The notes under the pieces are model-generated. The model was not told the origin of the DNA. It did no database searches and saw only the letters and a list, made by a program, of their open reading frames with translations. 52,450 nucleotides of DNA from Chloroflexota bacterium (GTDB lineage Bacteria > Chloroflexota > UBA11872): contig JAPOXD010000043.1 of the NCBI GenBank assembly GCA_026707285.1, positions 1-52,450 on the forward strand. Reading direction: 5' to 3'. The stretch's first letter is position 1, and each line of letters starts with the position of its first letter. The translations under genes and the position numbers were made by a program. Shown here in pieces: positions 1 to 52,450 of the stretch.

Positions 1-68
1 GCCCTGTGGGACCCCACCGTGGGCTAATCCCTTGACGGTCAAACACCGTTGCTACCCGACTCCTCGGT

Positions 69-94
69 GTAGGGGCGCCCCTCGTGGGCGCCCG
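69..94. repeat. GGGCGCCC dispersed repeat, copy 1
   Basis: The element reads GTAGGGGCGCCCCTCGTGGG then CGCCC. It contains two self-complementary GGGCGCCC octamers (73-80 and 86-93) five bases apart, which could pair as a hairpin. A second, slightly diverged copy lies at 233-258. Similar intergenic elements are, to my knowledge, frequent in Chloroflexota genomes, but I cannot search to confirm this. Confidence 0.55.
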
Positions 95-173
95 TGTTCG
101 GTGGCCCGCGCTGCGTGCAGCGTGGGACTCGCCGCTGATTCAGCGCAGCGCCTTCTTCGGGCACCGTCCGGCT

Positions 174-194
174 CCCTCTCCCCGCGGGAGAGGG
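174..194. repeat. CCCTCTCCC hairpin element
   Basis: CCCTCTCCC (174-182) and GGGAGAGGG (186-194) form a perfect 9-bp stem with a CGC loop, followed by TCGGGGTGAGGGG. On the minus strand one frame reads LTPTLSRGERE, a peptide often found in spurious annotations across unrelated genomes, which marks this as a dispersed noncoding element rather than a gene fragment. Confidence 0.5.
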
Positions 195-232
195 TCGGGG
201 TGAGGGGTCCGGCGCCGCGGCCCGAGGTCCGC

Positions 233-258
233 GTAGGGGCGTCCCTTGTGGGCGCCCG
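233..258. repeat. GGGCGCCC dispersed repeat, copy 2
   Basis: This is a diverged direct copy of the element at 69-94: GTAGGGGCGTCCCTTGTGGG then CGCCCG. The first octamer is changed to GGGCGTCC, so the potential hairpin keeps its pairing only through a G·U. It ends just before the stop codon of the FIST gene and may lie in its 3' untranslated region. Confidence 0.5.
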
Positions 259-262
259 GGCC

Positions 263-1414
263 TTATCCCGCCTTCGGTCGAAAGATCGCCAGGCTGGCGG
301 TGAACCCGTGCACGAAGTTGGCCCCGCCGATCGGCCCCAGCTCCCCACCGCAGAAGAATCCGCTCACCGGCACCTCGTTGCCCAGCGCCTGCCGCACCAG
401 CGAGATATCCCCATCGGGCCGGCCATACATCCGCGCGCCGCGTCCGTTGCAGGTGAACAGCAGCGCGCCGGCGGCCTCGGGCTCGAACGCCTGCGGCGTC
501 AGCAGCAGCTCCAGGTCCTCCTGGGCCGTCGCGGCGTCGCGCACGTGAAACTGCACCGTGTCCTGCTCGCTCACGATGCCCGTCACGGCCAGCGCGCCGG
601 ACCCGGCGTCGGCGCCCATCAAACCGCGGATGAGAAATCCGCCCCGGCCCCAATCGTCGGCGTCGGTCGAGATCGCGTGGCCCAGCATCACGCCCGCGCG
701 CATCAGCTCCTGGTCCTTCTCGGCGGCCTCCGCGAACACCTTTCGCAGCGTGTCGATCGGCGACTGGCCGTCGAGCTCGGTGATGATGTTGCCCTTCGCG
801 CCGGTGACCGTGCGCGGCGAGCCGACGGGCCGGCATCCCTGCGAGACCACGATGCTCACGTCCACCGCGCCCCGCAGCGCCACGCCAACCGCGCCCCGGT
901 CCGAAATGCGGTCGTTCTGGGCCATGCGATTGCCGCCGGCCGCGCGCGCCCAGCTGGCGATGCCGCCGATCAGCGGCACGCCGGGCGCAAGCTCGTTCAT
1001 GCGCTCCACGACCTGTTCCGTGTGCACGGAGAAGGGGTCCACCAGCGCCACCACCGCCGCGGCGCCTTGCAACTGCGCCGCGGCCGCCTCGCGGTCTTCG
1101 AGCAGCGCCGCCAGGTCGGGCAGCGGATCGATCTGGACGCCCGGCAACGAGCCCAGCAGCAGCGCCGTCGCCGGCTCGTCCTCGATCTCGCGTCCGGCGG
1201 CCACCACGCTCTCGGCGGTGCAGGCCAGGAAGTGCCGCGCCGGCAGCGCCTCGCGAACCGCCTCGATGACGGGGCCGATCTCGGTGTTGTCCGGCGGCCG
1301 CACAAACGCCACGGCCAGGTCCAGCGCCCCGTCCGCGCTCAGCACCTGGTCCCGCAGGTCCGCCGCAATGGCCTCGGGCGCATGCTCCAACGACGCCGCC
1401 GACCAGAACTTCAT
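263..1414 (-). CDS. FIST-domain (FIST_N/FIST_C) sensory protein
   Basis: A 383-residue protein beginning MKFWSAASLEHAPEA. It matches the FIST architecture: an N-terminal half with LGSLPG and a region around GGIASWARAAGGN, then a C-terminal half with LLLTPQAFEPEAAGALLFTCNGRGARMYG-like sequence and the terminal SGFFCGGELGPIGG and NFVHGFTASLAIFRP motifs. The GALLFTCNGRG and FFCGGELGPI stretches are family hallmarks. FIST proteins are thought to sense small ligands and often sit next to signalling domains; this one has no output domain, signal peptide or membrane segment, so it is probably a cytoplasmic stand-alone ligand-binding protein. It is transcribed divergently from the next gene. The ligand is unknown. 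Confidence 0.85.
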   Translation of the reverse strand: MKFWSAASLEHAPEAIAADLRDQVLSADGALDLAVAFVRPPDNTEIGPVIEAVREALPARHFLACTAESVVAAGREIEDEPATALLLGSLPGVQIDPLPDLAALLEDREAAAAQLQGAAAVVALVDPFSVHTEQVVERMNELAPGVPLIGGIASWARAAGGNRMAQNDRISDRGAVGVALRGAVDVSIVVSQGCRPVGSPRTVTGAKGNIITELDGQSPIDTLRKVFAEAAEKDQELMRAGVMLGHAISTDADDWGRGGFLIRGLMGADAGSGALAVTGIVSEQDTVQFHVRDAATAQEDLELLLTPQAFEPEAAGALLFTCNGRGARMYGRPDGDISLVRQALGNEVPVSGFFCGGELGPIGGANFVHGFTASLAIFRPKAG

Positions 1415-1592
1415 CGGATCCAGGTCCGTATCTTGGTGCCCCGCATACCCGAATCTACACCGTTAGGGCGAATCGGCTTGGGCGGGCCGGGAGCAAGCGC
1501 AAACCGGGCCCCGAAGCTTCACGTCCGGAATGGTTTGTTGGTATCGTCTAGACACCGTTTGGGGCTGCCGGGGCGACCGGAGGGGCAAGCAG

Positions 1593-2033
1593 ATGGCGAA
1601 GATGATTCCGATGATTGGATCAAGCGAAGCCGGACCGCTGGGGGCGATGCACCTACCGCGACTGTGGCTGAAGGTTTCGCTGTCGGCCGCCGGCCAGCTC
1701 AACGACGAATACGACGCCTGCGGCGCCGGGTTCGACCAGATGGTGCTGGACGGTCTGGGCGTTGACCGCGACGCGGCGGTGGACTTCATCACGAGCAGCC
1801 GGCCGACCTACCCGCAGTTCGAGCAGTGGGTCGTGGACCAGAACGGCGGCAGCATCGACCAGTCGGTGATCGACGCCTCGAACGCGGCGATTGCGGGCTA
1901 TGAGCACGGCGACGACATCGTGGCGGCGATTTCGGCGGGGGCCGGGACCAACGCGGACCACGCCATCAAGGACGCCGTGACGCTGAACGCGCTCGAGGAC
2001 TGGAGCGACTTCCACGCGTCCCTGAGCGGATAA
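1593..2033 (+). CDS. Conserved small protein, DUF5069-like
   Basis: A 146-residue protein starting MAKMIPMIGSSEAGPLG. The ATG is chosen over an upstream GTG/TTG extension because GGAGGGG lies at 1579-1585 with normal spacing and the conserved-looking sequence starts here. Visible features are the motif LPRLWLKVSLSAAGQL, then GAGFDQMVLDGLGVD and PTYPQFEQWV; this pattern (LPR...K, G.D..FLD.LG.D) resembles the DUF5069 family. It is acidic and soluble, with no signal peptide. Function is unknown. A hairpin follows its stop, so it is probably monocistronic. Confidence 0.6.
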   Translation: MAKMIPMIGSSEAGPLGAMHLPRLWLKVSLSAAGQLNDEYDACGAGFDQMVLDGLGVDRDAAVDFITSSRPTYPQFEQWVVDQNGGSIDQSVIDASNAAIAGYEHGDDIVAAISAGAGTNADHAIKDAVTLNALEDWSDFHASLSG

Positions 2034-2055
2034 GCGTTCAACCAGCGACCGAAGA

Positions 2056-2094
2056 CGGGGTGCGGGCAGTCCTTCGCGGCTTGTCCGTACCCCG
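2056..2094 (+). terminator. Hairpin after the small conserved gene
   Basis: CGGGGTGCGGGCAG (2056-2069) pairs with TTGTCCGTACCCCG (2081-2094) over 14 positions, with a few G·U pairs and an 11-base loop. It lies between the stop at 2033 and the next ATG at 2117. There is no T-tract after it, so it is a terminator-like structure rather than a classical intrinsic terminator. Confidence 0.45.
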
Positions 2095-2116
2095 CATCAC
2101 TTAAAGGGGTCTAGCG

Positions 2117-3007
2117 ATGGCGGACACGGCGCAGCGGATTGGGTTTGTGGGCGTGGGGCGCATGGGCGCCAACATGGCACGCCATCTGAACGACGAGGGC
2201 TATACGGTTTCCGCCGTCTACGACGCGCAGCGGGGACTGGCCGAGTCGCTGGCCGGCGAGCTTGGGTGCGAGGCCCCGGACACGCTTGCCGGCGTGACGG
2301 CGGCCTCCGACATCATCATCACCGTGGTCACCGACGACTCGTCGATGCGGGACATCTTCGGCGAGAGCGGCGACAGCCTGCTCACCGGCGCCGAGGGCCG
2401 GGTGTTCGTCAACTGCGCCACCATCACGCCGCAGGTCCACGTGGACGTCGAGGCCCTGGCCGAGGGCGCCGGCGCCAGCAGCCTGGAAGCCTGCATGGCC
2501 AGCAGCATCACGCAGGCGCGAGACGGCACCCTCTACCTGATGTGCGGCGGGCAGGAAGCCGTCTACCAGCAGGTCGAGCCACTGCTGGAAACCCTGAGCA
2601 TCTCGCGGCGCTACATCGGGCCCGCGGGCACGGCGGCGCAGGTGAAGGCGCTGGTCAACATGGTGATGAACATCAACACCGCCGGACTGGCCGAGGGGCT
2701 AGGCCTCGGGTCGGCGCTGGGTCTGGACCTGGACGTGCTCCAGGAGGTGTTCTCGCAGACCGGGGCCAACTCGCGGGTGCTCGAAACCGACGGCGAGGAC
2801 ATGGTCATTCGCGACCACGAGACCTATTTCTCGTCGGCGCACGCGGCCAAGGACTCGGGCATCGCCCTGTCGCTGGCCGACGACGCCGGTCTCGACCTGC
2901 CGCTGGCGAAGGCCACGAAGGCCCAGTACGACAAGATGATCGCCGTGGGCAAGGGCGAGCTGGACAAATCGGGCGTCGCGGAGCTGACGTTCCCCGGACG
3001 CAACTGA
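2117..3007 (+). CDS. NAD(P)-dependent beta-hydroxyacid dehydrogenase
   Basis: A 296-residue member of the 3-hydroxyisobutyrate dehydrogenase/tartronate semialdehyde reductase family. The N-terminus has the dinucleotide motif GFVGVGRMGANMARHL (residues about 9-24). The middle carries DGTLYLMCGG, and GPAGTAAQVKALVNM holds the family's catalytic lysine followed by the conserved all-helical domain (TAGLAEGLGLG). An AAAGGGG ribosome-binding site (2102-2108) precedes the ATG. The substrate loop usually written DAPVSGG is EACMASS here, so the substrate is probably not 3-hydroxyisobutyrate itself. It is followed 38 bases later by a cupin gene, perhaps co-transcribed. Enzyme class is confident; substrate is not. 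Confidence 0.88.
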   Translation: MADTAQRIGFVGVGRMGANMARHLNDEGYTVSAVYDAQRGLAESLAGELGCEAPDTLAGVTAASDIIITVVTDDSSMRDIFGESGDSLLTGAEGRVFVNCATITPQVHVDVEALAEGAGASSLEACMASSITQARDGTLYLMCGGQEAVYQQVEPLLETLSISRRYIGPAGTAAQVKALVNMVMNINTAGLAEGLGLGSALGLDLDVLQEVFSQTGANSRVLETDGEDMVIRDHETYFSSAHAAKDSGIALSLADDAGLDLPLAKATKAQYDKMIAVGKGELDKSGVAELTFPGRN

Positions 3008-3045
3008 GCACGCGGGCGCGCCGCCGTTCGTAGGAGGACTGCCTC

Positions 3046-3438
3046 GTGCCCATCGTGCGCATTGCCGACCAGCCGGAGGCCGCGTGGCGGCCCGGGCAGT
3101 CAGTGCGTCAGATCATGGGAGTCGCGGAAGGTTCCACCTCGCTCTCCATGCAGCAATTCAGGGTGGCGCCCGGCGCCGAGACGCCGCTGCACTTTCACGA
3201 CGTGGACGAGGCGCTGCTGCCGCTGAGCGGCTGCATCCAGGTTTACCTGGACGATGCATGGCACGCGGTGGGGCCAGGGGAGGTTTGCGTGTTCCCGGCG
3301 GGCGCGCCGCACGGCTTTACGGGCGCCGGCGACTCACCGGCGGAGATATTGACCGTGTTTCCCGTGCCCGACGCCCTCACGGACGTGCACACCACCTATC
3401 TCGAAGGCGAGCCGCCGATTCCCTGGTCGGAATCCTAG
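3046..3438 (+). CDS. Small cupin-domain protein
   Basis: A 130-residue single-domain cupin. The start is GTG with a strong AGGAGG at 3032-3037. Cupin motif 1 is visible as TPLHFHDVDEALLPLSG (two metal-ligand His and a Glu) and motif 2 as VFPAGAPHGF (third His). No fused domain is present. Such small cupins can be sugar or amino-acid isomerases, dioxygenases or binding proteins; the sequence does not decide. It lies directly behind a hydroxyacid dehydrogenase, so a role in the same small-acid metabolism is plausible but unproven. Confidence 0.82.
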   Translation: MPIVRIADQPEAAWRPGQSVRQIMGVAEGSTSLSMQQFRVAPGAETPLHFHDVDEALLPLSGCIQVYLDDAWHAVGPGEVCVFPAGAPHGFTGAGDSPAEILTVFPVPDALTDVHTTYLEGEPPIPWSES

Positions 3439-3470
3439 GGGGACGCGAATTCAGCGCCTGCCCACGGTAA

Positions 3471-3503
3471 CGACGCGGCTCCGAGCAAGCTCGGACGGCG
3501 TCG
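3471..3503 (+). terminator. Hairpin after the cupin gene
   Basis: CGACGC (3471-3476) pairs with GCGTCG (3498-3503), enclosing TCCGAGC and GCTCGGA with a two-base loop, a long GC-rich stem with one small internal loop. It lies 33 bases after the cupin stop and before the transporter operon. A short GTTTG follows but no true T-run. Confidence 0.5.
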
Positions 3504-3611
3504 CAAGTTTGCCTATCCGCCGGACCCGCTCCTACACTTCCATCTCGAATGAATAGCCCCTGCTAGACGTGCGGGCGGACCTGGATGGCTGCGGTCCGAG
3601 GAGGGAATCTC

Positions 3612-4790
3612 GTGAGCATTTTTTCGTGGAAACGAAGCGCCTCGCTGGGGCTGCTGGCCGTAATCGTGGTGGCCGCCCTCGGATGCGGTGAGGCCGGCAG
3701 TGACGAGCCGTTTCGGATTGGCGTCATGGAGTCCGTCACCGGTCCGGGCGAGACGTACGGCACCGTTGCGGTGCAGTCCAAGGAAATGGCCGTAGCCGAG
3801 ATCAACGCCGCCGGCGGCATCAACGGGCGCATGCTCGAGCTGGTCGTCGAAGACTCGAAGTGCAACGCTCAGGACGCCATCACGGCCTACACAAAGCTCA
3901 CCGACGTGGACGGGGTGAAGATCATCCTCGGCACCTCGTGCAGCGGCGCGATGCTCGGCGCCGCGCCCCTGGCCGAGGCGGATGGGGTCGTGATGTTCTC
4001 CGGATTGGCCACTAACCCGGACATCGCGGAGGCCGGCGACTACATCTTCCGCACCTCGTTGAGCGACGCCACCGTGGGCGTCGACACGGGCAACGTGCTC
4101 TGGGCCGACGGGATCCGCCGTCTGGCGACCATTAGCGAGTCGACCGACTACGCCGAGGGAGTCCGCCGAACCACGGCCGAGCACTTCCAGAGCCTGGGCG
4201 GCGAGGTCGTGGCCGAGGAGCGCTACGCCTCCGACACCACGGACTTCCGCACTCAGCTGGAGAAGCTGCTCGGCGCGAACCCGGACGCGGTGCACATCGC
4301 CGCGCAGTCCGAGTTCACCGGCGGAACCGTCATCAAGCAGCTCCGAGAACTGGGCTACGACGGTCCGATCTACGCCGACGTGGTGCCGATTGGGACAACC
4401 GCTCTGGAAATCGCGGGCGAAGCCGCGACGGGCGTGAAGGCCATTACGCCAGACCTCGACCCGGCCAACGCCAAAGCGCAGGAAGTGCTGGCGAACTTCA
4501 AGGACCGCTATGACTACGTCACGCTGCCCTGGTTCCTCGGCTCGGCCTATGACAACGTCTACATCGCCGCCGAGTGCCTCAAGCAGACCGGCGACGACCA
4601 GGATGCCGATGGGTTCCGCGACTGCCTCTACGAGATCACCTGGAGCGGGACGATCGGCGACAACTACAGCTTCGACGAGAAAGGCGAAGTCGTCGGTCTG
4701 TCCAATGCGGTGCTGGAGGTGCTGCCGGTAGCCGAGCGCACCGAGGAGAACGGGGGCTACAAGGTCCTGGGCGCCGCACCGACCGGGTGA
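3612..4790 (+). CDS. livK: Branched-chain amino-acid-type ABC transporter, substrate-binding lipoprotein
   Basis: About 392 residues from GTG at 3612, which follows GAGGAGGG (3598-3605); an ATG 27 bases upstream is possible but has no ribosome-binding site. The N-terminus is a lipoprotein signal peptide: FSWKR, a hydrophobic stretch LGLLAVIVVAALG and Cys25. The mature part has the type 1 periplasmic-binding fold of the LivJ/LivK family: FRIGVMESVTGPGETYG, AINAAGGINGR-like NAAGGINGRMLELVVEDSKC, and IILGTSCSGAMLGAAPLAEA. It captures solute outside the membrane and delivers it to the permeases encoded next. The ligand could be an amino acid, amide or other small molecule; Liv families are broad. 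A strong hairpin separates it from livH. Confidence 0.9.
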   Translation: MSIFSWKRSASLGLLAVIVVAALGCGEAGSDEPFRIGVMESVTGPGETYGTVAVQSKEMAVAEINAAGGINGRMLELVVEDSKCNAQDAITAYTKLTDVDGVKIILGTSCSGAMLGAAPLAEADGVVMFSGLATNPDIAEAGDYIFRTSLSDATVGVDTGNVLWADGIRRLATISESTDYAEGVRRTTAEHFQSLGGEVVAEERYASDTTDFRTQLEKLLGANPDAVHIAAQSEFTGGTVIKQLRELGYDGPIYADVVPIGTTALEIAGEAATGVKAITPDLDPANAKAQEVLANFKDRYDYVTLPWFLGSAYDNVYIAAECLKQTGDDQDADGFRDCLYEITWSGTIGDNYSFDEKGEVVGLSNAVLEVLPVAERTEENGGYKVLGAAPTG

Positions 4791-4818
4791 GCCCGTCCGC
4801 GTCGTCCGTAGATCCGAG

Positions 4819-4847
4819 GGGGCGGCCCAGCTATGGTGGGCCGCCCC
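4819..4847 (+). terminator. Strong hairpin between binding-protein and permease genes
   Basis: GGGGCGGCCCA (4819-4829) and TGGGCCGCCCC (4837-4847) form a perfect 11-bp stem with a 7-base loop. No T-tract follows. It lies in the 140-base gap after the binding-lipoprotein gene, where partial termination or 3'-end stabilisation would give more binding protein than permease, a common arrangement in ABC operons. Confidence 0.6.
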
Positions 4848-4930
4848 ACGGTCGCCTCAGTTGAAGCCGTGGGCCGCCTCTCTTCCGCACCCGGAATGCT
4901 AGCGAGGCAACGCCCAAGTCCTGTTGCCCG

Positions 4931-6316
4931 ATGAGCTTGGCGCAACTCAAGGTGGCCGCGCTTTCCAGCGCGCTGCGCATTCAGGAGCACCACAGCCGAG
5001 CGTTGGCGACCACGCTGACCACTGCGGTCGTCGCCTACGTCATCTGGAAGATCGTCCAGTCGCCCGAACAAGCGTTGCAGTTCGCGTTCAACGGCCTGCC
5101 CGTGGGCGCCGTCTATGCGTTGCTGGCGCTGGGATTCACCCTCGTCTACAGCACGGTCTGGTTCTTCGATCTGTACTACGGCGCGGCCGCGGCGCTCGGG
5201 GCCTACGGCGTCTTCTACCTGCGATCGCAGGATTTCCTGGGCGGTCGCTACGACGTCAACAGTCATTTCGTCAATATCGTCTTTGCAGCCGTGGTTGCCG
5301 GGGTCGTCGCCTGGGCGCTCCATGAGAACTTCCACAGCCGTCTTCGGAGCCGCTTCAGACCGAAGGTGCTACTCGCCCTCGGAGCCCTGCCCACTGGGGC
5401 GGTCGGCGTCTATATGTGGCTGGTCCTTGCCAATCCAAGCAGCCTCAACGCCCTGCTCAGCCCGGTCATCGGCGTGTCTGTCGCGGCGGTGGCGTTCTGG
5501 GCGCTGCAGCGGGCCCACCGGCGCCTGTCGTTCGGCAGAGGCCGGTCGGCCATCGTTGCTCTTGTCCCAGCCGCGGCGGCCCTCGGGGCCTACTGCGGCT
5601 TCCTCGTGGCGGTTACCCCCGAATCCAAGCTCTACTTGGGCTGGGGCGTTTCCTGCCTGCTGGCGGGAGCCGTGAGCCTGGCCCTGTACCGAGGGCTTTA
5701 CGTGTACATGCGCCTCAGGGCCAAGTCGCCATTGATCATGCTGGTCGCCTCGCTCGGGATCCTGCTGGCGATCACCGCCATCATCACCATCATCTTTCGA
5801 GCCGCGCCGCGCCCCCTGCCGGAAGCCTTCGGCAGCGATGTGTGGACCATCGCCGGCGCGAACATCAAGGGTTTTAACGTCTTCGCGATCGGCGTGGCGC
5901 TCGCGGGCTTTGCCGGCCTGCTGGTTCTCCTCAAGCGGACCGCCTTTGGGACCGCGGTGCGAGCCATCGGGGACGACGAGGAAGTGTCGAAGGTGGTGGG
6001 CATCAACACCACGGTCGTCGTTGCCGTCGTGTTTTTCATTGGTGCAATGTTCGCCGCCCTCGCCGGGATTCTCAGCGGCCACGACACCGCCATTCAGCCC
6101 CGCATGGGCCTGCTGCTGCTTCTCAAGGGCTGGATCGCCTCGGTGATCGGCGGCATCGGGAATCTGCACGGCGCCATCATCGGCGGCTTCGCCCTGGGCA
6201 TGATCGAGCAGTTCGGCATTTGGGACCTGGCCGGCGAGTGGAAGGACGTCATCTCGTTCGTGGTCCTCATCGTCTTCCTGTCGTTCTGGCCCCAGGGCCT
6301 CTTGCCGCGGAGATAG
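4931..6316 (+). CDS. livH: Branched-chain amino-acid-type ABC transporter permease LivH with extra membrane insert
   Basis: A 461-residue membrane protein; typical LivH proteins are about 290-310. The N-terminal core has FAFNGLPVGAVYALLALGFTLVYS (about 51-74), a family hallmark. The C-terminal core has AKSPLIMLVASLGILLAI, then the ATPase-coupling loop RAIGDDEEVSKVVGIN and the conserved GGIGNLHGAIIGGF region. Between them, roughly residues 110-240, are about four additional hydrophobic helices not expected in LivH. There is also an N-terminal extension of about 45 residues. No clear ribosome-binding site precedes the ATG. It forms the membrane channel with LivM, whose GTG is five bases after this stop. 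Confidence 0.9.
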   Translation: MSLAQLKVAALSSALRIQEHHSRALATTLTTAVVAYVIWKIVQSPEQALQFAFNGLPVGAVYALLALGFTLVYSTVWFFDLYYGAAAALGAYGVFYLRSQDFLGGRYDVNSHFVNIVFAAVVAGVVAWALHENFHSRLRSRFRPKVLLALGALPTGAVGVYMWLVLANPSSLNALLSPVIGVSVAAVAFWALQRAHRRLSFGRGRSAIVALVPAAAALGAYCGFLVAVTPESKLYLGWGVSCLLAGAVSLALYRGLYVYMRLRAKSPLIMLVASLGILLAITAIITIIFRAAPRPLPEAFGSDVWTIAGANIKGFNVFAIGVALAGFAGLLVLLKRTAFGTAVRAIGDDEEVSKVVGINTTVVVAVVFFIGAMFAALAGILSGHDTAIQPRMGLLLLLKGWIASVIGGIGNLHGAIIGGFALGMIEQFGIWDLAGEWKDVISFVVLIVFLSFWPQGLLPRR

Positions 6317-6320
6317 CGCC

Positions 6321-7358
6321 GTGGCACTGAACACCCAGGCTGTCGGAAACCTGCTGCGGCGGCGCCCGCGCTTCGCCAGGGGAAACATCGAGCTCTGGGC
6401 AAACCTGGTCATCCTGTCCTGGGCGGCGGCGTTCATGCTGTGGCAGGGCGTCGGCTTCGCCATCACCGTGAGCACGGTCTTCGCCATCTGGGCGATCCTC
6501 GCGGTCAGCCTGAACCTGGTGGTGGGATATACCGGCCTGCTGTCCGTGGGGCATGTCGGGTTCTTCGGAATCGGGGCCTACGCGATGGCGATCCTCAGCT
6601 CCGACGCCTCGTACGAGCAGCTCCGCACGGAGGCCATTCCGACCTTCGGCTGGCCCTTCTTCGCCGCGCTGCCGATCAGCGTGGTCCTGGCCGGGTTGGT
6701 GGCGATCGTCGTGGGCGTGGCCTTCAACCGCTTCAGAGACGACATCTACGTCCTGGTCTCGTTCGGATTCGCCGTCATCGCCTTCAACCTCTTCCTGAAT
6801 TGGCGCCCGCTCACCAGGGGCGCGTTCGGCATCCATGAGATCGCCCGGCCCGAGATCGGCGGGTGGACGCTCAACGGCGCGTTCGAATTCCTCGTGCTGG
6901 CGCTCGTGTTCCTCGCGATCGTGGTGCTCATCTCGTGGTTCATCGTGACCTCATCGTTTGGACGGGTGCTCACCGCCATCCGCGAAGACGAGCAGGCCAT
7001 CGAGGTATTCGGCTACCAGACCGCCCACTACAAGCTCGCCATCTGGGTCATCTCGGCCATGATGGCGGGGTTGGCGGGCGCCCTGTTCGGCAGCTGGACC
7101 AGCTTCATCGATCCAAACTCCTTCGTCCTGCTGGAATCGATTCTGTTGGTCTCTATCGTCATCCTGGGCGGGCTGGCCACCATCTGGGGATCGCTGCTTG
7201 GGGCCATGGCCTTCGTGATGCTGGAGGAGGGCATGCGCTTCCTGCCGTTTCTGCCCACCGAGTACGTCGGCCAGGCGCGGCAGGTCGTGCTGGGGGTCCT
7301 GCTGGTGTTGCTCATGTTGTTCCGGCCGCAAGGCCTGGTCGGGAAGTTCCGCCTGTGA
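6321..7358 (+). CDS. livM: Branched-chain amino-acid-type ABC transporter permease LivM
   Basis: A 345-residue inner-membrane permease. It starts at GTG after GGAG (6309-6312), right behind livH. Hallmarks are AILAVSLNLVVGYTGLLSVGHVGFFGIGAYAMA in the second and third helices, the coupling loop LTAIREDEQAIEVFGYQTAHYKLAIW, and the terminal GSLLGAMAFVMLEE and RPQGLVGKF motif seen in LivM. Length is normal for the family. Its stop overlaps the GTG of livG by the GTGA arrangement, so the two are translationally coupled. Confidence 0.93.
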   Translation: MALNTQAVGNLLRRRPRFARGNIELWANLVILSWAAAFMLWQGVGFAITVSTVFAIWAILAVSLNLVVGYTGLLSVGHVGFFGIGAYAMAILSSDASYEQLRTEAIPTFGWPFFAALPISVVLAGLVAIVVGVAFNRFRDDIYVLVSFGFAVIAFNLFLNWRPLTRGAFGIHEIARPEIGGWTLNGAFEFLVLALVFLAIVVLISWFIVTSSFGRVLTAIREDEQAIEVFGYQTAHYKLAIWVISAMMAGLAGALFGSWTSFIDPNSFVLLESILLVSIVILGGLATIWGSLLGAMAFVMLEEGMRFLPFLPTEYVGQARQVVLGVLLVLLMLFRPQGLVGKFRL

Positions 7359-8110
7359 CCACCGAAGTCGATCCCCGCGTATTCGCCCTGGAGACGAAGG
7401 CGATCTCCAAGAGCTTTGGCGCGGTGCGCGCCGTGGACCAACTCTCGATTTCCATCTTCCGGGAGTGGATCACCTGCATCGTGGGTCCCAACGGCTCCGG
7501 CAAGTCGACCTTGATCAACCTGCTGAGCGGGATGCTGCCCATCGACGAAGGCATCGTCGTAATCGACACCGTCGGCATCCGCGTCCTCAAGGCGCACGAG
7601 ACGCCGGATCACGGCATCACCCGGACCTTCCAGGAAGTGCGTCTCTTCGACCAGATCACGGTGTGGGACAACATCATGGTCGGCCTGACGGAGCGTCGCC
7701 TGTTCCCCTCGCTGCTGGAACGGACGAAGCCCCGCCACGAAGAGAAGGCCGAGGAGATTCTTCGGACCGTTGGCATGTGGGAGAAGCACGACGCCATGGC
7801 CGGCGATTTGTCCTACGGCCAGCGCAAGCTTCTGGAGATCGGCCGCGTGATGGCCCTGGACGTGAACATCTATCTGTTCGACGAACCCTTCGCGGGCCTC
7901 TTTCCCCGGATGCTGGAGCGGGTCAAGGCCATCCTGAAGGAAATGCGGGCGCAGAAGCGCACCGTCATCTTCGTCTCCCACAACATGGACATCGTGCGCG
8001 AGCTGTCGGACCACATCTTCGTGCTGGACAGCGGCAGTCTCCTCGCCGTAGGAGAGGTCGACGAGGTGCTGGGTCGATCCGCGGTCATCGACGCCTACCT
8101 GGGGCACTAG
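7355..8110 (+). CDS. livG: ABC transporter ATP-binding protein LivG
   Basis: A 251-residue ATPase from the GTG that overlaps the livM stop; the open frame extends further upstream but that part is out of character and antiparallel to livM coding. Walker A is GPNGSGKST (44-52), the ITRTFQEVRLF segment holds the Q-loop, the signature is LSYGQ (152-156) and Walker B is YLFDE (173-177), followed by the H-loop in FVSHNMDIV. It powers transport together with LivF on the cytoplasmic face. LivF starts two bases after this stop. Confidence 0.93.
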   Translation: MTTEVDPRVFALETKAISKSFGAVRAVDQLSISIFREWITCIVGPNGSGKSTLINLLSGMLPIDEGIVVIDTVGIRVLKAHETPDHGITRTFQEVRLFDQITVWDNIMVGLTERRLFPSLLERTKPRHEEKAEEILRTVGMWEKHDAMAGDLSYGQRKLLEIGRVMALDVNIYLFDEPFAGLFPRMLERVKAILKEMRAQKRTVIFVSHNMDIVRELSDHIFVLDSGSLLAVGEVDEVLGRSAVIDAYLGH

Positions 8111-8112
8111 CG

Positions 8113-8871
8113 ATGGACGGCAATGGCGGAACGATGTTCCTCGAGATGGTCGATATCTCCGTGCGCTACGGGGCCGTGCGCGCCCTGACCGACGTGTCGC
8201 TGGGGGTCCAAAAGGGTGAGGTCGTCGCGGTGATGGGTCCCAACGGGGCCGGGAAGTCCACCGTGCTCAAGGCCATCATGGGATTGGCGCCGGTGGTCGG
8301 CGGCGAGGTCTACTGGCGTCAGGAACCGCTGGTGGCCGCGACCCACGAGATCGTCAAGCAGGGCATCGCGTTCGTGCCGCAAGGCCGGCGAGTGTTCACC
8401 CACCTCACCATCCAAGAAAACCTGGAGATGGGCTGCCTCTACCTCAACAACGATGCAGAGAAGGCCCGCCGCCTCGACTCGGTGCTGGAGCTTTTCCCGA
8501 TCCTGCATGAGAAGCGCGCCGACTACGCCAGCCAGATGTCCGGGGGACAGCAGCAGATGCTGGCCCTGGGCCGCGGACTCATGGCCGCGCCGGACGTGCT
8601 GCTGCTCGACGAGCCGACCCTGGGCCTGGCGCCGGTCGTGGTCAAGGAGGTGTTTCAGAAGGTCGCCGAGATCAGCGAGCGCCTCAACACCACCATCATG
8701 GTCGTGGAGCACAACATCAAGGGCGTGCTGGACATCGTCGACCGGGCCTACGTCCTCGACATGGGCCGCGTCGTCCACGACGGCACGCCGCAGTCGGTCC
8801 AGGAGACCGACATCCTGACCCAGGTCTTCCTGGGCAAAGTCGATGCCGACGAAGGCGACGACGCGGAGTAG
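8113..8871 (+). CDS. livF: ABC transporter ATP-binding protein LivF
   Basis: A 252-residue ATPase beginning MDGNGGTMFLEMVDISVRYG; the internal ATG at 8134 is an alternative start. Walker A GPNGAGKST (42-50), Q-loop in GIAFVPQGRRVF, signature MSGGQ (142-146), Walker B VLLLDE (162-167) and H-loop VVEHNIK are intact. The FVPQGR(R)VFxxLT segment is typical of LivF. It is the last gene of the five-gene Liv-type operon and is convergent with a methyltransferase gene 47 bases away. Confidence 0.93.
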   Translation: MDGNGGTMFLEMVDISVRYGAVRALTDVSLGVQKGEVVAVMGPNGAGKSTVLKAIMGLAPVVGGEVYWRQEPLVAATHEIVKQGIAFVPQGRRVFTHLTIQENLEMGCLYLNNDAEKARRLDSVLELFPILHEKRADYASQMSGGQQQMLALGRGLMAAPDVLLLDEPTLGLAPVVVKEVFQKVAEISERLNTTIMVVEHNIKGVLDIVDRAYVLDMGRVVHDGTPQSVQETDILTQVFLGKVDADEGDDAE

Positions 8872-8918
8872 GGAATCAGCGACGAGGGACGCGCGTCATT
8901 GTGGAAGTGACCGCGCAA

Positions 8919-9611
8919 TCAGGATGCGTGCCGAACCAGTTCGAGCAGCATGATCTTGGGCACCGGATCGTCAGGTAGGTGCGGATCGGACGGGTTGGGC
9001 CGGACGTCCACGAGGCTCCGAAGTAGGAATCCCTGCTGCTGAAACGCCGTCATCAGGTCCTCGAACGAGCGGTAGTAGAAGGGGACTTCATATCGCACCT
9101 GCTCCGTGCCGAACGTTTGCGCGAGCGCTCCCGATCTGAAGTAGTCGTCCACCTTTCCCCTCGCGGCGACCGCGTAGGGATTGTTGAGGGAGAGGAGAAG
9201 CCGACCGCCGGGCTCGAGGGCATCGGCGATACCGGCGAGAACGCCGACGTGATCCTCGCAGTCTTCGAGCACCATGTTCGCGATCGCCAGATCGAATGAC
9301 CGGCGGTGAGACGGCAACCCATCGGCCAGGTCCGCCTCGACGTACTCAATGGCGAGTCGATCCTGCTCCTCGAAGGTCCGCGCGAGGTGCAGCATCTGCG
9401 GCGAGATGTCGACGGCCACCACCTCGGCCCCGTGGCGCGCGAACAAGCGGGCCAGGTGACCTTCGCCGCAGCCCGCATCCAGGACTCTCTTGCCGGACAC
9501 GTCGCCCGCCATCTCCAGCAGACGAGAGGCGAGGTGGCCCAGAAAGGCGCTCAGCGAGCCCGAGTGGACCTGTGCCGCATACCAGTCGGCAATCGGATCG
9601 TAGGCGGCCAT
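8919..9611 (-). CDS. Class I SAM-dependent methyltransferase
   Basis: A 230-residue protein starting MAAYDPIADWYAAQV. SAM-binding motif I is VLDAGCGEGH (43-52), motif II ends in AVDIS (66-70), and the post-motifs VEADLADGLP, FDLAIANMVLED and LEPGGRLLLSLNNP match the Methyltransf_11/UbiE-like group. The substrate is not evident. The ATG shares one base with the stop of the upstream metallophosphoesterase (TGATG), so the pair is coupled. A GTG immediately upstream is an alternative start. Confidence 0.85.
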   Translation of the reverse strand: MAAYDPIADWYAAQVHSGSLSAFLGHLASRLLEMAGDVSGKRVLDAGCGEGHLARLFARHGAEVVAVDISPQMLHLARTFEEQDRLAIEYVEADLADGLPSHRRSFDLAIANMVLEDCEDHVGVLAGIADALEPGGRLLLSLNNPYAVAARGKVDDYFRSGALAQTFGTEQVRYEVPFYYRSFEDLMTAFQQQGFLLRSLVDVRPNPSDPHLPDDPVPKIMLLELVRHAS

Positions 9612-10384
9612 CACGTCAGATCCCTCAGGTCGGTCCAGCTCGGGTCGCGCGGCTCGAAGGGCGTCCACTCGAAGGCAATGCTCCAGCGGGCGAATCCGGT
9701 CAACGGACCGCCGCCATCCGTGAGCACGCAAATCCCCTGATACCAGGGTCCCGGACCATCGCCGGGCCGGTAGCCCGAGCTGCGAACCACGAGCGCCGCC
9801 CGGCCGTTCGGAAGCGCGATGCGCAGGAGCGTGGGGCCCGGGGTGTGGCCGCACAAGATGAGGTCGGCCGACGCGACGCCATCGCGGGACAGCGCCGTGT
9901 CGATCTCTTGCTCGGTGAAGGCGGGAGTGAAGGCCGGGTCCGAGTCCCAGATCGAGGCAAACGGATTGCCGGGCATGCCATGGCACACGAACACATCCCC
10001 TGCCCGCGCCCCGTCCAGCGACAGCTCCGCCGGCAAGGCGCGAAGCAATTCGAGGTCGGCAGAACTGATTGCAGCCTGACCTCGCGCGATGTGGGACAGG
10101 AAATAGTCGGGCGAGTCCGGCCGGCGCCGGCGGGCGGCCACGGTCGAATCCCAGCGAGGCGTCCCCCAATCGCGCAGATAGGCCTCGTTGTTGCCGTAGA
10201 TGACGTCGACACCCTCCGCGCGCAGGAGATCCATCGTCTCGCCGGGCGGGTCGGGTGAAAACGGTGAGGTCAGGAAATCACCGCAATGCACGATGCGATC
10301 CGGGGCATGGCGCCGACATGCCTCGATCGCGGCCTCGAGACCCGGAACCAAGCCATGCGTGTCACCGATCAGGCATATCCGCAT
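9611..10384 (-). CDS. Calcineurin-like metallophosphoesterase
   Basis: About 257 residues from ATG (MRICLIGDTHG), preceded by GTGGGGCG; a GTG four codons upstream is an alternative. Metal-binding motifs are GDTHG (7-11), HCGDF, YGNNE, CHG and GHTPGPTLL, the canonical order D-x-H / G-D-x / G-N-x-E / H / G-H-x-x. It resembles small YfcE/YmdB-like phosphodiesterases and Ser/Thr phosphatase-fold proteins. The substrate is unknown. It is coupled to the downstream methyltransferase and lies 112 bases from the Rieske gene. Confidence 0.85.
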   Translation of the reverse strand: MRICLIGDTHGLVPGLEAAIEACRRHAPDRIVHCGDFLTSPFSPDPPGETMDLLRAEGVDVIYGNNEAYLRDWGTPRWDSTVAARRRRPDSPDYFLSHIARGQAAISSADLELLRALPAELSLDGARAGDVFVCHGMPGNPFASIWDSDPAFTPAFTEQEIDTALSRDGVASADLILCGHTPGPTLLRIALPNGRAALVVRSSGYRPGDGPGPWYQGICVLTDGGGPLTGFARWSIAFEWTPFEPRDPSWTDLRDLT

Positions 10385-10496
10385 GCCGCGCCCCACAAGA
10401 CACTGCCAGGCACAGGCCCGACTTGGGCAAGTCTACGGATGGCGCCGCTCTGCCATCGTCCGACCGCGGCGTCTCGCCTACAGCGGAAGGGCCCGC

Positions 10497-10853
10497 CTAA
10501 ACGTGGACGTACAGTTCCCCGTCGTCCACCTCGACGGTGTATGCCCTGAGCCGCTCGCCGAGGCCGCGAATGCGCTCTCCGGTGTCGAGGTCGAACTCGA
10601 CCTGGTGCCACGGGCAGAGCAGCACGCGTCCGTCGAGGACCCACTCCAGCTGCCAGTCGGTGTCCGCGGATCCCATCAGCGTGCCGCTGATCGCGCCTTC
10701 GCAGGCGGGTCCCAACTGATGCGGGCAGCGGTTGCGATAGGCCCGGAACTCGCCGTTGACATTGAAGACGCCGATCTCGAAGTTGCGGTGCTTGACGAAC
10801 GTGCGCTCGCCGGGCGCCAACGCGTCGGCGGGTCCCGCAGATATTCGCGCCAT
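10497..10853 (-). CDS. Rieske [2Fe-2S] ferredoxin-like protein
   Basis: A 118-residue single-domain Rieske protein, starting MARISAGPADALAPGE. Ligand motifs are CPHQ and CPWHQVEFD, giving the C-x-H ... C-x2-H set. About 34 residues separate them, about twice the usual 15-17, because of an insert around ISGTLMGSADTDWQLEW. It begins five bases after the stop of the amidohydrolase gene, so they are probably one transcript. It likely carries electrons for a partner oxygenase or oxidoreductase that is not in the window. Confidence 0.88.
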   Translation of the reverse strand: MARISAGPADALAPGERTFVKHRNFEIGVFNVNGEFRAYRNRCPHQLGPACEGAISGTLMGSADTDWQLEWVLDGRVLLCPWHQVEFDLDTGERIRGLGERLRAYTVEVDDGELYVHV

Positions 10854-10858
10854 CGGGG

Positions 10859-11974
10859 CTAGCCGGCGCGCACCGGCGCGTCGATGCCGAACAGCGCCAG
10901 CGCGTTCTCGCCCATGATCTTCCGCTTCGTGTCCGCCGAGAACGGCATGTTGAGCACCTGGCGCGGATGATCGAAGTCGTGGTGCGGCCAATCGGATGCA
11001 AACAGCACCTGGTCGGCGCCGTCGAACATGTCCAGCATCGTCACCAGGTCCTGCGGGCGCTCCGGCTCTTCGATGGGCTGGGTCGAGAAGTAGAACTTCC
11101 GGATGTAGTGGCTCGGCGGATGTTCCAGCAGGGGCGCCAGCGAGCGGTATTCGTGGTACTCCTTGTCCAGCCTCCACATCGTGAAGGGCACCCAGGAAAT
11201 ACCGCCCTCGGTGAAGACGATGCGCAGGTCGGGGAATCGCGCCGGTATGGCCGATTCGAGCATGCTGAACATGTTCGCCATCAGGGCAAACTCATGCTGG
11301 ATGGGGTGGCGGAAGAGAATCGTGCGGAACTGCTCGACGTTGAAGGGGAAGGCGGCGTGAATCAGGCCCACGCTGTGGAGCATCACCGGCAGCCCCATCT
11401 CAGCGGCGGCCTCGAAGATCGGCGTGTAGCGCCGGGCGCCCCACAGCGGATTGACACCGGCCGTCGGCAGGTACACGCCGACGAATTCGTCCAGCGCCCC
11501 GTAGCGGCGGATCTCACGCGCGGCGTCCTCCGGGTCCTGGGGCGCGGCGACCACGGCCCCGTACAGCCCATCCCCGCGGCTCACCCACTCCTCGGCCAGC
11601 CAGGCGTTGTAGGCGCGGCCCAGCGCCGCCGCGTACACATCGTCCGGCAGCGCCGCCATCGTCAGCAGGTGGTCCGGAAACAGGATGCCGATATCGACCG
11701 CCAGGGCGTCCAGGTCCTCCCGCATCTGCTGCGGCGTGTGCACGGACCGCGCGCCCGCCCCGCGGTCGGGAAGGGGCAAATCGATCGCGAGCCGGAGCGC
11801 GTATCCCGGAATGTCCAGATAGCGGCGCGGCAGCGTGCTGATGTGCTCCAGCACGCGGCGATAGGGCGGGTCCACATAGGGCGCCAACGCCTCGGGCGTG
11901 TCGTTGACGTGGACGTCGACATCCACGATGACCATGTCGTCGCGGGTGGTCGGTCGATCGGCGGTGACCGCCAT
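10859..11974 (-). CDS. Amidohydrolase-2 (ACMSD-like TIM barrel) family protein
   Basis: A 371-residue metal-dependent hydrolase or decarboxylase. The N-terminal metal site is VDVDVHVNDT (D-x-H), the middle has GVYLPTAGVNPLWG and PVMLHSVG with a conserved His, and the C-terminus has VLFASDWPHHD with the catalytic Asp, followed by IMGENALALFGI. These are signatures of the amidohydrolase-2 family, which includes ACMSD, gamma-resorcylate decarboxylase and lactone hydrolases. Pairing with a Rieske protein suggests aromatic or cyclic-acid catabolism, but the substrate is not deducible. It is divergent from pyruvate kinase across 86 bases. Confidence 0.87.
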   Translation of the reverse strand: MAVTADRPTTRDDMVIVDVDVHVNDTPEALAPYVDPPYRRVLEHISTLPRRYLDIPGYALRLAIDLPLPDRGAGARSVHTPQQMREDLDALAVDIGILFPDHLLTMAALPDDVYAAALGRAYNAWLAEEWVSRGDGLYGAVVAAPQDPEDAAREIRRYGALDEFVGVYLPTAGVNPLWGARRYTPIFEAAAEMGLPVMLHSVGLIHAAFPFNVEQFRTILFRHPIQHEFALMANMFSMLESAIPARFPDLRIVFTEGGISWVPFTMWRLDKEYHEYRSLAPLLEHPPSHYIRKFYFSTQPIEEPERPQDLVTMLDMFDGADQVLFASDWPHHDFDHPRQVLNMPFSADTKRKIMGENALALFGIDAPVRAG

Positions 11975-12060
11975 GCGGCAAGCCCCCTAGAAGCGTGCCA
12001 AGCGATCCATTCTATGCCGGATCGCGAGCGGCGACCTACCGGCGACCGTGGGATTGCGCA

Positions 12061-13491
12061 ATGACCACCGACGGCTCGGCTCGGCGCCGGACCAAGATCG
12101 TCGCCACGATCGGTCCCGCCAGCGTTGGTCGGGTCGATGAGCTGGTGGCGGCCGGCATGGACGTGGCGCGCCTCAACTTCTCGCACGGCACGCCCGCCGA
12201 CCACGAGGCTGCGGCGCGGGCGGTGCGCGACGCGTCCGCGCGCGCCGGCCGGCCGGTGGCGGTGATGGTGGACCTGGCAGGCCCGAAGGTTCGCCTCGGC
12301 TGTCTGCTGCCCGGCGGAGTGACGCTCGCGACCGGTGCGACCTTCACGCTGCGACGCGGCGCGGAGATCGGCGATGCGCACGGCGCGGCAACCAATCACG
12401 GCGGGCTGGCGCGCGACCTGCAGCCGGGCGATCGGATTTCGCTGGCGGACGGCGCCGTCGAGTTGCGCGTGACGTCCACCGGCGACGACGTGGACTGCGA
12501 AGTCGTAATCGGAGGCGTCTTGCGATCGCACGCCGGCGTCAACGTGCCCGCCGTGAGGCTCTCGCTGCCGGCCATCACGGACCGGGATCGCGCGGACGTC
12601 GTGCGAGCTCGCGCGCTCGGCGCCGACTACATCGCGCAGTCCTTCGTGCGCCAGGCATCCGACGTGGACGCCCTGCGCGCGGCGCTTGGCGAGCCGAAGA
12701 TCCCCATCGTCGCCAAGATCGAGACCGGCGCCGCCGTCGAGGCGGCGGCGGATATCCTTCAGGCGGCCGACGCCGTGATGCTCGCCCGCGGCGACCTGGG
12801 CGTGGACGTGGACCTCGAACGAGTACCCCTGATCCAGAAGCGCCTGACCCGCCAGGCCGTCGCCATGGGCATTCCGGCGATCATCGCGACACATATGCTG
12901 GAGTCCATGATCGACGAACCGCGTCCCACGCGCGCCGAGGTGAGCGATGTCGCCAACGCCGTCCTCGACGACGCCGACGCTGTGATGCTTTCGGCCGAGA
13001 CGGCCATCGGACGGCATCCCGTCGCCGCCGTGGAAACTGCCGCGCGCATTGCCACCGAAACCGAGCGCCACGGCGACGAGTTTTCGACCCCGGCGCTGCA
13101 GCCGGGACCCGGCGACTCAGCCGCGGCCGTGGCCCGCGCGGCGGCGGACGTCACGGCGGCCAATCCGGAGATCGCCGCGATCGCCTGCTTCACCGAGACC
13201 GGTTCCACCGCGCAGTTGCTCGCGGCGGCACGGCCGCGCGTCCCCATCGCGGCCTTCTGCGCGGACGAAGCCGTCGCTCGCCGCCTGACGCTCCACCGCG
13301 CCGTCCATCCGATGCTCACCGATCCCATGCCCAATACGGACGCCGTGATCGGGATGCTGGACGCCGGCCTGACCCGGGACTTTGGGCTGGCGGTGAGAAC
13401 CCCGGTGGTGTTGGTGGCGGCGTCGCCGGTCGGGAGGGCCAGCACCAACCTGCTCAAGCTGCATCGCGTCGGCGAATGGGCGGCGACGTGA
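12061..13491 (+). CDS. pyk: Pyruvate kinase
   Basis: A 476-residue enzyme that converts phosphoenolpyruvate and ADP to pyruvate and ATP. It starts MTTDGSARRRTKIVATIGPAS at ATG; extending upstream would enter the divergent promoter region. RLNFSHG (37-43), the barrel site PIVAKIET and ARGDLGVDVD, and the signature PRPTRAEVSDVANAVLDDADAVMLSAETAIG region are present. The usual ATQM(L) is ATHML here, a small change close to the active site. It ends with a standard C-terminal regulatory-type domain. Its stop overlaps the next gene's GTG. Confidence 0.95.
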   Translation: MTTDGSARRRTKIVATIGPASVGRVDELVAAGMDVARLNFSHGTPADHEAAARAVRDASARAGRPVAVMVDLAGPKVRLGCLLPGGVTLATGATFTLRRGAEIGDAHGAATNHGGLARDLQPGDRISLADGAVELRVTSTGDDVDCEVVIGGVLRSHAGVNVPAVRLSLPAITDRDRADVVRARALGADYIAQSFVRQASDVDALRAALGEPKIPIVAKIETGAAVEAAADILQAADAVMLARGDLGVDVDLERVPLIQKRLTRQAVAMGIPAIIATHMLESMIDEPRPTRAEVSDVANAVLDDADAVMLSAETAIGRHPVAAVETAARIATETERHGDEFSTPALQPGPGDSAAAVARAAADVTAANPEIAAIACFTETGSTAQLLAAARPRVPIAAFCADEAVARRLTLHRAVHPMLTDPMPNTDAVIGMLDAGLTRDFGLAVRTPVVLVAASPVGRASTNLLKLHRVGEWAAT

Positions 13492-15623
13492 GCCACGCGG
13501 TTGCGCCGTTCAAGAAGCGGCTCCGCGATGCGTTGGACTCGGACTCGCTGCCGATGGCGCTGGGACGGGTGCTGCCGCTGCTGGACGGACGCCGGCGCGA
13601 GGCGTTTCACGGGCGCGACTTTCCCGCCGAGCAGGCGCGGCTGGCGGCGATCCGCAAGCGGGACGTCGCCGACGGACCGCGCCTGCTGCAGCAGTTCACC
13701 GCGGTTGCCGAGAAGGCCGGAATGGTGGTGCATCCGCCGGCCGACGCCGACGCGGTGCGCGAAACCGTGGCGGATCTGCTGCGCCAGGCGTCCGCGCGCA
13801 TGGTCGTCAAGAGCAAGTCCATGGCGACCGAGGAGATCGGCCTGCGCCAGGCGCTCGAAGCGGACGGGTTGGAAGTGGTCGAAACCGACCTGGGCGAGTT
13901 TCTCGTGCAGATCGCGGACGAATTGCCTTCACACATCGTCGCGCCGGCGCTGCACATCACCCGCGAGCGCGCCGCCGAGCTGATCGGCAGCGCCACGGGA
14001 CAGGACCTGCCGCCGGATCCCGACACGCTGGTGCGGGCGGCGCGCGAGTATCTGCGCGACAAGTTCATCGCCGCCGACGCCGGCATCACGGGCGCCAACG
14101 CCCTGGTGGCCAGCACCGGCAGCGTGATGCTGGTGAGCAACGAGGGCAACGCCCGGCTGTGCAGCAGCCTGCCGTCGCTGCACATCGTGGTCGCGGGCGT
14201 GGACAAGCTCGTCGCCACCATGACCGACGCGGCGGCCACGCTGGACTTGCTGCCCGCGAGCGCCACGGGACAGACCATGTCCAGCTACGTCTCGTTCATC
14301 AGCGGACCCAGCCGCAGCGCCGACATCGAGATGTCCCTGTCGCTGGGCGTTCATGGACCGCGCGACGTGCACGTCGTGCTGCTCGACAACGGGCGCGAGG
14401 CCATGCGCCGCGACCCCATGTTCCAGACCGCCCTGCAGTGCGTCCGCTGCGGGGCCTGCTCGAACGTCTGTCCGACCTATCAGCAGGTCGGCGGGCACGC
14501 CATGGGCCACATCTATACCGGACCCATCGGCCTGCTGCTCACGTCGTTCCATCACGGCATGGAGAACGTGGCCGGGCCGCAGTCGCTGTGCGCGGGCTGC
14601 GGCGCCTGCGCCACGGTGTGCCCCGCCGGCATACCGATTCCTCAACTGATTCAAGAGGTGCGGACACGCGCCGTCGACGACGGCGCGGCGAAGAACCGGC
14701 TCAAGTCGCTGGCGCTGCGGGTGCTCGCCGACCCTCGGGCATTCGAGCGCGGCCTGCGCACCTTCACCCGGATTCCCGGGGCGCAGGCGCTGGCGCGCCG
14801 GCTGCCCGGATCGCCGCTGCGCGCGCGGCCGTTGCCGCCCGTGGCGGCGCGGCCCTTCCGCGATCGGCTGCCAAGTCTGATCGCCGAGGATGGCGAACAG
14901 GCCCGGGTGGCCTACTTCCCCGGCTGTCTCACAGACTGGCTCGCGCCGGAGACTGGGGAAGCGGCCGTGCAAGTGCTCGGCGCCGTCGCGCCGGTCGTCT
15001 TCGAGTCTTGCTGCGGGCTGCCGGCCATCAACGCCGGCTACCGCGAGCCCGCCCTGCGCATGGCCAAGCAGACCATCGAGGCCATCGAACGCTCCGGCGT
15101 AGACACCATCGTCAGCACGTCCACGAGTTGCCTGGGCGCCATCCGGGACGACTATCCGCGCCTGCTTGCGGACGAGCCCGAGTGGCGGGAGCGAGCCGAG
15201 GCGGCGGCCGCCCGGCTGGTCGATTTCGCCACCTACGTCGAGGAGCACGCGCCGAAGCCTGCCGCGACGCCCGATCCACGCGGCGTGGTGACCGTGCACG
15301 ACGCGTGCCAATCGCGCCACGGCCTCGGCCTCGGAGAAGGTGCGCGTCGGCTGCTCGAAGCCGCGGGCTACGACGTGCGCGAGGCCCCCTACAGCGGCGA
15401 GTGCTGCGGGTTTGGCGGATCGTTCTCGTTCGACTTTCCCGAAGTCGCCGGCCGCATGCGCCAGCGCAAGCTGGACGCCTTCGCGTCCACCGGCGCCAGG
15501 TTCGTCTGCGGCGACAATCCCGGCTGCCTGCTGCACCTGGACTCGGACGGCGCCACGCCCCACGCCCCGCACCCGGTCCACCTGGCCGAGCTCCTGCGGG
15601 ACGCCACGACGGACGCCGAGTGA
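13488..15623 (+). CDS. Fused LUD–4Fe4S–CCG oxidoreductase (LutB/LutA-like)
   Basis: About 711 residues from GTG overlapping the pyk stop (an ATG four codons earlier is possible). Residues about 50-300 form a LUD domain with SKSMATEEIGLRQAL and ITGANALVASTGS..NEGN. Two 4Fe-4S sets follow: CVRCGACSNVCP (from 318) and CAGCGACATVCP (from 368). The C-terminal third has two CCG domains, with SCCGLPAIN (about 507) and GECCGFGGSFS (about 638). In Bacillus these activities are split between LutB and LutA, which with LutC oxidise L-lactate to pyruvate. Here one chain covers both; a LutC is not adjacent. Position next to pyruvate kinase fits pyruvate metabolism. Electron acceptor unknown. Confidence 0.85.
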   Translation: MSHAVAPFKKRLRDALDSDSLPMALGRVLPLLDGRRREAFHGRDFPAEQARLAAIRKRDVADGPRLLQQFTAVAEKAGMVVHPPADADAVRETVADLLRQASARMVVKSKSMATEEIGLRQALEADGLEVVETDLGEFLVQIADELPSHIVAPALHITRERAAELIGSATGQDLPPDPDTLVRAAREYLRDKFIAADAGITGANALVASTGSVMLVSNEGNARLCSSLPSLHIVVAGVDKLVATMTDAAATLDLLPASATGQTMSSYVSFISGPSRSADIEMSLSLGVHGPRDVHVVLLDNGREAMRRDPMFQTALQCVRCGACSNVCPTYQQVGGHAMGHIYTGPIGLLLTSFHHGMENVAGPQSLCAGCGACATVCPAGIPIPQLIQEVRTRAVDDGAAKNRLKSLALRVLADPRAFERGLRTFTRIPGAQALARRLPGSPLRARPLPPVAARPFRDRLPSLIAEDGEQARVAYFPGCLTDWLAPETGEAAVQVLGAVAPVVFESCCGLPAINAGYREPALRMAKQTIEAIERSGVDTIVSTSTSCLGAIRDDYPRLLADEPEWRERAEAAAARLVDFATYVEEHAPKPAATPDPRGVVTVHDACQSRHGLGLGEGARRLLEAAGYDVREAPYSGECCGFGGSFSFDFPEVAGRMRQRKLDAFASTGARFVCGDNPGCLLHLDSDGATPHAPHPVHLAELLRDATTDAE

Positions 15624-16210
15624 CTTCCGACCGCCTGCAGCGCCAACTCGCGTTCATCGTCGAGATCGACAAGGCCAAGTCCATCCTCCGCAACTCCCTG
15701 GTCATCGAGGAGGGCCGGCGCGAAAACGACGCGGAGCATGCCTGGCACCTGGCCGTGATGGCGCGGCTGCTCGCCGAGTACGCGCGCGACGAGATCGACA
15801 TCGACCGGGTGATCGAAATGCTGCTGGTCCACGACCTGGTCGAGATCGACGCCGGCGACACCTTCATCTACGACACCGCCGCCCGCGAGCGGCAGGCCGA
15901 GAAGGAACGCGCGGCGGCCGACCGCATCTTCGGCCTGCTGCCGCCCGATCAGGCCGCCGCGCTGCGCGAGCCGTGGGAGGAGTTCGAAGCGCGGCAGACG
16001 CCCGAGGCCAAGTTCGCCTTCGCGCTGGATCGCCTGCAACCGCTCCTACTCAACTTTCACACCCAGGGTCACGCCTGGCGCAAGCACGGGGTACGCCAAG
16101 CGCAGGTGATCGCGGTGAATTCCAGCATCGCCGACGGCGCGCCGGAGCTTTGGGAGTACGCGCGCGGGCTAATTGATGAGGCCGTCCGGCGGGGCTATCT
16201 GTCGGAGTAG
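15620..16210 (+). CDS. HD-domain phosphohydrolase (YfbR-like)
   Basis: A 196-residue HD-superfamily protein from GTG overlapping the previous stop (GTGA). Ligands are visible in ENDAEHAWHL (His40) and LVHDLVEIDAGD (His71-Asp72), then FALDRLQPLLLN with the distal Asp. The AEHSWHvA...LVHDLVEI pattern is the HD_3/YfbR-type group, whose members are 5'-deoxynucleotidases or related phosphohydrolases. It may act on nucleotides. It ends a three-gene coupled set and is followed by a hairpin shared with a convergent gene. Confidence 0.87.
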   Translation: MTSDRLQRQLAFIVEIDKAKSILRNSLVIEEGRRENDAEHAWHLAVMARLLAEYARDEIDIDRVIEMLLVHDLVEIDAGDTFIYDTAARERQAEKERAAADRIFGLLPPDQAAALREPWEEFEARQTPEAKFAFALDRLQPLLLNFHTQGHAWRKHGVRQAQVIAVNSSIADGAPELWEYARGLIDEAVRRGYLSE

Positions 16211-16226
16211 CTGAGGCTGACAGCGC

Positions 16227-16257
16227 CTCGATCCGATTCCGCCCTAGGTGGATCGAG
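16227..16257. terminator. Convergent-gene hairpin
   Basis: CTCGATCC (16227-16234) and GGATCGAG (16250-16257) form a perfect 8-bp stem with a 15-base loop between the HD-domain gene and the convergent GNAT gene. The right arm overlaps the last codons of the GNAT gene. It could act as a bidirectional terminator; no T-tract is seen on either strand. Confidence 0.4.
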
Positions 16258-17323
16258 TCTCAGGACCGCTCGCGATGCGCTCCACGTGCCAGGGATGGCG
16301 ATTGGCGTAGTACGTCTCGGATTCAAGGAAGGCGCGGGCGGGCGGTTCGAGCGCCAGCTCGAACAGGCGCAGGTCGACCCAGGCGTCGCCGTCGCGGATG
16401 CGATCGGGCAGGCGCGCCGCCTGTGTGAATCCGGCGGCGCGTGCGATGTCCGCGAGGTCCTCGTCCGGGGCCGCGATCGGAAACTCGAGCACGCTCACGC
16501 CGATCTCGTGAGCCCGGTCGACCGCTGCACGCAGCAACGTTACGGCGTGGTCTAGGTAGGCCGGTGCCACGCGCAATGAGAGCGTGGCCACGTGCTGCTG
16601 CGGGAACGTGTCGCGGCGCACGAAGACCGTCTGTCCGACCACGCGGTTCTTCGGCGTGGCCAGCACCAGCATGGCGCCCTGCGCGTTCTCGACGCGGAGC
16701 TTCAGGCGCGCGAAGTGGTACTCGTAGCGCGTGTCGCGGAGACAGTTGTCCAAGACCTCCTTGAGCAGCCAGGCCGGCTCGCGCATGTTGTAGAGGATGG
16801 CCGCGCGCGGAAGATCGCCCCAGACGGCGTCCCGCACGATCGGCTCGCCGTCGAACGCCAGATACGTCGCGTCGAAGTCGTCCGCGTCCGCCGCCGAAAA
16901 GCGCATGCCGTCGCCGACGCGGTACCAGAACCCGTGGTTCTCATAGAGGTGGCCGGCGACCGGATTGGTGGTGCAGAGGTGGAGCGCCTGGCCGCCGTTT
17001 GCCACGAACTCTTGCAGCATGCGCCCCATCAGCACGTCGGCCACGCCCTTGCGGCGGTGGCGGTCCTCGGTCGCCACGAACTCCACGATGCCGACGTCGC
17101 GCGTGTCGAAAGGGACGTAGTAGCCCAGCGATCCGGCGTAGTCACCGTCGATGATTCCCACGAAGTACGGCGTGTAGAGCGTCTCGGCCAGCGCCCCGCC
17201 GAACAGGTCGTCTTGCAGAGGTTCCCAGGTGCGGACGCGGCCCCCGAACGTGTCCATTGGCGGGAGGAGGCGCTCGATCTGCATGCGCTCGCCGTTCCGC
17301 AGCGTGACGTTTTCGGAGGCCAT
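16244..17323 (-). CDS. Tandem GNAT acetyltransferase-like protein
   Basis: A 359-residue protein starting MASENVTLRNGERMQIE. The ATG is preferred to longer frames that run into the divergent upstream region. The N-terminal half is a GNAT domain with VEFVATEDRHRRKGVADVLMGRMLQ, the acetyl-CoA loop, and HLYENHGFWYRVG. The C-terminal half resembles a second, degenerate GNAT fold (LSLRVAPAYLDHAVTLLRAAVDRAHEIG, then GFTQAARLPDRI) lacking the R/Q-x-x-G-x-G/A loop. The acceptor substrate is unknown. It is divergent from the cyclase-family gene. Confidence 0.75.
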   Translation of the reverse strand: MASENVTLRNGERMQIERLLPPMDTFGGRVRTWEPLQDDLFGGALAETLYTPYFVGIIDGDYAGSLGYYVPFDTRDVGIVEFVATEDRHRRKGVADVLMGRMLQEFVANGGQALHLCTTNPVAGHLYENHGFWYRVGDGMRFSAADADDFDATYLAFDGEPIVRDAVWGDLPRAAILYNMREPAWLLKEVLDNCLRDTRYEYHFARLKLRVENAQGAMLVLATPKNRVVGQTVFVRRDTFPQQHVATLSLRVAPAYLDHAVTLLRAAVDRAHEIGVSVLEFPIAAPDEDLADIARAAGFTQAARLPDRIRDGDAWVDLRLFELALEPPARAFLESETYYANRHPWHVERIASGPETRST

Positions 17324-17403
17324 GGCATCGCTCGGCGTGGGCGGACGCGCGATTCTACGCGCGGGCCGGTGGTCCGGGACCGCGCGGTGCGCCACTATGG
17401 CGT

Positions 17404-17416
17404 AAAGGGTCCCTTT
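17404..17416. promoter_or_regulatory. AAAGGG-T-CCCTTT palindrome
   Basis: A perfect 6+1+6 palindrome in the 118-base divergent region between the GNAT gene and the cyclase-family gene, 25 bases before the latter's ATG. It is the only A/T-rich symmetrical site in this region and could be an operator for one or both genes. No regulator is encoded nearby. Confidence 0.3.
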
Positions 17417-17441
17417 CTCGGCATCGACCGGAGGATCACCG

Positions 17442-18257
17442 ATGGCGCAGGCAACGGCAGCCAATCCCGAATTGATCGACCAGCTCTCGGCGTCGCGCGT
17501 GTACGACCTGGGCACGCGCTACGAGATGGACATGCCGGTGCATCCGGCCCATCCGCCCTACATCTTCACGCTGCAGCGGCGCCACGGCGACACGTTTCGC
17601 CCCGGCGGCTACAGCTCGTCCAACGAGTTGATCGTCATGTGCGGCCACACCGGCACGCATATCGATTCCCTGGCGCATGTCTCCGAGCACGGGCAGCTGT
17701 TCGGCGGCGTGGACGCCAGCTGCAACCAGCAGGGCGGCCGGGGGATGAAGTCAGTCGGCGTGGACACCATCGAGCCTGTGGTCCGGCGCGGCGTGCTGCT
17801 CGACGTGGCCGGCGCCGAGGGCGTGGACATCCTGCCGCCCGACTACGGAGCCGATGCCGAGACCCTGCAGGGCGTGGCACAGGCCCAGGGCGTGGAGATT
17901 CAAGCCGGCGACTGCGTCCTGGTACGCACCGGCTGGATGCGCCATTGGGACGATCCGCCGGCGTACCTGGCCGAGAGCGAGGGTCAGCCCGGCGTCAACG
18001 CCGACGCCGCCGAGTGGCTGGTCGAGCGTGGGATCTTCCTGGGCGGGTCGGACACGGCCGCATTCGAGCAGGTCATCCCCGGCGCGGCCATGCCGGTGCA
18101 CCTGATCTTCCTGGCGCGAAACGGCATCCACATCCTCGAAATGGCCGACCTGGAAACCCTGGCCGCGGACGGCGTCTACGAGTTCGGCTTCGTCCTCTCG
18201 CCGCTCAAGCTCGTGGGCGCGACGGGCTCGCCCGTGCGTCCGCTCGCGCTGGTCTAG
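17442..18257 (+). CDS. Cyclase family protein (kynurenine formamidase-like)
   Basis: A 271-residue metal-dependent hydrolase of the cyclase/KynB family. The signature HTGTHIDSLAH (69-79) supplies the His and Asp metal ligands, and GDCVLVRTGWM and GVNADAAEWLVERGIFLGGSDTAAFEQ match the C-terminal half of the family. It starts MAQATAANPELIDQLSASRVYDLG. Members hydrolyse N-formylkynurenine, isatin or similar cyclic amides; which one applies here is not decided. It is followed by a repeat-containing hairpin. Confidence 0.85.
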   Translation: MAQATAANPELIDQLSASRVYDLGTRYEMDMPVHPAHPPYIFTLQRRHGDTFRPGGYSSSNELIVMCGHTGTHIDSLAHVSEHGQLFGGVDASCNQQGGRGMKSVGVDTIEPVVRRGVLLDVAGAEGVDILPPDYGADAETLQGVAQAQGVEIQAGDCVLVRTGWMRHWDDPPAYLAESEGQPGVNADAAEWLVERGIFLGGSDTAAFEQVIPGAAMPVHLIFLARNGIHILEMADLETLAADGVYEFGFVLSPLKLVGATGSPVRPLALV

Positions 18258-18285
18258 GAAAAGTGTGAAGTAGGCGTTGTATCAA

Positions 18286-18337
18286 CCCCGATCCGTTCGC
18301 CCTGAGCTAGTCGAAGGGATGATCGAACGGATCGGGG
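18286..18337. repeat. Inverted repeat with TTCGCCCTGAGC…TCGAAGGG element
   Basis: CCCCGATCCGTTCG (18286-18299) and CGAACGGATCGGGG (18324-18337) are perfect 14-base inverted arms around a 24-base loop. The loop and arm ends read TTCGCCCTGAGCTAGTCGAAGGG, an element I recognise as widespread in intergenic DNA of many environmental bacterial genomes. It lies between two convergent genes (cyclase and Nudix) and could double as their terminator. Confidence 0.6.
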
Positions 18338-18409
18338 TCCATGGATGCCTTGGGGGTTCGCTCTTTCAATTGTTTCCCACGCCACTGCTTCGGGGATCCG
18401 GAGTCGGAC

Positions 18410-18892
18410 TCAGCCCAGAAAGAGGTCGTAGGGTCCCGGAATCGGCGACTCGACCGCGGCGCGTTGGAGCAATTCGCGCGAGGGGCTGAGCGCCCGCGCG
18501 GCGATGGCGCGGTTGATTTCCGGAACCTTGTCCAGCCCGTCGATCTCCTCCATGGTGAAGAATCGGGCGGCGTCCACCTCTTCGCCGGGCGTGGGCTCCC
18601 CGGCAACGCGCCGGAGCAGGAACACCACGTAGGTGGAGTGGTCCTCGGCATGCCGCGAGCGCACCGCCAGCAGCCCTTGAACCTCAGTCGTGAGACCGGC
18701 TTCTTCCTGGACCTCGCGGACGGCGGCCTCGGGCAGCGTTTCATCGGCCTCGCAGAAACCGCCCGGAATCTGCCAACTGCCGCGCCCGTAGTCGGTGGCG
18801 CGGCGCACGAGCAAGACGCGGTCGCCGTCGACCACGGCGCCGCCCACGCCGACGTTGTAGCCGCTGTTGTAGCGCGCGGGAATCGGGCTCAT
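18410..18892 (-). CDS. Nudix hydrolase
   Basis: A 160-residue Nudix protein from ATG (MSPIPARYNSGYNVGVGGAVV). The Nudix box G-x5-E-x7-REVQEEAGL occupies residues 45-67 with all metal-binding Glu present. WQIPGGFCEADET precedes it, as in NAD(P)H-pyrophosphatase/ADP-ribose type members. A longer frame upstream exists but would overlap the promoter region of the divergent PHP gene. It probably cleaves a nucleoside diphosphate derivative; the exact substrate cannot be told. Confidence 0.88.
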   Translation of the reverse strand: MSPIPARYNSGYNVGVGGAVVDGDRVLLVRRATDYGRGSWQIPGGFCEADETLPEAAVREVQEEAGLTTEVQGLLAVRSRHAEDHSTYVVFLLRRVAGEPTPGEEVDAARFFTMEEIDGLDKVPEINRAIAARALSPSRELLQRAAVESPIPGPYDLFLG

Positions 18893-18965
18893 CGCGCCAT
18901 AGTACCGGCGCGAATCGCGCCACCAGGGTTGAAGCCGCCAAAGGAAGTCCCCGGACAGCAGGACA

Positions 18966-18995
18966 TTGAGTCCCCGGCATGCAGGCTCATAGAAT
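18966..18995 (+). promoter_or_regulatory. Candidate sigma-70-type promoter for PHP–lon
   Basis: TTGAGT (18966-18971) and TAGAAT (18990-18995) are separated by 18 bases, 4/6 and 5/6 matches to the -35 and -10 consensus. The predicted start of transcription near 19002 is about 18 bases before the GTG of the PHP gene, leaving a very short leader. It lies in the divergent region with the Nudix gene. Confidence 0.45.
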
Positions 18996-19019
18996 CTAGG
19001 GCCTCCCCGGACACATAGC

Positions 19020-19715
19020 GTGCCTTTCGTGCTCTTCGACTTCCATACGCACACGTTTTTCAGCGACGGCGAGCTTTCGCCGATCGAGCTCTTGCGGCGC
19101 TGCCACGTCGCGGGCTACACCGCCGTGGCCGTGACGGATCACGCCAGCCCCGCCAACGTCGACACGCTGGTGCCGGCCCTGGCCCGTGATTGCCGCATCG
19201 CGGAGGAGGCGTGGGGCATCGTCGCCATTCCGGGAGTCGAAATTACTCACGTGCCGCCGGGCGAGATCGACGCGGTGGCGCGCCGCGCGGCGGAATCTGG
19301 CGCCGAGATCGTGGGCGTCCACGGCGAGACCATCGCCGAGCCGGTCGCAGCCGGCACAAACCGCGCCGCCCTGGAGTCGGACTACGTGCACGCGCTGGTG
19401 CACCCCGGCCTGCTGAGCCCGGAGCTGGCGCGGTTGGCGCAGCGCAACGGCAAGTGGCTGGAGCTGTCGGCGCGCCGCGGGCACTCACTCACCAACGGGC
19501 ACGTGGCCGCGCTGGCTCGGGCGTCGGGCGCGCGGTTGCTCGTCAACAGCGACGCGCACGCCCCGGGAGACTTGTTGTCGGAGCCTCTGGCGCGCCGCGT
19601 CGCGCGCGGGGCGGGACTCAACGCCGACGAAACCGAGATCGTGGTGGCGGACAATCCGCTGGAGTTTCTGCGCCAGATTGGGCGCTCGGTTCCAGAGATC
19701 AGCCCGGTCCCGTGA
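19020..19715 (+). CDS. PHP-domain phosphoesterase
   Basis: A 231-residue PHP protein from GTG. Metal ligands are visible in FDFHTHTFFSDGELSP (His9, His11), VTDHAS, PGVEITH, HALVHPG and NSDAHAPGD, in the order expected for histidinol-phosphatase/YcdX-like PHP proteins. Length is short, with only the barrel. It may be a phosphatase or phosphodiesterase; the substrate is not identifiable. Its stop overlaps the GTG of lon, so the two are coupled, an unusual pairing. Confidence 0.85.
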   Translation: MPFVLFDFHTHTFFSDGELSPIELLRRCHVAGYTAVAVTDHASPANVDTLVPALARDCRIAEEAWGIVAIPGVEITHVPPGEIDAVARRAAESGAEIVGVHGETIAEPVAAGTNRAALESDYVHALVHPGLLSPELARLAQRNGKWLELSARRGHSLTNGHVAALARASGARLLVNSDAHAPGDLLSEPLARRVARGAGLNADETEIVVADNPLEFLRQIGRSVPEISPVP

Positions 19716-22099
19716 CCATCCTCGAACACGAGCCGCTACCGCCCGACCTCGAAATCATCGACCCCGACAATCAGGACGCGACCGGGGCGGAGCGAGTGGA
19801 GCTGCCGGTGCTGCCCCTGCGCGCCGAATCGCTCTACCCCATTCCCGAGACCATGACGCCGTTCCTCGTGGGACGCGAGGGCTCCGTGTCGGCCATCGAG
19901 GACGCCTTGGCCCGCGACCGGCGGATCCTGGCCGTGGCCCAGCGCGAGCCCAACAAGGAGGAGGTCGGCTTCGAGGACCTGCACGAGTTGGGCACCGAGG
20001 CGCGGATCATCCGCATGTTGCGGCTGCCGGACGGGACGACCAGCGTGCTGGTGCACGGCGTGCGGCGCGTCCGCGTGGTCTCCGTCCTCAGCGAGTACCC
20101 CATCGTGCGGGTCGTGGGTCAGGTCGTGGAGGACCTGGACGAAGAGCCCGCGGCCTCACGCGCGGCGATGCCCAAGGTGCTGGATCTCTTCCAGCGCGTC
20201 GCCCGGCTCAGCGACACCATTTCCGAAGAGGCGCAGATCCGCGCCATGAACGCCGAGACGCCCGGGCTGCTGGCGGACGTGGTGGCGGCGTCGCTCAGCC
20301 TCTCCCTGGACGATCACCAGACGCTGCTGGAAATGCGCGACGTGGCCGAGCGGCTGGATCGCGTGCGCACGTTGCTGGACGAGGAGATCCGCGTCCTCAA
20401 GCTCGAGCAGGAGATCCGCGAGAGCACCCGCAACGACGTCGACATCAAGCAGCGCGAGTTCTACCTGCGCGAGCAGATGCGGGCGATCATCAAGGAAATC
20501 GGGGAAACCAACGCCCAGAACGCCGAGATCGCCGCCATCCGCGAACGGCTGGAGTCCGGCGCATACCCCGAGACCGTCGTCACGCGGGGACTCAAGGAGA
20601 TCGACCGCCTCAACGCTCTGCCGCACGGATCGCCCGAAACCAGCGTGTTGCGCACCTACCTGGAGTGGCTCACGGAACTGCCGTGGCGGCGCCGATCAAG
20701 GGACAAGACGGACGTGGCGCGGGCGGAGGACATCCTCAACCAGCACCACCACGGGCTCAAGGACGTCAAGGAGCGCCTGCTGGAATACATCGCGGTGCGC
20801 CACCTCGCGCGGCGCTCGCGCAGCCCCATCCTGTGCTTCGTCGGACCGCCGGGGGTCGGCAAGACGAGCCTGGGTCGTTCCATCGCCGAGGCCCTGGGTC
20901 GAACCTTCGTGCGCGTGTCACTGGGCGGCGTGCGCGACGAGGCCGAAATCCGCGGCCATCGCATGACCTACGTGGGCTCCATGCCCGGCCGCATCCTGCA
21001 GAAGATGCGGGAAGCCGGGACGGTCAACCCCGTTTTCATGATCGACGAGATCGACAAGCTCGGGCTGGACTTTCGCGGCGACCCAGCCGCCGCCCTGCTC
21101 GAAGTGCTGGACCCGGAACAGAACCACACCTTCAGCGATCACTACCTGGAGTTGCCCTTCGACCTGAGCAAGGTGATGTTCATCGCCACCGCCAACACGC
21201 TGCACGGCCTGCCGCCCGCACTGGTCGACCGCATGGAGGTGATCGAGCTCCCGGGCTACGTCGAAGACGAAAAGGTTGCCATCGCCGAGCATTTCCTGGT
21301 CGCCCGGCAGTTGCACGAGCACGGGCTGAGCGCCGATGCGCTCCAGTTCGAACGCGCCACCCTGCGGCGCATCGTGCAGGCCTACACCCGCGAGGCGGGC
21401 GTGCGCGAGCTGGAGCGCGCCATCGCCACCATCGCCCGCAAGCAAGCGCTGGCCCGCGCCGAGGGCCGCGAGGGGCAGCAACGGATTCGACGGGCGGACA
21501 TACCGGAATACCTCGGCCCGCCGAAGTATCGCTATGGAAAGGCGGAAAGCGACGACGCGCACGCCGTGGCGACCGCGGTGTTCACCACGCCGGCGGGCGG
21601 CGACCTGTTGCCGATCGAGGTATCCATTGCCGAGGGCGCGGGCAAGGTCACGCTAACGGGCTCCCTGGGCGACGTGATCCAAGAGTCCGCCCACGCCGCC
21701 ATCACCTATGCCCGGGCGCATGCCGACGAGTTTGGCTATGGCGCGTCTGACTTCGATGCCGTGGACATCCACGTGCACGTGCCCCAGGGCGCCCTGCCGA
21801 AGGAAGGCCCGGCGTCGGGCGTGGCCATCGCCGCCGCGCTGGTCTCGGCGCTCGCGCGGCGCAAGGTTCGCGGCAGCGCGGCCATGACCGGAGAGATCAC
21901 GCTGCGAGGGCGCGTGCTGCCGGTGACTGGAATCAAGGAAAAGGTCCTTGCCGCCCAACGCGCGGGCATCGAGACCTTCGTGCTGCCGCATGGCAACCGG
22001 CAAGACCTGGACGAGCTGGACGCGGACACCCGGCAAGGCCTCGAATTCGCCCTCGCGACCACGGTGGACGAGGCGCTCGCGCACGTCCTGGTGGGCTAG
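19712..22099 (+). CDS. lon: ATP-dependent protease Lon
   Basis: A 795-residue bacterial Lon (LonA type) from GTG overlapping the PHP stop. The N-terminal substrate-binding domain starts at [26 protein letters not shown] and ends in a coiled region around [28 protein letters not shown]. The AAA+ domain has Walker [10 protein letters not shown] (from 378) and Walker [12 protein letters not shown]. The protease domain has the catalytic Ser702 in KEGPASG and Lys in GIKEKVLAA (about 742-746). It degrades damaged and regulatory proteins in the cytoplasm. Confidence 0.96.
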
Positions 22100-22114
22100 C
22101 GCAGCGGGATCCGG

Positions 22115-22134
22115 CGCCAGGGGCGACTCTGGCG
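22115..22134 (+). terminator. Weak hairpin after lon
   Basis: CGCCAG (22115-22120) and CTGGCG (22129-22134) form a 6-bp stem with an 8-base loop, 15 bases after the lon stop. A second hairpin, CCGCGG (22167-22172) and CCGCGG (22179-22184), lies in the mreB leader. Neither has a T-tract; roles are uncertain. Confidence 0.3.
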
Positions 22135-22210
22135 ACCGAAGGGAGTGGCTATTCTGCGTTACGCGTCCGCGGCGCTGCCCGCGGAATGGGAGAGCTGAGC
22201 AAGCGGTCTG

Positions 22211-23266
22211 ATGTTTGGTCCGTTCAACACGCTTCTCGGGCTCTTCTCGCGCGACCTCGGCATCGACCTGGGCACGGCGAACACCCTGGTTTATGTGAAA
22301 GACCGGGGCGTCGTGCTCTCCGAGCCGTCGGTGGTCGCGACCGACCAAAACACGATGCGCGTGCTGGCCGTGGGCGCCGAGGCGAAGAAGATGGTGGGCC
22401 GCACGCCGTCCAACATCACCGCCATGCGACCGCTGCGCGACGGCGTGATCGCCGATTTCGACACCGTGGAGACCATGCTGCAGTACTTCATCAGCCGCGT
22501 GCACGACGAACTGCCGTTCGCCCCGCGTCCCCGCGTGATCGTCGGCGTGCCCTCCGGCGTCACCGAGGTTGAGAAGCGCGCGGTCCACGAGGCGAGCCTG
22601 CAGGCCGGCGCCCGCGAGGTCTACCTGATCGAGGAGCCAATGGCTGCCGCCATCGGCGCCGGGCAACCGATTCAGGAGGCCACGGGCAACATGATCGTGG
22701 ACATCGGCGGCGGCACGACCGAGGTCGCCGTGATCTCGCTGGGAGGCGTGGTGGTGAGCCACAGCATTCGCGTGGCGGGCGACGAGATCGACGAGCAGAT
22801 CGTGGAGTACTGCCGCAACGAGCACATGCTGCTCATCGGCGAGCGCACGGCGGAGGCCTGCAAGATGGCCGTCGGATCGGCCTACGCCGGTTTGCAGGAA
22901 GACACCGTGCTTGTCCGCGGCCGTGACTTGCAGAGTGGCCTGCCGCGCCAGGCCGAGCTGACCTCCGGGCACATCCGCGAGGCGATTGGCGGACCGGTGA
23001 CCGAAATCGTGGACAACGTGAAGCTCGCCATCGAGGCCACGCCCCCCGAACTGCTGGCCGACATCATGGAGCACGGCATCTATCTCGCCGGAGGCGGCGC
23101 CTTGCTGCGAAATCTGGACAAGCGCATCGAGCAGGAAGCCGACATCCCCGTGCATGTGTCGGAAAACCCGCTGGAAGCGGTGGTGCGGGGGACGGGGGCG
23201 TGCCTGCACAACCTCGAGGCCTACCGCGAGGTCTTCGTCGCCGAAAACAGATCGCCCTACGCCTAG
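22211..23266 (+). CDS. mreB: Rod-shape actin homologue MreB
   Basis: A 351-residue actin-fold protein that forms membrane-associated filaments guiding lateral wall synthesis. The ATP-binding motifs are present: DLGTANTLVYVKDRG (phosphate 1), IVDIGGGTTEVAVISLGG (phosphate 2) and YLAGGGALLRNLD (adenosine). It starts MFGPFNTLLGLFSRDLG, with a short amphipathic N-terminus. Length is normal. It is the first gene of mreB-mreC-mreD-mrdA-rodA, so the cell is probably rod-shaped or at least builds peptidoglycan. Confidence 0.96.
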   Translation: MFGPFNTLLGLFSRDLGIDLGTANTLVYVKDRGVVLSEPSVVATDQNTMRVLAVGAEAKKMVGRTPSNITAMRPLRDGVIADFDTVETMLQYFISRVHDELPFAPRPRVIVGVPSGVTEVEKRAVHEASLQAGAREVYLIEEPMAAAIGAGQPIQEATGNMIVDIGGGTTEVAVISLGGVVVSHSIRVAGDEIDEQIVEYCRNEHMLLIGERTAEACKMAVGSAYAGLQEDTVLVRGRDLQSGLPRQAELTSGHIREAIGGPVTEIVDNVKLAIEATPPELLADIMEHGIYLAGGGALLRNLDKRIEQEADIPVHVSENPLEAVVRGTGACLHNLEAYREVFVAENRSPYA

Positions 23267-23278
23267 GTGGTCACGAGC

Positions 23279-24100
23279 ATGCGGGGAGGCCAGCGAGCCG
23301 CGATCGTGCTGATCGGGCTGATCGTTGCGGCGGTCGTGCTCTCGATGCTGCACAACACCGGCGCCAGCGTTCCGGTGGAGGGCCTCGTCCTGCGGGTGGT
23401 GGAGCCCGTGCGAAGCGCCTTCACGACGGTTGCCAATGGCGCCTCGCGTGCACTGGCCGACCTCGAGCGGTTTGGCGAAATGCGCGAGGAGAACGCCGCG
23501 CTGCGGGTCGAAGTGGCCGAGCTTCGCGCGCAGGCGGCCCGCCTCAGCGACGCCGAACGCGAGAACGAGCGCTTTCGAGAGGCCCTCACCTACCTGGACG
23601 AAAACCCTGAGCTGGAGCTGGTGACGGCCCGCATCGTCGGGCGCGACAGCCTCGACATGCTGGACACGATCGTGATCGATCGTGGAGCGTCCTCGGGCAT
23701 CCGCGTGGGAATGGCGGTGGTAGCCAACGGGGGACTGGCGGGCCGCGTGACCAAGGTGACCGACACCACCGCCGACATCCTGCCCGTGCACAGTCCACAA
23801 AGCACGGTGAGCGTGCTGGCTCAGGGTGACGACGCCACGGCGGACGGCACGCTGGACGGGACCAACGGGGCCGACCTCGTGATGCGCCACATTGACGCCG
23901 AGGCCGCGATCGCGGTGGGCGACCCCGTCGTGACCTCCAGCCTTGGCGGCAGCCTCCCGCGCGGGATCCCGGTGGGGCGGATCGTGGCCATCGAGGTCTC
24001 GCCCACGAGCGTGCTGCGCCAGGCGATCGTGGAGCCGCTGGTGCAGCCCGAGCACTTGGACGTCGTCCAGGTCATCCTCGGGCAGACCCCCGGGGCGTAG
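23279..24100 (+). CDS. mreC: Rod-shape protein MreC
   Basis: A 273-residue bitopic membrane protein. The ATG is preceded by AGGTGG at the mreB stop; a GTG at 23267 is an alternative start. A single membrane helix (AIVLIGLIVAAVVLSML) is followed by a coiled coil (EMREENAALRVEVAELRAQAARLSDAERENERF) and the beta-rich MreC domain with VIDRGASSGIRVGMAVVANGGLAGRV. It links MreB and the PBP2–RodA machinery on the outer face of the membrane. Three bases separate it from mreD. Confidence 0.92.
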   Translation: MRGGQRAAIVLIGLIVAAVVLSMLHNTGASVPVEGLVLRVVEPVRSAFTTVANGASRALADLERFGEMREENAALRVEVAELRAQAARLSDAERENERFREALTYLDENPELELVTARIVGRDSLDMLDTIVIDRGASSGIRVGMAVVANGGLAGRVTKVTDTTADILPVHSPQSTVSVLAQGDDATADGTLDGTNGADLVMRHIDAEAAIAVGDPVVTSSLGGSLPRGIPVGRIVAIEVSPTSVLRQAIVEPLVQPEHLDVVQVILGQTPGA

Positions 24101-24102
24101 GC

Positions 24103-24669
24103 ATGATTTCGCATCTCGGCACGGCCGCGCGCGGTGTGCGCTGGCTTCCATCGCCCGGCACATTGGCGGCGGCGCTGTTCCTGGCGCTGCTGGCGCTGGT
24201 GCAAACCTCGGTGTTGCCTTACTTCGAGATCATGGGCGCGCAGCCGTCGCTGGTCCTGGTCAGCGTCGTGATCCTGGCCACGATGCAGGTGGGGACGCGG
24301 GCCCTCGGCTGGGGCTTCGGCGGCGGGCTCTTGGTCGACCTGTTCTCGGCCGCGCCCCTCGGAACCAACGCCCTGCTGTTCACGCTGATTGCCTACGTGG
24401 CCGGCGGGGGCTTCGGCGGCGTCGACCGTGCAAACGTGCTCATCCCGGTCGTCGCGGTCGCGCTGGCAACCGCCGCCTACTACCCAAGCGTGCTGCTGGC
24501 CCTTCAGCTGCAGGGCCTCGACGTCGCGTGGGAGGCCCATCTGCCCGCCCGCCTGTGGCCGGCGATCGGCGTCAATCTTGGCGCCGCGGCGGTGCTCTAC
24601 TACCCGGTGCGGGTGCTCGAACGCTGGACGCACGGCCGTCCAATTCCGACATTTCGAGGAGTACCCTAG
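24103..24669 (+). CDS. mreD: Rod-shape protein MreD
   Basis: A 188-residue integral membrane protein with about five hydrophobic segments. LAAALFLALLALVQTSVLPYFEIMGAQPSLVLVSVVI and GFGGGLLVDLFSAAPLGTNALLFTLIAYV match MreD, including the conserved G-x-x-x-G-L-x-x-D segment. MreD is poorly conserved, so the call rests on topology, size and its position between mreC and mrdA. It ends five bases before mrdA. Confidence 0.85.
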   Translation: MISHLGTAARGVRWLPSPGTLAAALFLALLALVQTSVLPYFEIMGAQPSLVLVSVVILATMQVGTRALGWGFGGGLLVDLFSAAPLGTNALLFTLIAYVAGGGFGGVDRANVLIPVVAVALATAAYYPSVLLALQLQGLDVAWEAHLPARLWPAIGVNLGAAAVLYYPVRVLERWTHGRPIPTFRGVP

Positions 24670-24674
24670 AAGCC

Positions 24675-26627
24675 ATGGCGGCGAACAGCGGGCCGAGCGA
24701 TCAATCGGCGGCGGGGGCGCCTGGAACCAAGAGCGACGGCGGCGCGAGCGCCAATCGCAAGCTCAGGCGCGGCCTGATCCTCGGTGGCGCGGTGGTGGCG
24801 GCCAACGCGGCTCTGGCGGGACGGCTCTGGCAGCTCCAGGTCGTGGAAACCGAGACCTACCAGGAACAAGCGGCGCGGAATCGCCTGCGCACCGAACCGG
24901 TGCGGCCGGTCCGCGGTCTGGTGTTCGACCGCAACCGCGAGCCGTTGGTGCGCAACGTCCCCGTGTTCGGCGTGTGGGTCACACCGGCCGACGTGCCCAA
25001 GTCTCGCGAAGGCTCAATCATCGCCAGCCTGGCCGCCCTCACGGGCGAGCAACCCGACGATGTGCGCCTCAAATTGTCGCAGGCCCGCTACGATCCGGGA
25101 CGCCCGGTGCAGGTGGCGGCGGACGTGCAGCGGGACTCGGCGCTGGCGATCGAAGAGCGACGCCACGACCTGCCGGGCGTGCAGGTTCGTTCCGGGATTC
25201 GTCGGCACTATCTCCACGGCGACGTCTTTGGGCACATGCTGGGATTCGTCGGGCCCGTTCCGGCCGAGTCGCTGGAGGAGTACCAGGCGCTTGGCGTGGG
25301 CTTCGACGAAACCGTTGGGCTGGCGGGCCTGGAACGCCAATTCCAGGGGGCGCTGCGCGGCGCCGACGGCTCGCGCAGAGTCCAGATCGACGCGCTGGGG
25401 CGCGAGCTGAACGAAATCGAATCCGAAGCGCCGGTCGAGGGACGACACCTCGTGCTGACGGTTTCCGTTCGCGAGCAGAGGGCCATCCGCGAGATTCTGG
25501 CGCGGCATCTGGCCCTCCGAGACTCCGGCGCCGGGGTCGCCGTCGTCATTCGACCGGAGGACGGATCGATCGTGGCGCTGGCCAGCCTGCCGGACTACGA
25601 CAACAACGCCTTCGGAGTGGGCGGAGATCCCAGCGTGCTGACGCGGCTGGTCACCGATCCGCGCCGCCCCCTCATCAACCACGCGGTGGCCGGCCTCTAT
25701 CCGCCCGGCTCCAGCTACAAGGTCATTGCGGCCTCAGCGGCGCTCGAGACGGGGATCGTCTTGCCGCAAACCAAGATCCGGTGCGACGGACAGTTGGTGC
25801 TGCCGACCGGCTGGGCCTTCAACGACTGGCTGGCGACCGGCCACGGCATGGTCGACCTGCACCGGGGCATTTCGGAGTCGTGCAACATCTACTTCTACAA
25901 CATCTCCGGCGGCAACCCGTATACCAATCTCACCGGATTCGGCAACCGCCGGCTGGTGGAGTTCGAGCGAGGGTTTGGGTTCGGCGAAGTCAGCGGGATT
26001 GACCTTCCCGGCGAGGCGGCCGGCCTTGTGCCAACCGCCGAATGGAAGCAGGGCAACCTGGGACAGCCCTGGGTGACGGGCGACACCTACCACGCGGCCA
26101 TCGGCCAGGGGCTGGTGCAGGTCACGCCGCTGCAGATCGCCATGATGTATGCAGCCTTGGGCAACGGCGGGCGCCTGCTGCGCCCGCGCCTGGTGGACCG
26201 CATCGTGGACTCGCAGGGCAACGTGCTCCAGCGCTTTCCCATCAGCGAACGGGGGCAATTGCCCGTCTCGGACGAGCACCTGCGCCTGATCCGCAATGCG
26301 CTCTTGGAGGCCGTCAACGGTCGCAATGGCACCGGCAAGTGGGCCCGCTCCGAATTCGCCGTCGTGGCCGGAAAAACCGGCACCGCCGAATACAGCGGTA
26401 CGCGGGACTCCCAGGGCAAGCTCCCGAGCCATGCGTGGTTTGCAGGCTACGCCCCGGCGGGCAACCCCGAATACGCGTTCGCCGTCCTGGTTCGCGACGG
26501 CGGCGAGGGCGCATTTGCGGCCGCGCCGATCGCGCGGGACATCATCGACTACTTGATGACGGGTGAAATGCCGCCGCTGCCCCAGGACCGTCCGGATTTC
26601 ATCCCGCCAACCCGGCGGCTGGCATGA
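24675..26627 (+). CDS. mrdA: Penicillin-binding protein 2 (peptidoglycan transpeptidase)
   Basis: A 650-residue class B PBP that cross-links lateral-wall peptidoglycan. A short cytoplasmic N-terminus is followed by one membrane helix (GLILGGAVVAANAALAGRLW). The dimerisation region has RTEPVRPVRGLVFDRNREPLVRN. The transpeptidase domain has SSYK (346-349, active Ser), SCN (402-404) and KTG (567-569), all intact. The N-terminal tail (MAANSGPSDQSAAGAPGTK) is Ser/Gly/Ala-rich. Its stop overlaps the rodA ATG. Confidence 0.95.
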   Translation: MAANSGPSDQSAAGAPGTKSDGGASANRKLRRGLILGGAVVAANAALAGRLWQLQVVETETYQEQAARNRLRTEPVRPVRGLVFDRNREPLVRNVPVFGVWVTPADVPKSREGSIIASLAALTGEQPDDVRLKLSQARYDPGRPVQVAADVQRDSALAIEERRHDLPGVQVRSGIRRHYLHGDVFGHMLGFVGPVPAESLEEYQALGVGFDETVGLAGLERQFQGALRGADGSRRVQIDALGRELNEIESEAPVEGRHLVLTVSVREQRAIREILARHLALRDSGAGVAVVIRPEDGSIVALASLPDYDNNAFGVGGDPSVLTRLVTDPRRPLINHAVAGLYPPGSSYKVIAASAALETGIVLPQTKIRCDGQLVLPTGWAFNDWLATGHGMVDLHRGISESCNIYFYNISGGNPYTNLTGFGNRRLVEFERGFGFGEVSGIDLPGEAAGLVPTAEWKQGNLGQPWVTGDTYHAAIGQGLVQVTPLQIAMMYAALGNGGRLLRPRLVDRIVDSQGNVLQRFPISERGQLPVSDEHLRLIRNALLEAVNGRNGTGKWARSEFAVVAGKTGTAEYSGTRDSQGKLPSHAWFAGYAPAGNPEYAFAVLVRDGGEGAFAAAPIARDIIDYLMTGEMPPLPQDRPDFIPPTRRLA

Positions 26628-27790
26628 CCCAGGTCCTGCGGCGCTTCGATCTCGCCGTCATCATCCCCTCGATCGCGTTGGTTTCGGCGGGGATCCTCAT
26701 GCTCTCCACGACCGGCGATCCGGGCCAAACGGGCCTGGACCACAAGGCGGTGCAGCAGGGCGTATTCGTGGCCATCGGTTTCGCCGTCGCCCTGGTGATG
26801 GCCTTCCTCGACTATCGGCTGCTCAATGCCGTGGCGCTGCCGGCATTCATTCTCGGGACGATCCTGGTTGCCGCGGTCGTGGTCTTTGGCGACGCCAGCC
26901 TGGGCGCCCAACGCTGGTTCGTGGTGGGGCCCATCGTGATTCAGCCGTCCGAAATCATGAAGCTCGCCGTCATCATCTTTCTGGCGCGGTTCTTGGCGCG
27001 GCGCGGCGAACGCGTCCGTTCCATTCGGACGCTGCTGCTGAGCTTGCTCATCGTGCTGGCGCCCGCGGCCCTGGTGTTCATCGAGCCGGACCTGGGCTCG
27101 GCGTTGGTATTCGTGGCGATTTGGTTGGCGATGGTATTCGTCGCCGGCGCGCGCTGGTGGCACGCGCTGATTCCGGCGGGGATAGCCTTGGCCGCCTTCC
27201 CCTTCGGCTGGTTCTTTGCGCAGGACTACATGCGCGAGCGCTTCGTCGCGTTCCTCGACCCCGGGAGCGATCCGCTTGGCGCCGGCTATAACGTGCTGCA
27301 GGCCCGGATTTCGATTGGCTCGGGCGGCTGGTGGGGGCAAGGCATTGGCCAGGGCACGCAGTCGCAGCTCGAGTTCCTGCGCGTCCGCGACACGGACTTC
27401 ATCTTCGCCGTGCTGGGCGAGCAGCTGGGCTTCGTCGGCGCCCTGGGCGTCATCTTGTTCTTCGCCATCCTGCTCATCCAGGCCGTGGTCATCTCCATTC
27501 GCGCGCGCGACGATTTTGGCCGCTACCTCGCCATCGGCATTGCGGGCATGCTGTTCTTCCAATCGTTCGTCAACATCGGCATGAACGTGGGGCTGATGCC
27601 GGTGACCGGCATCACGCTTCCGCTGCTCAGCTTTGGCCGCAACTCGCTCGTGGTCACGCTGGCCGCCATCGGCATCCTGCTCAGCATCAATGCGCATCGA
27701 ACGTCGGCCCCGCATCGGCAGCAGGGCGTCTGGTGGGTGTCGAGCGTCAGGCGGCTGACGGCCGGCCCCGGGGCTTCGCCGCGGCCGTGA
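26624..27790 (+). CDS. rodA: Peptidoglycan glycosyltransferase RodA
   Basis: A 388-residue SEDS-family polytopic membrane protein that polymerises lipid II together with PBP2. Hallmarks are AQRWFVVGPIVIQPSEIMKLA, the extracellular loop GYNVLQARISIGSGGWWGQGIGQGTQSQLEFLRVRDTDFIFAVLGEQLGF with the conserved catalytic Asp region, and TGITLPLLSFGRNSLVVTLAAIG; the usual PL(I/L)SYGGSS is LLSFGRNSL here. It begins ATGA-coupled to mrdA and its own stop overlaps thrB (GTGA). Confidence 0.94.
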   Translation: MTQVLRRFDLAVIIPSIALVSAGILMLSTTGDPGQTGLDHKAVQQGVFVAIGFAVALVMAFLDYRLLNAVALPAFILGTILVAAVVVFGDASLGAQRWFVVGPIVIQPSEIMKLAVIIFLARFLARRGERVRSIRTLLLSLLIVLAPAALVFIEPDLGSALVFVAIWLAMVFVAGARWWHALIPAGIALAAFPFGWFFAQDYMRERFVAFLDPGSDPLGAGYNVLQARISIGSGGWWGQGIGQGTQSQLEFLRVRDTDFIFAVLGEQLGFVGALGVILFFAILLIQAVVISIRARDDFGRYLAIGIAGMLFFQSFVNIGMNVGLMPVTGITLPLLSFGRNSLVVTLAAIGILLSINAHRTSAPHRQQGVWWVSSVRRLTAGPGASPRP

Positions 27791-28725
27791 GCGGCCCCGG
27801 TTGGGCTGAGGTTGCCGTCCCGGCGTCGTCGGGGAATCTGGGCGCCGGTTTCGACGCGCTTGGCTTGGCGCTGGAACTGCGGAACACCTATAGGTTCGAG
27901 CCCAGCAGCCACGATCACATCGAGGCCACGGGAAAGTTCGCCGAATTCGTGCCCCGAGATGTTCGGCGCAATCTGGCCTTTCGCGCCTTCCGATCCCTGG
28001 CGCCCGCGGCGGCCGGTCCCTACCGATTGCACGCGCGGCGGATCATCCCCGCCCAAGGCGGCCTGGGCAGCTCGGCCAGCGCCATCGTTGGCGGACTCGT
28101 GGCGGCCACGCTCGCCTTCGATCTCGACGTGCCCCAAGACGACCTGCTGCGGCGGGCCGTCGAGCTCGAGGGGCATGCGGACAACGTGGCGCCCGCGTTG
28201 CTGGGCGGCATGGTGGTCACCGTGCCGGACGGACCCGACCTGGCCTGGCTGCGGCTCGAGTTTCCGCCAACCGTCGGGATCGTGCTGGTCGTGCCGGGCT
28301 ACCGGGTGCCGACCCACCGGGCGCGCCAGGTCCTGCCCGATCAGGTGCCACGGGCCGACGCCGTGGCCAACCTCGCCCGCGCGGCGTTGATGGTCGGCGC
28401 CGTGAGCCAGGAGCGTTTCGAACTGTTTCAGGAAGCCATGACCGATCGCCTGCATCAGCCCTACCGCGCCGCCCTCAATCCGGCGTTGGAGCCGTGCATG
28501 GCGGCGGCGCGTGACGCGGGCGCCTACGGCACCGCGCTTAGTGGATCGGGGCCCACCGTCATTGCCTTCGGTCCGCGCGACCGTAACCTCTCGGTGGCCA
28601 GCTCGATGGCCGACGCCTGCCTCGACAGTGGTCACTCGTGTGAGACCTACGTGGTCAGCGCAGCCGCCGAGGGCGCCCATCCAACCGAGACCTGGCGAAC
28701 GCAGACACGGCCGGCCGATCTATAA
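27787..28725 (+). CDS. thrB: Homoserine kinase
   Basis: A 312-residue GHMP kinase from the GTG overlapping the rodA stop. It starts VSGPGWAEVAVPASSGNLGAGFDALGLAL, the conserved N-terminal homoserine-kinase motif, followed by the phosphate loop PAQGGLGSSASAIVGG, GHADNVAPALLGG, and GTALSGSGPTVIAF. The enzyme phosphorylates homoserine in threonine synthesis. No other threonine gene is nearby, and being coupled to rodA is unusual. Related GHMP kinases such as mevalonate kinase fit less well because of the PASSGNLG and ADNVAPALLGG motifs. Confidence 0.9.
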   Translation: MSGPGWAEVAVPASSGNLGAGFDALGLALELRNTYRFEPSSHDHIEATGKFAEFVPRDVRRNLAFRAFRSLAPAAAGPYRLHARRIIPAQGGLGSSASAIVGGLVAATLAFDLDVPQDDLLRRAVELEGHADNVAPALLGGMVVTVPDGPDLAWLRLEFPPTVGIVLVVPGYRVPTHRARQVLPDQVPRADAVANLARAALMVGAVSQERFELFQEAMTDRLHQPYRAALNPALEPCMAAARDAGAYGTALSGSGPTVIAFGPRDRNLSVASSMADACLDSGHSCETYVVSAAAEGAHPTETWRTQTRPADL

Positions 28726-28737
28726 TCGGGCGTCGGC

Positions 28738-30393
28738 GTGCACCGTCGCCTGAACGCGCGGCGGGCGCCGCAGGGAGGCCTACTGCTCACCGAATCGAGC
28801 GCGCGCGGAGTTGTCCCACGCGCGGACGCGACCGGCGTCGGCGCGGACATCGCTGCATCGGTCGGACACGAGACCATCGCGGTCCTCGACTTCGGGTCGC
28901 AGTACAGCCAGCTCATCGCGCGGCGGATCCGCGAAGTCGGCGTCCGCACCGAGCTCCTGGCCCCTGACCAACTGCGCACGGTCGACAGCCGCAACCTGCG
29001 CGGCATCGTGCTTTCCGGCGGTCCGGCCAGCGTCTACGCGCCGGGCGCGCCCCAGCTTCCGGCGGACGTGCTGGACGCGGGCGTCCCCGTCCTGGGCATC
29101 TGCTACGGCATGCAGTTGCTCAGTCACAGCCTGGGCGGCCGCGTGCAAGCCGCGTCACGGCGCGAATACGGCCCGGCGCGCGTGCGCGTCGCCGATGGGG
29201 CGCATCCGCTTTTCGCCGGCCTGCCGCCGTCCTTTGACGTGTGGATGAGCCACGGCGACGTGGTCGAAGAGCTGCCGCCCGGCTTTCGCTCGGTCGCAGC
29301 GACGGCGCACTCGCCCACGGCGGCCATGTCCGACGGCAACGGCGTGAGCGCCCTGCAGTTCCATCCCGAGGTCCGGCACACGTCGCACGGGCTGGATCTG
29401 CTGCGCAACTTCGCGCGCGACATCTGCGGCTGCCGCGGTGACTGGACCCCCGCGTCCCTCGTGCGGGAGGCCATCGCCGACATTCGCCGCCGCGCCGCCG
29501 ACGCTCGCGTGATTTGCGGGCTCAGCGGCGGCGTCGACAGCGCTGTCACAGCCGCGCTCGTGCACGCGGCGATCGGCGACCGGCTCACCTGCATCCTGAT
29601 CGACACCGGCTTGCTGCGCGCGGATGAGGTCGCGCAGGTCCGAGACGCGCTGCGCACCAGCCAGAACCTCGATCTCATCGTCGTTGACGCGGCGGAGGAG
29701 TTCCTGACCGGCCTGCAAGGCGTGACCGAGCCCGAGCGGAAGCGCGCCATCATCGGCGAGGCCTTCATTCGCGCCTTCGAGCGCGAGGCCGGCCGCATCG
29801 ACGACGCGCGCTTCCTGGCACAGGGCACGATCTACCCCGACGTGATCGAAAGCGGTGGTCGCGTCGGCGCGGCAGTCATCAAGTCGCATCACAACGTCGG
29901 CGGGTTGCCCGATCGCCTGGGCCTGGAGTTGCTGGAGCCGCTGCGCGAGCTCTTCAAGGACGAAGTGCGCGCCGTGGGGCGCGAGCTCGGCCTGCCGGGA
30001 TCGATCGTCGACCGCCAGCCATTCCCCGGGCCGGGACTCGCCGTGCGCGCGCTCGGCGACCTGACGCCCGCGCGAGTCGAAACCCTGCGGGCAGCCGATG
30101 CAATCGTGCTCGAAGAGCTGGAACCGATCGCCGCCGAGCATTCCCTCGCGCAGTACTTCGCCGTGCTGCCGGGCGTCCGCAGCGTTGGCGTGATGGGCGA
30201 CGAGCGAACCTACGGCGAGCTGTTGGCCGTCCGCGCCGTCACCTCCGACGACTTCATGACCGCCGACTGGGCACGAATCCCCGCCGAAGTGCTGGCGCGA
30301 ATCTCCAGCCGGCTGGTTAACGAAGTTTCGGGCGTCAATCGCGTGGTCTACGACATCACCTCCAAGCCGCCGGGGACCATCGAATGGGAATGA
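28738..30393 (+). CDS. guaA: GMP synthase (glutamine-hydrolysing)
   Basis: A 551-residue enzyme converting XMP to GMP. From GTG 28738 there is a roughly 40-residue extension before [21 protein letters not shown], the start of the glutamine amidotransferase domain; true translation may begin later. The amidotransferase nucleophile is in GICYGMQLL (Cys122) with the His/Glu of FHPEV. The ATP-pyrophosphatase P-loop is GLSGGVDS (261-268). The C-terminus ends [20 protein letters not shown], the canonical end. A GGGAGG (28773-28778) in the 5' region precedes only CTG in frame. Coupled to purD. Confidence 0.94.
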
Positions 30394-31681
30394 ACTTGCA
30401 GCAGGCGGACCCCAAGCTCCTGGTCGTGGGCGGCGGCGGTCGCGAGCACGCGATCTGCTGGCGGCTGCGGCAGGACCGACCGCACGCCGAGATCTACTGT
30501 GCGCCGGGCAATGCAGGCACAGCGGACGTCGCCCGAACGCTCGATATCGGGGCTGGCGACATTGACGACCTAGTCCGATGGGCGCGGTCCGAGCGTCCCG
30601 ACATTGTTGTTGTCGGCCCGGAGGATCCGCTGATCGACGGGCTCGTCGATGAGCTGCAGGCCATCGGTGTTCCCGCCTTCGGACCGACGCGGCGCGCAGC
30701 GGAGATCGAAGGCAGCAAGGCCTTTTCGAGCGCCTTGGTCACGCACCTGGGCGTACCCGCACCCGTCCACGCCACCTTCGACGACGTCGATGCGGCGCTG
30801 GCCTACGTGGAGGACGAACCCGACGGAGTCGTGGTCAAGGCCGACGGCCCAGCGCTTGGCAAGGGCGTGATCGTCTGCGGCACCCCCGAGGAAGCCGACG
30901 ACGCCATTCGCCGCATGATGGTCGAGGGTGCGTTCGGCGCCTCCGGCGCGCGCGTGGTGGTCCAAGAGCTGCTGCATGGTCCCGAGCTGTCGGTGCTCGC
31001 CCTGTCGGACGGCACGACCTTTCGCACCGTCGGCGTGGCCCGCGACTACAAGCGCATCGGCGATGGCGACCGAGGACCCAACACCGGGGGCGTGGGCAGC
31101 TACACGCCCGTGCCGGACGCGCCCGCGGCGCTCCTGGCGCGCGTCGAGCGCGAGATCATCGCCCCGGTCCTGGCCCGCATGCGGGCGGAGGGGCGCCCCT
31201 ACGTCGGTGTCCTGTTCGCCGGACTCATCCTCACGGCCGAGGGACCCAAGGTGATCGAGTTCAATTGCCGCATGGGCGATCCCGAGACCCAGGTGATATT
31301 GCCCGTGCTGCAAGGCGACTTCGTGGATCTCATCGACGCCGCGGTGAGCGGCACGCTGGACCGCACGGAGACTTGCCCCCCCGAACAGGCGGCGGTCGCC
31401 GTCGTGCTGACGTCCAAGGGCTACCCCGGCCCGTCCGAGAGCGGCCTCCCAATCGACGGGCTGGACGCCATCGACCGCGGACTGGTCTTTCACGCGGGCA
31501 CGGAGCGGCAAGACGGCGCGGTGCGGACGGCGGGAGGTCGCGTCCTCGCGGCCGTGGGCATTGCCGACGACCTGGGTGAAGCGCGCGACGAAGCCTATGC
31601 CCTCACCTCCTCGATCCGCTTTCGGGGCGCGGGCTACCGCTCCGACATCGCTGCCGACGCGCTCGGCATGGCGGTCGCGTC

Positions 31682-31685
<4 letters not shown>
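30390..31685 (+). CDS. purD: Phosphoribosylamine–glycine ligase
   Basis: A 431-residue ATP-grasp ligase for step two of IMP synthesis. Start ATG at 30390 overlaps the guaA stop (ATGA); an ATG two codons earlier is possible. [17 protein letters not shown] is the N-terminal motif, then [16 protein letters not shown] and [21 protein letters not shown] from the ATP-grasp site. Length is normal. It is the first purine gene in an overlapping chain running through purH, and its own stop overlaps purB. Confidence 0.95.
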
Positions 31686-33004
<1,319 letters not shown>

Positions 33005-33021
33005 GCGGAGGTGAGCCCGAC

Positions 33022-33903
33022 ATGACGACGAACACGGTTACCCAGACCGATCTGGAGGGCCTGCGGCTCATCAACCGCGGGAAAGTGCGTGACATCTACG
33101 ACCTCGACGACAAACTGCTGATCGTCACCACCGACCGCATTTCGGCGTTCGACCACGTGCTGCCAACGGCCATTCCGGACAAGGGCGCCGTGCTCACGGG
33201 CATGTCGGAGCGCTGGTTCGGTCTCACCGAAGACATCGTGCCGAACCACCTCATCACGACCGACGTGGACGCCATGGGCGACGACGTGCGCCGGCACGCC
33301 GACGTGCTGCGCGGCCGGACCATGCTGGTCAAGCGCGCCGAGCGCATCGACGCCGAGTGCGTCGTGCGCGGCTACATCACCGGCTCCGGCTGGGTGGACT
33401 ATCAGCGCACCGGCCAGATCTGCGGCATCGACATCCCAGCCGGGATGCAGGAGGCCGAGCCGTTCGCCGACACGCTGTTCACGCCCGCGACGAAGGCCGA
33501 GACCGGCCACGACGAGAACATCAGCTTCGCCCAACTGAGCGACCTGGTGGGGGCCGAGCTGGCCGGGCGCCTGCGGGACGTCAGCATTGCGGTGTACTCC
33601 CGCGGCCGCGACTACGCGGGCGAGCGCGGCATCATCCTCGCCGACACCAAATTCGAGTTCGGCTGGGTCGACGGGGAGTTGACCCTGATCGACGAGGTCC
33701 TCACGCCCGATTCGTCCCGCTTTTGGGACGTGGCGGAATACGACGTCGGCCTTTCGCCGCCGAGCTTTGACAAGCAGATCGTGCGCAACCACCTGATCGA
33801 GATTGGCTGGGATCGCGAACCTCCGATTCCCGCGCTGCCCGACGAGATCGTGGAGCGCACCGCCGCGCGATATCGCGACATCCGCGAGCGCCTGGCGGCG
33901 TGA
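33022..33903 (+). CDS. purC: SAICAR synthetase (phosphoribosylaminoimidazole-succinocarboxamide synthase)
   Basis: A 293-residue enzyme joining CAIR and aspartate. The ATG is chosen because GGAGGTGA (33007-33014), the strongest ribosome-binding site in the cluster, lies seven bases upstream; it is the only gene in this stretch with a clean intergenic start. INRGKVRDIYDL and VTTDRISAFDHVLPTAIPDKG, then RRADRI/CVVRGYITGSGW and ADTKFEFGWVDGELTLIDEVLTPDSSRFW, are family signatures. It is the long eukaryote/actinobacterial-type PurC, not the short form. Stop overlaps purS. Confidence 0.95.
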   Translation: MTTNTVTQTDLEGLRLINRGKVRDIYDLDDKLLIVTTDRISAFDHVLPTAIPDKGAVLTGMSERWFGLTEDIVPNHLITTDVDAMGDDVRRHADVLRGRTMLVKRAERIDAECVVRGYITGSGWVDYQRTGQICGIDIPAGMQEAEPFADTLFTPATKAETGHDENISFAQLSDLVGAELAGRLRDVSIAVYSRGRDYAGERGIILADTKFEFGWVDGELTLIDEVLTPDSSRFWDVAEYDVGLSPPSFDKQIVRNHLIEIGWDREPPIPALPDEIVERTAARYRDIRERLAA

Positions 33904-34196
33904 GCGGCCTTCCCCAGATCTACACGGCGCACGTCTTCGTGCGCCTCAAACCGGGCGTCAACGACCCGCAGGGAGCCACCGTCGCGGCGGGATTGCGCGA
34001 CCTCGACTTCGACGGCATTCGCGACGTGCGCGTCGGCAAGATCGTCGACGTCGAGATGGTCGCCCCGGACGCCGCCACGGCGCGCGCCCGCGTCGAGGCC
34101 ATGTGCGAGCAGCTGCTGACCAATCCGGTGATCGAGGAATTCGAGATGGAGCTGATCGAGCCGCAACCCCTGAAGCTCAGCGACACCGCCTGGTAG
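33900..34196 (+). CDS. purS: FGAM synthase subunit PurS
   Basis: A 98-residue small subunit that, with PurQ and PurL, forms FGAM synthetase. GTG overlaps the purC stop. The family pattern is clear: AHVFVRLKPGVNDPQGATVAAGLRDLDFDGIRDVRVGKIVDVEM and NPVIEEFEMELIE. Its presence fits the small (740-residue) PurL encoded downstream, which needs separate PurS and PurQ. Confidence 0.93.
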   Translation: MSGLPQIYTAHVFVRLKPGVNDPQGATVAAGLRDLDFDGIRDVRVGKIVDVEMVAPDAATARARVEAMCEQLLTNPVIEEFEMELIEPQPLKLSDTAW

Positions 34197-34201
34197 CCAG
34201 G

Positions 34202-34894
34202 GTGCGCGCAGCGGTCATCGTCTTCCCAGGCAGCAACTGCGACACCGACACGCACCATGCGCTTACGGAAGTGATGGGGGTGCCGACCGATCTCGTCTGG
34301 CACGCCACCTCCTCGCTGGACGGCTATGACCTCGTCGTGCTGCCGGGCGGATTCAGCTACGGGGACTACCTGCGCACCGGCGCGATGGCGGCGCAGGCCC
34401 GCGTGATGCGCGCCGTGCGCGAGGCGGCCGAGCGCGGAGTGCCGGTGCTCGGGATCTGCAACGGCTTCCAGATCCTGCTCGAATCGGGCTTGCTCCCCGG
34501 CGCGATGCTGCCCAACGCTTGCGTCGAGTTCCGTTGCGAATGGGTGCACGTGCGCGTGGAGACGCGCCGCACGCCGTTTACCGGATCGGCCGAGGCGGGC
34601 CGAGTCCTGCGCATGCCCATCGCGCACGGCGAGGGCAACTACGTCGCCGACGCCTCCACGCTCGACGCGCTGCGCGACAACGACCAGGTCGTCTGGCGCT
34701 ACACCGACGCCGACGGCCGACGCTCGGCGCGGGCCAACCCCAACGGCTCGGTCGGCGATATTGCCGGCATCTGCAACGCTCGCGGCAACGTGGTCGGGCT
34801 GATGCCCCACCCCGAGCGCTGCAGCGAGGCCGCGCTGGGCGGCACCGACGGACGCATGGTGTGGGAGTCCGTGCTCGCTCGCGTGACCGCGTGA
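34202..34894 (+). CDS. purQ: FGAM synthase glutaminase subunit PurQ
   Basis: A 230-residue class I glutamine amidotransferase that supplies ammonia to PurL. It starts at GTG ([16 protein letters not shown]). [15 protein letters not shown], nucleophile Cys86 in [13 protein letters not shown], and LMPHPER with catalytic His and Glu are all present. Only five bases separate it from purS, and its stop overlaps the purL GTG. Confidence 0.95.
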
Positions 34895-37113
34895 CCGCGC
34901 CCACCGATCGCGCCGTCCCCGACGACGCCACGCTGCGCGAAGTGGCCCTGACGCGCGACGAATACCACCACGCCTTCGACCTGCTCGACCGCGCCCCGAA
35001 TGCCGTGGAATTGGGAATCATCGGCGGCATGTGGAGCGAGCACTGCGGCTACAAGCACTCGCGCCCGCTGCTGCGCCGCTTTCCCGGATCCGGCCCCCGA
35101 GTGCTGATCGGTCCCGGAGAGGAGAACGCCGGTGCCGTGGACATCGGCGATGGGCTGGCCATCGTGATGAAGGTCGAAAGCCACAACCACCCGAGCGCGG
35201 TCGAGCCGTTTCAAGGCGCGGCTACCGGGGTGGGCGGAATCCTGCGCGACATATTCACCATGGGCGCCCGGCCCATTGCGATCTTGGACAGCCTGCGCTT
35301 CGGATCCCTCGACGACGCCCGCAGCCGCTTCCTGGCAAACGGCGTGGTCGGCGGCATCGCCTGGTACGGCAACTGCGTGGGCGTGCCCACGGTCGGCGGG
35401 GAGATTCAGGTAGCGCCGTGCTATGCGGGCAATCCGTTGGTCAACGCCATGTGCGCGGGCCTGATTCGCCACGAAGACCTGACCAGCGCCGCCGCGTCGG
35501 GACCGGGCAATCCCTTGATCCTCGTCGGTACGGACACGGGGCGCGACGGCATCCACGGCGCCACGTTCGCCTCGGTGGAAGACCCGGAGGCCTCGCATCG
35601 AGGCGTGGTGCAGGTCGGCAATCCCTTCATGGAGAAGCTGCTGCTTGAGGCATGCCTGGAAGCGCTGACGACAGGAGGCGTGGCCGGACTGCAAGACCTG
35701 GGAGCGACCGGCCTCACCAGCGCCACGATCGAAGCCGCGGAACGCGGCGGCTGCGGCGTCACGATTGATGTCGCACGCGTCTCGCGGCGCGCCGACCGCA
35801 TGACGCCCTACGAAGTTATGTTAAGTGAAAGCCAGGAACGCATGCTGGTCGTGGCGCACGCCGGGCGCGAGGACGACGTTCGCGCCGTCTTCACCAAGTG
35901 GGGACTGCACAGCGACGTCATCGGACACGTGGCCGACGGGCAGGACGTGCGCGTCACGGAGGATTCGCTCGAAGTGGCGCAGCTGCCGGTGTCGATGCTG
36001 GTCGATGCCCCCACCTACGAGTTTCCCGTCGAGCGACCGGCCTACCTGGACGACGTGCAGCGGCTGAACGTCGAGGACGTGCCCGAGCCGGAGAATCTCT
36101 CTCGGACCTTCCTCACGATGCTGGCTTCGCCCAACATCGCCAGCCGGCGCGGCGTCTACCGACAATACGACCACATGGTGGGCACCCGGACGATGGGTCC
36201 GCCGGGCGGCGACGCGGCGGTGATGCGCATCAAGGGGACCGATCGCGCGATCGCCCTCTGCACCGACGGCAACGCGCGGCATTGCTACCTGGACCCGTTC
36301 CACGGCGGCGCCATGGCGGTCGCCGAGGCCGCGCGCAACGTGTCCTGCACCGGCGCGACGCCGCTCGCGATCACCAACTGCCTCAACTTCGGCTCGCCGG
36401 AAGACCCCGCGGTCTACTTCCAGCTGGCGCGCGTGATCGACGGCATGACCGCGGCCTGCAAAGCGCTCGGCACCCCGGTGGTCAGCGGCAACGTGAGCCT
36501 CTACAACGAATCCGCCGACCAGGCCATCTGGCCGACGCCCGTGGTCGGCATGCTCGGCCTGCTCGAAGAGGCCGACACAAGCTGCGGCATCGGGTTCGGC
36601 GCGGCGGGCGACATTGTGGGATTGCTCGGCGACGCGCCGCCGGTGCTCGACGGCAGTGAGTACCTGGCGGTTGTCCACGGTCAGGTTGCCGGAGCGCCAA
36701 CCATCGATCTTGACGCCGAGCTGGCCGTTCAGACCGTGCTCCGCGACCTGATCCAGGCCGGGCTGCTGGTCTCCGCCCACGATTGCAGCGACGGAGGGGT
36801 GGCGGTCGCCGTCGCCGAGAGCGCCTTCGCGGGCGGCATCGGCGTGAGACTGGAAGTCGATCCATCTGCCGAGCGAGACGACGTGGCGCTATTCGGCGAA
36901 GCTCCGTCCCGAATCGTAATCAGCGCCAAGGCCGCGGCGTGGCCCGACGTGGAACGACGCGCGGCCGCGGCGGGCGTCCCCGTGCGCGCGCTGGGCCGCG
37001 TCGGCGGCGACCGGTTGCGCGTCGGTCCGATCGACGTGGCGCTCGACGAGGCTCATCGAGCATGGGATCAGGGCTTGGATGCCGCACTCGCCGGACGCGA
37101 GCCGAACGGTTAA
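34891..37113 (+). CDS. purL: FGAM synthase subunit II PurL (small type)
   Basis: A 740-residue synthetase converting FGAR to FGAM with ATP. GTG overlaps the purQ stop. Hallmarks are [15 protein letters not shown] near the N-terminus, [36 protein letters not shown], a [10 protein letters not shown] loop, and the C-terminal half with [18 protein letters not shown] and [19 protein letters not shown]. It is the Gram-positive/archaeal-type protein without a fused glutaminase. A 144-base gap follows before purF; the purF reading frame is open all the way back to this stop. Confidence 0.95.
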
Positions 37114-37257
37114 GATGCGGCAGGGAGGGAATCCGGGGTAGCCCCGCTGGCATTCACGCGCTCCAGTCCACGCGGCCCGACGCCGTCCAACGCACCGGCG
37201 CCGGCAAGGTTCCGAGTCCCATCACACCCTCTCCCGATCTACGAGCCGGCCGCCCCT
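37114..37257 (+). other. purL–purF intergenic region
   Basis: The longest gap in the purine cluster. It has GGGAGGGA early (37123-37130), a small CGGGG-TAG-CCCCG hairpin (37134-37146) and a CCGGCGCCGG palindrome (37195-37204), but no clear promoter or ribosome-binding site near the purF TTG. In the frame of purL and purF it is free of stops over 48 codons, so a few read-through products could exist. Confidence 0.5.
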
Positions 37258-38751
37258 TTGGGCCTGCCGAACCTGCGCGAAGCCTGCGGCGTCGTGGCGG
37301 TCTATGGTCCCGATGCGGATGTCGCCGCCCTTGCCTACGTGGGGCTTTACGCCGTCCAGCACCGCGGGCAGGAAGGCGCGGGCATCACCCTGGGGAACGG
37401 CGAGGACCTCTACACCGTCAAGGACGAGGGACTGGTCTCGCAGGTGTTTCGCGGCGACATCCTGGCGGAAGCCCACGGGCATCTCGCGATCGGGCACTGC
37501 CGCTACTCCACCAGCGGCTCGAATACCACGCAGAACATCCAGCCGGTGCTGCAAGCGACCGAGTTGGGGCCGATATCGGTGGCCCACAACGGCAACATCG
37601 TCAACGCCTTGCACCTGCGGGACGCGAACGGTGAGGCCGGCTATCACACCACGGCCACGTCCGACACGGCCGTCATCGCCCAGGCGATTGCCGGCGCGCC
37701 CGGCGCCAGCGTATTCGAGCGGGTGTGCCACACCGTGCCGCGCCTACAGGGCTCGTTCTGCCTGGCGGTGGCCACCCCGAGCGAGATCATCGTCGCGCGT
37801 GACTCCATGGGCAACCGCCCGCTGTGTCTCGGCTCCATCGACGGCGCCTGGATCGTCACCTCGGAAACGTGCGCGTTGGACGCGGTGGGCGCCCAATTCG
37901 AACGGGAAATCGAGCCCGGCGAGGTCCTGGCCATCGGCGCCAACGGCCTGAAATCCCAGCACGCCACGCCGCCGCACCGTCACGCCCTCTGCGCCTTCGA
38001 GTACATCTATTTCACGCGGCCCGACTCGTCCCTCAGGGGCGAATTGGTCCATTCCGTTCGCCGCGAAATGGGACGCCGGCTCGCGCTGCAGAACCCGGTT
38101 GACGCGGACCTGGTGGTGGGCGTGCCGGACTCGGCCATCGCCGCCGCGACCGGCTACGCCGAAGCCAGCGGGCTGCCCTATGCGGACGGCTTCCTGCGCA
38201 ATCGCTACATCGGTCGCACGTTCATCGAGCCGTCCACCGAACTGCGCAAGCTCTGGGTGCGTCTCAAGTACAACGCGCTGCCGAGCGTCACGCAGGGCAA
38301 GCGGGTGGTCATGGTCGACGACAGCATCGTGCGCGGCACGTCGCAGCACCAGCTGGTGGACCTCCTGCGCGACCGAGGCGGCGCGAGCGAGGTTCACGTC
38401 CGCATCACCGCCCCGCCGATCCGCTGGCCCTGCTTTCTCGGCATCGACATTCCCGACCCCGACGAACTGATCGCGCACGAGCGGCCGGTGGCGGAGGTCT
38501 GCCAGGCCATCGGCGCCGACAGCCTGGACTACCTCAGCACTCCGAACCTGGTGGCCGCGACCCGCCAGGCGCACGGCGAGCTGTGCCTGGGGTGTTTCAC
38601 CCGCGACTACCCCATCGACGTGCAGTTGGCCTTCGACAAGTTCGAGCTCGAGCGGCCAACCGAGCTCCAGACCGCGCCGGTATTCCCGCGCCAGGCCGCG
38701 ATGTTTCCGCTGGAGGAATCCGAGGCCGATCCCGCCGAGAACGGCGCATGA
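37258..38751 (+). CDS. purF: Amidophosphoribosyltransferase
   Basis: A 497-residue enzyme for the committed first step, PRPP plus glutamine to phosphoribosylamine. The TTG start gives a nine-residue propeptide (MGLPNLREA) before nucleophile Cys10, as in Bacillus-type PurF that is processed. The PRPP loop is VVMVDDSIVRGTS. Cysteines in ALCAFEYIYF, WPCFLGID and LCLGCF correspond to the four [4Fe-4S] ligands of the Bacillus enzyme. No ATG or GTG lies upstream in frame before the purL stop. Stop overlaps purM (ATGA). Confidence 0.94.
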   Translation: MGLPNLREACGVVAVYGPDADVAALAYVGLYAVQHRGQEGAGITLGNGEDLYTVKDEGLVSQVFRGDILAEAHGHLAIGHCRYSTSGSNTTQNIQPVLQATELGPISVAHNGNIVNALHLRDANGEAGYHTTATSDTAVIAQAIAGAPGASVFERVCHTVPRLQGSFCLAVATPSEIIVARDSMGNRPLCLGSIDGAWIVTSETCALDAVGAQFEREIEPGEVLAIGANGLKSQHATPPHRHALCAFEYIYFTRPDSSLRGELVHSVRREMGRRLALQNPVDADLVVGVPDSAIAAATGYAEASGLPYADGFLRNRYIGRTFIEPSTELRKLWVRLKYNALPSVTQGKRVVMVDDSIVRGTSQHQLVDLLRDRGGASEVHVRITAPPIRWPCFLGIDIPDPDELIAHERPVAEVCQAIGADSLDYLSTPNLVAATRQAHGELCLGCFTRDYPIDVQLAFDKFELERPTELQTAPVFPRQAAMFPLEESEADPAENGA

Positions 38752-39767
38752 GCACGGCGCCGCGCTCGGCCTATGCGGACGCCGGCGTCGACCTCGACCA
38801 CAACGACTCGCTGAAAGCCGCGCTGCGGAACGCCGTGGCCAGCACGTCGGACGATGCGTCGTTGCCCGGCTTCGGAGCCTTCGCCGGCGGTCTGCGGCTG
38901 CCTGCGGATCTGAGCGACCCGGTGCTGCTGGCGAGCACGGACTCGCTGGGCACCAAGCTCCTGCTCGCGTTGGATTGGGATCGTCCGGAGCTTGCCGGCG
39001 GCGACATCGTGCGCCACTGCATGAACGACCTGGCCGTGCAGAACGTGCGGCCGCTGGCGTTTCTGGACTACGTGGCGGCGGCGCATCTGGAGCGCGACGT
39101 GGTGACGCGCCTGGTGCGCGGCATCGCCGACGCCTGCCGCGCCGAATGCGTGACGCTGATCGGCGGCGAGTCGGCGCAGTTGCCCGACACCTATCGGTCC
39201 GGGGCCTACGACCTCGCCGGCACCGTGATCGGAGTCGCCGAGCAGGCCGACCTGGCGAATCCAGAGAATATTCGCGCGGGAGACGTCTGCGTGGGGCTGC
39301 CAGCGGCGGGTCCGCATACCAACGGCTACAGCCTGGTCCGGCGCGCGCTGGAGCGCGGGACTCCGACGGGGCCGCTGGGCGAGACCACCGTGATCGAGGC
39401 CGCGCTGACGCCACACGAGTCCTACGTCGAGCCGCTGCTCCGCGCCTTTCGGGTTCCCGGCGTGCATGCGGCCGCCCACATCACTGGCGGCGGACTCATC
39501 GACAACCTGCCGCGCGTGTTGCCGGACGGGCTCGCGGCGCGGCTGTCGCCCGCGGCATGGGCGATTCCCCCGCTGTATGCGTGGATCGAGGAAACCGCCG
39601 AGGTCGCCCGCGAGGAGATGTACCGCGTCTTCAACATGGGCGTCGGCGTCGTCATCGTGTGCCGGCCCGATGCCGGCGAAGCGCTGCTGGCTGAGCTTCC
39701 CGGCGCGTTCGTGGCCGGATCGGTGGCGCCGCGCGACGGCGCCGCGGTGGAGCTCATCGACGCGTGA
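38748..39767 (+). CDS. purM: AIR synthetase (phosphoribosylformylglycinamidine cyclo-ligase)
   Basis: A 339-residue ATP-dependent enzyme converting FGAM to AIR. ATG overlaps purF. Motifs: YADAGVDLDHNDSLK, LLASTDSLGTKLLLALDW, GGDIVRHCMNDLAVQNVRPLAFLDYVA, LIGGESAQLPDTY and AHITGGGLIDNLPRVLPD. The AIR carboxylase genes that should use its product are not in this window. Confidence 0.95.
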   Translation: MSTAPRSAYADAGVDLDHNDSLKAALRNAVASTSDDASLPGFGAFAGGLRLPADLSDPVLLASTDSLGTKLLLALDWDRPELAGGDIVRHCMNDLAVQNVRPLAFLDYVAAAHLERDVVTRLVRGIADACRAECVTLIGGESAQLPDTYRSGAYDLAGTVIGVAEQADLANPENIRAGDVCVGLPAAGPHTNGYSLVRRALERGTPTGPLGETTVIEAALTPHESYVEPLLRAFRVPGVHAAAHITGGGLIDNLPRVLPDGLAARLSPAAWAIPPLYAWIEETAEVAREEMYRVFNMGVGVVIVCRPDAGEALLAELPGAFVAGSVAPRDGAAVELIDA

Positions 39768-40393
39768 TGCGGCTCGGCATCATGGCCTCGGGTCGCGGGT
39801 CCAATGCCCGCGCGATCCTGGAGGCCGTTCGGGACGGTCGGCTGCGCGCGGAAGTGCCGGCGCTGGTGTGCAACCGGGCAGGCGCCGGAGTGCTGGACAT
39901 CGCCCGAGAGTTCGGCGTGCCCGCTCACCTCATCGTCCGTGGAGACTTCCCGACCCGCATCGCGCAGCAGCGCCGCATGCTGGGGGTCTTGCACGACGCA
40001 CGGGTCGACACCATCGCGCTCGCCGGGTTCAGCGCGATCTTTCGTCCGTTCTTCCTGGAAGCCTTCCCCAACCGGATTCTGAACATCCACCCGTCGCTGC
40101 TCCCGGCGTTCGGCGGGACGATGGCGCCCAGACCGCAAGCCGACGCCCTGGCCGCGGGAGTGAAGCTCTCCGGCTGCACCGTGCACCTGGTGACGGAGGA
40201 CCTGGACAGCGGGCCGATCGTGGCGCAGGCGGCTGTGTGCGTGCATCCTGACGACACGGTGGACTCGCTTTCGGCGCGCATCCTTGAGCAGGAGCACCGC
40301 GTTTATCCCGAAGTGCTGCAATGGTTCGCGGATGGGCGAGTGCACGTTCTTGACGGCATCGCGCGCGTCGATCAGCCGGTGACCGCGGCATGA
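39767..40393 (+). CDS. purN: GAR formyltransferase PurN
   Basis: A 208-residue enzyme transferring formyl from 10-formyl-THF to GAR. The ATG shares one base with the purM stop (TGATG); a GTG three bases earlier also overlaps it. Catalytic residues are in NIHPSLLPAFGG (Asn, His) and CTVHLVTEDLDSGPIVAQAAV (Asp), and the N-terminal loop MASGRGSNARAIL binds phosphate. Stop overlaps purH (ATGA). Confidence 0.94.
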   Translation: MRLGIMASGRGSNARAILEAVRDGRLRAEVPALVCNRAGAGVLDIAREFGVPAHLIVRGDFPTRIAQQRRMLGVLHDARVDTIALAGFSAIFRPFFLEAFPNRILNIHPSLLPAFGGTMAPRPQADALAAGVKLSGCTVHLVTEDLDSGPIVAQAAVCVHPDDTVDSLSARILEQEHRVYPEVLQWFADGRVHVLDGIARVDQPVTAA

Positions 40394-41940
40394 GCACGCC
40401 GCGCGCCCTGCTGGCCGTCGCCGATAAGCGCGGCATCGACCGCCTGGGTGCTGGCCTGCATGCCCTCGGCTGGGAGATCGTGGCCTCGTCGGGCACCGCC
40501 CAGGCGCTGCGGGATGCCGGCGTGCCCGTGCTGTCGATCGACGAGGTGACCGGCTGGCCGGAGATGTTCGACGGCCGCGTGAAGACGCTGCACCCGGCGA
40601 TACACGCCGGCCTGCTGGCGAGGCGCGACCTTGAATCGGACCACGAACATCTAGCCGAGCATGGGTTGGCGCCCATCGACCTCGTCGCCGTGAACCTCTA
40701 CCCGTTCGCGGCGACGCTCGCGCGGACGGACGACCATGCGGAGCTCGTCGAGAACATCGATATCGGCGGGCCGGCCATGATTCGCGCCGCCGCCAAGAAC
40801 CACGCCGGCGTCTGGACCGTCACCGACCCCGCCGACTACGACCGCGTCCTGGCCGCCATCGAAAGCGGAGAGGACGGCGCGGATCTGCGTGGCGAGCTGG
40901 CCGCCAAGGCTTTCGCGCTCACGGCGTTTTACGACGCGCACGTGGCCGGGTACTTCCAGGCCGAGGGCGGAAACGAATTTCCTCACCGGCTCACGGTGCC
41001 GCTGCAGAAGGTCCAGGATCTCCGCTACGGCGAGAACCCTCATCAACGCGGCGCGTTCTACGCCGCGGGCGATCCGGAGCTGGGCCACGGCGCACTGGCG
41101 GGCATCGAACAGCTGCACGGCATGGAGCTCTCCTACGTCAACATCCTCGACCTGCAGGCCGCCTGGGCCGCGGCGAACGACCACGACCGTCCGGCCGTCG
41201 CCATCGTCAAGCACACCAACCCGTGCGGCCTTGCGGTGCGGGACTCGCTGCGCGAGGCCTATGCGAGCGCCCACGCCGGCGATCCGCTGTCCGCATTCGG
41301 CGGCATCGTGGGATTCAACCGCGAGGTCGACATCGAGACCGTCGCGATGATGAAGGGCCACTTCTATCACGTGGTCGTGGCGCCCGGGTACGCCGACGAC
41401 GCGCTGCGACGGCTGCGGCGGCGCAAGAACCTGCGCATCATCTGCTGGTCCGATCCGCCGGACAGGCGCCCGCTCCGATTCGAGTCCGCGCACCTGTGGG
41501 GCCTCGACCGCGGCTACCTGGTCCAGGACCCCGATCGAATCCCCAGGGAAGACCTCGAAATGCGGTCTGTGTCGGCTGTGCCAGCAACGGATGCGGACCT
41601 GGCGGAGTTGCGCTTCGGGATGCGGGTGATTCGGCACGTGAAGTCCAACGCCGTGGTGCTCGTCAAGGACGGCATGCTCGTCGGCGTGGGCGTCGGCCAG
41701 ATGAACCGCGTCGACGCGGTGCGCCACGCCATCACGCACGCGGGAGCCATGGCCGCCGGCAGCTACCTGGTGTCCGATGCCTACTTTCCCAAGACGGACG
41801 GCCCGGAGGAGGCGCTGGCAGCCGGCGTGCGGGCCATCGCGGCGCCCTCCGGATCCCTCGCCGACGACGAGGTGAAAGCCGCCGTCGACGCTCACGACGG
41901 CGTGATGGTGTTCGTGGGCGAACGCCACTTCAAACATTGA
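40390..41940 (+). CDS. purH: Bifunctional AICAR formyltransferase/IMP cyclohydrolase
   Basis: A 516-residue enzyme for the last two steps to IMP. The N-terminal cyclohydrolase domain has DEVTGWPEMFDGRVKTLHPAIHAGLLARRD and NLYPF. The C-terminal transformylase has RYGENPHQRGAFY, VKHTNPCG and SAFGGIVGFNREVD, with MRVIRHVKSNAVVL and ending ERHFKH, all canonical. Its TGA overlaps a TTG for the next gene. Confidence 0.95.
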   Translation: MSTPRALLAVADKRGIDRLGAGLHALGWEIVASSGTAQALRDAGVPVLSIDEVTGWPEMFDGRVKTLHPAIHAGLLARRDLESDHEHLAEHGLAPIDLVAVNLYPFAATLARTDDHAELVENIDIGGPAMIRAAAKNHAGVWTVTDPADYDRVLAAIESGEDGADLRGELAAKAFALTAFYDAHVAGYFQAEGGNEFPHRLTVPLQKVQDLRYGENPHQRGAFYAAGDPELGHGALAGIEQLHGMELSYVNILDLQAAWAAANDHDRPAVAIVKHTNPCGLAVRDSLREAYASAHAGDPLSAFGGIVGFNREVDIETVAMMKGHFYHVVVAPGYADDALRRLRRRKNLRIICWSDPPDRRPLRFESAHLWGLDRGYLVQDPDRIPREDLEMRSVSAVPATDADLAELRFGMRVIRHVKSNAVVLVKDGMLVGVGVGQMNRVDAVRHAITHAGAMAAGSYLVSDAYFPKTDGPEEALAAGVRAIAAPSGSLADDEVKAAVDAHDGVMVFVGERHFKH

Positions 41941-43421
41941 GCAGACCTGACGCGCGCCCGCTGCGGGTGCTGATGCTCGCCGCCGAGTGCACGCCCTACG
42001 CCTGGACCGGCGGCCTGGGCGACGTGGTCGGGTCGCTGCCGACGGCGCTCCGCAAACTCGGCGCCGACGTGCGAGTCGCGCTGCCGCACTACGGGTCGAT
42101 CGACCCTGCGGTACACCCCATCACCACCAACGACGCCGCGTTGAGGGTGTCCATGAATGGGGCCGTCGAGCAGGGCCAGGTCGGGCAGGTTGAGCAGAGC
42201 CCGTTTCCGCTGTACCTGATCGGCAGCGACGACTACTTCGCGGACCGGCCCGACCTGTACGGCTACCCGGACGACGGTCATCGGTTCGTGTTCTTCTCGC
42301 GCGGCGCGCTGGAGGCCGCACAGACGCTGGGATGGCGTCCGGACGTGGTGCATTGCCACGATTGGCATTCCGGCCTGGTTCCCAACTGGATACACGCCGC
42401 GCGGTCCAAAGGGGCGCAGGCCAACGGCCCAGCGACCGTGCTGACGATCCACAACCTGGCCTACCAGGGGCACTTCGGCGAAGAGCTGCTGCACGCGGCG
42501 GGGCTTACGGACGGCGAGTTTCCGGAGGACCCGGCGGATTCCGATCCTTCGGCGCGGGTGAACTTCCTCGCGCACGGCATTCGCTTCGCCGATGCCGTCA
42601 ATACCGTGAGCGACACCTATGCGCGCCAGATCCTGACGCCGTCCTACGGGGAGGGACTGGACGCGCTGTTGCGTGAGCGCCGGGACGGCATCGCGGGCAT
42701 CGTCAACGGCATCGACACGGTCACCTTGGACCCCGCCAGGGACCTTCACCTGGCGGCCAACTTCAGCGTGCGAGACCTGACGCCTCGGGCTCGAAACAAG
42801 GCTGCGCTGCAGCGCGAGCTCGGGCTGCCGGTCGAGGCCGACGCGCCTCTGCTCGGCATGGTGTCGCGGCTGGCCGACCACAAGGGGCTGGATCTGCTGG
42901 CGCCGGTCGTGCCGCACATTGTCGAGCGGGGCGCGCAACTCGCGGTGCTGGGCACCGGCGACCCGCGCCACCACGAACTGCTGTCCCAGGCCGCCAGCCG
43001 GCACCCCGATCACGTCGCGGTCGCTCTCCGCTTCGACCCGCCGCTGGCGCAGCGGATCTACGGCGGGTCGGACATGTTCCTCATGCCGTCGCGCCACGAG
43101 CCCTGCGGCTTGGGCCAGCTCATCGCCATGCGCTACGGCAACGTGCCGGTCGTGCGCGCCACGGGAGGGCTCGCCGACACCGTGGCGGACTTCGACGCGC
43201 GGACCATGCACGGCACCGGGTTCGTGTTTCATCGCTACGACCCCATCGACTTCTTCGGGGCCATCGCGCGTGGGCTGGAGACCTACCGCTATCCAGACGC
43301 CTGGCGCGCGCTCATGCGCCAGGGCATGTCGCGCGATTCCTCGTGGAACGCCGCCGCGCGCGGCTATCTCGATCTGTACAGCCGCGCGCTCGACAGCCGA
43401 CGGCCCGCCCGAGTCGCCTAA
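41937..43421 (+). CDS. glgA: Glycogen/starch synthase-like GT5 glycosyltransferase
   Basis: About 494 residues from TTG overlapping the purH stop (TTGA). It has the GT5 fold: RVLMLAAECTPYAW-TGGLGDVVGSLP, CHDWHSGLVPNW, TIHNLAYQGHF, VNGIDTVTLDP, MVSRLADHKGLDLL and PSRHEPCGLGQLIAMRYG. The usual KTGGL/KVGGL lysine, which contacts ADP-glucose, is Trp23 here (bases 42003-42005), while the C-terminal Arg/Lys and the catalytic Glu are kept. It may be an ADP-glucose synthase with altered donor use or another glucan enzyme. No glgB, glgC or glgP is nearby. Its TAA overlaps the convergent tsaD stop. Confidence 0.87.
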   Translation: MSRPDARPLRVLMLAAECTPYAWTGGLGDVVGSLPTALRKLGADVRVALPHYGSIDPAVHPITTNDAALRVSMNGAVEQGQVGQVEQSPFPLYLIGSDDYFADRPDLYGYPDDGHRFVFFSRGALEAAQTLGWRPDVVHCHDWHSGLVPNWIHAARSKGAQANGPATVLTIHNLAYQGHFGEELLHAAGLTDGEFPEDPADSDPSARVNFLAHGIRFADAVNTVSDTYARQILTPSYGEGLDALLRERRDGIAGIVNGIDTVTLDPARDLHLAANFSVRDLTPRARNKAALQRELGLPVEADAPLLGMVSRLADHKGLDLLAPVVPHIVERGAQLAVLGTGDPRHHELLSQAASRHPDHVAVALRFDPPLAQRIYGGSDMFLMPSRHEPCGLGQLIAMRYGNVPVVRATGGLADTVADFDARTMHGTGFVFHRYDPIDFFGAIARGLETYRYPDAWRALMRQGMSRDSSWNAAARGYLDLYSRALDSRRPARVA

Positions 43422-44479
43422 GCCAGCGCCAAGCCAGGTTCGGGTTCGAGGGGTCCGGTCGCCACCTCGCCGCGCGCCAGCCGCCAGGTTCCGGCGACCG
43501 CGATCATGCTGGCGTTGTCCACGCAGTGCTTGAGCGCCGGCACGTGGACGGGGACCGGCGAAGCCTCGTCCAGCGCCGCGCGCAGCCGCGCATTGGCCGC
43601 CACGCCGCCCGTGAGCGTGATCGCGGCGGCGCGCATTTGCCTCGCCGCCCGCACGGACTTGGCCACCAGTACGTCAACTACGGAAACCTCGAAGGCATAG
43701 GCCACGTCCGCCACGAACTCGGGATCGTCGGTGCCCGCGGCGCCATCGTGTGCCGCACCGATTCGCTCCGCCTCGACCGGTCCCAACTCGTCGTGGACCA
43801 ACCGCCGAACCGCGGTCTTGAGTCCGCTGAAGCTGAAGTCGCTGGTGCCCGGCAGCCAGGCTCGCGGCAGCTCGAATGGGGACCCGTCGCGACCGGCCGC
43901 CGCCTGCTGGATGGCCGGGCCGCCCGGATAGGAGAGGCCGAGCATCCGCGCCACCTTGTCGAAGGCTTCGCCGGCGGCATCGTCGCGCGTGCGGCCGATG
44001 ACGCGATATTCGCCGGGCGCGGCACCGTGGACAAGCTCCGTGTGCCCGCCGGACACGATCAGCGCCATCAGCGGAAACTCCGGCGGGTCGCCGTCGTTGA
44101 GCCACGGCGAGGCGAAGTGGCCTTCCAGGTGGTTCACGGGAATGAGCGGTCGATCCAAGGCAAACGCCAGACCCTGCGCAAACCCCAGCCCAACCAGCAG
44201 TGAGCCGGGAAGTCCGGGACCCTGCGTGACGGCCAGCCCGTCAAGCTCCGCCGCGTCGACTGCCGCTTCCGACAAGCACGCCTTCCACACGGCGTCGATG
44301 GCCTCGACGTGGATGCGAGCCGCGGATTCCGGCACGATGCCGCCCATCGCGGCGTGCGGCTCGATTTGGGTCTGGCTCGTGAGCGCCAACTCCTCGCGTC
44401 CCGCCCGGACCACTGCGACGGAGGTGTCGTCGCAGGAAGTTTCGATGGCCGCGATCAGCGGCCCGTCCGGGACCTTCAC
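43418..44479 (-). CDS. tsaD: tRNA N6-adenosine threonylcarbamoyltransferase
   Basis: A 353-residue catalytic subunit of the t6A complex, modifying A37 of ANN-reading tRNAs. GTG start overlaps the rimI stop (GTGA). Motifs: AAIETSCDDTSVA at the N-terminus, metal ligands His116 and His120 in NHLEGH, VSGGHTEL, DAAGEAFDKVARMLGLSYPGGP and the distal TLTGGVAANARLR. It works with TsaB and TsaE encoded upstream. TsaC is not in the window. Confidence 0.96.
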   Translation of the reverse strand: MKVPDGPLIAAIETSCDDTSVAVVRAGREELALTSQTQIEPHAAMGGIVPESAARIHVEAIDAVWKACLSEAAVDAAELDGLAVTQGPGLPGSLLVGLGFAQGLAFALDRPLIPVNHLEGHFASPWLNDGDPPEFPLMALIVSGGHTELVHGAAPGEYRVIGRTRDDAAGEAFDKVARMLGLSYPGGPAIQQAAAGRDGSPFELPRAWLPGTSDFSFSGLKTAVRRLVHDELGPVEAERIGAAHDGAAGTDDPEFVADVAYAFEVSVVDVLVAKSVRAARQMRAAAITLTGGVAANARLRAALDEASPVPVHVPALKHCVDNASMIAVAGTWRLARGEVATGPLEPEPGLALA

Positions 44480-45099
44480 AGGCGCGCCGCCCAGCTGAGG
44501 CGCTCGGCGAGATCGCGCTCATTGCGCGTCAGTCGCGCATGGAAATCCGGCCCGTGGATGGGTTCGCTCCACATGATCAGCGCGTCTTCCCGATCGTCGC
44601 TGTAGTAGCGCGGGCGCACGCCATGGTCCACGAAGCCGTATTTGCGATAGAGGTTTTGCGCCGCTCGATTGCTCATGCGCACCTCGAGCGTGATGCGCGT
44701 GGCGCCGCGCAGCCGGCTGAGCTTGGCCATCTCGATAATCAGCGCCTCCGCGAACCCGCGCCGGCGATGCTCGGGATCGACCGCAATGGTGGTGATGTGC
44801 GACTCGTCGACCATGAGCCACATTCCACCAAACGCGACGATGTCGGTGCCCGGTACCGGGGCGCGCGGCCATAGGTTGAATGGGAACCGTCGGGGTGGGA
44901 GTGGCGGCGGCGGCCCCACGCCGGGGCGGCGCGCCACGAAATACCACGCCCGCTGGTTATCCATGATTTCCCGTCGATAGGAGTCGCGCGGCCAGGGCAC
45001 CGAGAACGACGCCCGCTCGATGCGGCGCACCTGGGGCAGGTCATCGAGCTGCATCGGCTCGATCACGATCTCAGGACCGGCGGCCCGACCGTCAACCAT
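44476..45099 (-). CDS. rimI: Ribosomal-protein-alanine acetyltransferase RimI-like (GNAT)
   Basis: A 207-residue GNAT protein; RimI is usually about 150. It starts at ATG (MVDGRAAGPEIVIEPM), overlapping the tsaB end by eight bases. The acetyl-CoA loop is VDPEHRRRGFAEALI (about 108-121), followed by LEVRMSNRAAQNLYRKYGFVDHGVRPRYY, the RimI-type motif B. A proline-rich insert (residues about 59-85, VGPPPPLPPRR and following) splits beta strands before the loop. Known role is N-terminal acetylation of ribosomal protein S18 and possibly others. The TsaB/TsaD neighbourhood supports the call. Confidence 0.85.
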   Translation of the reverse strand: MVDGRAAGPEIVIEPMQLDDLPQVRRIERASFSVPWPRDSYRREIMDNQRAWYFVARRPGVGPPPPLPPRRFPFNLWPRAPVPGTDIVAFGGMWLMVDESHITTIAVDPEHRRRGFAEALIIEMAKLSRLRGATRITLEVRMSNRAAQNLYRKYGFVDHGVRPRYYSDDREDALIMWSEPIHGPDFHARLTRNERDLAERLSWAARL

Positions 45100-45724
45100 G
45101 GCCGGCGGCTGGGGCGTAGATGGGCCGTGCCACTCCCACGCCAACGATCGATGGATCGCGCTCGCCCGCCAGGCGGCCGAGGGCTTGTGCGACCTCAACG
45201 GGCTGGATGGGTCGCAGCCGCATTCCGGCAGCGCGGATTCCCTCCGCCGTGTCGTCGTCGACGTCACCGGCCACGGTCACGCCCGCTCCAAGCTGTGCCG
45301 CAAGCTCGGGCGGGCCGATGGCGGGACCAAGCGGTGCGCTCCGCCCACAGGTCCAGAAATAGACGCGGCCACGGCCGGCCGGAATGACGATCGGCCCGAC
45401 GTGTCCGCCGGCGGCGCGAGCCACGGCTGCCGCGGACCGCACGCCGACGAACGGCACGCCCAGTCCGGTCGCCAGGCCCTTGGCAAACGCCACGCCGGCA
45501 CGCAGTCGCGCATAGCGTCCCGGCCCCATGGCCGCGGCGACCGTGCTCAGGCGCCCACGCAATTCCCGCAAGGGCAGATTCTGGCCCGCTTGCATGGCGC
45601 GCAGGCCGCTGATGAGCGGCGTCCGCGCGGTGTCGCCCTGCCACGACGCCAGCACCTCGTCATCGTGCAGCACCGCCATGGCGGGCGCGGAGCCTGTGGT
45701 GTCCATCGCGAGTACCATCGTCAT
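45092..45724 (-). CDS. tsaB: tRNA threonylcarbamoyladenosine complex subunit TsaB
   Basis: A 210-residue TsaD paralogue without catalysis, which scaffolds the t6A complex. VLAMDTTGSAPAMAVLHDDEVLASW is the N-terminal ASKHA motif, and VAAAMGPGRYARLRAGVAFAKGLATGLGVPFVGV is the TsaB core. Note Ala-Met in AMGPGRYARLR where VxxGPGSFTGLR is usual (Ser-Phe-Thr-Gly is Arg-Tyr-Ala-Arg). ATG overlaps the tsaE stop (ATGA). Confidence 0.9.
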   Translation of the reverse strand: MTMVLAMDTTGSAPAMAVLHDDEVLASWQGDTARTPLISGLRAMQAGQNLPLRELRGRLSTVAAAMGPGRYARLRAGVAFAKGLATGLGVPFVGVRSAAAVARAAGGHVGPIVIPAGRGRVYFWTCGRSAPLGPAIGPPELAAQLGAGVTVAGDVDDDTAEGIRAAGMRLRPIQPVEVAQALGRLAGERDPSIVGVGVARPIYAPAAGHG

Positions 45725-46227
45725 CGCGCCGCCATACGTGCTCCCACGGCCGCGAGGAGTTCCCGACTGCGAGGTCCGCCGGCTGAAAGCGTGATCGTAC
45801 GCCGGTTCGTCGACTCCGCCTGGATCGCCACGAGCAAGCAGTCGTCGGGCATTCGCTCACCGGCTCGTTCGGACCACTCGACCGCCGTGACCGCCGGTTC
45901 GTCGAGCAGGTCCTCCCAGTCGATCGAATCCAAGTCGAGCGCGCCCGCCAGGCGGTAGAGATCAACATGCTGCAGCCGCAACCGGCCCGACCCATAGACC
46001 GACACGAGCACGTAGGTCGGCGACGTCACGCCCTCCTCGACGCCAAGCCCCTGGGCAATGCCCTGGGCGACCACGGTCTTGCCCGCACCCAGCTCGCCCT
46101 GGAGCGCGACGAGGTCCCCCGGCCGCGCCCACCGACCTATGGCAGCGCCGACGGCCCGCGTAGCGTCGGGCCCGTCGGACACGATTTGGGTGTGGGCAAG
46201 CGTACGGAACGTCAATGCGCGCTCCAC
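45721..46227 (-). CDS. tsaE: tRNA threonylcarbamoyladenosine complex ATPase TsaE
   Basis: A 168-residue P-loop ATPase. Walker A is GELGAGKT (44-51), followed by TSPTYVLVSVYGSGRLRLQHVDLYRL, the typical HxDLYR motif, and VTAVEWSERAG (WxE/EW). It starts at GTG (VERALTFRTL). It cycles TsaB–TsaD turnover. It is the first gene of the minus-strand tsaE-tsaB-rimI-tsaD set, and its start lies only 14 bases from the divergent glycosyltransferase GTG. Confidence 0.93.
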   Translation of the reverse strand: MERALTFRTLAHTQIVSDGPDATRAVGAAIGRWARPGDLVALQGELGAGKTVVAQGIAQGLGVEEGVTSPTYVLVSVYGSGRLRLQHVDLYRLAGALDLDSIDWEDLLDEPAVTAVEWSERAGERMPDDCLLVAIQAESTNRRTITLSAGGPRSRELLAAVGARMAAR

Positions 46228-46241
46228 GAAAGGCGGCGGCG

Positions 46242-47444
46242 GTGAGCCTGCGCGTCGCCATGATTGCGCCGACGGGCTTCTTCGCGGACTACGGGTGTCA
46301 CGTTCGGATCCTGGAGGAAGCCCACGCGCTCCAAGCGCTGGGCCACGCCGTCACAATTTTTACCTATCCGACCGGCACAACGCCGGACGGACTGCGCGTG
46401 GTGCGACTTCCGGCATTTCGCCGCCACTCGGGCGCACACGTCGGCTCGCACCGGCGCAAGCTGCTGCTGGACCCGCTGCTGGCTGGGTTGGTGCTCGCTC
46501 GCAGCCTGCGTCAACCCATCGACGTGGTGCACGGCCACCTGCACGAAGGCGCCGCAATTGGCTGGCCGCTGGCGCGCGCTCGTCGCGTGCCGCTGATCCT
46601 GGACTATCAGGGAAGCCTGACCAGCGAGATGGTCGACCATCGATTCCTCTTGCCGGACGGCCCCGGCGTACAGATATTCGGGGGGGTCGAGCGCGTAATC
46701 GAGGCCGTGGCCGACTGCATCGTCACGAGTTCGGCGTTTGCCCGGGACCAGCTTGCCGCGCGCAAGTCGTGGTCGGCGGGACGGATACTCGCCGTTCCCG
46801 ACGGCGTTGACGTCGGGCGGTTTCGACCTCGAGCTCCGCAAGATGCCCCCGACCTCGCCGCCCTGCGACAGCAACTCGGCATTCCACCGAGCCGGCTGGT
46901 GGTCGGCTACCTGGGCCTGCTCGCGGAGTACCAGGGGACCGGCGACCTCATCCGCGCCGCGCGCCTGGTAGTCGACGCCGAGCCGGGAACGCACTTCCTG
47001 ATCATGGGCTATCCCAACGCCGCGGAATACGAGCAGGCGGCCAGGCAGGCGGGGCTGGCCGAGCACGTCACGTTCACGGGCCGAATCCCCTATGCCCAGG
47101 CCCCGGCGCACCTGCGGCTCTGCGACCTGGCCGTCGCGCCAAAGCGGTCGGAGACGGAGGGCAACGGCAAGGTGCTCAACTACATGGCCACCGGACTGCC
47201 GACCGTGGCCTACGCGCGCGGAGTGGCCGCCGAGTTCCTGGGACCGGACGCCCGGCTGGCCGAGCGAGGGTCGGTGTCGGCGCTCGCCGGTGAGATCCTG
47301 CGCCTGGTGCGAGACGCCGATACGCGCCGGACCTACGGCGAGAACCTGCGGGCGCGCGCCGAGCAAGAGTTCTCGTGGCAGCGACAGGTGGGCAGGATTC
47401 TCGACGTCTATGCCTCTGTTGGCGCGGAAGCGCGGCACGACTGA
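46242..47444 (+). CDS. Family 4 glycosyltransferase (GT-B)
   Basis: About 400 residues from GTG at 46242; an ATG at 46215 would overlap the tsaE start. The N-terminus is RVAMIAPTGFFADYGCHVRILEEAHALQALGH, and the C-terminal donor domain has VVGYLGLLAEYQGTGDLIRAARLV and APKRSETEGNGKVLNYMATGLPTVAY. The second Glu of the E-x7-E motif is Asn, as in the EGNGKxLNYMA subgroup. Two frames give an alternative first segment but this one is continuous. The sugar donor and acceptor are unknown; the gene leads a MraY-like/kinase/MurF cluster, so an envelope lipid or polymer acceptor is likely. Confidence 0.85.
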   Translation: MSLRVAMIAPTGFFADYGCHVRILEEAHALQALGHAVTIFTYPTGTTPDGLRVVRLPAFRRHSGAHVGSHRRKLLLDPLLAGLVLARSLRQPIDVVHGHLHEGAAIGWPLARARRVPLILDYQGSLTSEMVDHRFLLPDGPGVQIFGGVERVIEAVADCIVTSSAFARDQLAARKSWSAGRILAVPDGVDVGRFRPRAPQDAPDLAALRQQLGIPPSRLVVGYLGLLAEYQGTGDLIRAARLVVDAEPGTHFLIMGYPNAAEYEQAARQAGLAEHVTFTGRIPYAQAPAHLRLCDLAVAPKRSETEGNGKVLNYMATGLPTVAYARGVAAEFLGPDARLAERGSVSALAGEILRLVRDADTRRTYGENLRARAEQEFSWQRQVGRILDVYASVGAEARHD

Positions 47445-48864
47445 TTGCTACCGTGAGCCTGACGCCCGCCACACGTCGGAGGGTCGCATAGAGCCTGGGT
47501 TGGCGATCGGCCTGGCGGCCGGCTTCGCCTTCGTCATTGCCGCGGGGGGCTCTGCCGCGCTTCGACGTTGGTTGCCCCACTTTCGCTCGGCCGAGGTCAA
47601 GCGCGGGGCGCACCAAATCGCCACACCGCTTGGCGTGTCCGGCAAGCTGCCGCTCGTGGGCGGCATTGCCGCCGCCGTCGCGGCGGTCGTCGCCGCGGCG
47701 CTGTTGTCGGCAGGCCCGGCCGCTTCCAGCGCCTGGTGGGTGCTGGTCGGTGCCGTCGGGTTCTTTCTCTTCGGGCTCGCCGACGACCTGCGCAAGACGC
47801 GCACCGGGCGAGGCGTGCCCGAGGGCGCCTATCTTGTCATCGCTCTCCTACTCAGCGTCGGCGCGACGGCGCTCCTGGTAGGCCCCGGCGCCCACGCGTC
47901 CGGCTCGGCATCGCCCTACGCCCTGGCGCACTGGCTGGGATCGGGAGCGCACGTGCCGCTGAGCGTCTGGTACCTGGCGCTGATCCTCGGGACGACGCTG
48001 GCGACCAGCTTCAGCGACGGCATGGACGGGCTCACGCCGGGCACGGTGACCATCGCGACGGCCGGCGCCGCGCTCGCGGCCGGGCTTGCCGCCGGCGTCA
48101 GCCACGCCGGTTGGCCGCTCGGCGTCGCGGCCATTGCCGCCGGGCTCCTGGTGTGGAATCTGCCTTCGGAGTGGTCCCCGGCCAATCGCGGCGCCAAGCG
48201 CCGGGCGAGCATCTACATCGGCGATAGCGGCGCCCTGATGCTCGGGGCGGCCTCGGCGGCCGCGGCAATCGTGGCGGGCGTGGACCTGCTGTGGCCGCTG
48301 ATCGCGGCGCCCCTGCTGCTGGAAGGCCTTTCGTCGCTGGTGCAAGCCAAGATCCTGGTGCCGCTGTACCGACGCTGGCGCGATCCACGGCTGCCGGACG
48401 GGACGCCGGTTCCACATCAGCAATTCCCGCTGCCGCTGCTGGCGTCACCGCTGCATTACCACTGGGAAATCGTCGGCCTGAACCGGCAGAAGATCGTGCT
48501 GGGCTTTTGGGCCGGCACGGCCGCGACCGCGGCCCTGTGCGTCATCGCGGCTGCCATGCTTGAATCGGCGTGGGCGGCGCTGGCGATTGCCCTCGCCGCG
48601 GCGGTGGGCGCGGCGTTCTGGGGCGCCGCCACGTGGACCCGTCCGGCATTCGTCGCCGCCGACGGAGACTTCCTGCTGCTGTATCACGGCCGGCCCATCA
48701 AGTTCCTCGGATGGCTGTTGGCGCGACGGCGACGCGTAGTGGGCGACGCGGAGGCGGTTCGGGCGGCTGCGGACCGGGGTCTTCTCGACCGACCCATGAA
48801 CGCCCACGTGCTCGACGCGACCCTCGACGAGTTGCTGCCCGACGCGAAACGGCCGGGGACGTGA
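47410..48864 (+). CDS. MraY-like phospho-sugar transferase with C-terminal extension
   Basis: About 484 residues from ATG 47410, which overlaps the preceding gene by 35 bases; TTG 47500 is a shorter alternative, with GGAGGG (47478-47483) too far upstream. It is a polyprenyl-phosphate phosphosugar transferase with about ten membrane segments. Asp pair FGLADDLRK (125-126), SFSDGMDGLTPG (NxTDGxDGL with Ser for Asn), IYIGDSGALMLG and PLHYHWEIVGLNRQKIVLGFW (HHHxE-like MraY motif, middle His to Tyr) are present. About 100 extra residues follow the usual MraY end. Proximity to MurF suggests it may be the organism's MraY, but that needs comparison. Confidence 0.8.
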   Translation: MPLLARKRGTTDCYREPDARHTSEGRIEPGLAIGLAAGFAFVIAAGGSAALRRWLPHFRSAEVKRGAHQIATPLGVSGKLPLVGGIAAAVAAVVAAALLSAGPAASSAWWVLVGAVGFFLFGLADDLRKTRTGRGVPEGAYLVIALLLSVGATALLVGPGAHASGSASPYALAHWLGSGAHVPLSVWYLALILGTTLATSFSDGMDGLTPGTVTIATAGAALAAGLAAGVSHAGWPLGVAAIAAGLLVWNLPSEWSPANRGAKRRASIYIGDSGALMLGAASAAAAIVAGVDLLWPLIAAPLLLEGLSSLVQAKILVPLYRRWRDPRLPDGTPVPHQQFPLPLLASPLHYHWEIVGLNRQKIVLGFWAGTAATAALCVIAAAMLESAWAALAIALAAAVGAAFWGAATWTRPAFVAADGDFLLLYHGRPIKFLGWLLARRRRVVGDAEAVRAAADRGLLDRPMNAHVLDATLDELLPDAKRPGT

Positions 48865-49937
48865 GTACGTCTGGCGTGAACGAAGACCTGCGCGCCGGAG
48901 TGAGCGCAATCCTGGCGGCGAGCGGCCAGCCGGGGCCGTGGTCCTGGCATGCCGTCGCCGCCGATGCGCGGCATGGAATCTGGCGCCTTCGCTCCGGCCC
49001 GGCGTCGCTGATCGTCAAGGTGTATCGGCCGCAAGTCGACCGGTACTACCACCATCGCTGGCGGCGCGAGGAGCGGGCGTTGGACCTGCTGAGCCGCCAG
49101 GCGCCAGGATTGGCGCCCGAGCCACATGGGGCTCTGCTGGCGCCCGACGCCTTTGCCGCCGTGGCCATGGAAGACCTCGGATCCGAGTGCCTGGCCGACC
49201 GGCTCGAAAGGGCGGACTCGGACGAGCGCGCCGCATTACTCGCATGTGCCGTCGAGACGCTGGCCGCATTCCGCGATGTGGCATCGCGTCACCAGGCCAT
49301 GCTGCGGGCCCTGGCGTACCAGAGCGATCTGGACCGCATCACGCGCGACACCTTGCGCCGACGCCTCGCCATTGCCGCGGCGCGGCTTCGCGATCCAGCG
49401 ACCACGCCCGAGCCTGACGCCGCGCCGCGTGCCGTAGCGCCGCGACTCCCATGGCGAGACCTGGAAGCCGGCATCGTCGGACCGATAGTCCGCGCGCCGC
49501 GGCGGGTGGTGCACAACGGCTTCTCGCCGCTCAACCTGATGCCGCGTCCCGACGGACGGCTGGCCCTGATCGATTGGGAGACCCTGGCAGTGGCCGCCCC
49601 GGCACTGGACGCGGCCGACCTGCTCACGTTTCCGAGTCTCGCTCTCTCCTCAGACGCCATCGAGGACCAGGCGGCTCGGCTCGCCGCTGAATCCGAGACC
49701 GCCGGAACAATCCAGGTGTTTTGGGCCGCGGCCGCCGAGCGCAGCTTGACCTACGCCGCCACCGCCGCCGTGCGCGAGCGCCGCGCACAGGCAGCATCGC
49801 AATCCGACCGGGCATCGACCTATGCCGCTCGACGTCAGTGGTATCTCCGCGTCTTCGACGAGGCCCTGGAGCGCCTGCAGCTCGACTCAGGCGCGCGCCG
49901 TCGCATCCGCGACGCGTTGGACGGACTCAACGGCTGA
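48861..49937 (+). CDS. APH-fold kinase-like protein, possible pseudokinase
   Basis: A 358-residue protein from GTG overlapping the preceding stop (GTGA). The C-lobe pattern VVHNGFSPLNLMPRPDGRLALIDWE matches the phosphotransferase (APH/choline kinase) fold. The usual catalytic HGDxxxxN is H218-N219-G220-F-S-P-L-N225, so the catalytic Asp is absent, while the metal-binding Asp238 of LIDWE is kept. The N-lobe has GIWRLRSGPASLIVKVYRP with a likely ATP-binding lysine. It sits between the MraY-like gene and murF, implying a role in envelope-precursor handling, perhaps regulatory. Function unproven. Confidence 0.6.
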   Translation: MSTSGVNEDLRAGVSAILAASGQPGPWSWHAVAADARHGIWRLRSGPASLIVKVYRPQVDRYYHHRWRREERALDLLSRQAPGLAPEPHGALLAPDAFAAVAMEDLGSECLADRLERADSDERAALLACAVETLAAFRDVASRHQAMLRALAYQSDLDRITRDTLRRRLAIAAARLRDPATTPEPDAAPRAVAPRLPWRDLEAGIVGPIVRAPRRVVHNGFSPLNLMPRPDGRLALIDWETLAVAAPALDAADLLTFPSLALSSDAIEDQAARLAAESETAGTIQVFWAAAAERSLTYAATAAVRERRAQAASQSDRASTYAARRQWYLRVFDEALERLQLDSGARRRIRDALDGLNG

Positions 49938-51349
49938 TGTTCACCCTGGCGGACGTGGCCATCGCCGCCGAGCAGCCGGTTCCAGGCGGCGCCGAAGACC
50001 TCGTCATGACCGCCGCGCACTTCGACAGCCGGCGCATCCAGCCGGGCATGTTGTTCGTGGCGCTGCCCGGCGCGCGCGTCGACGGCCACGACTTCATCGG
50101 CAGCGCCTTCGCCCACGGCGCCGCGGCGGTGCTGTGCGCCAGGCACGACCCGGATCAACCCATTGAGCGTCAGGTCATTGCCGCGGCGCCGCAGGCCGCG
50201 TTCGAGCGCCTGGCGGGCAGGCTGCGCTCGCGTTCGTCGGCGACGTTCGTGGGCGTCACGGGCAGCAACGGCAAGACCACCACCAAGGAAGCCCTGGCGG
50301 CGGCCCTGGGCGCCGCCGGCTCCACTCTCGCTACCGATCGCAGCGAGAATGCCGAGGTGGGCGTGCCGGCCACCCTGTCGCGGTTGGCGCCCACGCACCG
50401 CTACGCGGTTGTCGAAATCGGCGCCCAGGTCGTGGGCGAAATCGCCCGCTACTGCGGCTACGCGAAGCCCGATGTCGGCGTCATCACCTCCATTGCAGGC
50501 GCGCACCTGGGGTTGTTCGGCTCGATAGAGGCCGTTGCCACGGCCAAGGGCAAGCTTTTCGAGGCCCTCCCGGAAAACGGGCCGGCCATCGTGAACGCCG
50601 ACGACCCCTGGACCGAGGCCCTGCGGCGTCGCGCACGAGGGCCGGTGGTGTCGTTCGGCCGGTCGGACGCGGCGGACGTGCGGGTAGGCGGCGAACTGCT
50701 GGCCGATCCGCCGGGCACCCGCGTGCGCATCACGGCTGGCAGCTTCACCGGCAGCGTTGACGTTCCCGGCACGGCGGGCGCCATCGATCTTGCGTTCGGC
50801 GCCGCGATCGCGACGACCCAGGCGCTCGGGGTGGATCCCGCCACGGCCTGCCACGGGTTGCGCGACTTTCGACCCGCGCCGCACCGACTGCGGCTCCAGG
50901 CGCTGCCGGGCGGCGGCCTGCTGCTCGACGACACCTACAACGCGAACGCATCCTCCATGAAGGTCGCTCTGGACACGCTGCGAGCCGTATCTATCCCTGG
51001 GCGCCGGATCGCCGTGCTAGGCGATATGTTCGAGTTGGGAGACTTTGCCCCGGCCGCCCATCAGCAGGTGGGACGGGATGCCGCCGGCGCCGATCGGTTG
51101 CTCTGCGTCGGCGCGCTGGCCGCCGAAATTGCTTCGGGCGCTCGCGTGGCTGGCCTGCAAGCCGTGGACTTGATTCCCGCGGATACGGAGGACTCCGCGT
51201 CGATCGCCGGGGCCGTGGACGCGGCGGCGGCATGGCTGCGCCAGGAGCTGGCAGCCGGCGACGCAGTGCTGCTGAAAGCCAGCAACGGCATGGGCTTCGC
51301 CCGCCTGGCAGACGCGGCTACGGAAGCCCCGCAGCTCTCCGCCGGCTGA
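49937..51349 (+). CDS. murF: UDP-MurNAc-tripeptide–D-Ala-D-Ala ligase MurF
   Basis: A 470-residue Mur ligase adding the D-Ala-D-Ala dipeptide to the peptidoglycan precursor. ATG shares one base with the upstream stop (TGATG). N-terminal DSRRIQPGMLFVALPGARVDGHDF, ATP loop GVTGSNGKTTTKEAL (106-120), AVVEIGAQVVGEIARYC (MurF normally has EMG/EMGm here), ITSIAGAHLGLFGS, and DDTYNANASSMKVAL are in order. It follows an APH-like gene and a MraY-like gene and is convergent with the last gene of the window. Confidence 0.93.
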   Translation: MFTLADVAIAAEQPVPGGAEDLVMTAAHFDSRRIQPGMLFVALPGARVDGHDFIGSAFAHGAAAVLCARHDPDQPIERQVIAAAPQAAFERLAGRLRSRSSATFVGVTGSNGKTTTKEALAAALGAAGSTLATDRSENAEVGVPATLSRLAPTHRYAVVEIGAQVVGEIARYCGYAKPDVGVITSIAGAHLGLFGSIEAVATAKGKLFEALPENGPAIVNADDPWTEALRRRARGPVVSFGRSDAADVRVGGELLADPPGTRVRITAGSFTGSVDVPGTAGAIDLAFGAAIATTQALGVDPATACHGLRDFRPAPHRLRLQALPGGGLLLDDTYNANASSMKVALDTLRAVSIPGRRIAVLGDMFELGDFAPAAHQQVGRDAAGADRLLCVGALAAEIASGARVAGLQAVDLIPADTEDSASIAGAVDAAAAWLRQELAAGDAVLLKASNGMGFARLADAATEAPQLSAG

Positions 51350-51350
51350 T

Positions 51351-52283
51351 TCAGCCCCCGGCGCGTTTGGCCTTGCGCGCCTCTTCGCGAGCCTGCTCGG
51401 CGCGGTAGTTCGAGATCCAGTTCATGGAAAACTCGTCGCGGCCGCGGATCAGGTTGGCGGCCAGCACCGCGTGGCGAATCTCCTTGTGGGTCATATCCAG
51501 GATCGCCGCAGTCAACCCGGCCTCCATCGCCGTCAGCAGAGTCGCCGCGTTGAGGGAACGTCGGGCCGGCAATCCGAATGACACGTTGCTCAGCCCGATG
51601 GACATATTCAGGTCGTCCTCGCGGTGCAGCGTGCGAATCGCGCCTAGCAAACCCGGCCCAAAGACATCGTTGGCCCCCACCGGCAAGCACACCGGGTCAA
51701 TGACGATCCGGTCGGCGCTAATGTCGTGCTCGGCGGCGCTGGCCACCAGCGCGCGCGCGTTCTCGACCCGTTCCTCCACCGTCTCCGGCATGGCGGCGCC
51801 GCCCTTGGTGCACATGCCGATCATGCAGGCATCGTGCTCGGCAATCGCCGGGAGCAACTCGTCCATGTAGTCCGCCTCGAACGGGACGGAGTTCACCAGC
51901 GGGCGTCCGCGCGCGACCTCGAGCCCGACCAGCAGCACGTCGATGGTGTAGGAGTCAATCGACACGGGCACGTCCACAACGTCCTGCACCGCCCGCACGG
52001 CGTCGCGCATCTTGCGCGCCTCGATCTCGTGGTGCGGGTCGCCCGTGTTGACGTCGATCACCGTCGCGCCTGCCGCGACCTGCCGCGTGGCGTCGCGCTG
52101 GACGTAAGCCCAGTTCCCTTCGTCGTATGCGCGCTGAAGCCGCGGCTTGTTGGTCGGGTTCAGGCGCTCGCCGATGGGCACGAAGGCCTCATCCGGGCTG
52201 ATCACCACTTCAAGGCCGTCACGGCCACGGAGCACCGTACGCACGAAACCTCGACTGACGACGTGGGCGCGGCGCCCTGGCAT
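51351..52283 (-). CDS. Pterin-binding (DHPS-fold) methyltransferase-domain protein
   Basis: About 310 residues from ATG 52283 (start uncertain; the frame is open upstream and no ribosome-binding site is clear; several GTG codons lie just downstream). It has VPIGERLNPTNKPRLQ, AAGATVIDVNTGDP, VPVSIDSYTIDVL, ADRIVIDPVCLP and MSIGLSNVSFGLPARRSLN, the pattern of the AcsE/MetH/MtgA methyltetrahydrofolate-binding barrel. It would move a methyl between tetrahydrofolate and a corrinoid protein. The N-loop Asn of LSNVSFG is present. No corrinoid protein or reductive activator is in the window, so pathway is unknown. Confidence 0.82.
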   Translation of the reverse strand: MPGRRAHVVSRGFVRTVLRGRDGLEVVISPDEAFVPIGERLNPTNKPRLQRAYDEGNWAYVQRDATRQVAAGATVIDVNTGDPHHEIEARKMRDAVRAVQDVVDVPVSIDSYTIDVLLVGLEVARGRPLVNSVPFEADYMDELLPAIAEHDACMIGMCTKGGAAMPETVEERVENARALVASAAEHDISADRIVIDPVCLPVGANDVFGPGLLGAIRTLHREDDLNMSIGLSNVSFGLPARRSLNAATLLTAMEAGLTAAILDMTHKEIRHAVLAANLIRGRDEFSMNWISNYRAEQAREEARKAKRAGG

Positions 52284-52450
52284 GAGGCGTGCGCAAAGGA
52301 GTGGTTGAGCATACGAACGGCGCGGCAGCCTGGCAATGCGTCCAGGACTTTGTATGCCTGGTTCTACAGATTCGTCATTCCCGCGGAGGAGCGATGGTGG
52401 ATTCACATTTCAAGTGCAACGGTTGATCCCAGAAGACCTCGGCTGGGGTT
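52284..52450. other. Upstream noncoding segment at window end
   Basis: No gene is seen in these 167 bases. They presumably hold the promoter of the minus-strand methyltransferase-domain gene. TTCGTCATTCCCGCGG (52371-52386) resembles one half of a common dispersed element (…CGCGGGAATGACGAA on the other strand). The adjacent neighbour is beyond the window. Confidence 0.5.

Follow-up and report, generated by a model that had tools for sequence, protein, structure and literature searches.

A long MraY-like protein and an adjacent APH-fold pseudokinase in a probable relocated lipid I module of Chloroflexota

The analysis of a 52,450-nucleotide stretch of DNA from a Chloroflexota bacterium (assembly GCA_026707285.1, contig JAPOXD010000043.1; hereafter the window) points to a relocated lipid I module in which a long form of MraY is combined with an APH-fold protein as adaptor or regulator, a reading that we consider probable as a whole. 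The four genes concerned lie at 46242-51349 on the plus strand and encode, in the order first described, a GT4-family glycosyltransferase, an MraY-like transferase, an APH-fold protein and MurF. The initial annotation of this DNA had read them either as a lipid I step that was rearranged and gained a pseudokinase regulator or as a lipid-linked glycan pathway that borrowed MurF's neighbourhood; that the MraY-like protein itself is the larger surprise of the locus was overlooked. MraY carries out an essential step of wall synthesis, serves as a target of antibiotics and is commonly regarded as a single conserved enzyme, with the catalytic motifs DDxxK, DGxDGL, GDxG and HHH.

Organization of the locus

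The four genes had been described as overlapping or nearly so, and the open reading frames agree (Table 1): the long MraY gene (MraYL) and the APH-fold gene share 4 bases, and the APH-fold gene and murF share 1 base, which supports the view that these three belong to one module. The ATA codon at 47488, one of two possible starts of MraYL, aligns with the ATG of a relative (G016). The product of the last gene exceeded the TIGR01143 cut-off and is thereby a member of the MurF family. The glycosyltransferase passed the cut-offs of PF00534 and of the GT4 N-domain, and no NCBIfam model scored over its cut-off; by its position this gene is part of the unit.

Table 1. Coordinates of the genes and features at the locus.
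Feature	Position	Strand	Evidence
tsaE-like flanking gene, divergent, conserved left border	45721..46227	-	Named by sequence reading; homologue next to the unit in most relatives whose sequence covers this side
GT4-family glycosyltransferase, first gene of the unit	46242..47444 (alternative ATG start 46215)	+	PF00534 81 bits (80.9); PF13439 52 bits (51.6)
Long MraY (MraYL), proposed lipid I synthase	47488..48864 (start uncertain: ATA 47488 or TTG 47500)	+	PF00953 48 bits; Foldseek best match 6oyh
Enlarged loop of long MraY, N-x-P to GDSG	48157..48225	+	Residue distances, long vs canonical
Insertion of ~20 residues before the P-L-H-Y-H motif of long MraY	48352..48462	+	GD-to-PLHxH distances
Predicted eleventh helix and C-terminal domain of long MraY	48568..48861	+	AlphaFold2 model and alignment; canonical MraY without it
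APH-fold pseudokinase	48861..49937	+	PF01636 46 bits; AlphaFold2 pLDDT 89.5; 3csv Z 25.3; dN/dS 0.21
Degenerate catalytic loop HNGFSPLN (Asp to Gly)	49512..49535	+	Gly (16) or Ser (6) in 22 sequences
murF	49937..51349	+	TIGR01143 338.4 bits, cut-off 288.6
Pterin-binding methyltransferase-like flanking gene, right border in family f1	51351..52406	-	Named by sequence reading; homologue after murF in f1 loci

The MraY-like protein belongs to a separate clade

The MraY-like protein passed the PF00953 profile (48 bits, cut-off 27), missed the mraY cut-off of TIGR00445 (69 bits vs 192) and returned MraY first in a sequence search of the PDB (E 1.7e-8); having missed that cut-off, it is placed outside TIGR00445, as a variant that would do the work of MraY. 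The DDxxK, DGxDGL and GDSG motifs are retained in the long form, the first two as read on alignments in fewer than all 27 long sequences. H-x-H was present in 27/27, six of which carry P-M/L-H-H/C-H, and the window protein keeps the outer His residues with Tyr in the middle position. This Tyr is not a mark of the pseudokinase partner, since family f2 has the APH-fold gene together with HHH. In 25 of the 27 long sequences the seven residues ahead of SDG contain no Asn of NxxNxxD, and the remaining two did not match the search pattern; a canonical MraY (G026) likewise has neither Asn, which rules out that loss of the pair is unique to the long form.

Three regions of the long form are enlarged. 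The initial annotation had noted about 100 extra C-terminal residues, and the stretch from PLHYH to the end indeed measured 138 residues in the window vs 37-61 in 13 canonical Chloroflexota MraY. Between N-x-P and GDSG, 24 of the 26 long sequences measured have 20-23 residues, the two others 14 and 15, and the 12 canonical ones measured 9; the distance from GD to PLHxH was 76-78 in the 21 long sequences measured of 27 and 56-63 in 13 canonical ones. A PxFxSxxxK pattern near the N-terminus also sets the long form apart from canonical Chloroflexota MraY.

In an unrooted tree of 56 sequences (27 long, 13 canonical and 16 TagO-like), three clades were recovered with support of 99/97 for the long, 100/100 for the canonical and 100/99 for the TagO-like group. 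The three stems measured 0.66, 1.08 and ~1.0, and in branch length the distance of the long clade from canonical MraY nearly equals that of TagO. Profile comparison scored 254.7 for long against canonical, 193.0 for long against TagO and 258.6 for canonical against TagO; by profile score the long MraY thus appears nearer MraY than TagO, yet it forms a clade of its own.

The AlphaFold2 model of MraYL (pLDDT 80.2, pTM 0.84) has eleven long helices followed by three strands and two helices, residues 361-383 being the added helix and residues 386-449 the C-terminal strands and helices. A Foldseek search with this model placed MraY structures at the top (6oyh, E 1.8e-10), followed by human DPAGT1. 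Since the ten membrane helices of MraY leave both of its termini outside, an added eleventh helix would place the tail in the cytosol, which is where the model leads us to infer that it lies. An origin of the tail as a docking site for the APH-fold protein is not supported; the tail also occurs in families with no APH-fold gene at the locus.

Murein genes in the source genome and across the phylum

The source genome (3.2 Mb in 61 contigs, 97% complete) was searched for a second, canonical mraY, and none was found with PF00953 or TIGR00445. PF00953 matched two genes, the one in the window and a 345-residue WecA/TagO-like gene on another contig (C30), which scored 94.7 bits with the WecA model and 95.1 bits with the archaeal MraY model, both below cut-off. 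TIGR00445 hit the same two places in the genome at 66-67 bits with nothing higher, and as proteins the TagO-like product (66.8 bits) came close to MraYL (69 bits). Absence of murein genes from this genome is ruled out by its Mur ligases and MurG: PF08245 (Mur ligase) gave seven matches, six of them over the cut-off; MurE, MurD, MurC, MurB and MurF passed their NCBIfam cut-offs; and MurG (203/250 bits), FtsW (313/337.5) and MurT (202/800) scored below theirs. A dcw-type cluster on contig C9 holds ftsI-like, ftsW, murG, murC and murB genes and, by reading of the sequence, mraZ-, rsmH-, ftsA- and ftsZ-like genes, and no mraY, murD, murE or murF was found in the 19 kb taken around it.

To place these observations in the phylum, 400 Chloroflexota genomes were scanned with a profile of the long form (E 1e-35) and with TIGR00445 (E 1e-45). 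Long MraY was present in 78 genomes and canonical MraY in 269; both were present in 0, and 53 had neither. The long type occurred in eight families (f1, f2, f4, f6, f14, f21, f36 and f39), none of which is also in the canonical list, and within the class of the window f1, f2 and f4 are long and f3 and f5 canonical. The exclusion follows family lines and therefore represents few independent events. MurG was detected in 75/78 genomes with long MraY and in 37/37 of the better ones among them (completeness 90% or more, contamination 5% or less).

Among 15 loci fetched from long-MraY families outside the class of the window, long mraY directly followed murE in 10, all of them among the 11 loci of f21 and f39, where the single miss is a second long mraY copy in one genome (G286). 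This arrangement was seen in 0/4 loci of f14, f36 and f6, one of which is cut by a contig end. A xylose-isomerase-like gene lay near long mraY in 5/5 loci of f4. Genomes of family f21, which looks like Ktedonobacteraceae, reach 13.7 Mb.

Conservation of gene order in relatives

The order of the four genes was followed through the order of the window, families f1 and f2 with 24 sampled genomes, and absence of a conserved arrangement was ruled out by the loci of these relatives. A search for the APH-fold protein in 61 genomes (that of the window and 60 relatives, E 0.001) gave matches in 28, of which 24 were long, the window's own included, and 4 spanned only 49-63 residues. MraYL and the APH-fold gene were adjacent on one strand in 23/24 genomes of the order. 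This adjacency extends to the second family, where APH-fold identity is 28-40%, and is therefore more than expected by chance. The exception (G016) has GT4, MraYL and MurF in direct succession with the APH-fold gene absent.

In the 21 genomes whose contig continues past the APH-fold gene, a MurF-type gene followed on the same strand in 21/21, as the next gene in 19. It lay ~3 kb beyond in G020 and G023; in G020 the interval holds an alanine racemase whose Mur half is eroded, together with a xylose-isomerase-like gene, and G023 has the same spacing. The f2 loci L058 and L059 carry a MurF-Alr fusion after the APH-fold gene. A GT4 gene was found upstream of MraYL in 18/20 testable genomes of the order (at 3.3 kb in G009), a count that leaves out four genomes with contigs ending too early; the loci of the two exceptions, G015 and G019, showed no GT4. 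In one genome of another family (G053) the MraYL-APH pair was present, and within the 18 kb taken neither the GT4 nor the MurF profile matched.

Beyond these genomes, an APH-fold profile scan of named contigs returned 19 loci, all titled Chloroflexota, and at E 1e-10 the profile matched 24/400 genomes of the phylum, 23 in the order plus G053. No match to it (E 1e-5) was found in 21 long-mraY loci of f4, f6, f14, f21, f36 and f39.

The APH-fold protein lacks the catalytic Asp

The APH-fold protein passed PF01636 (46.3 bits, cut-off 23.2), and its AlphaFold2 model (pLDDT 89.5) matched LicA and APH structures. The best structural match was 3csv (Z 25.3, rmsd 3.4 over 304 residues), the next one reaching 21.6, and N-acetylhexosamine 1-kinase matched at Z 19.2. 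Sequence searches of the PDB gave weak kinase-class matches only, and an NCBIfam search at 0.01 returned no family for this protein.

Loss of the catalytic Asp, reported in the initial annotation for the window protein, proved general. In an alignment of 24 sequences, of which 22 cover the catalytic motif and the other two are cut by contig ends, the position of the Brenner/catalytic Asp is occupied by Gly in 16 of the 22 sequences, that of the window included, and by Ser in the other 6, and the loop reads HNG, HNS or HGS; the HxD-loop Asp of an active APH-type kinase is thus absent from 22/22. In PMC2860764, loss of the same Asp is described as a mark of pseudokinases in this fold class, and same-fold pseudokinases are reported in spore coats, some of them associated with glycosyltransferases. 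Lys55 and Glu72 are invariant in all 24 sequences, and His220, Asn227 and Asp240 in the 22 that cover the motif, so that the residues of the nucleotide and metal sites are kept. The median dN/dS over 15 genus pairs was 0.21 for the APH-fold gene, 0.174 for MurF, 0.154 for MraYL and 0.145 for GT4; the APH-fold gene is under purifying selection, the weakest among the four. By its residues the protein would be dead as an ordinary phosphotransferase. Because the catalytic Asp is gone, Lys, Asn and the metal-site Asp are kept and selection is purifying, we infer a non-catalytic role as a ligand-binding adaptor or regulator.

Proposed role and rival explanations

In the proposed module, MurF would complete UDP-MurNAc-pentapeptide, and the long MraY would transfer phospho-MurNAc-pentapeptide to undecaprenyl phosphate. 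We consider it very likely that these are their steps, with the long MraY making lipid I in place of canonical MraY, because no other MraY candidate was found in a genome that is 97% complete and encodes MurB-F and MurG; because 78 genomes of the phylum have the long form, 269 the canonical and 0 both, with MurG in 75/78; because murE adjoins it in f21 and f39 and murF or murF-alr in the order of the window; and because DDxxK, DGxDGL, GDSG and H-x-H are kept and MraY is its best fold match. Counting against this are the missed TIGR00445 cut-off, the lost Asn of NxxNxxD, a clade nearly as distant from canonical MraY as TagO is, and an exclusion that tracks families; the module as a whole is weakened in that GT4 is missing from the loci of G015 and G019. 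Of what was proposed initially, the rearranged lipid I step has gained support at the level of sequence, as no canonical mraY was found, the gene order is conserved and the dcw-type cluster is without mraY, murD, murE and murF, while the regulatory pseudokinase stays a conditional part.

The APH-fold protein would bind a ligand and bridge or regulate the soluble MurF and the membrane-bound MraY, perhaps docking on the extra C-terminal domain of MraY, made cytosolic by the added helix. To this role of adaptor or regulator between MurF and MraY, drawn from sequence and model features, we give about even chances. It is in keeping with this that Mur enzymes and MraY are reported to associate elsewhere (PMC6420597); the unit of G016 argues against a strict need for the APH-fold gene. 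A wider version can be put forward tentatively, as possible but short of even chances: a third clade of polyprenyl-phosphate transferases took over lipid I synthesis in several families, probably including Ktedonobacteria, and one order added a pseudokinase that senses a nucleotide or UDP-MurNAc precursor and gates or channels the hand-over from MurF to MraY.

The long MraY could also be the lipid I synthase with the APH-fold protein as a merely co-transcribed passenger that serves GT4 or another process. G016, which keeps GT4-MraYL-MurF without it, its absence from the locus in most long-MraY families and its dN/dS, the highest of the four (0.21 vs 0.145-0.174), would all suit a passenger, as would the pairing of kinase-fold spore proteins with glycosyltransferases in other bacteria (PMC2860764). 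However, its constant neighbour is MraYL (23/24 genomes plus G053) and not GT4, which is missing at the loci of G015 and G019 and was not seen near the G053 pair, and the genes overlap, so that we hold this alternative to be unlikely. More improbable still is that the APH-fold protein is an enzyme with a rearranged active site, whose substrate in wall synthesis would be a sugar, a lipid or a nucleotide. The five residues invariant wherever covered (Lys55, Glu72, His220, Asn227 and Asp240) and the fold match to N-acetylhexosamine 1-kinase (Z 19.2) would fit such an activity, but all 22 covering sequences have Gly or Ser in place of the catalytic base, and it is Asp loss that marks pseudokinases in PMC2860764.

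Under the remaining alternative, close to the second initial reading, the MraY-like protein and GT4 would start another lipid-linked glycan, and the source of lipid I would be the TagO/WecA-like enzyme or an unassembled mraY. The failure to reach the TIGR00445 cut-off, the near-equal scores of the TagO-like protein (66.8 bits) and MraYL (69 bits) and the GT4 gene upstream in 18/20 testable genomes speak for it. Against this, the TagO-like genes cluster with those of canonical-MraY genomes (L179-L182, L189-L191), canonical mraY is present in 0/78 long-MraY genomes, 37 of them of better quality, murE, murF and murF-alr are the neighbours, and the long form has the MraY-type P-x-H-x-H and a profile score of 254.7 to MraY vs 193.0 to TagO. 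A separate glycan pathway borrowing MurF's neighbourhood is disfavoured, since the long and canonical types exclude each other in the phylum sample, the long type adjoins murE in other families and the only MraY candidate lies in a genome with the other murein ligases and MurG; we regard this alternative as very doubtful. The relocated lipid I module with a long MraY is retained as the preferred reading.

Should the long type prove to make lipid I, it would reveal which parts of the MraY active site and of the nucleotide loop can change, and cultured Ktedonobacteria would be a possible test bed, provided that family f21 is that group. With a pseudokinase fixed between mraY and murF, murein synthesis would have a control or channelling element of a new kind. 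A literature search that covered few subscription papers returned no description of the long MraY clade or of a pseudokinase partnership, nor was either described in the accessible parts of PMC10608941, PMC8871954, PMC7203096 and PMC11915815. A survey of Dehalococcoidia called MraY by TIGR00445 (PMC10608941); surveys that rely on this model would therefore score lineages of the long type as being without mraY.

Comparison with known systems

Canonical MraY (TIGR00445; 4j72, 6oyh, 9zno) shares with the long form PF00953, the fold, DDxxK, DGxDGL, GDxG, P-x-H-x-H and mur-ligase neighbours. The long form differs in forming a separate clade far below the TIGR00445 cut-off, with two loop insertions and the lost Asn, in its eleventh predicted helix and C-terminal domain, and in lying outside the dcw-type cluster. 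WecA/TagO-like transferases belong to the same superfamily and score similarly on TIGR00445, but they form their own clade and show the P-x-H-x-H pattern in 0/16 sequences read, and a TagO-like gene can occur alongside either canonical or long MraY. The archaeal pseudomurein MraY-like proteins (NF053644; PMC11915815) are likewise a second MraY-like type beside mur ligases, in another lineage; MraYL, however, scored 42 bits on NF053644 against a cut-off of 450. PMC11915815 describes the main archaeal MraY-like group as confined to archaea and another as having 62 bacterial homologues.

AmgK is an anomeric MurNAc kinase with a catalytic HGD loop and MurU as its neighbour. The APH-fold protein differs from it in its HNG/HNS/HGS loop and so is without HGD; in the part of the AmgK literature covered, no statement was found that 3csv is AmgK. 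Relative to the APH-type and small-molecule kinases (3csv, LicA, N-acetylhexosamine 1-kinase) the fold is alike at ~11-18% identity, and the window protein is without the catalytic Asp. The bacterial spore kinases (BSK: YtaA/CotI, CotS, YutH; PMC2860764), compared by description only, have a fold of the same APH/choline-kinase type, have repeatedly lost the same Asp and are reported to associate with glycosyltransferases; unlike the protein studied here they are spore coat proteins of Firmicutes, with no link to mraY or murF in the accessible part of that paper. A parallel in function would be scaffolding by MurG or by MurE-MurF (PMC6420597), in which MurF is likewise kept close to MraY in a complex; MurG or a fusion protein does this there, whereas here a kinase-fold protein would take that place.

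Variation in long mraY loci and their surroundings

Two copies of the long mraY, the divergent, lengthened MraY-like gene, were found in each of five genomes of genus g30 in family f21 (G061, G151, G286, G322 and G328), and the second copy in G286 (locus L173) does not adjoin murE. In family f4, the long mraY lies near a xylose-isomerase-like TIM barrel gene in 5/5 loci (L080, L081, L083, L084 and L085), and such a gene also occurs within an operon of family f2, a family of the same taxonomic order as the window's genome. As listed in the table, MurF is fused to alanine racemase in three f2 operons; the racemase half of the L055 fusion is intact, and its Mur half gave no Pfam match. In G009, about 3.3 kb separates the family 4 glycosyltransferase gene from the long mraY (L045:4762-8020). 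The window itself also carries rod-shape type genes (22211-27790).

Features in the fetched loci and the window
Feature	Location	Context	Basis
MurF-alanine racemase fusion	L055:9982-12072	f2 operon	
MurF-alanine racemase fusion	L058:9625-12144	f2 operon	
MurF-alanine racemase fusion	L059:9678-12182	f2 operon	
Xylose-isomerase-like TIM barrel gene	L055:12137-12985	within f2 operon	
MurT-like ligase and GatD-like amidotransferase	L063:8968-11099	contig C41, window's own genome	PF07685 (GatD-like)
mreB-like gene	window 22211-23266		sequence reading
FtsW/RodA-family gene	window 26624-27790		PF01098

Canonical MraY and possible lipid II amidation

Since the canonical MraY of G026 (family f3; L088:308-1231) lacks both Asn of NxxNxxD, loss of these residues is not restricted to the long clade. 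Neither a long nor a canonical MraY was matched at the thresholds applied (E 1e-35 and 1e-45, respectively) in 53 of the 400 phylum genomes, including two f12 genomes (1.4-1.5 Mb) with zero TIGR00445 matches. These two may represent wall-less organisms; others may be incomplete or carry a further MraY type.

In the window's own genome, the GatD-like gene follows the MurT-like gene, and this pair suggests lipid II amidation. The Chloroflexota example of MurT given in PMC11915815 is Thermobaculum terrenum.
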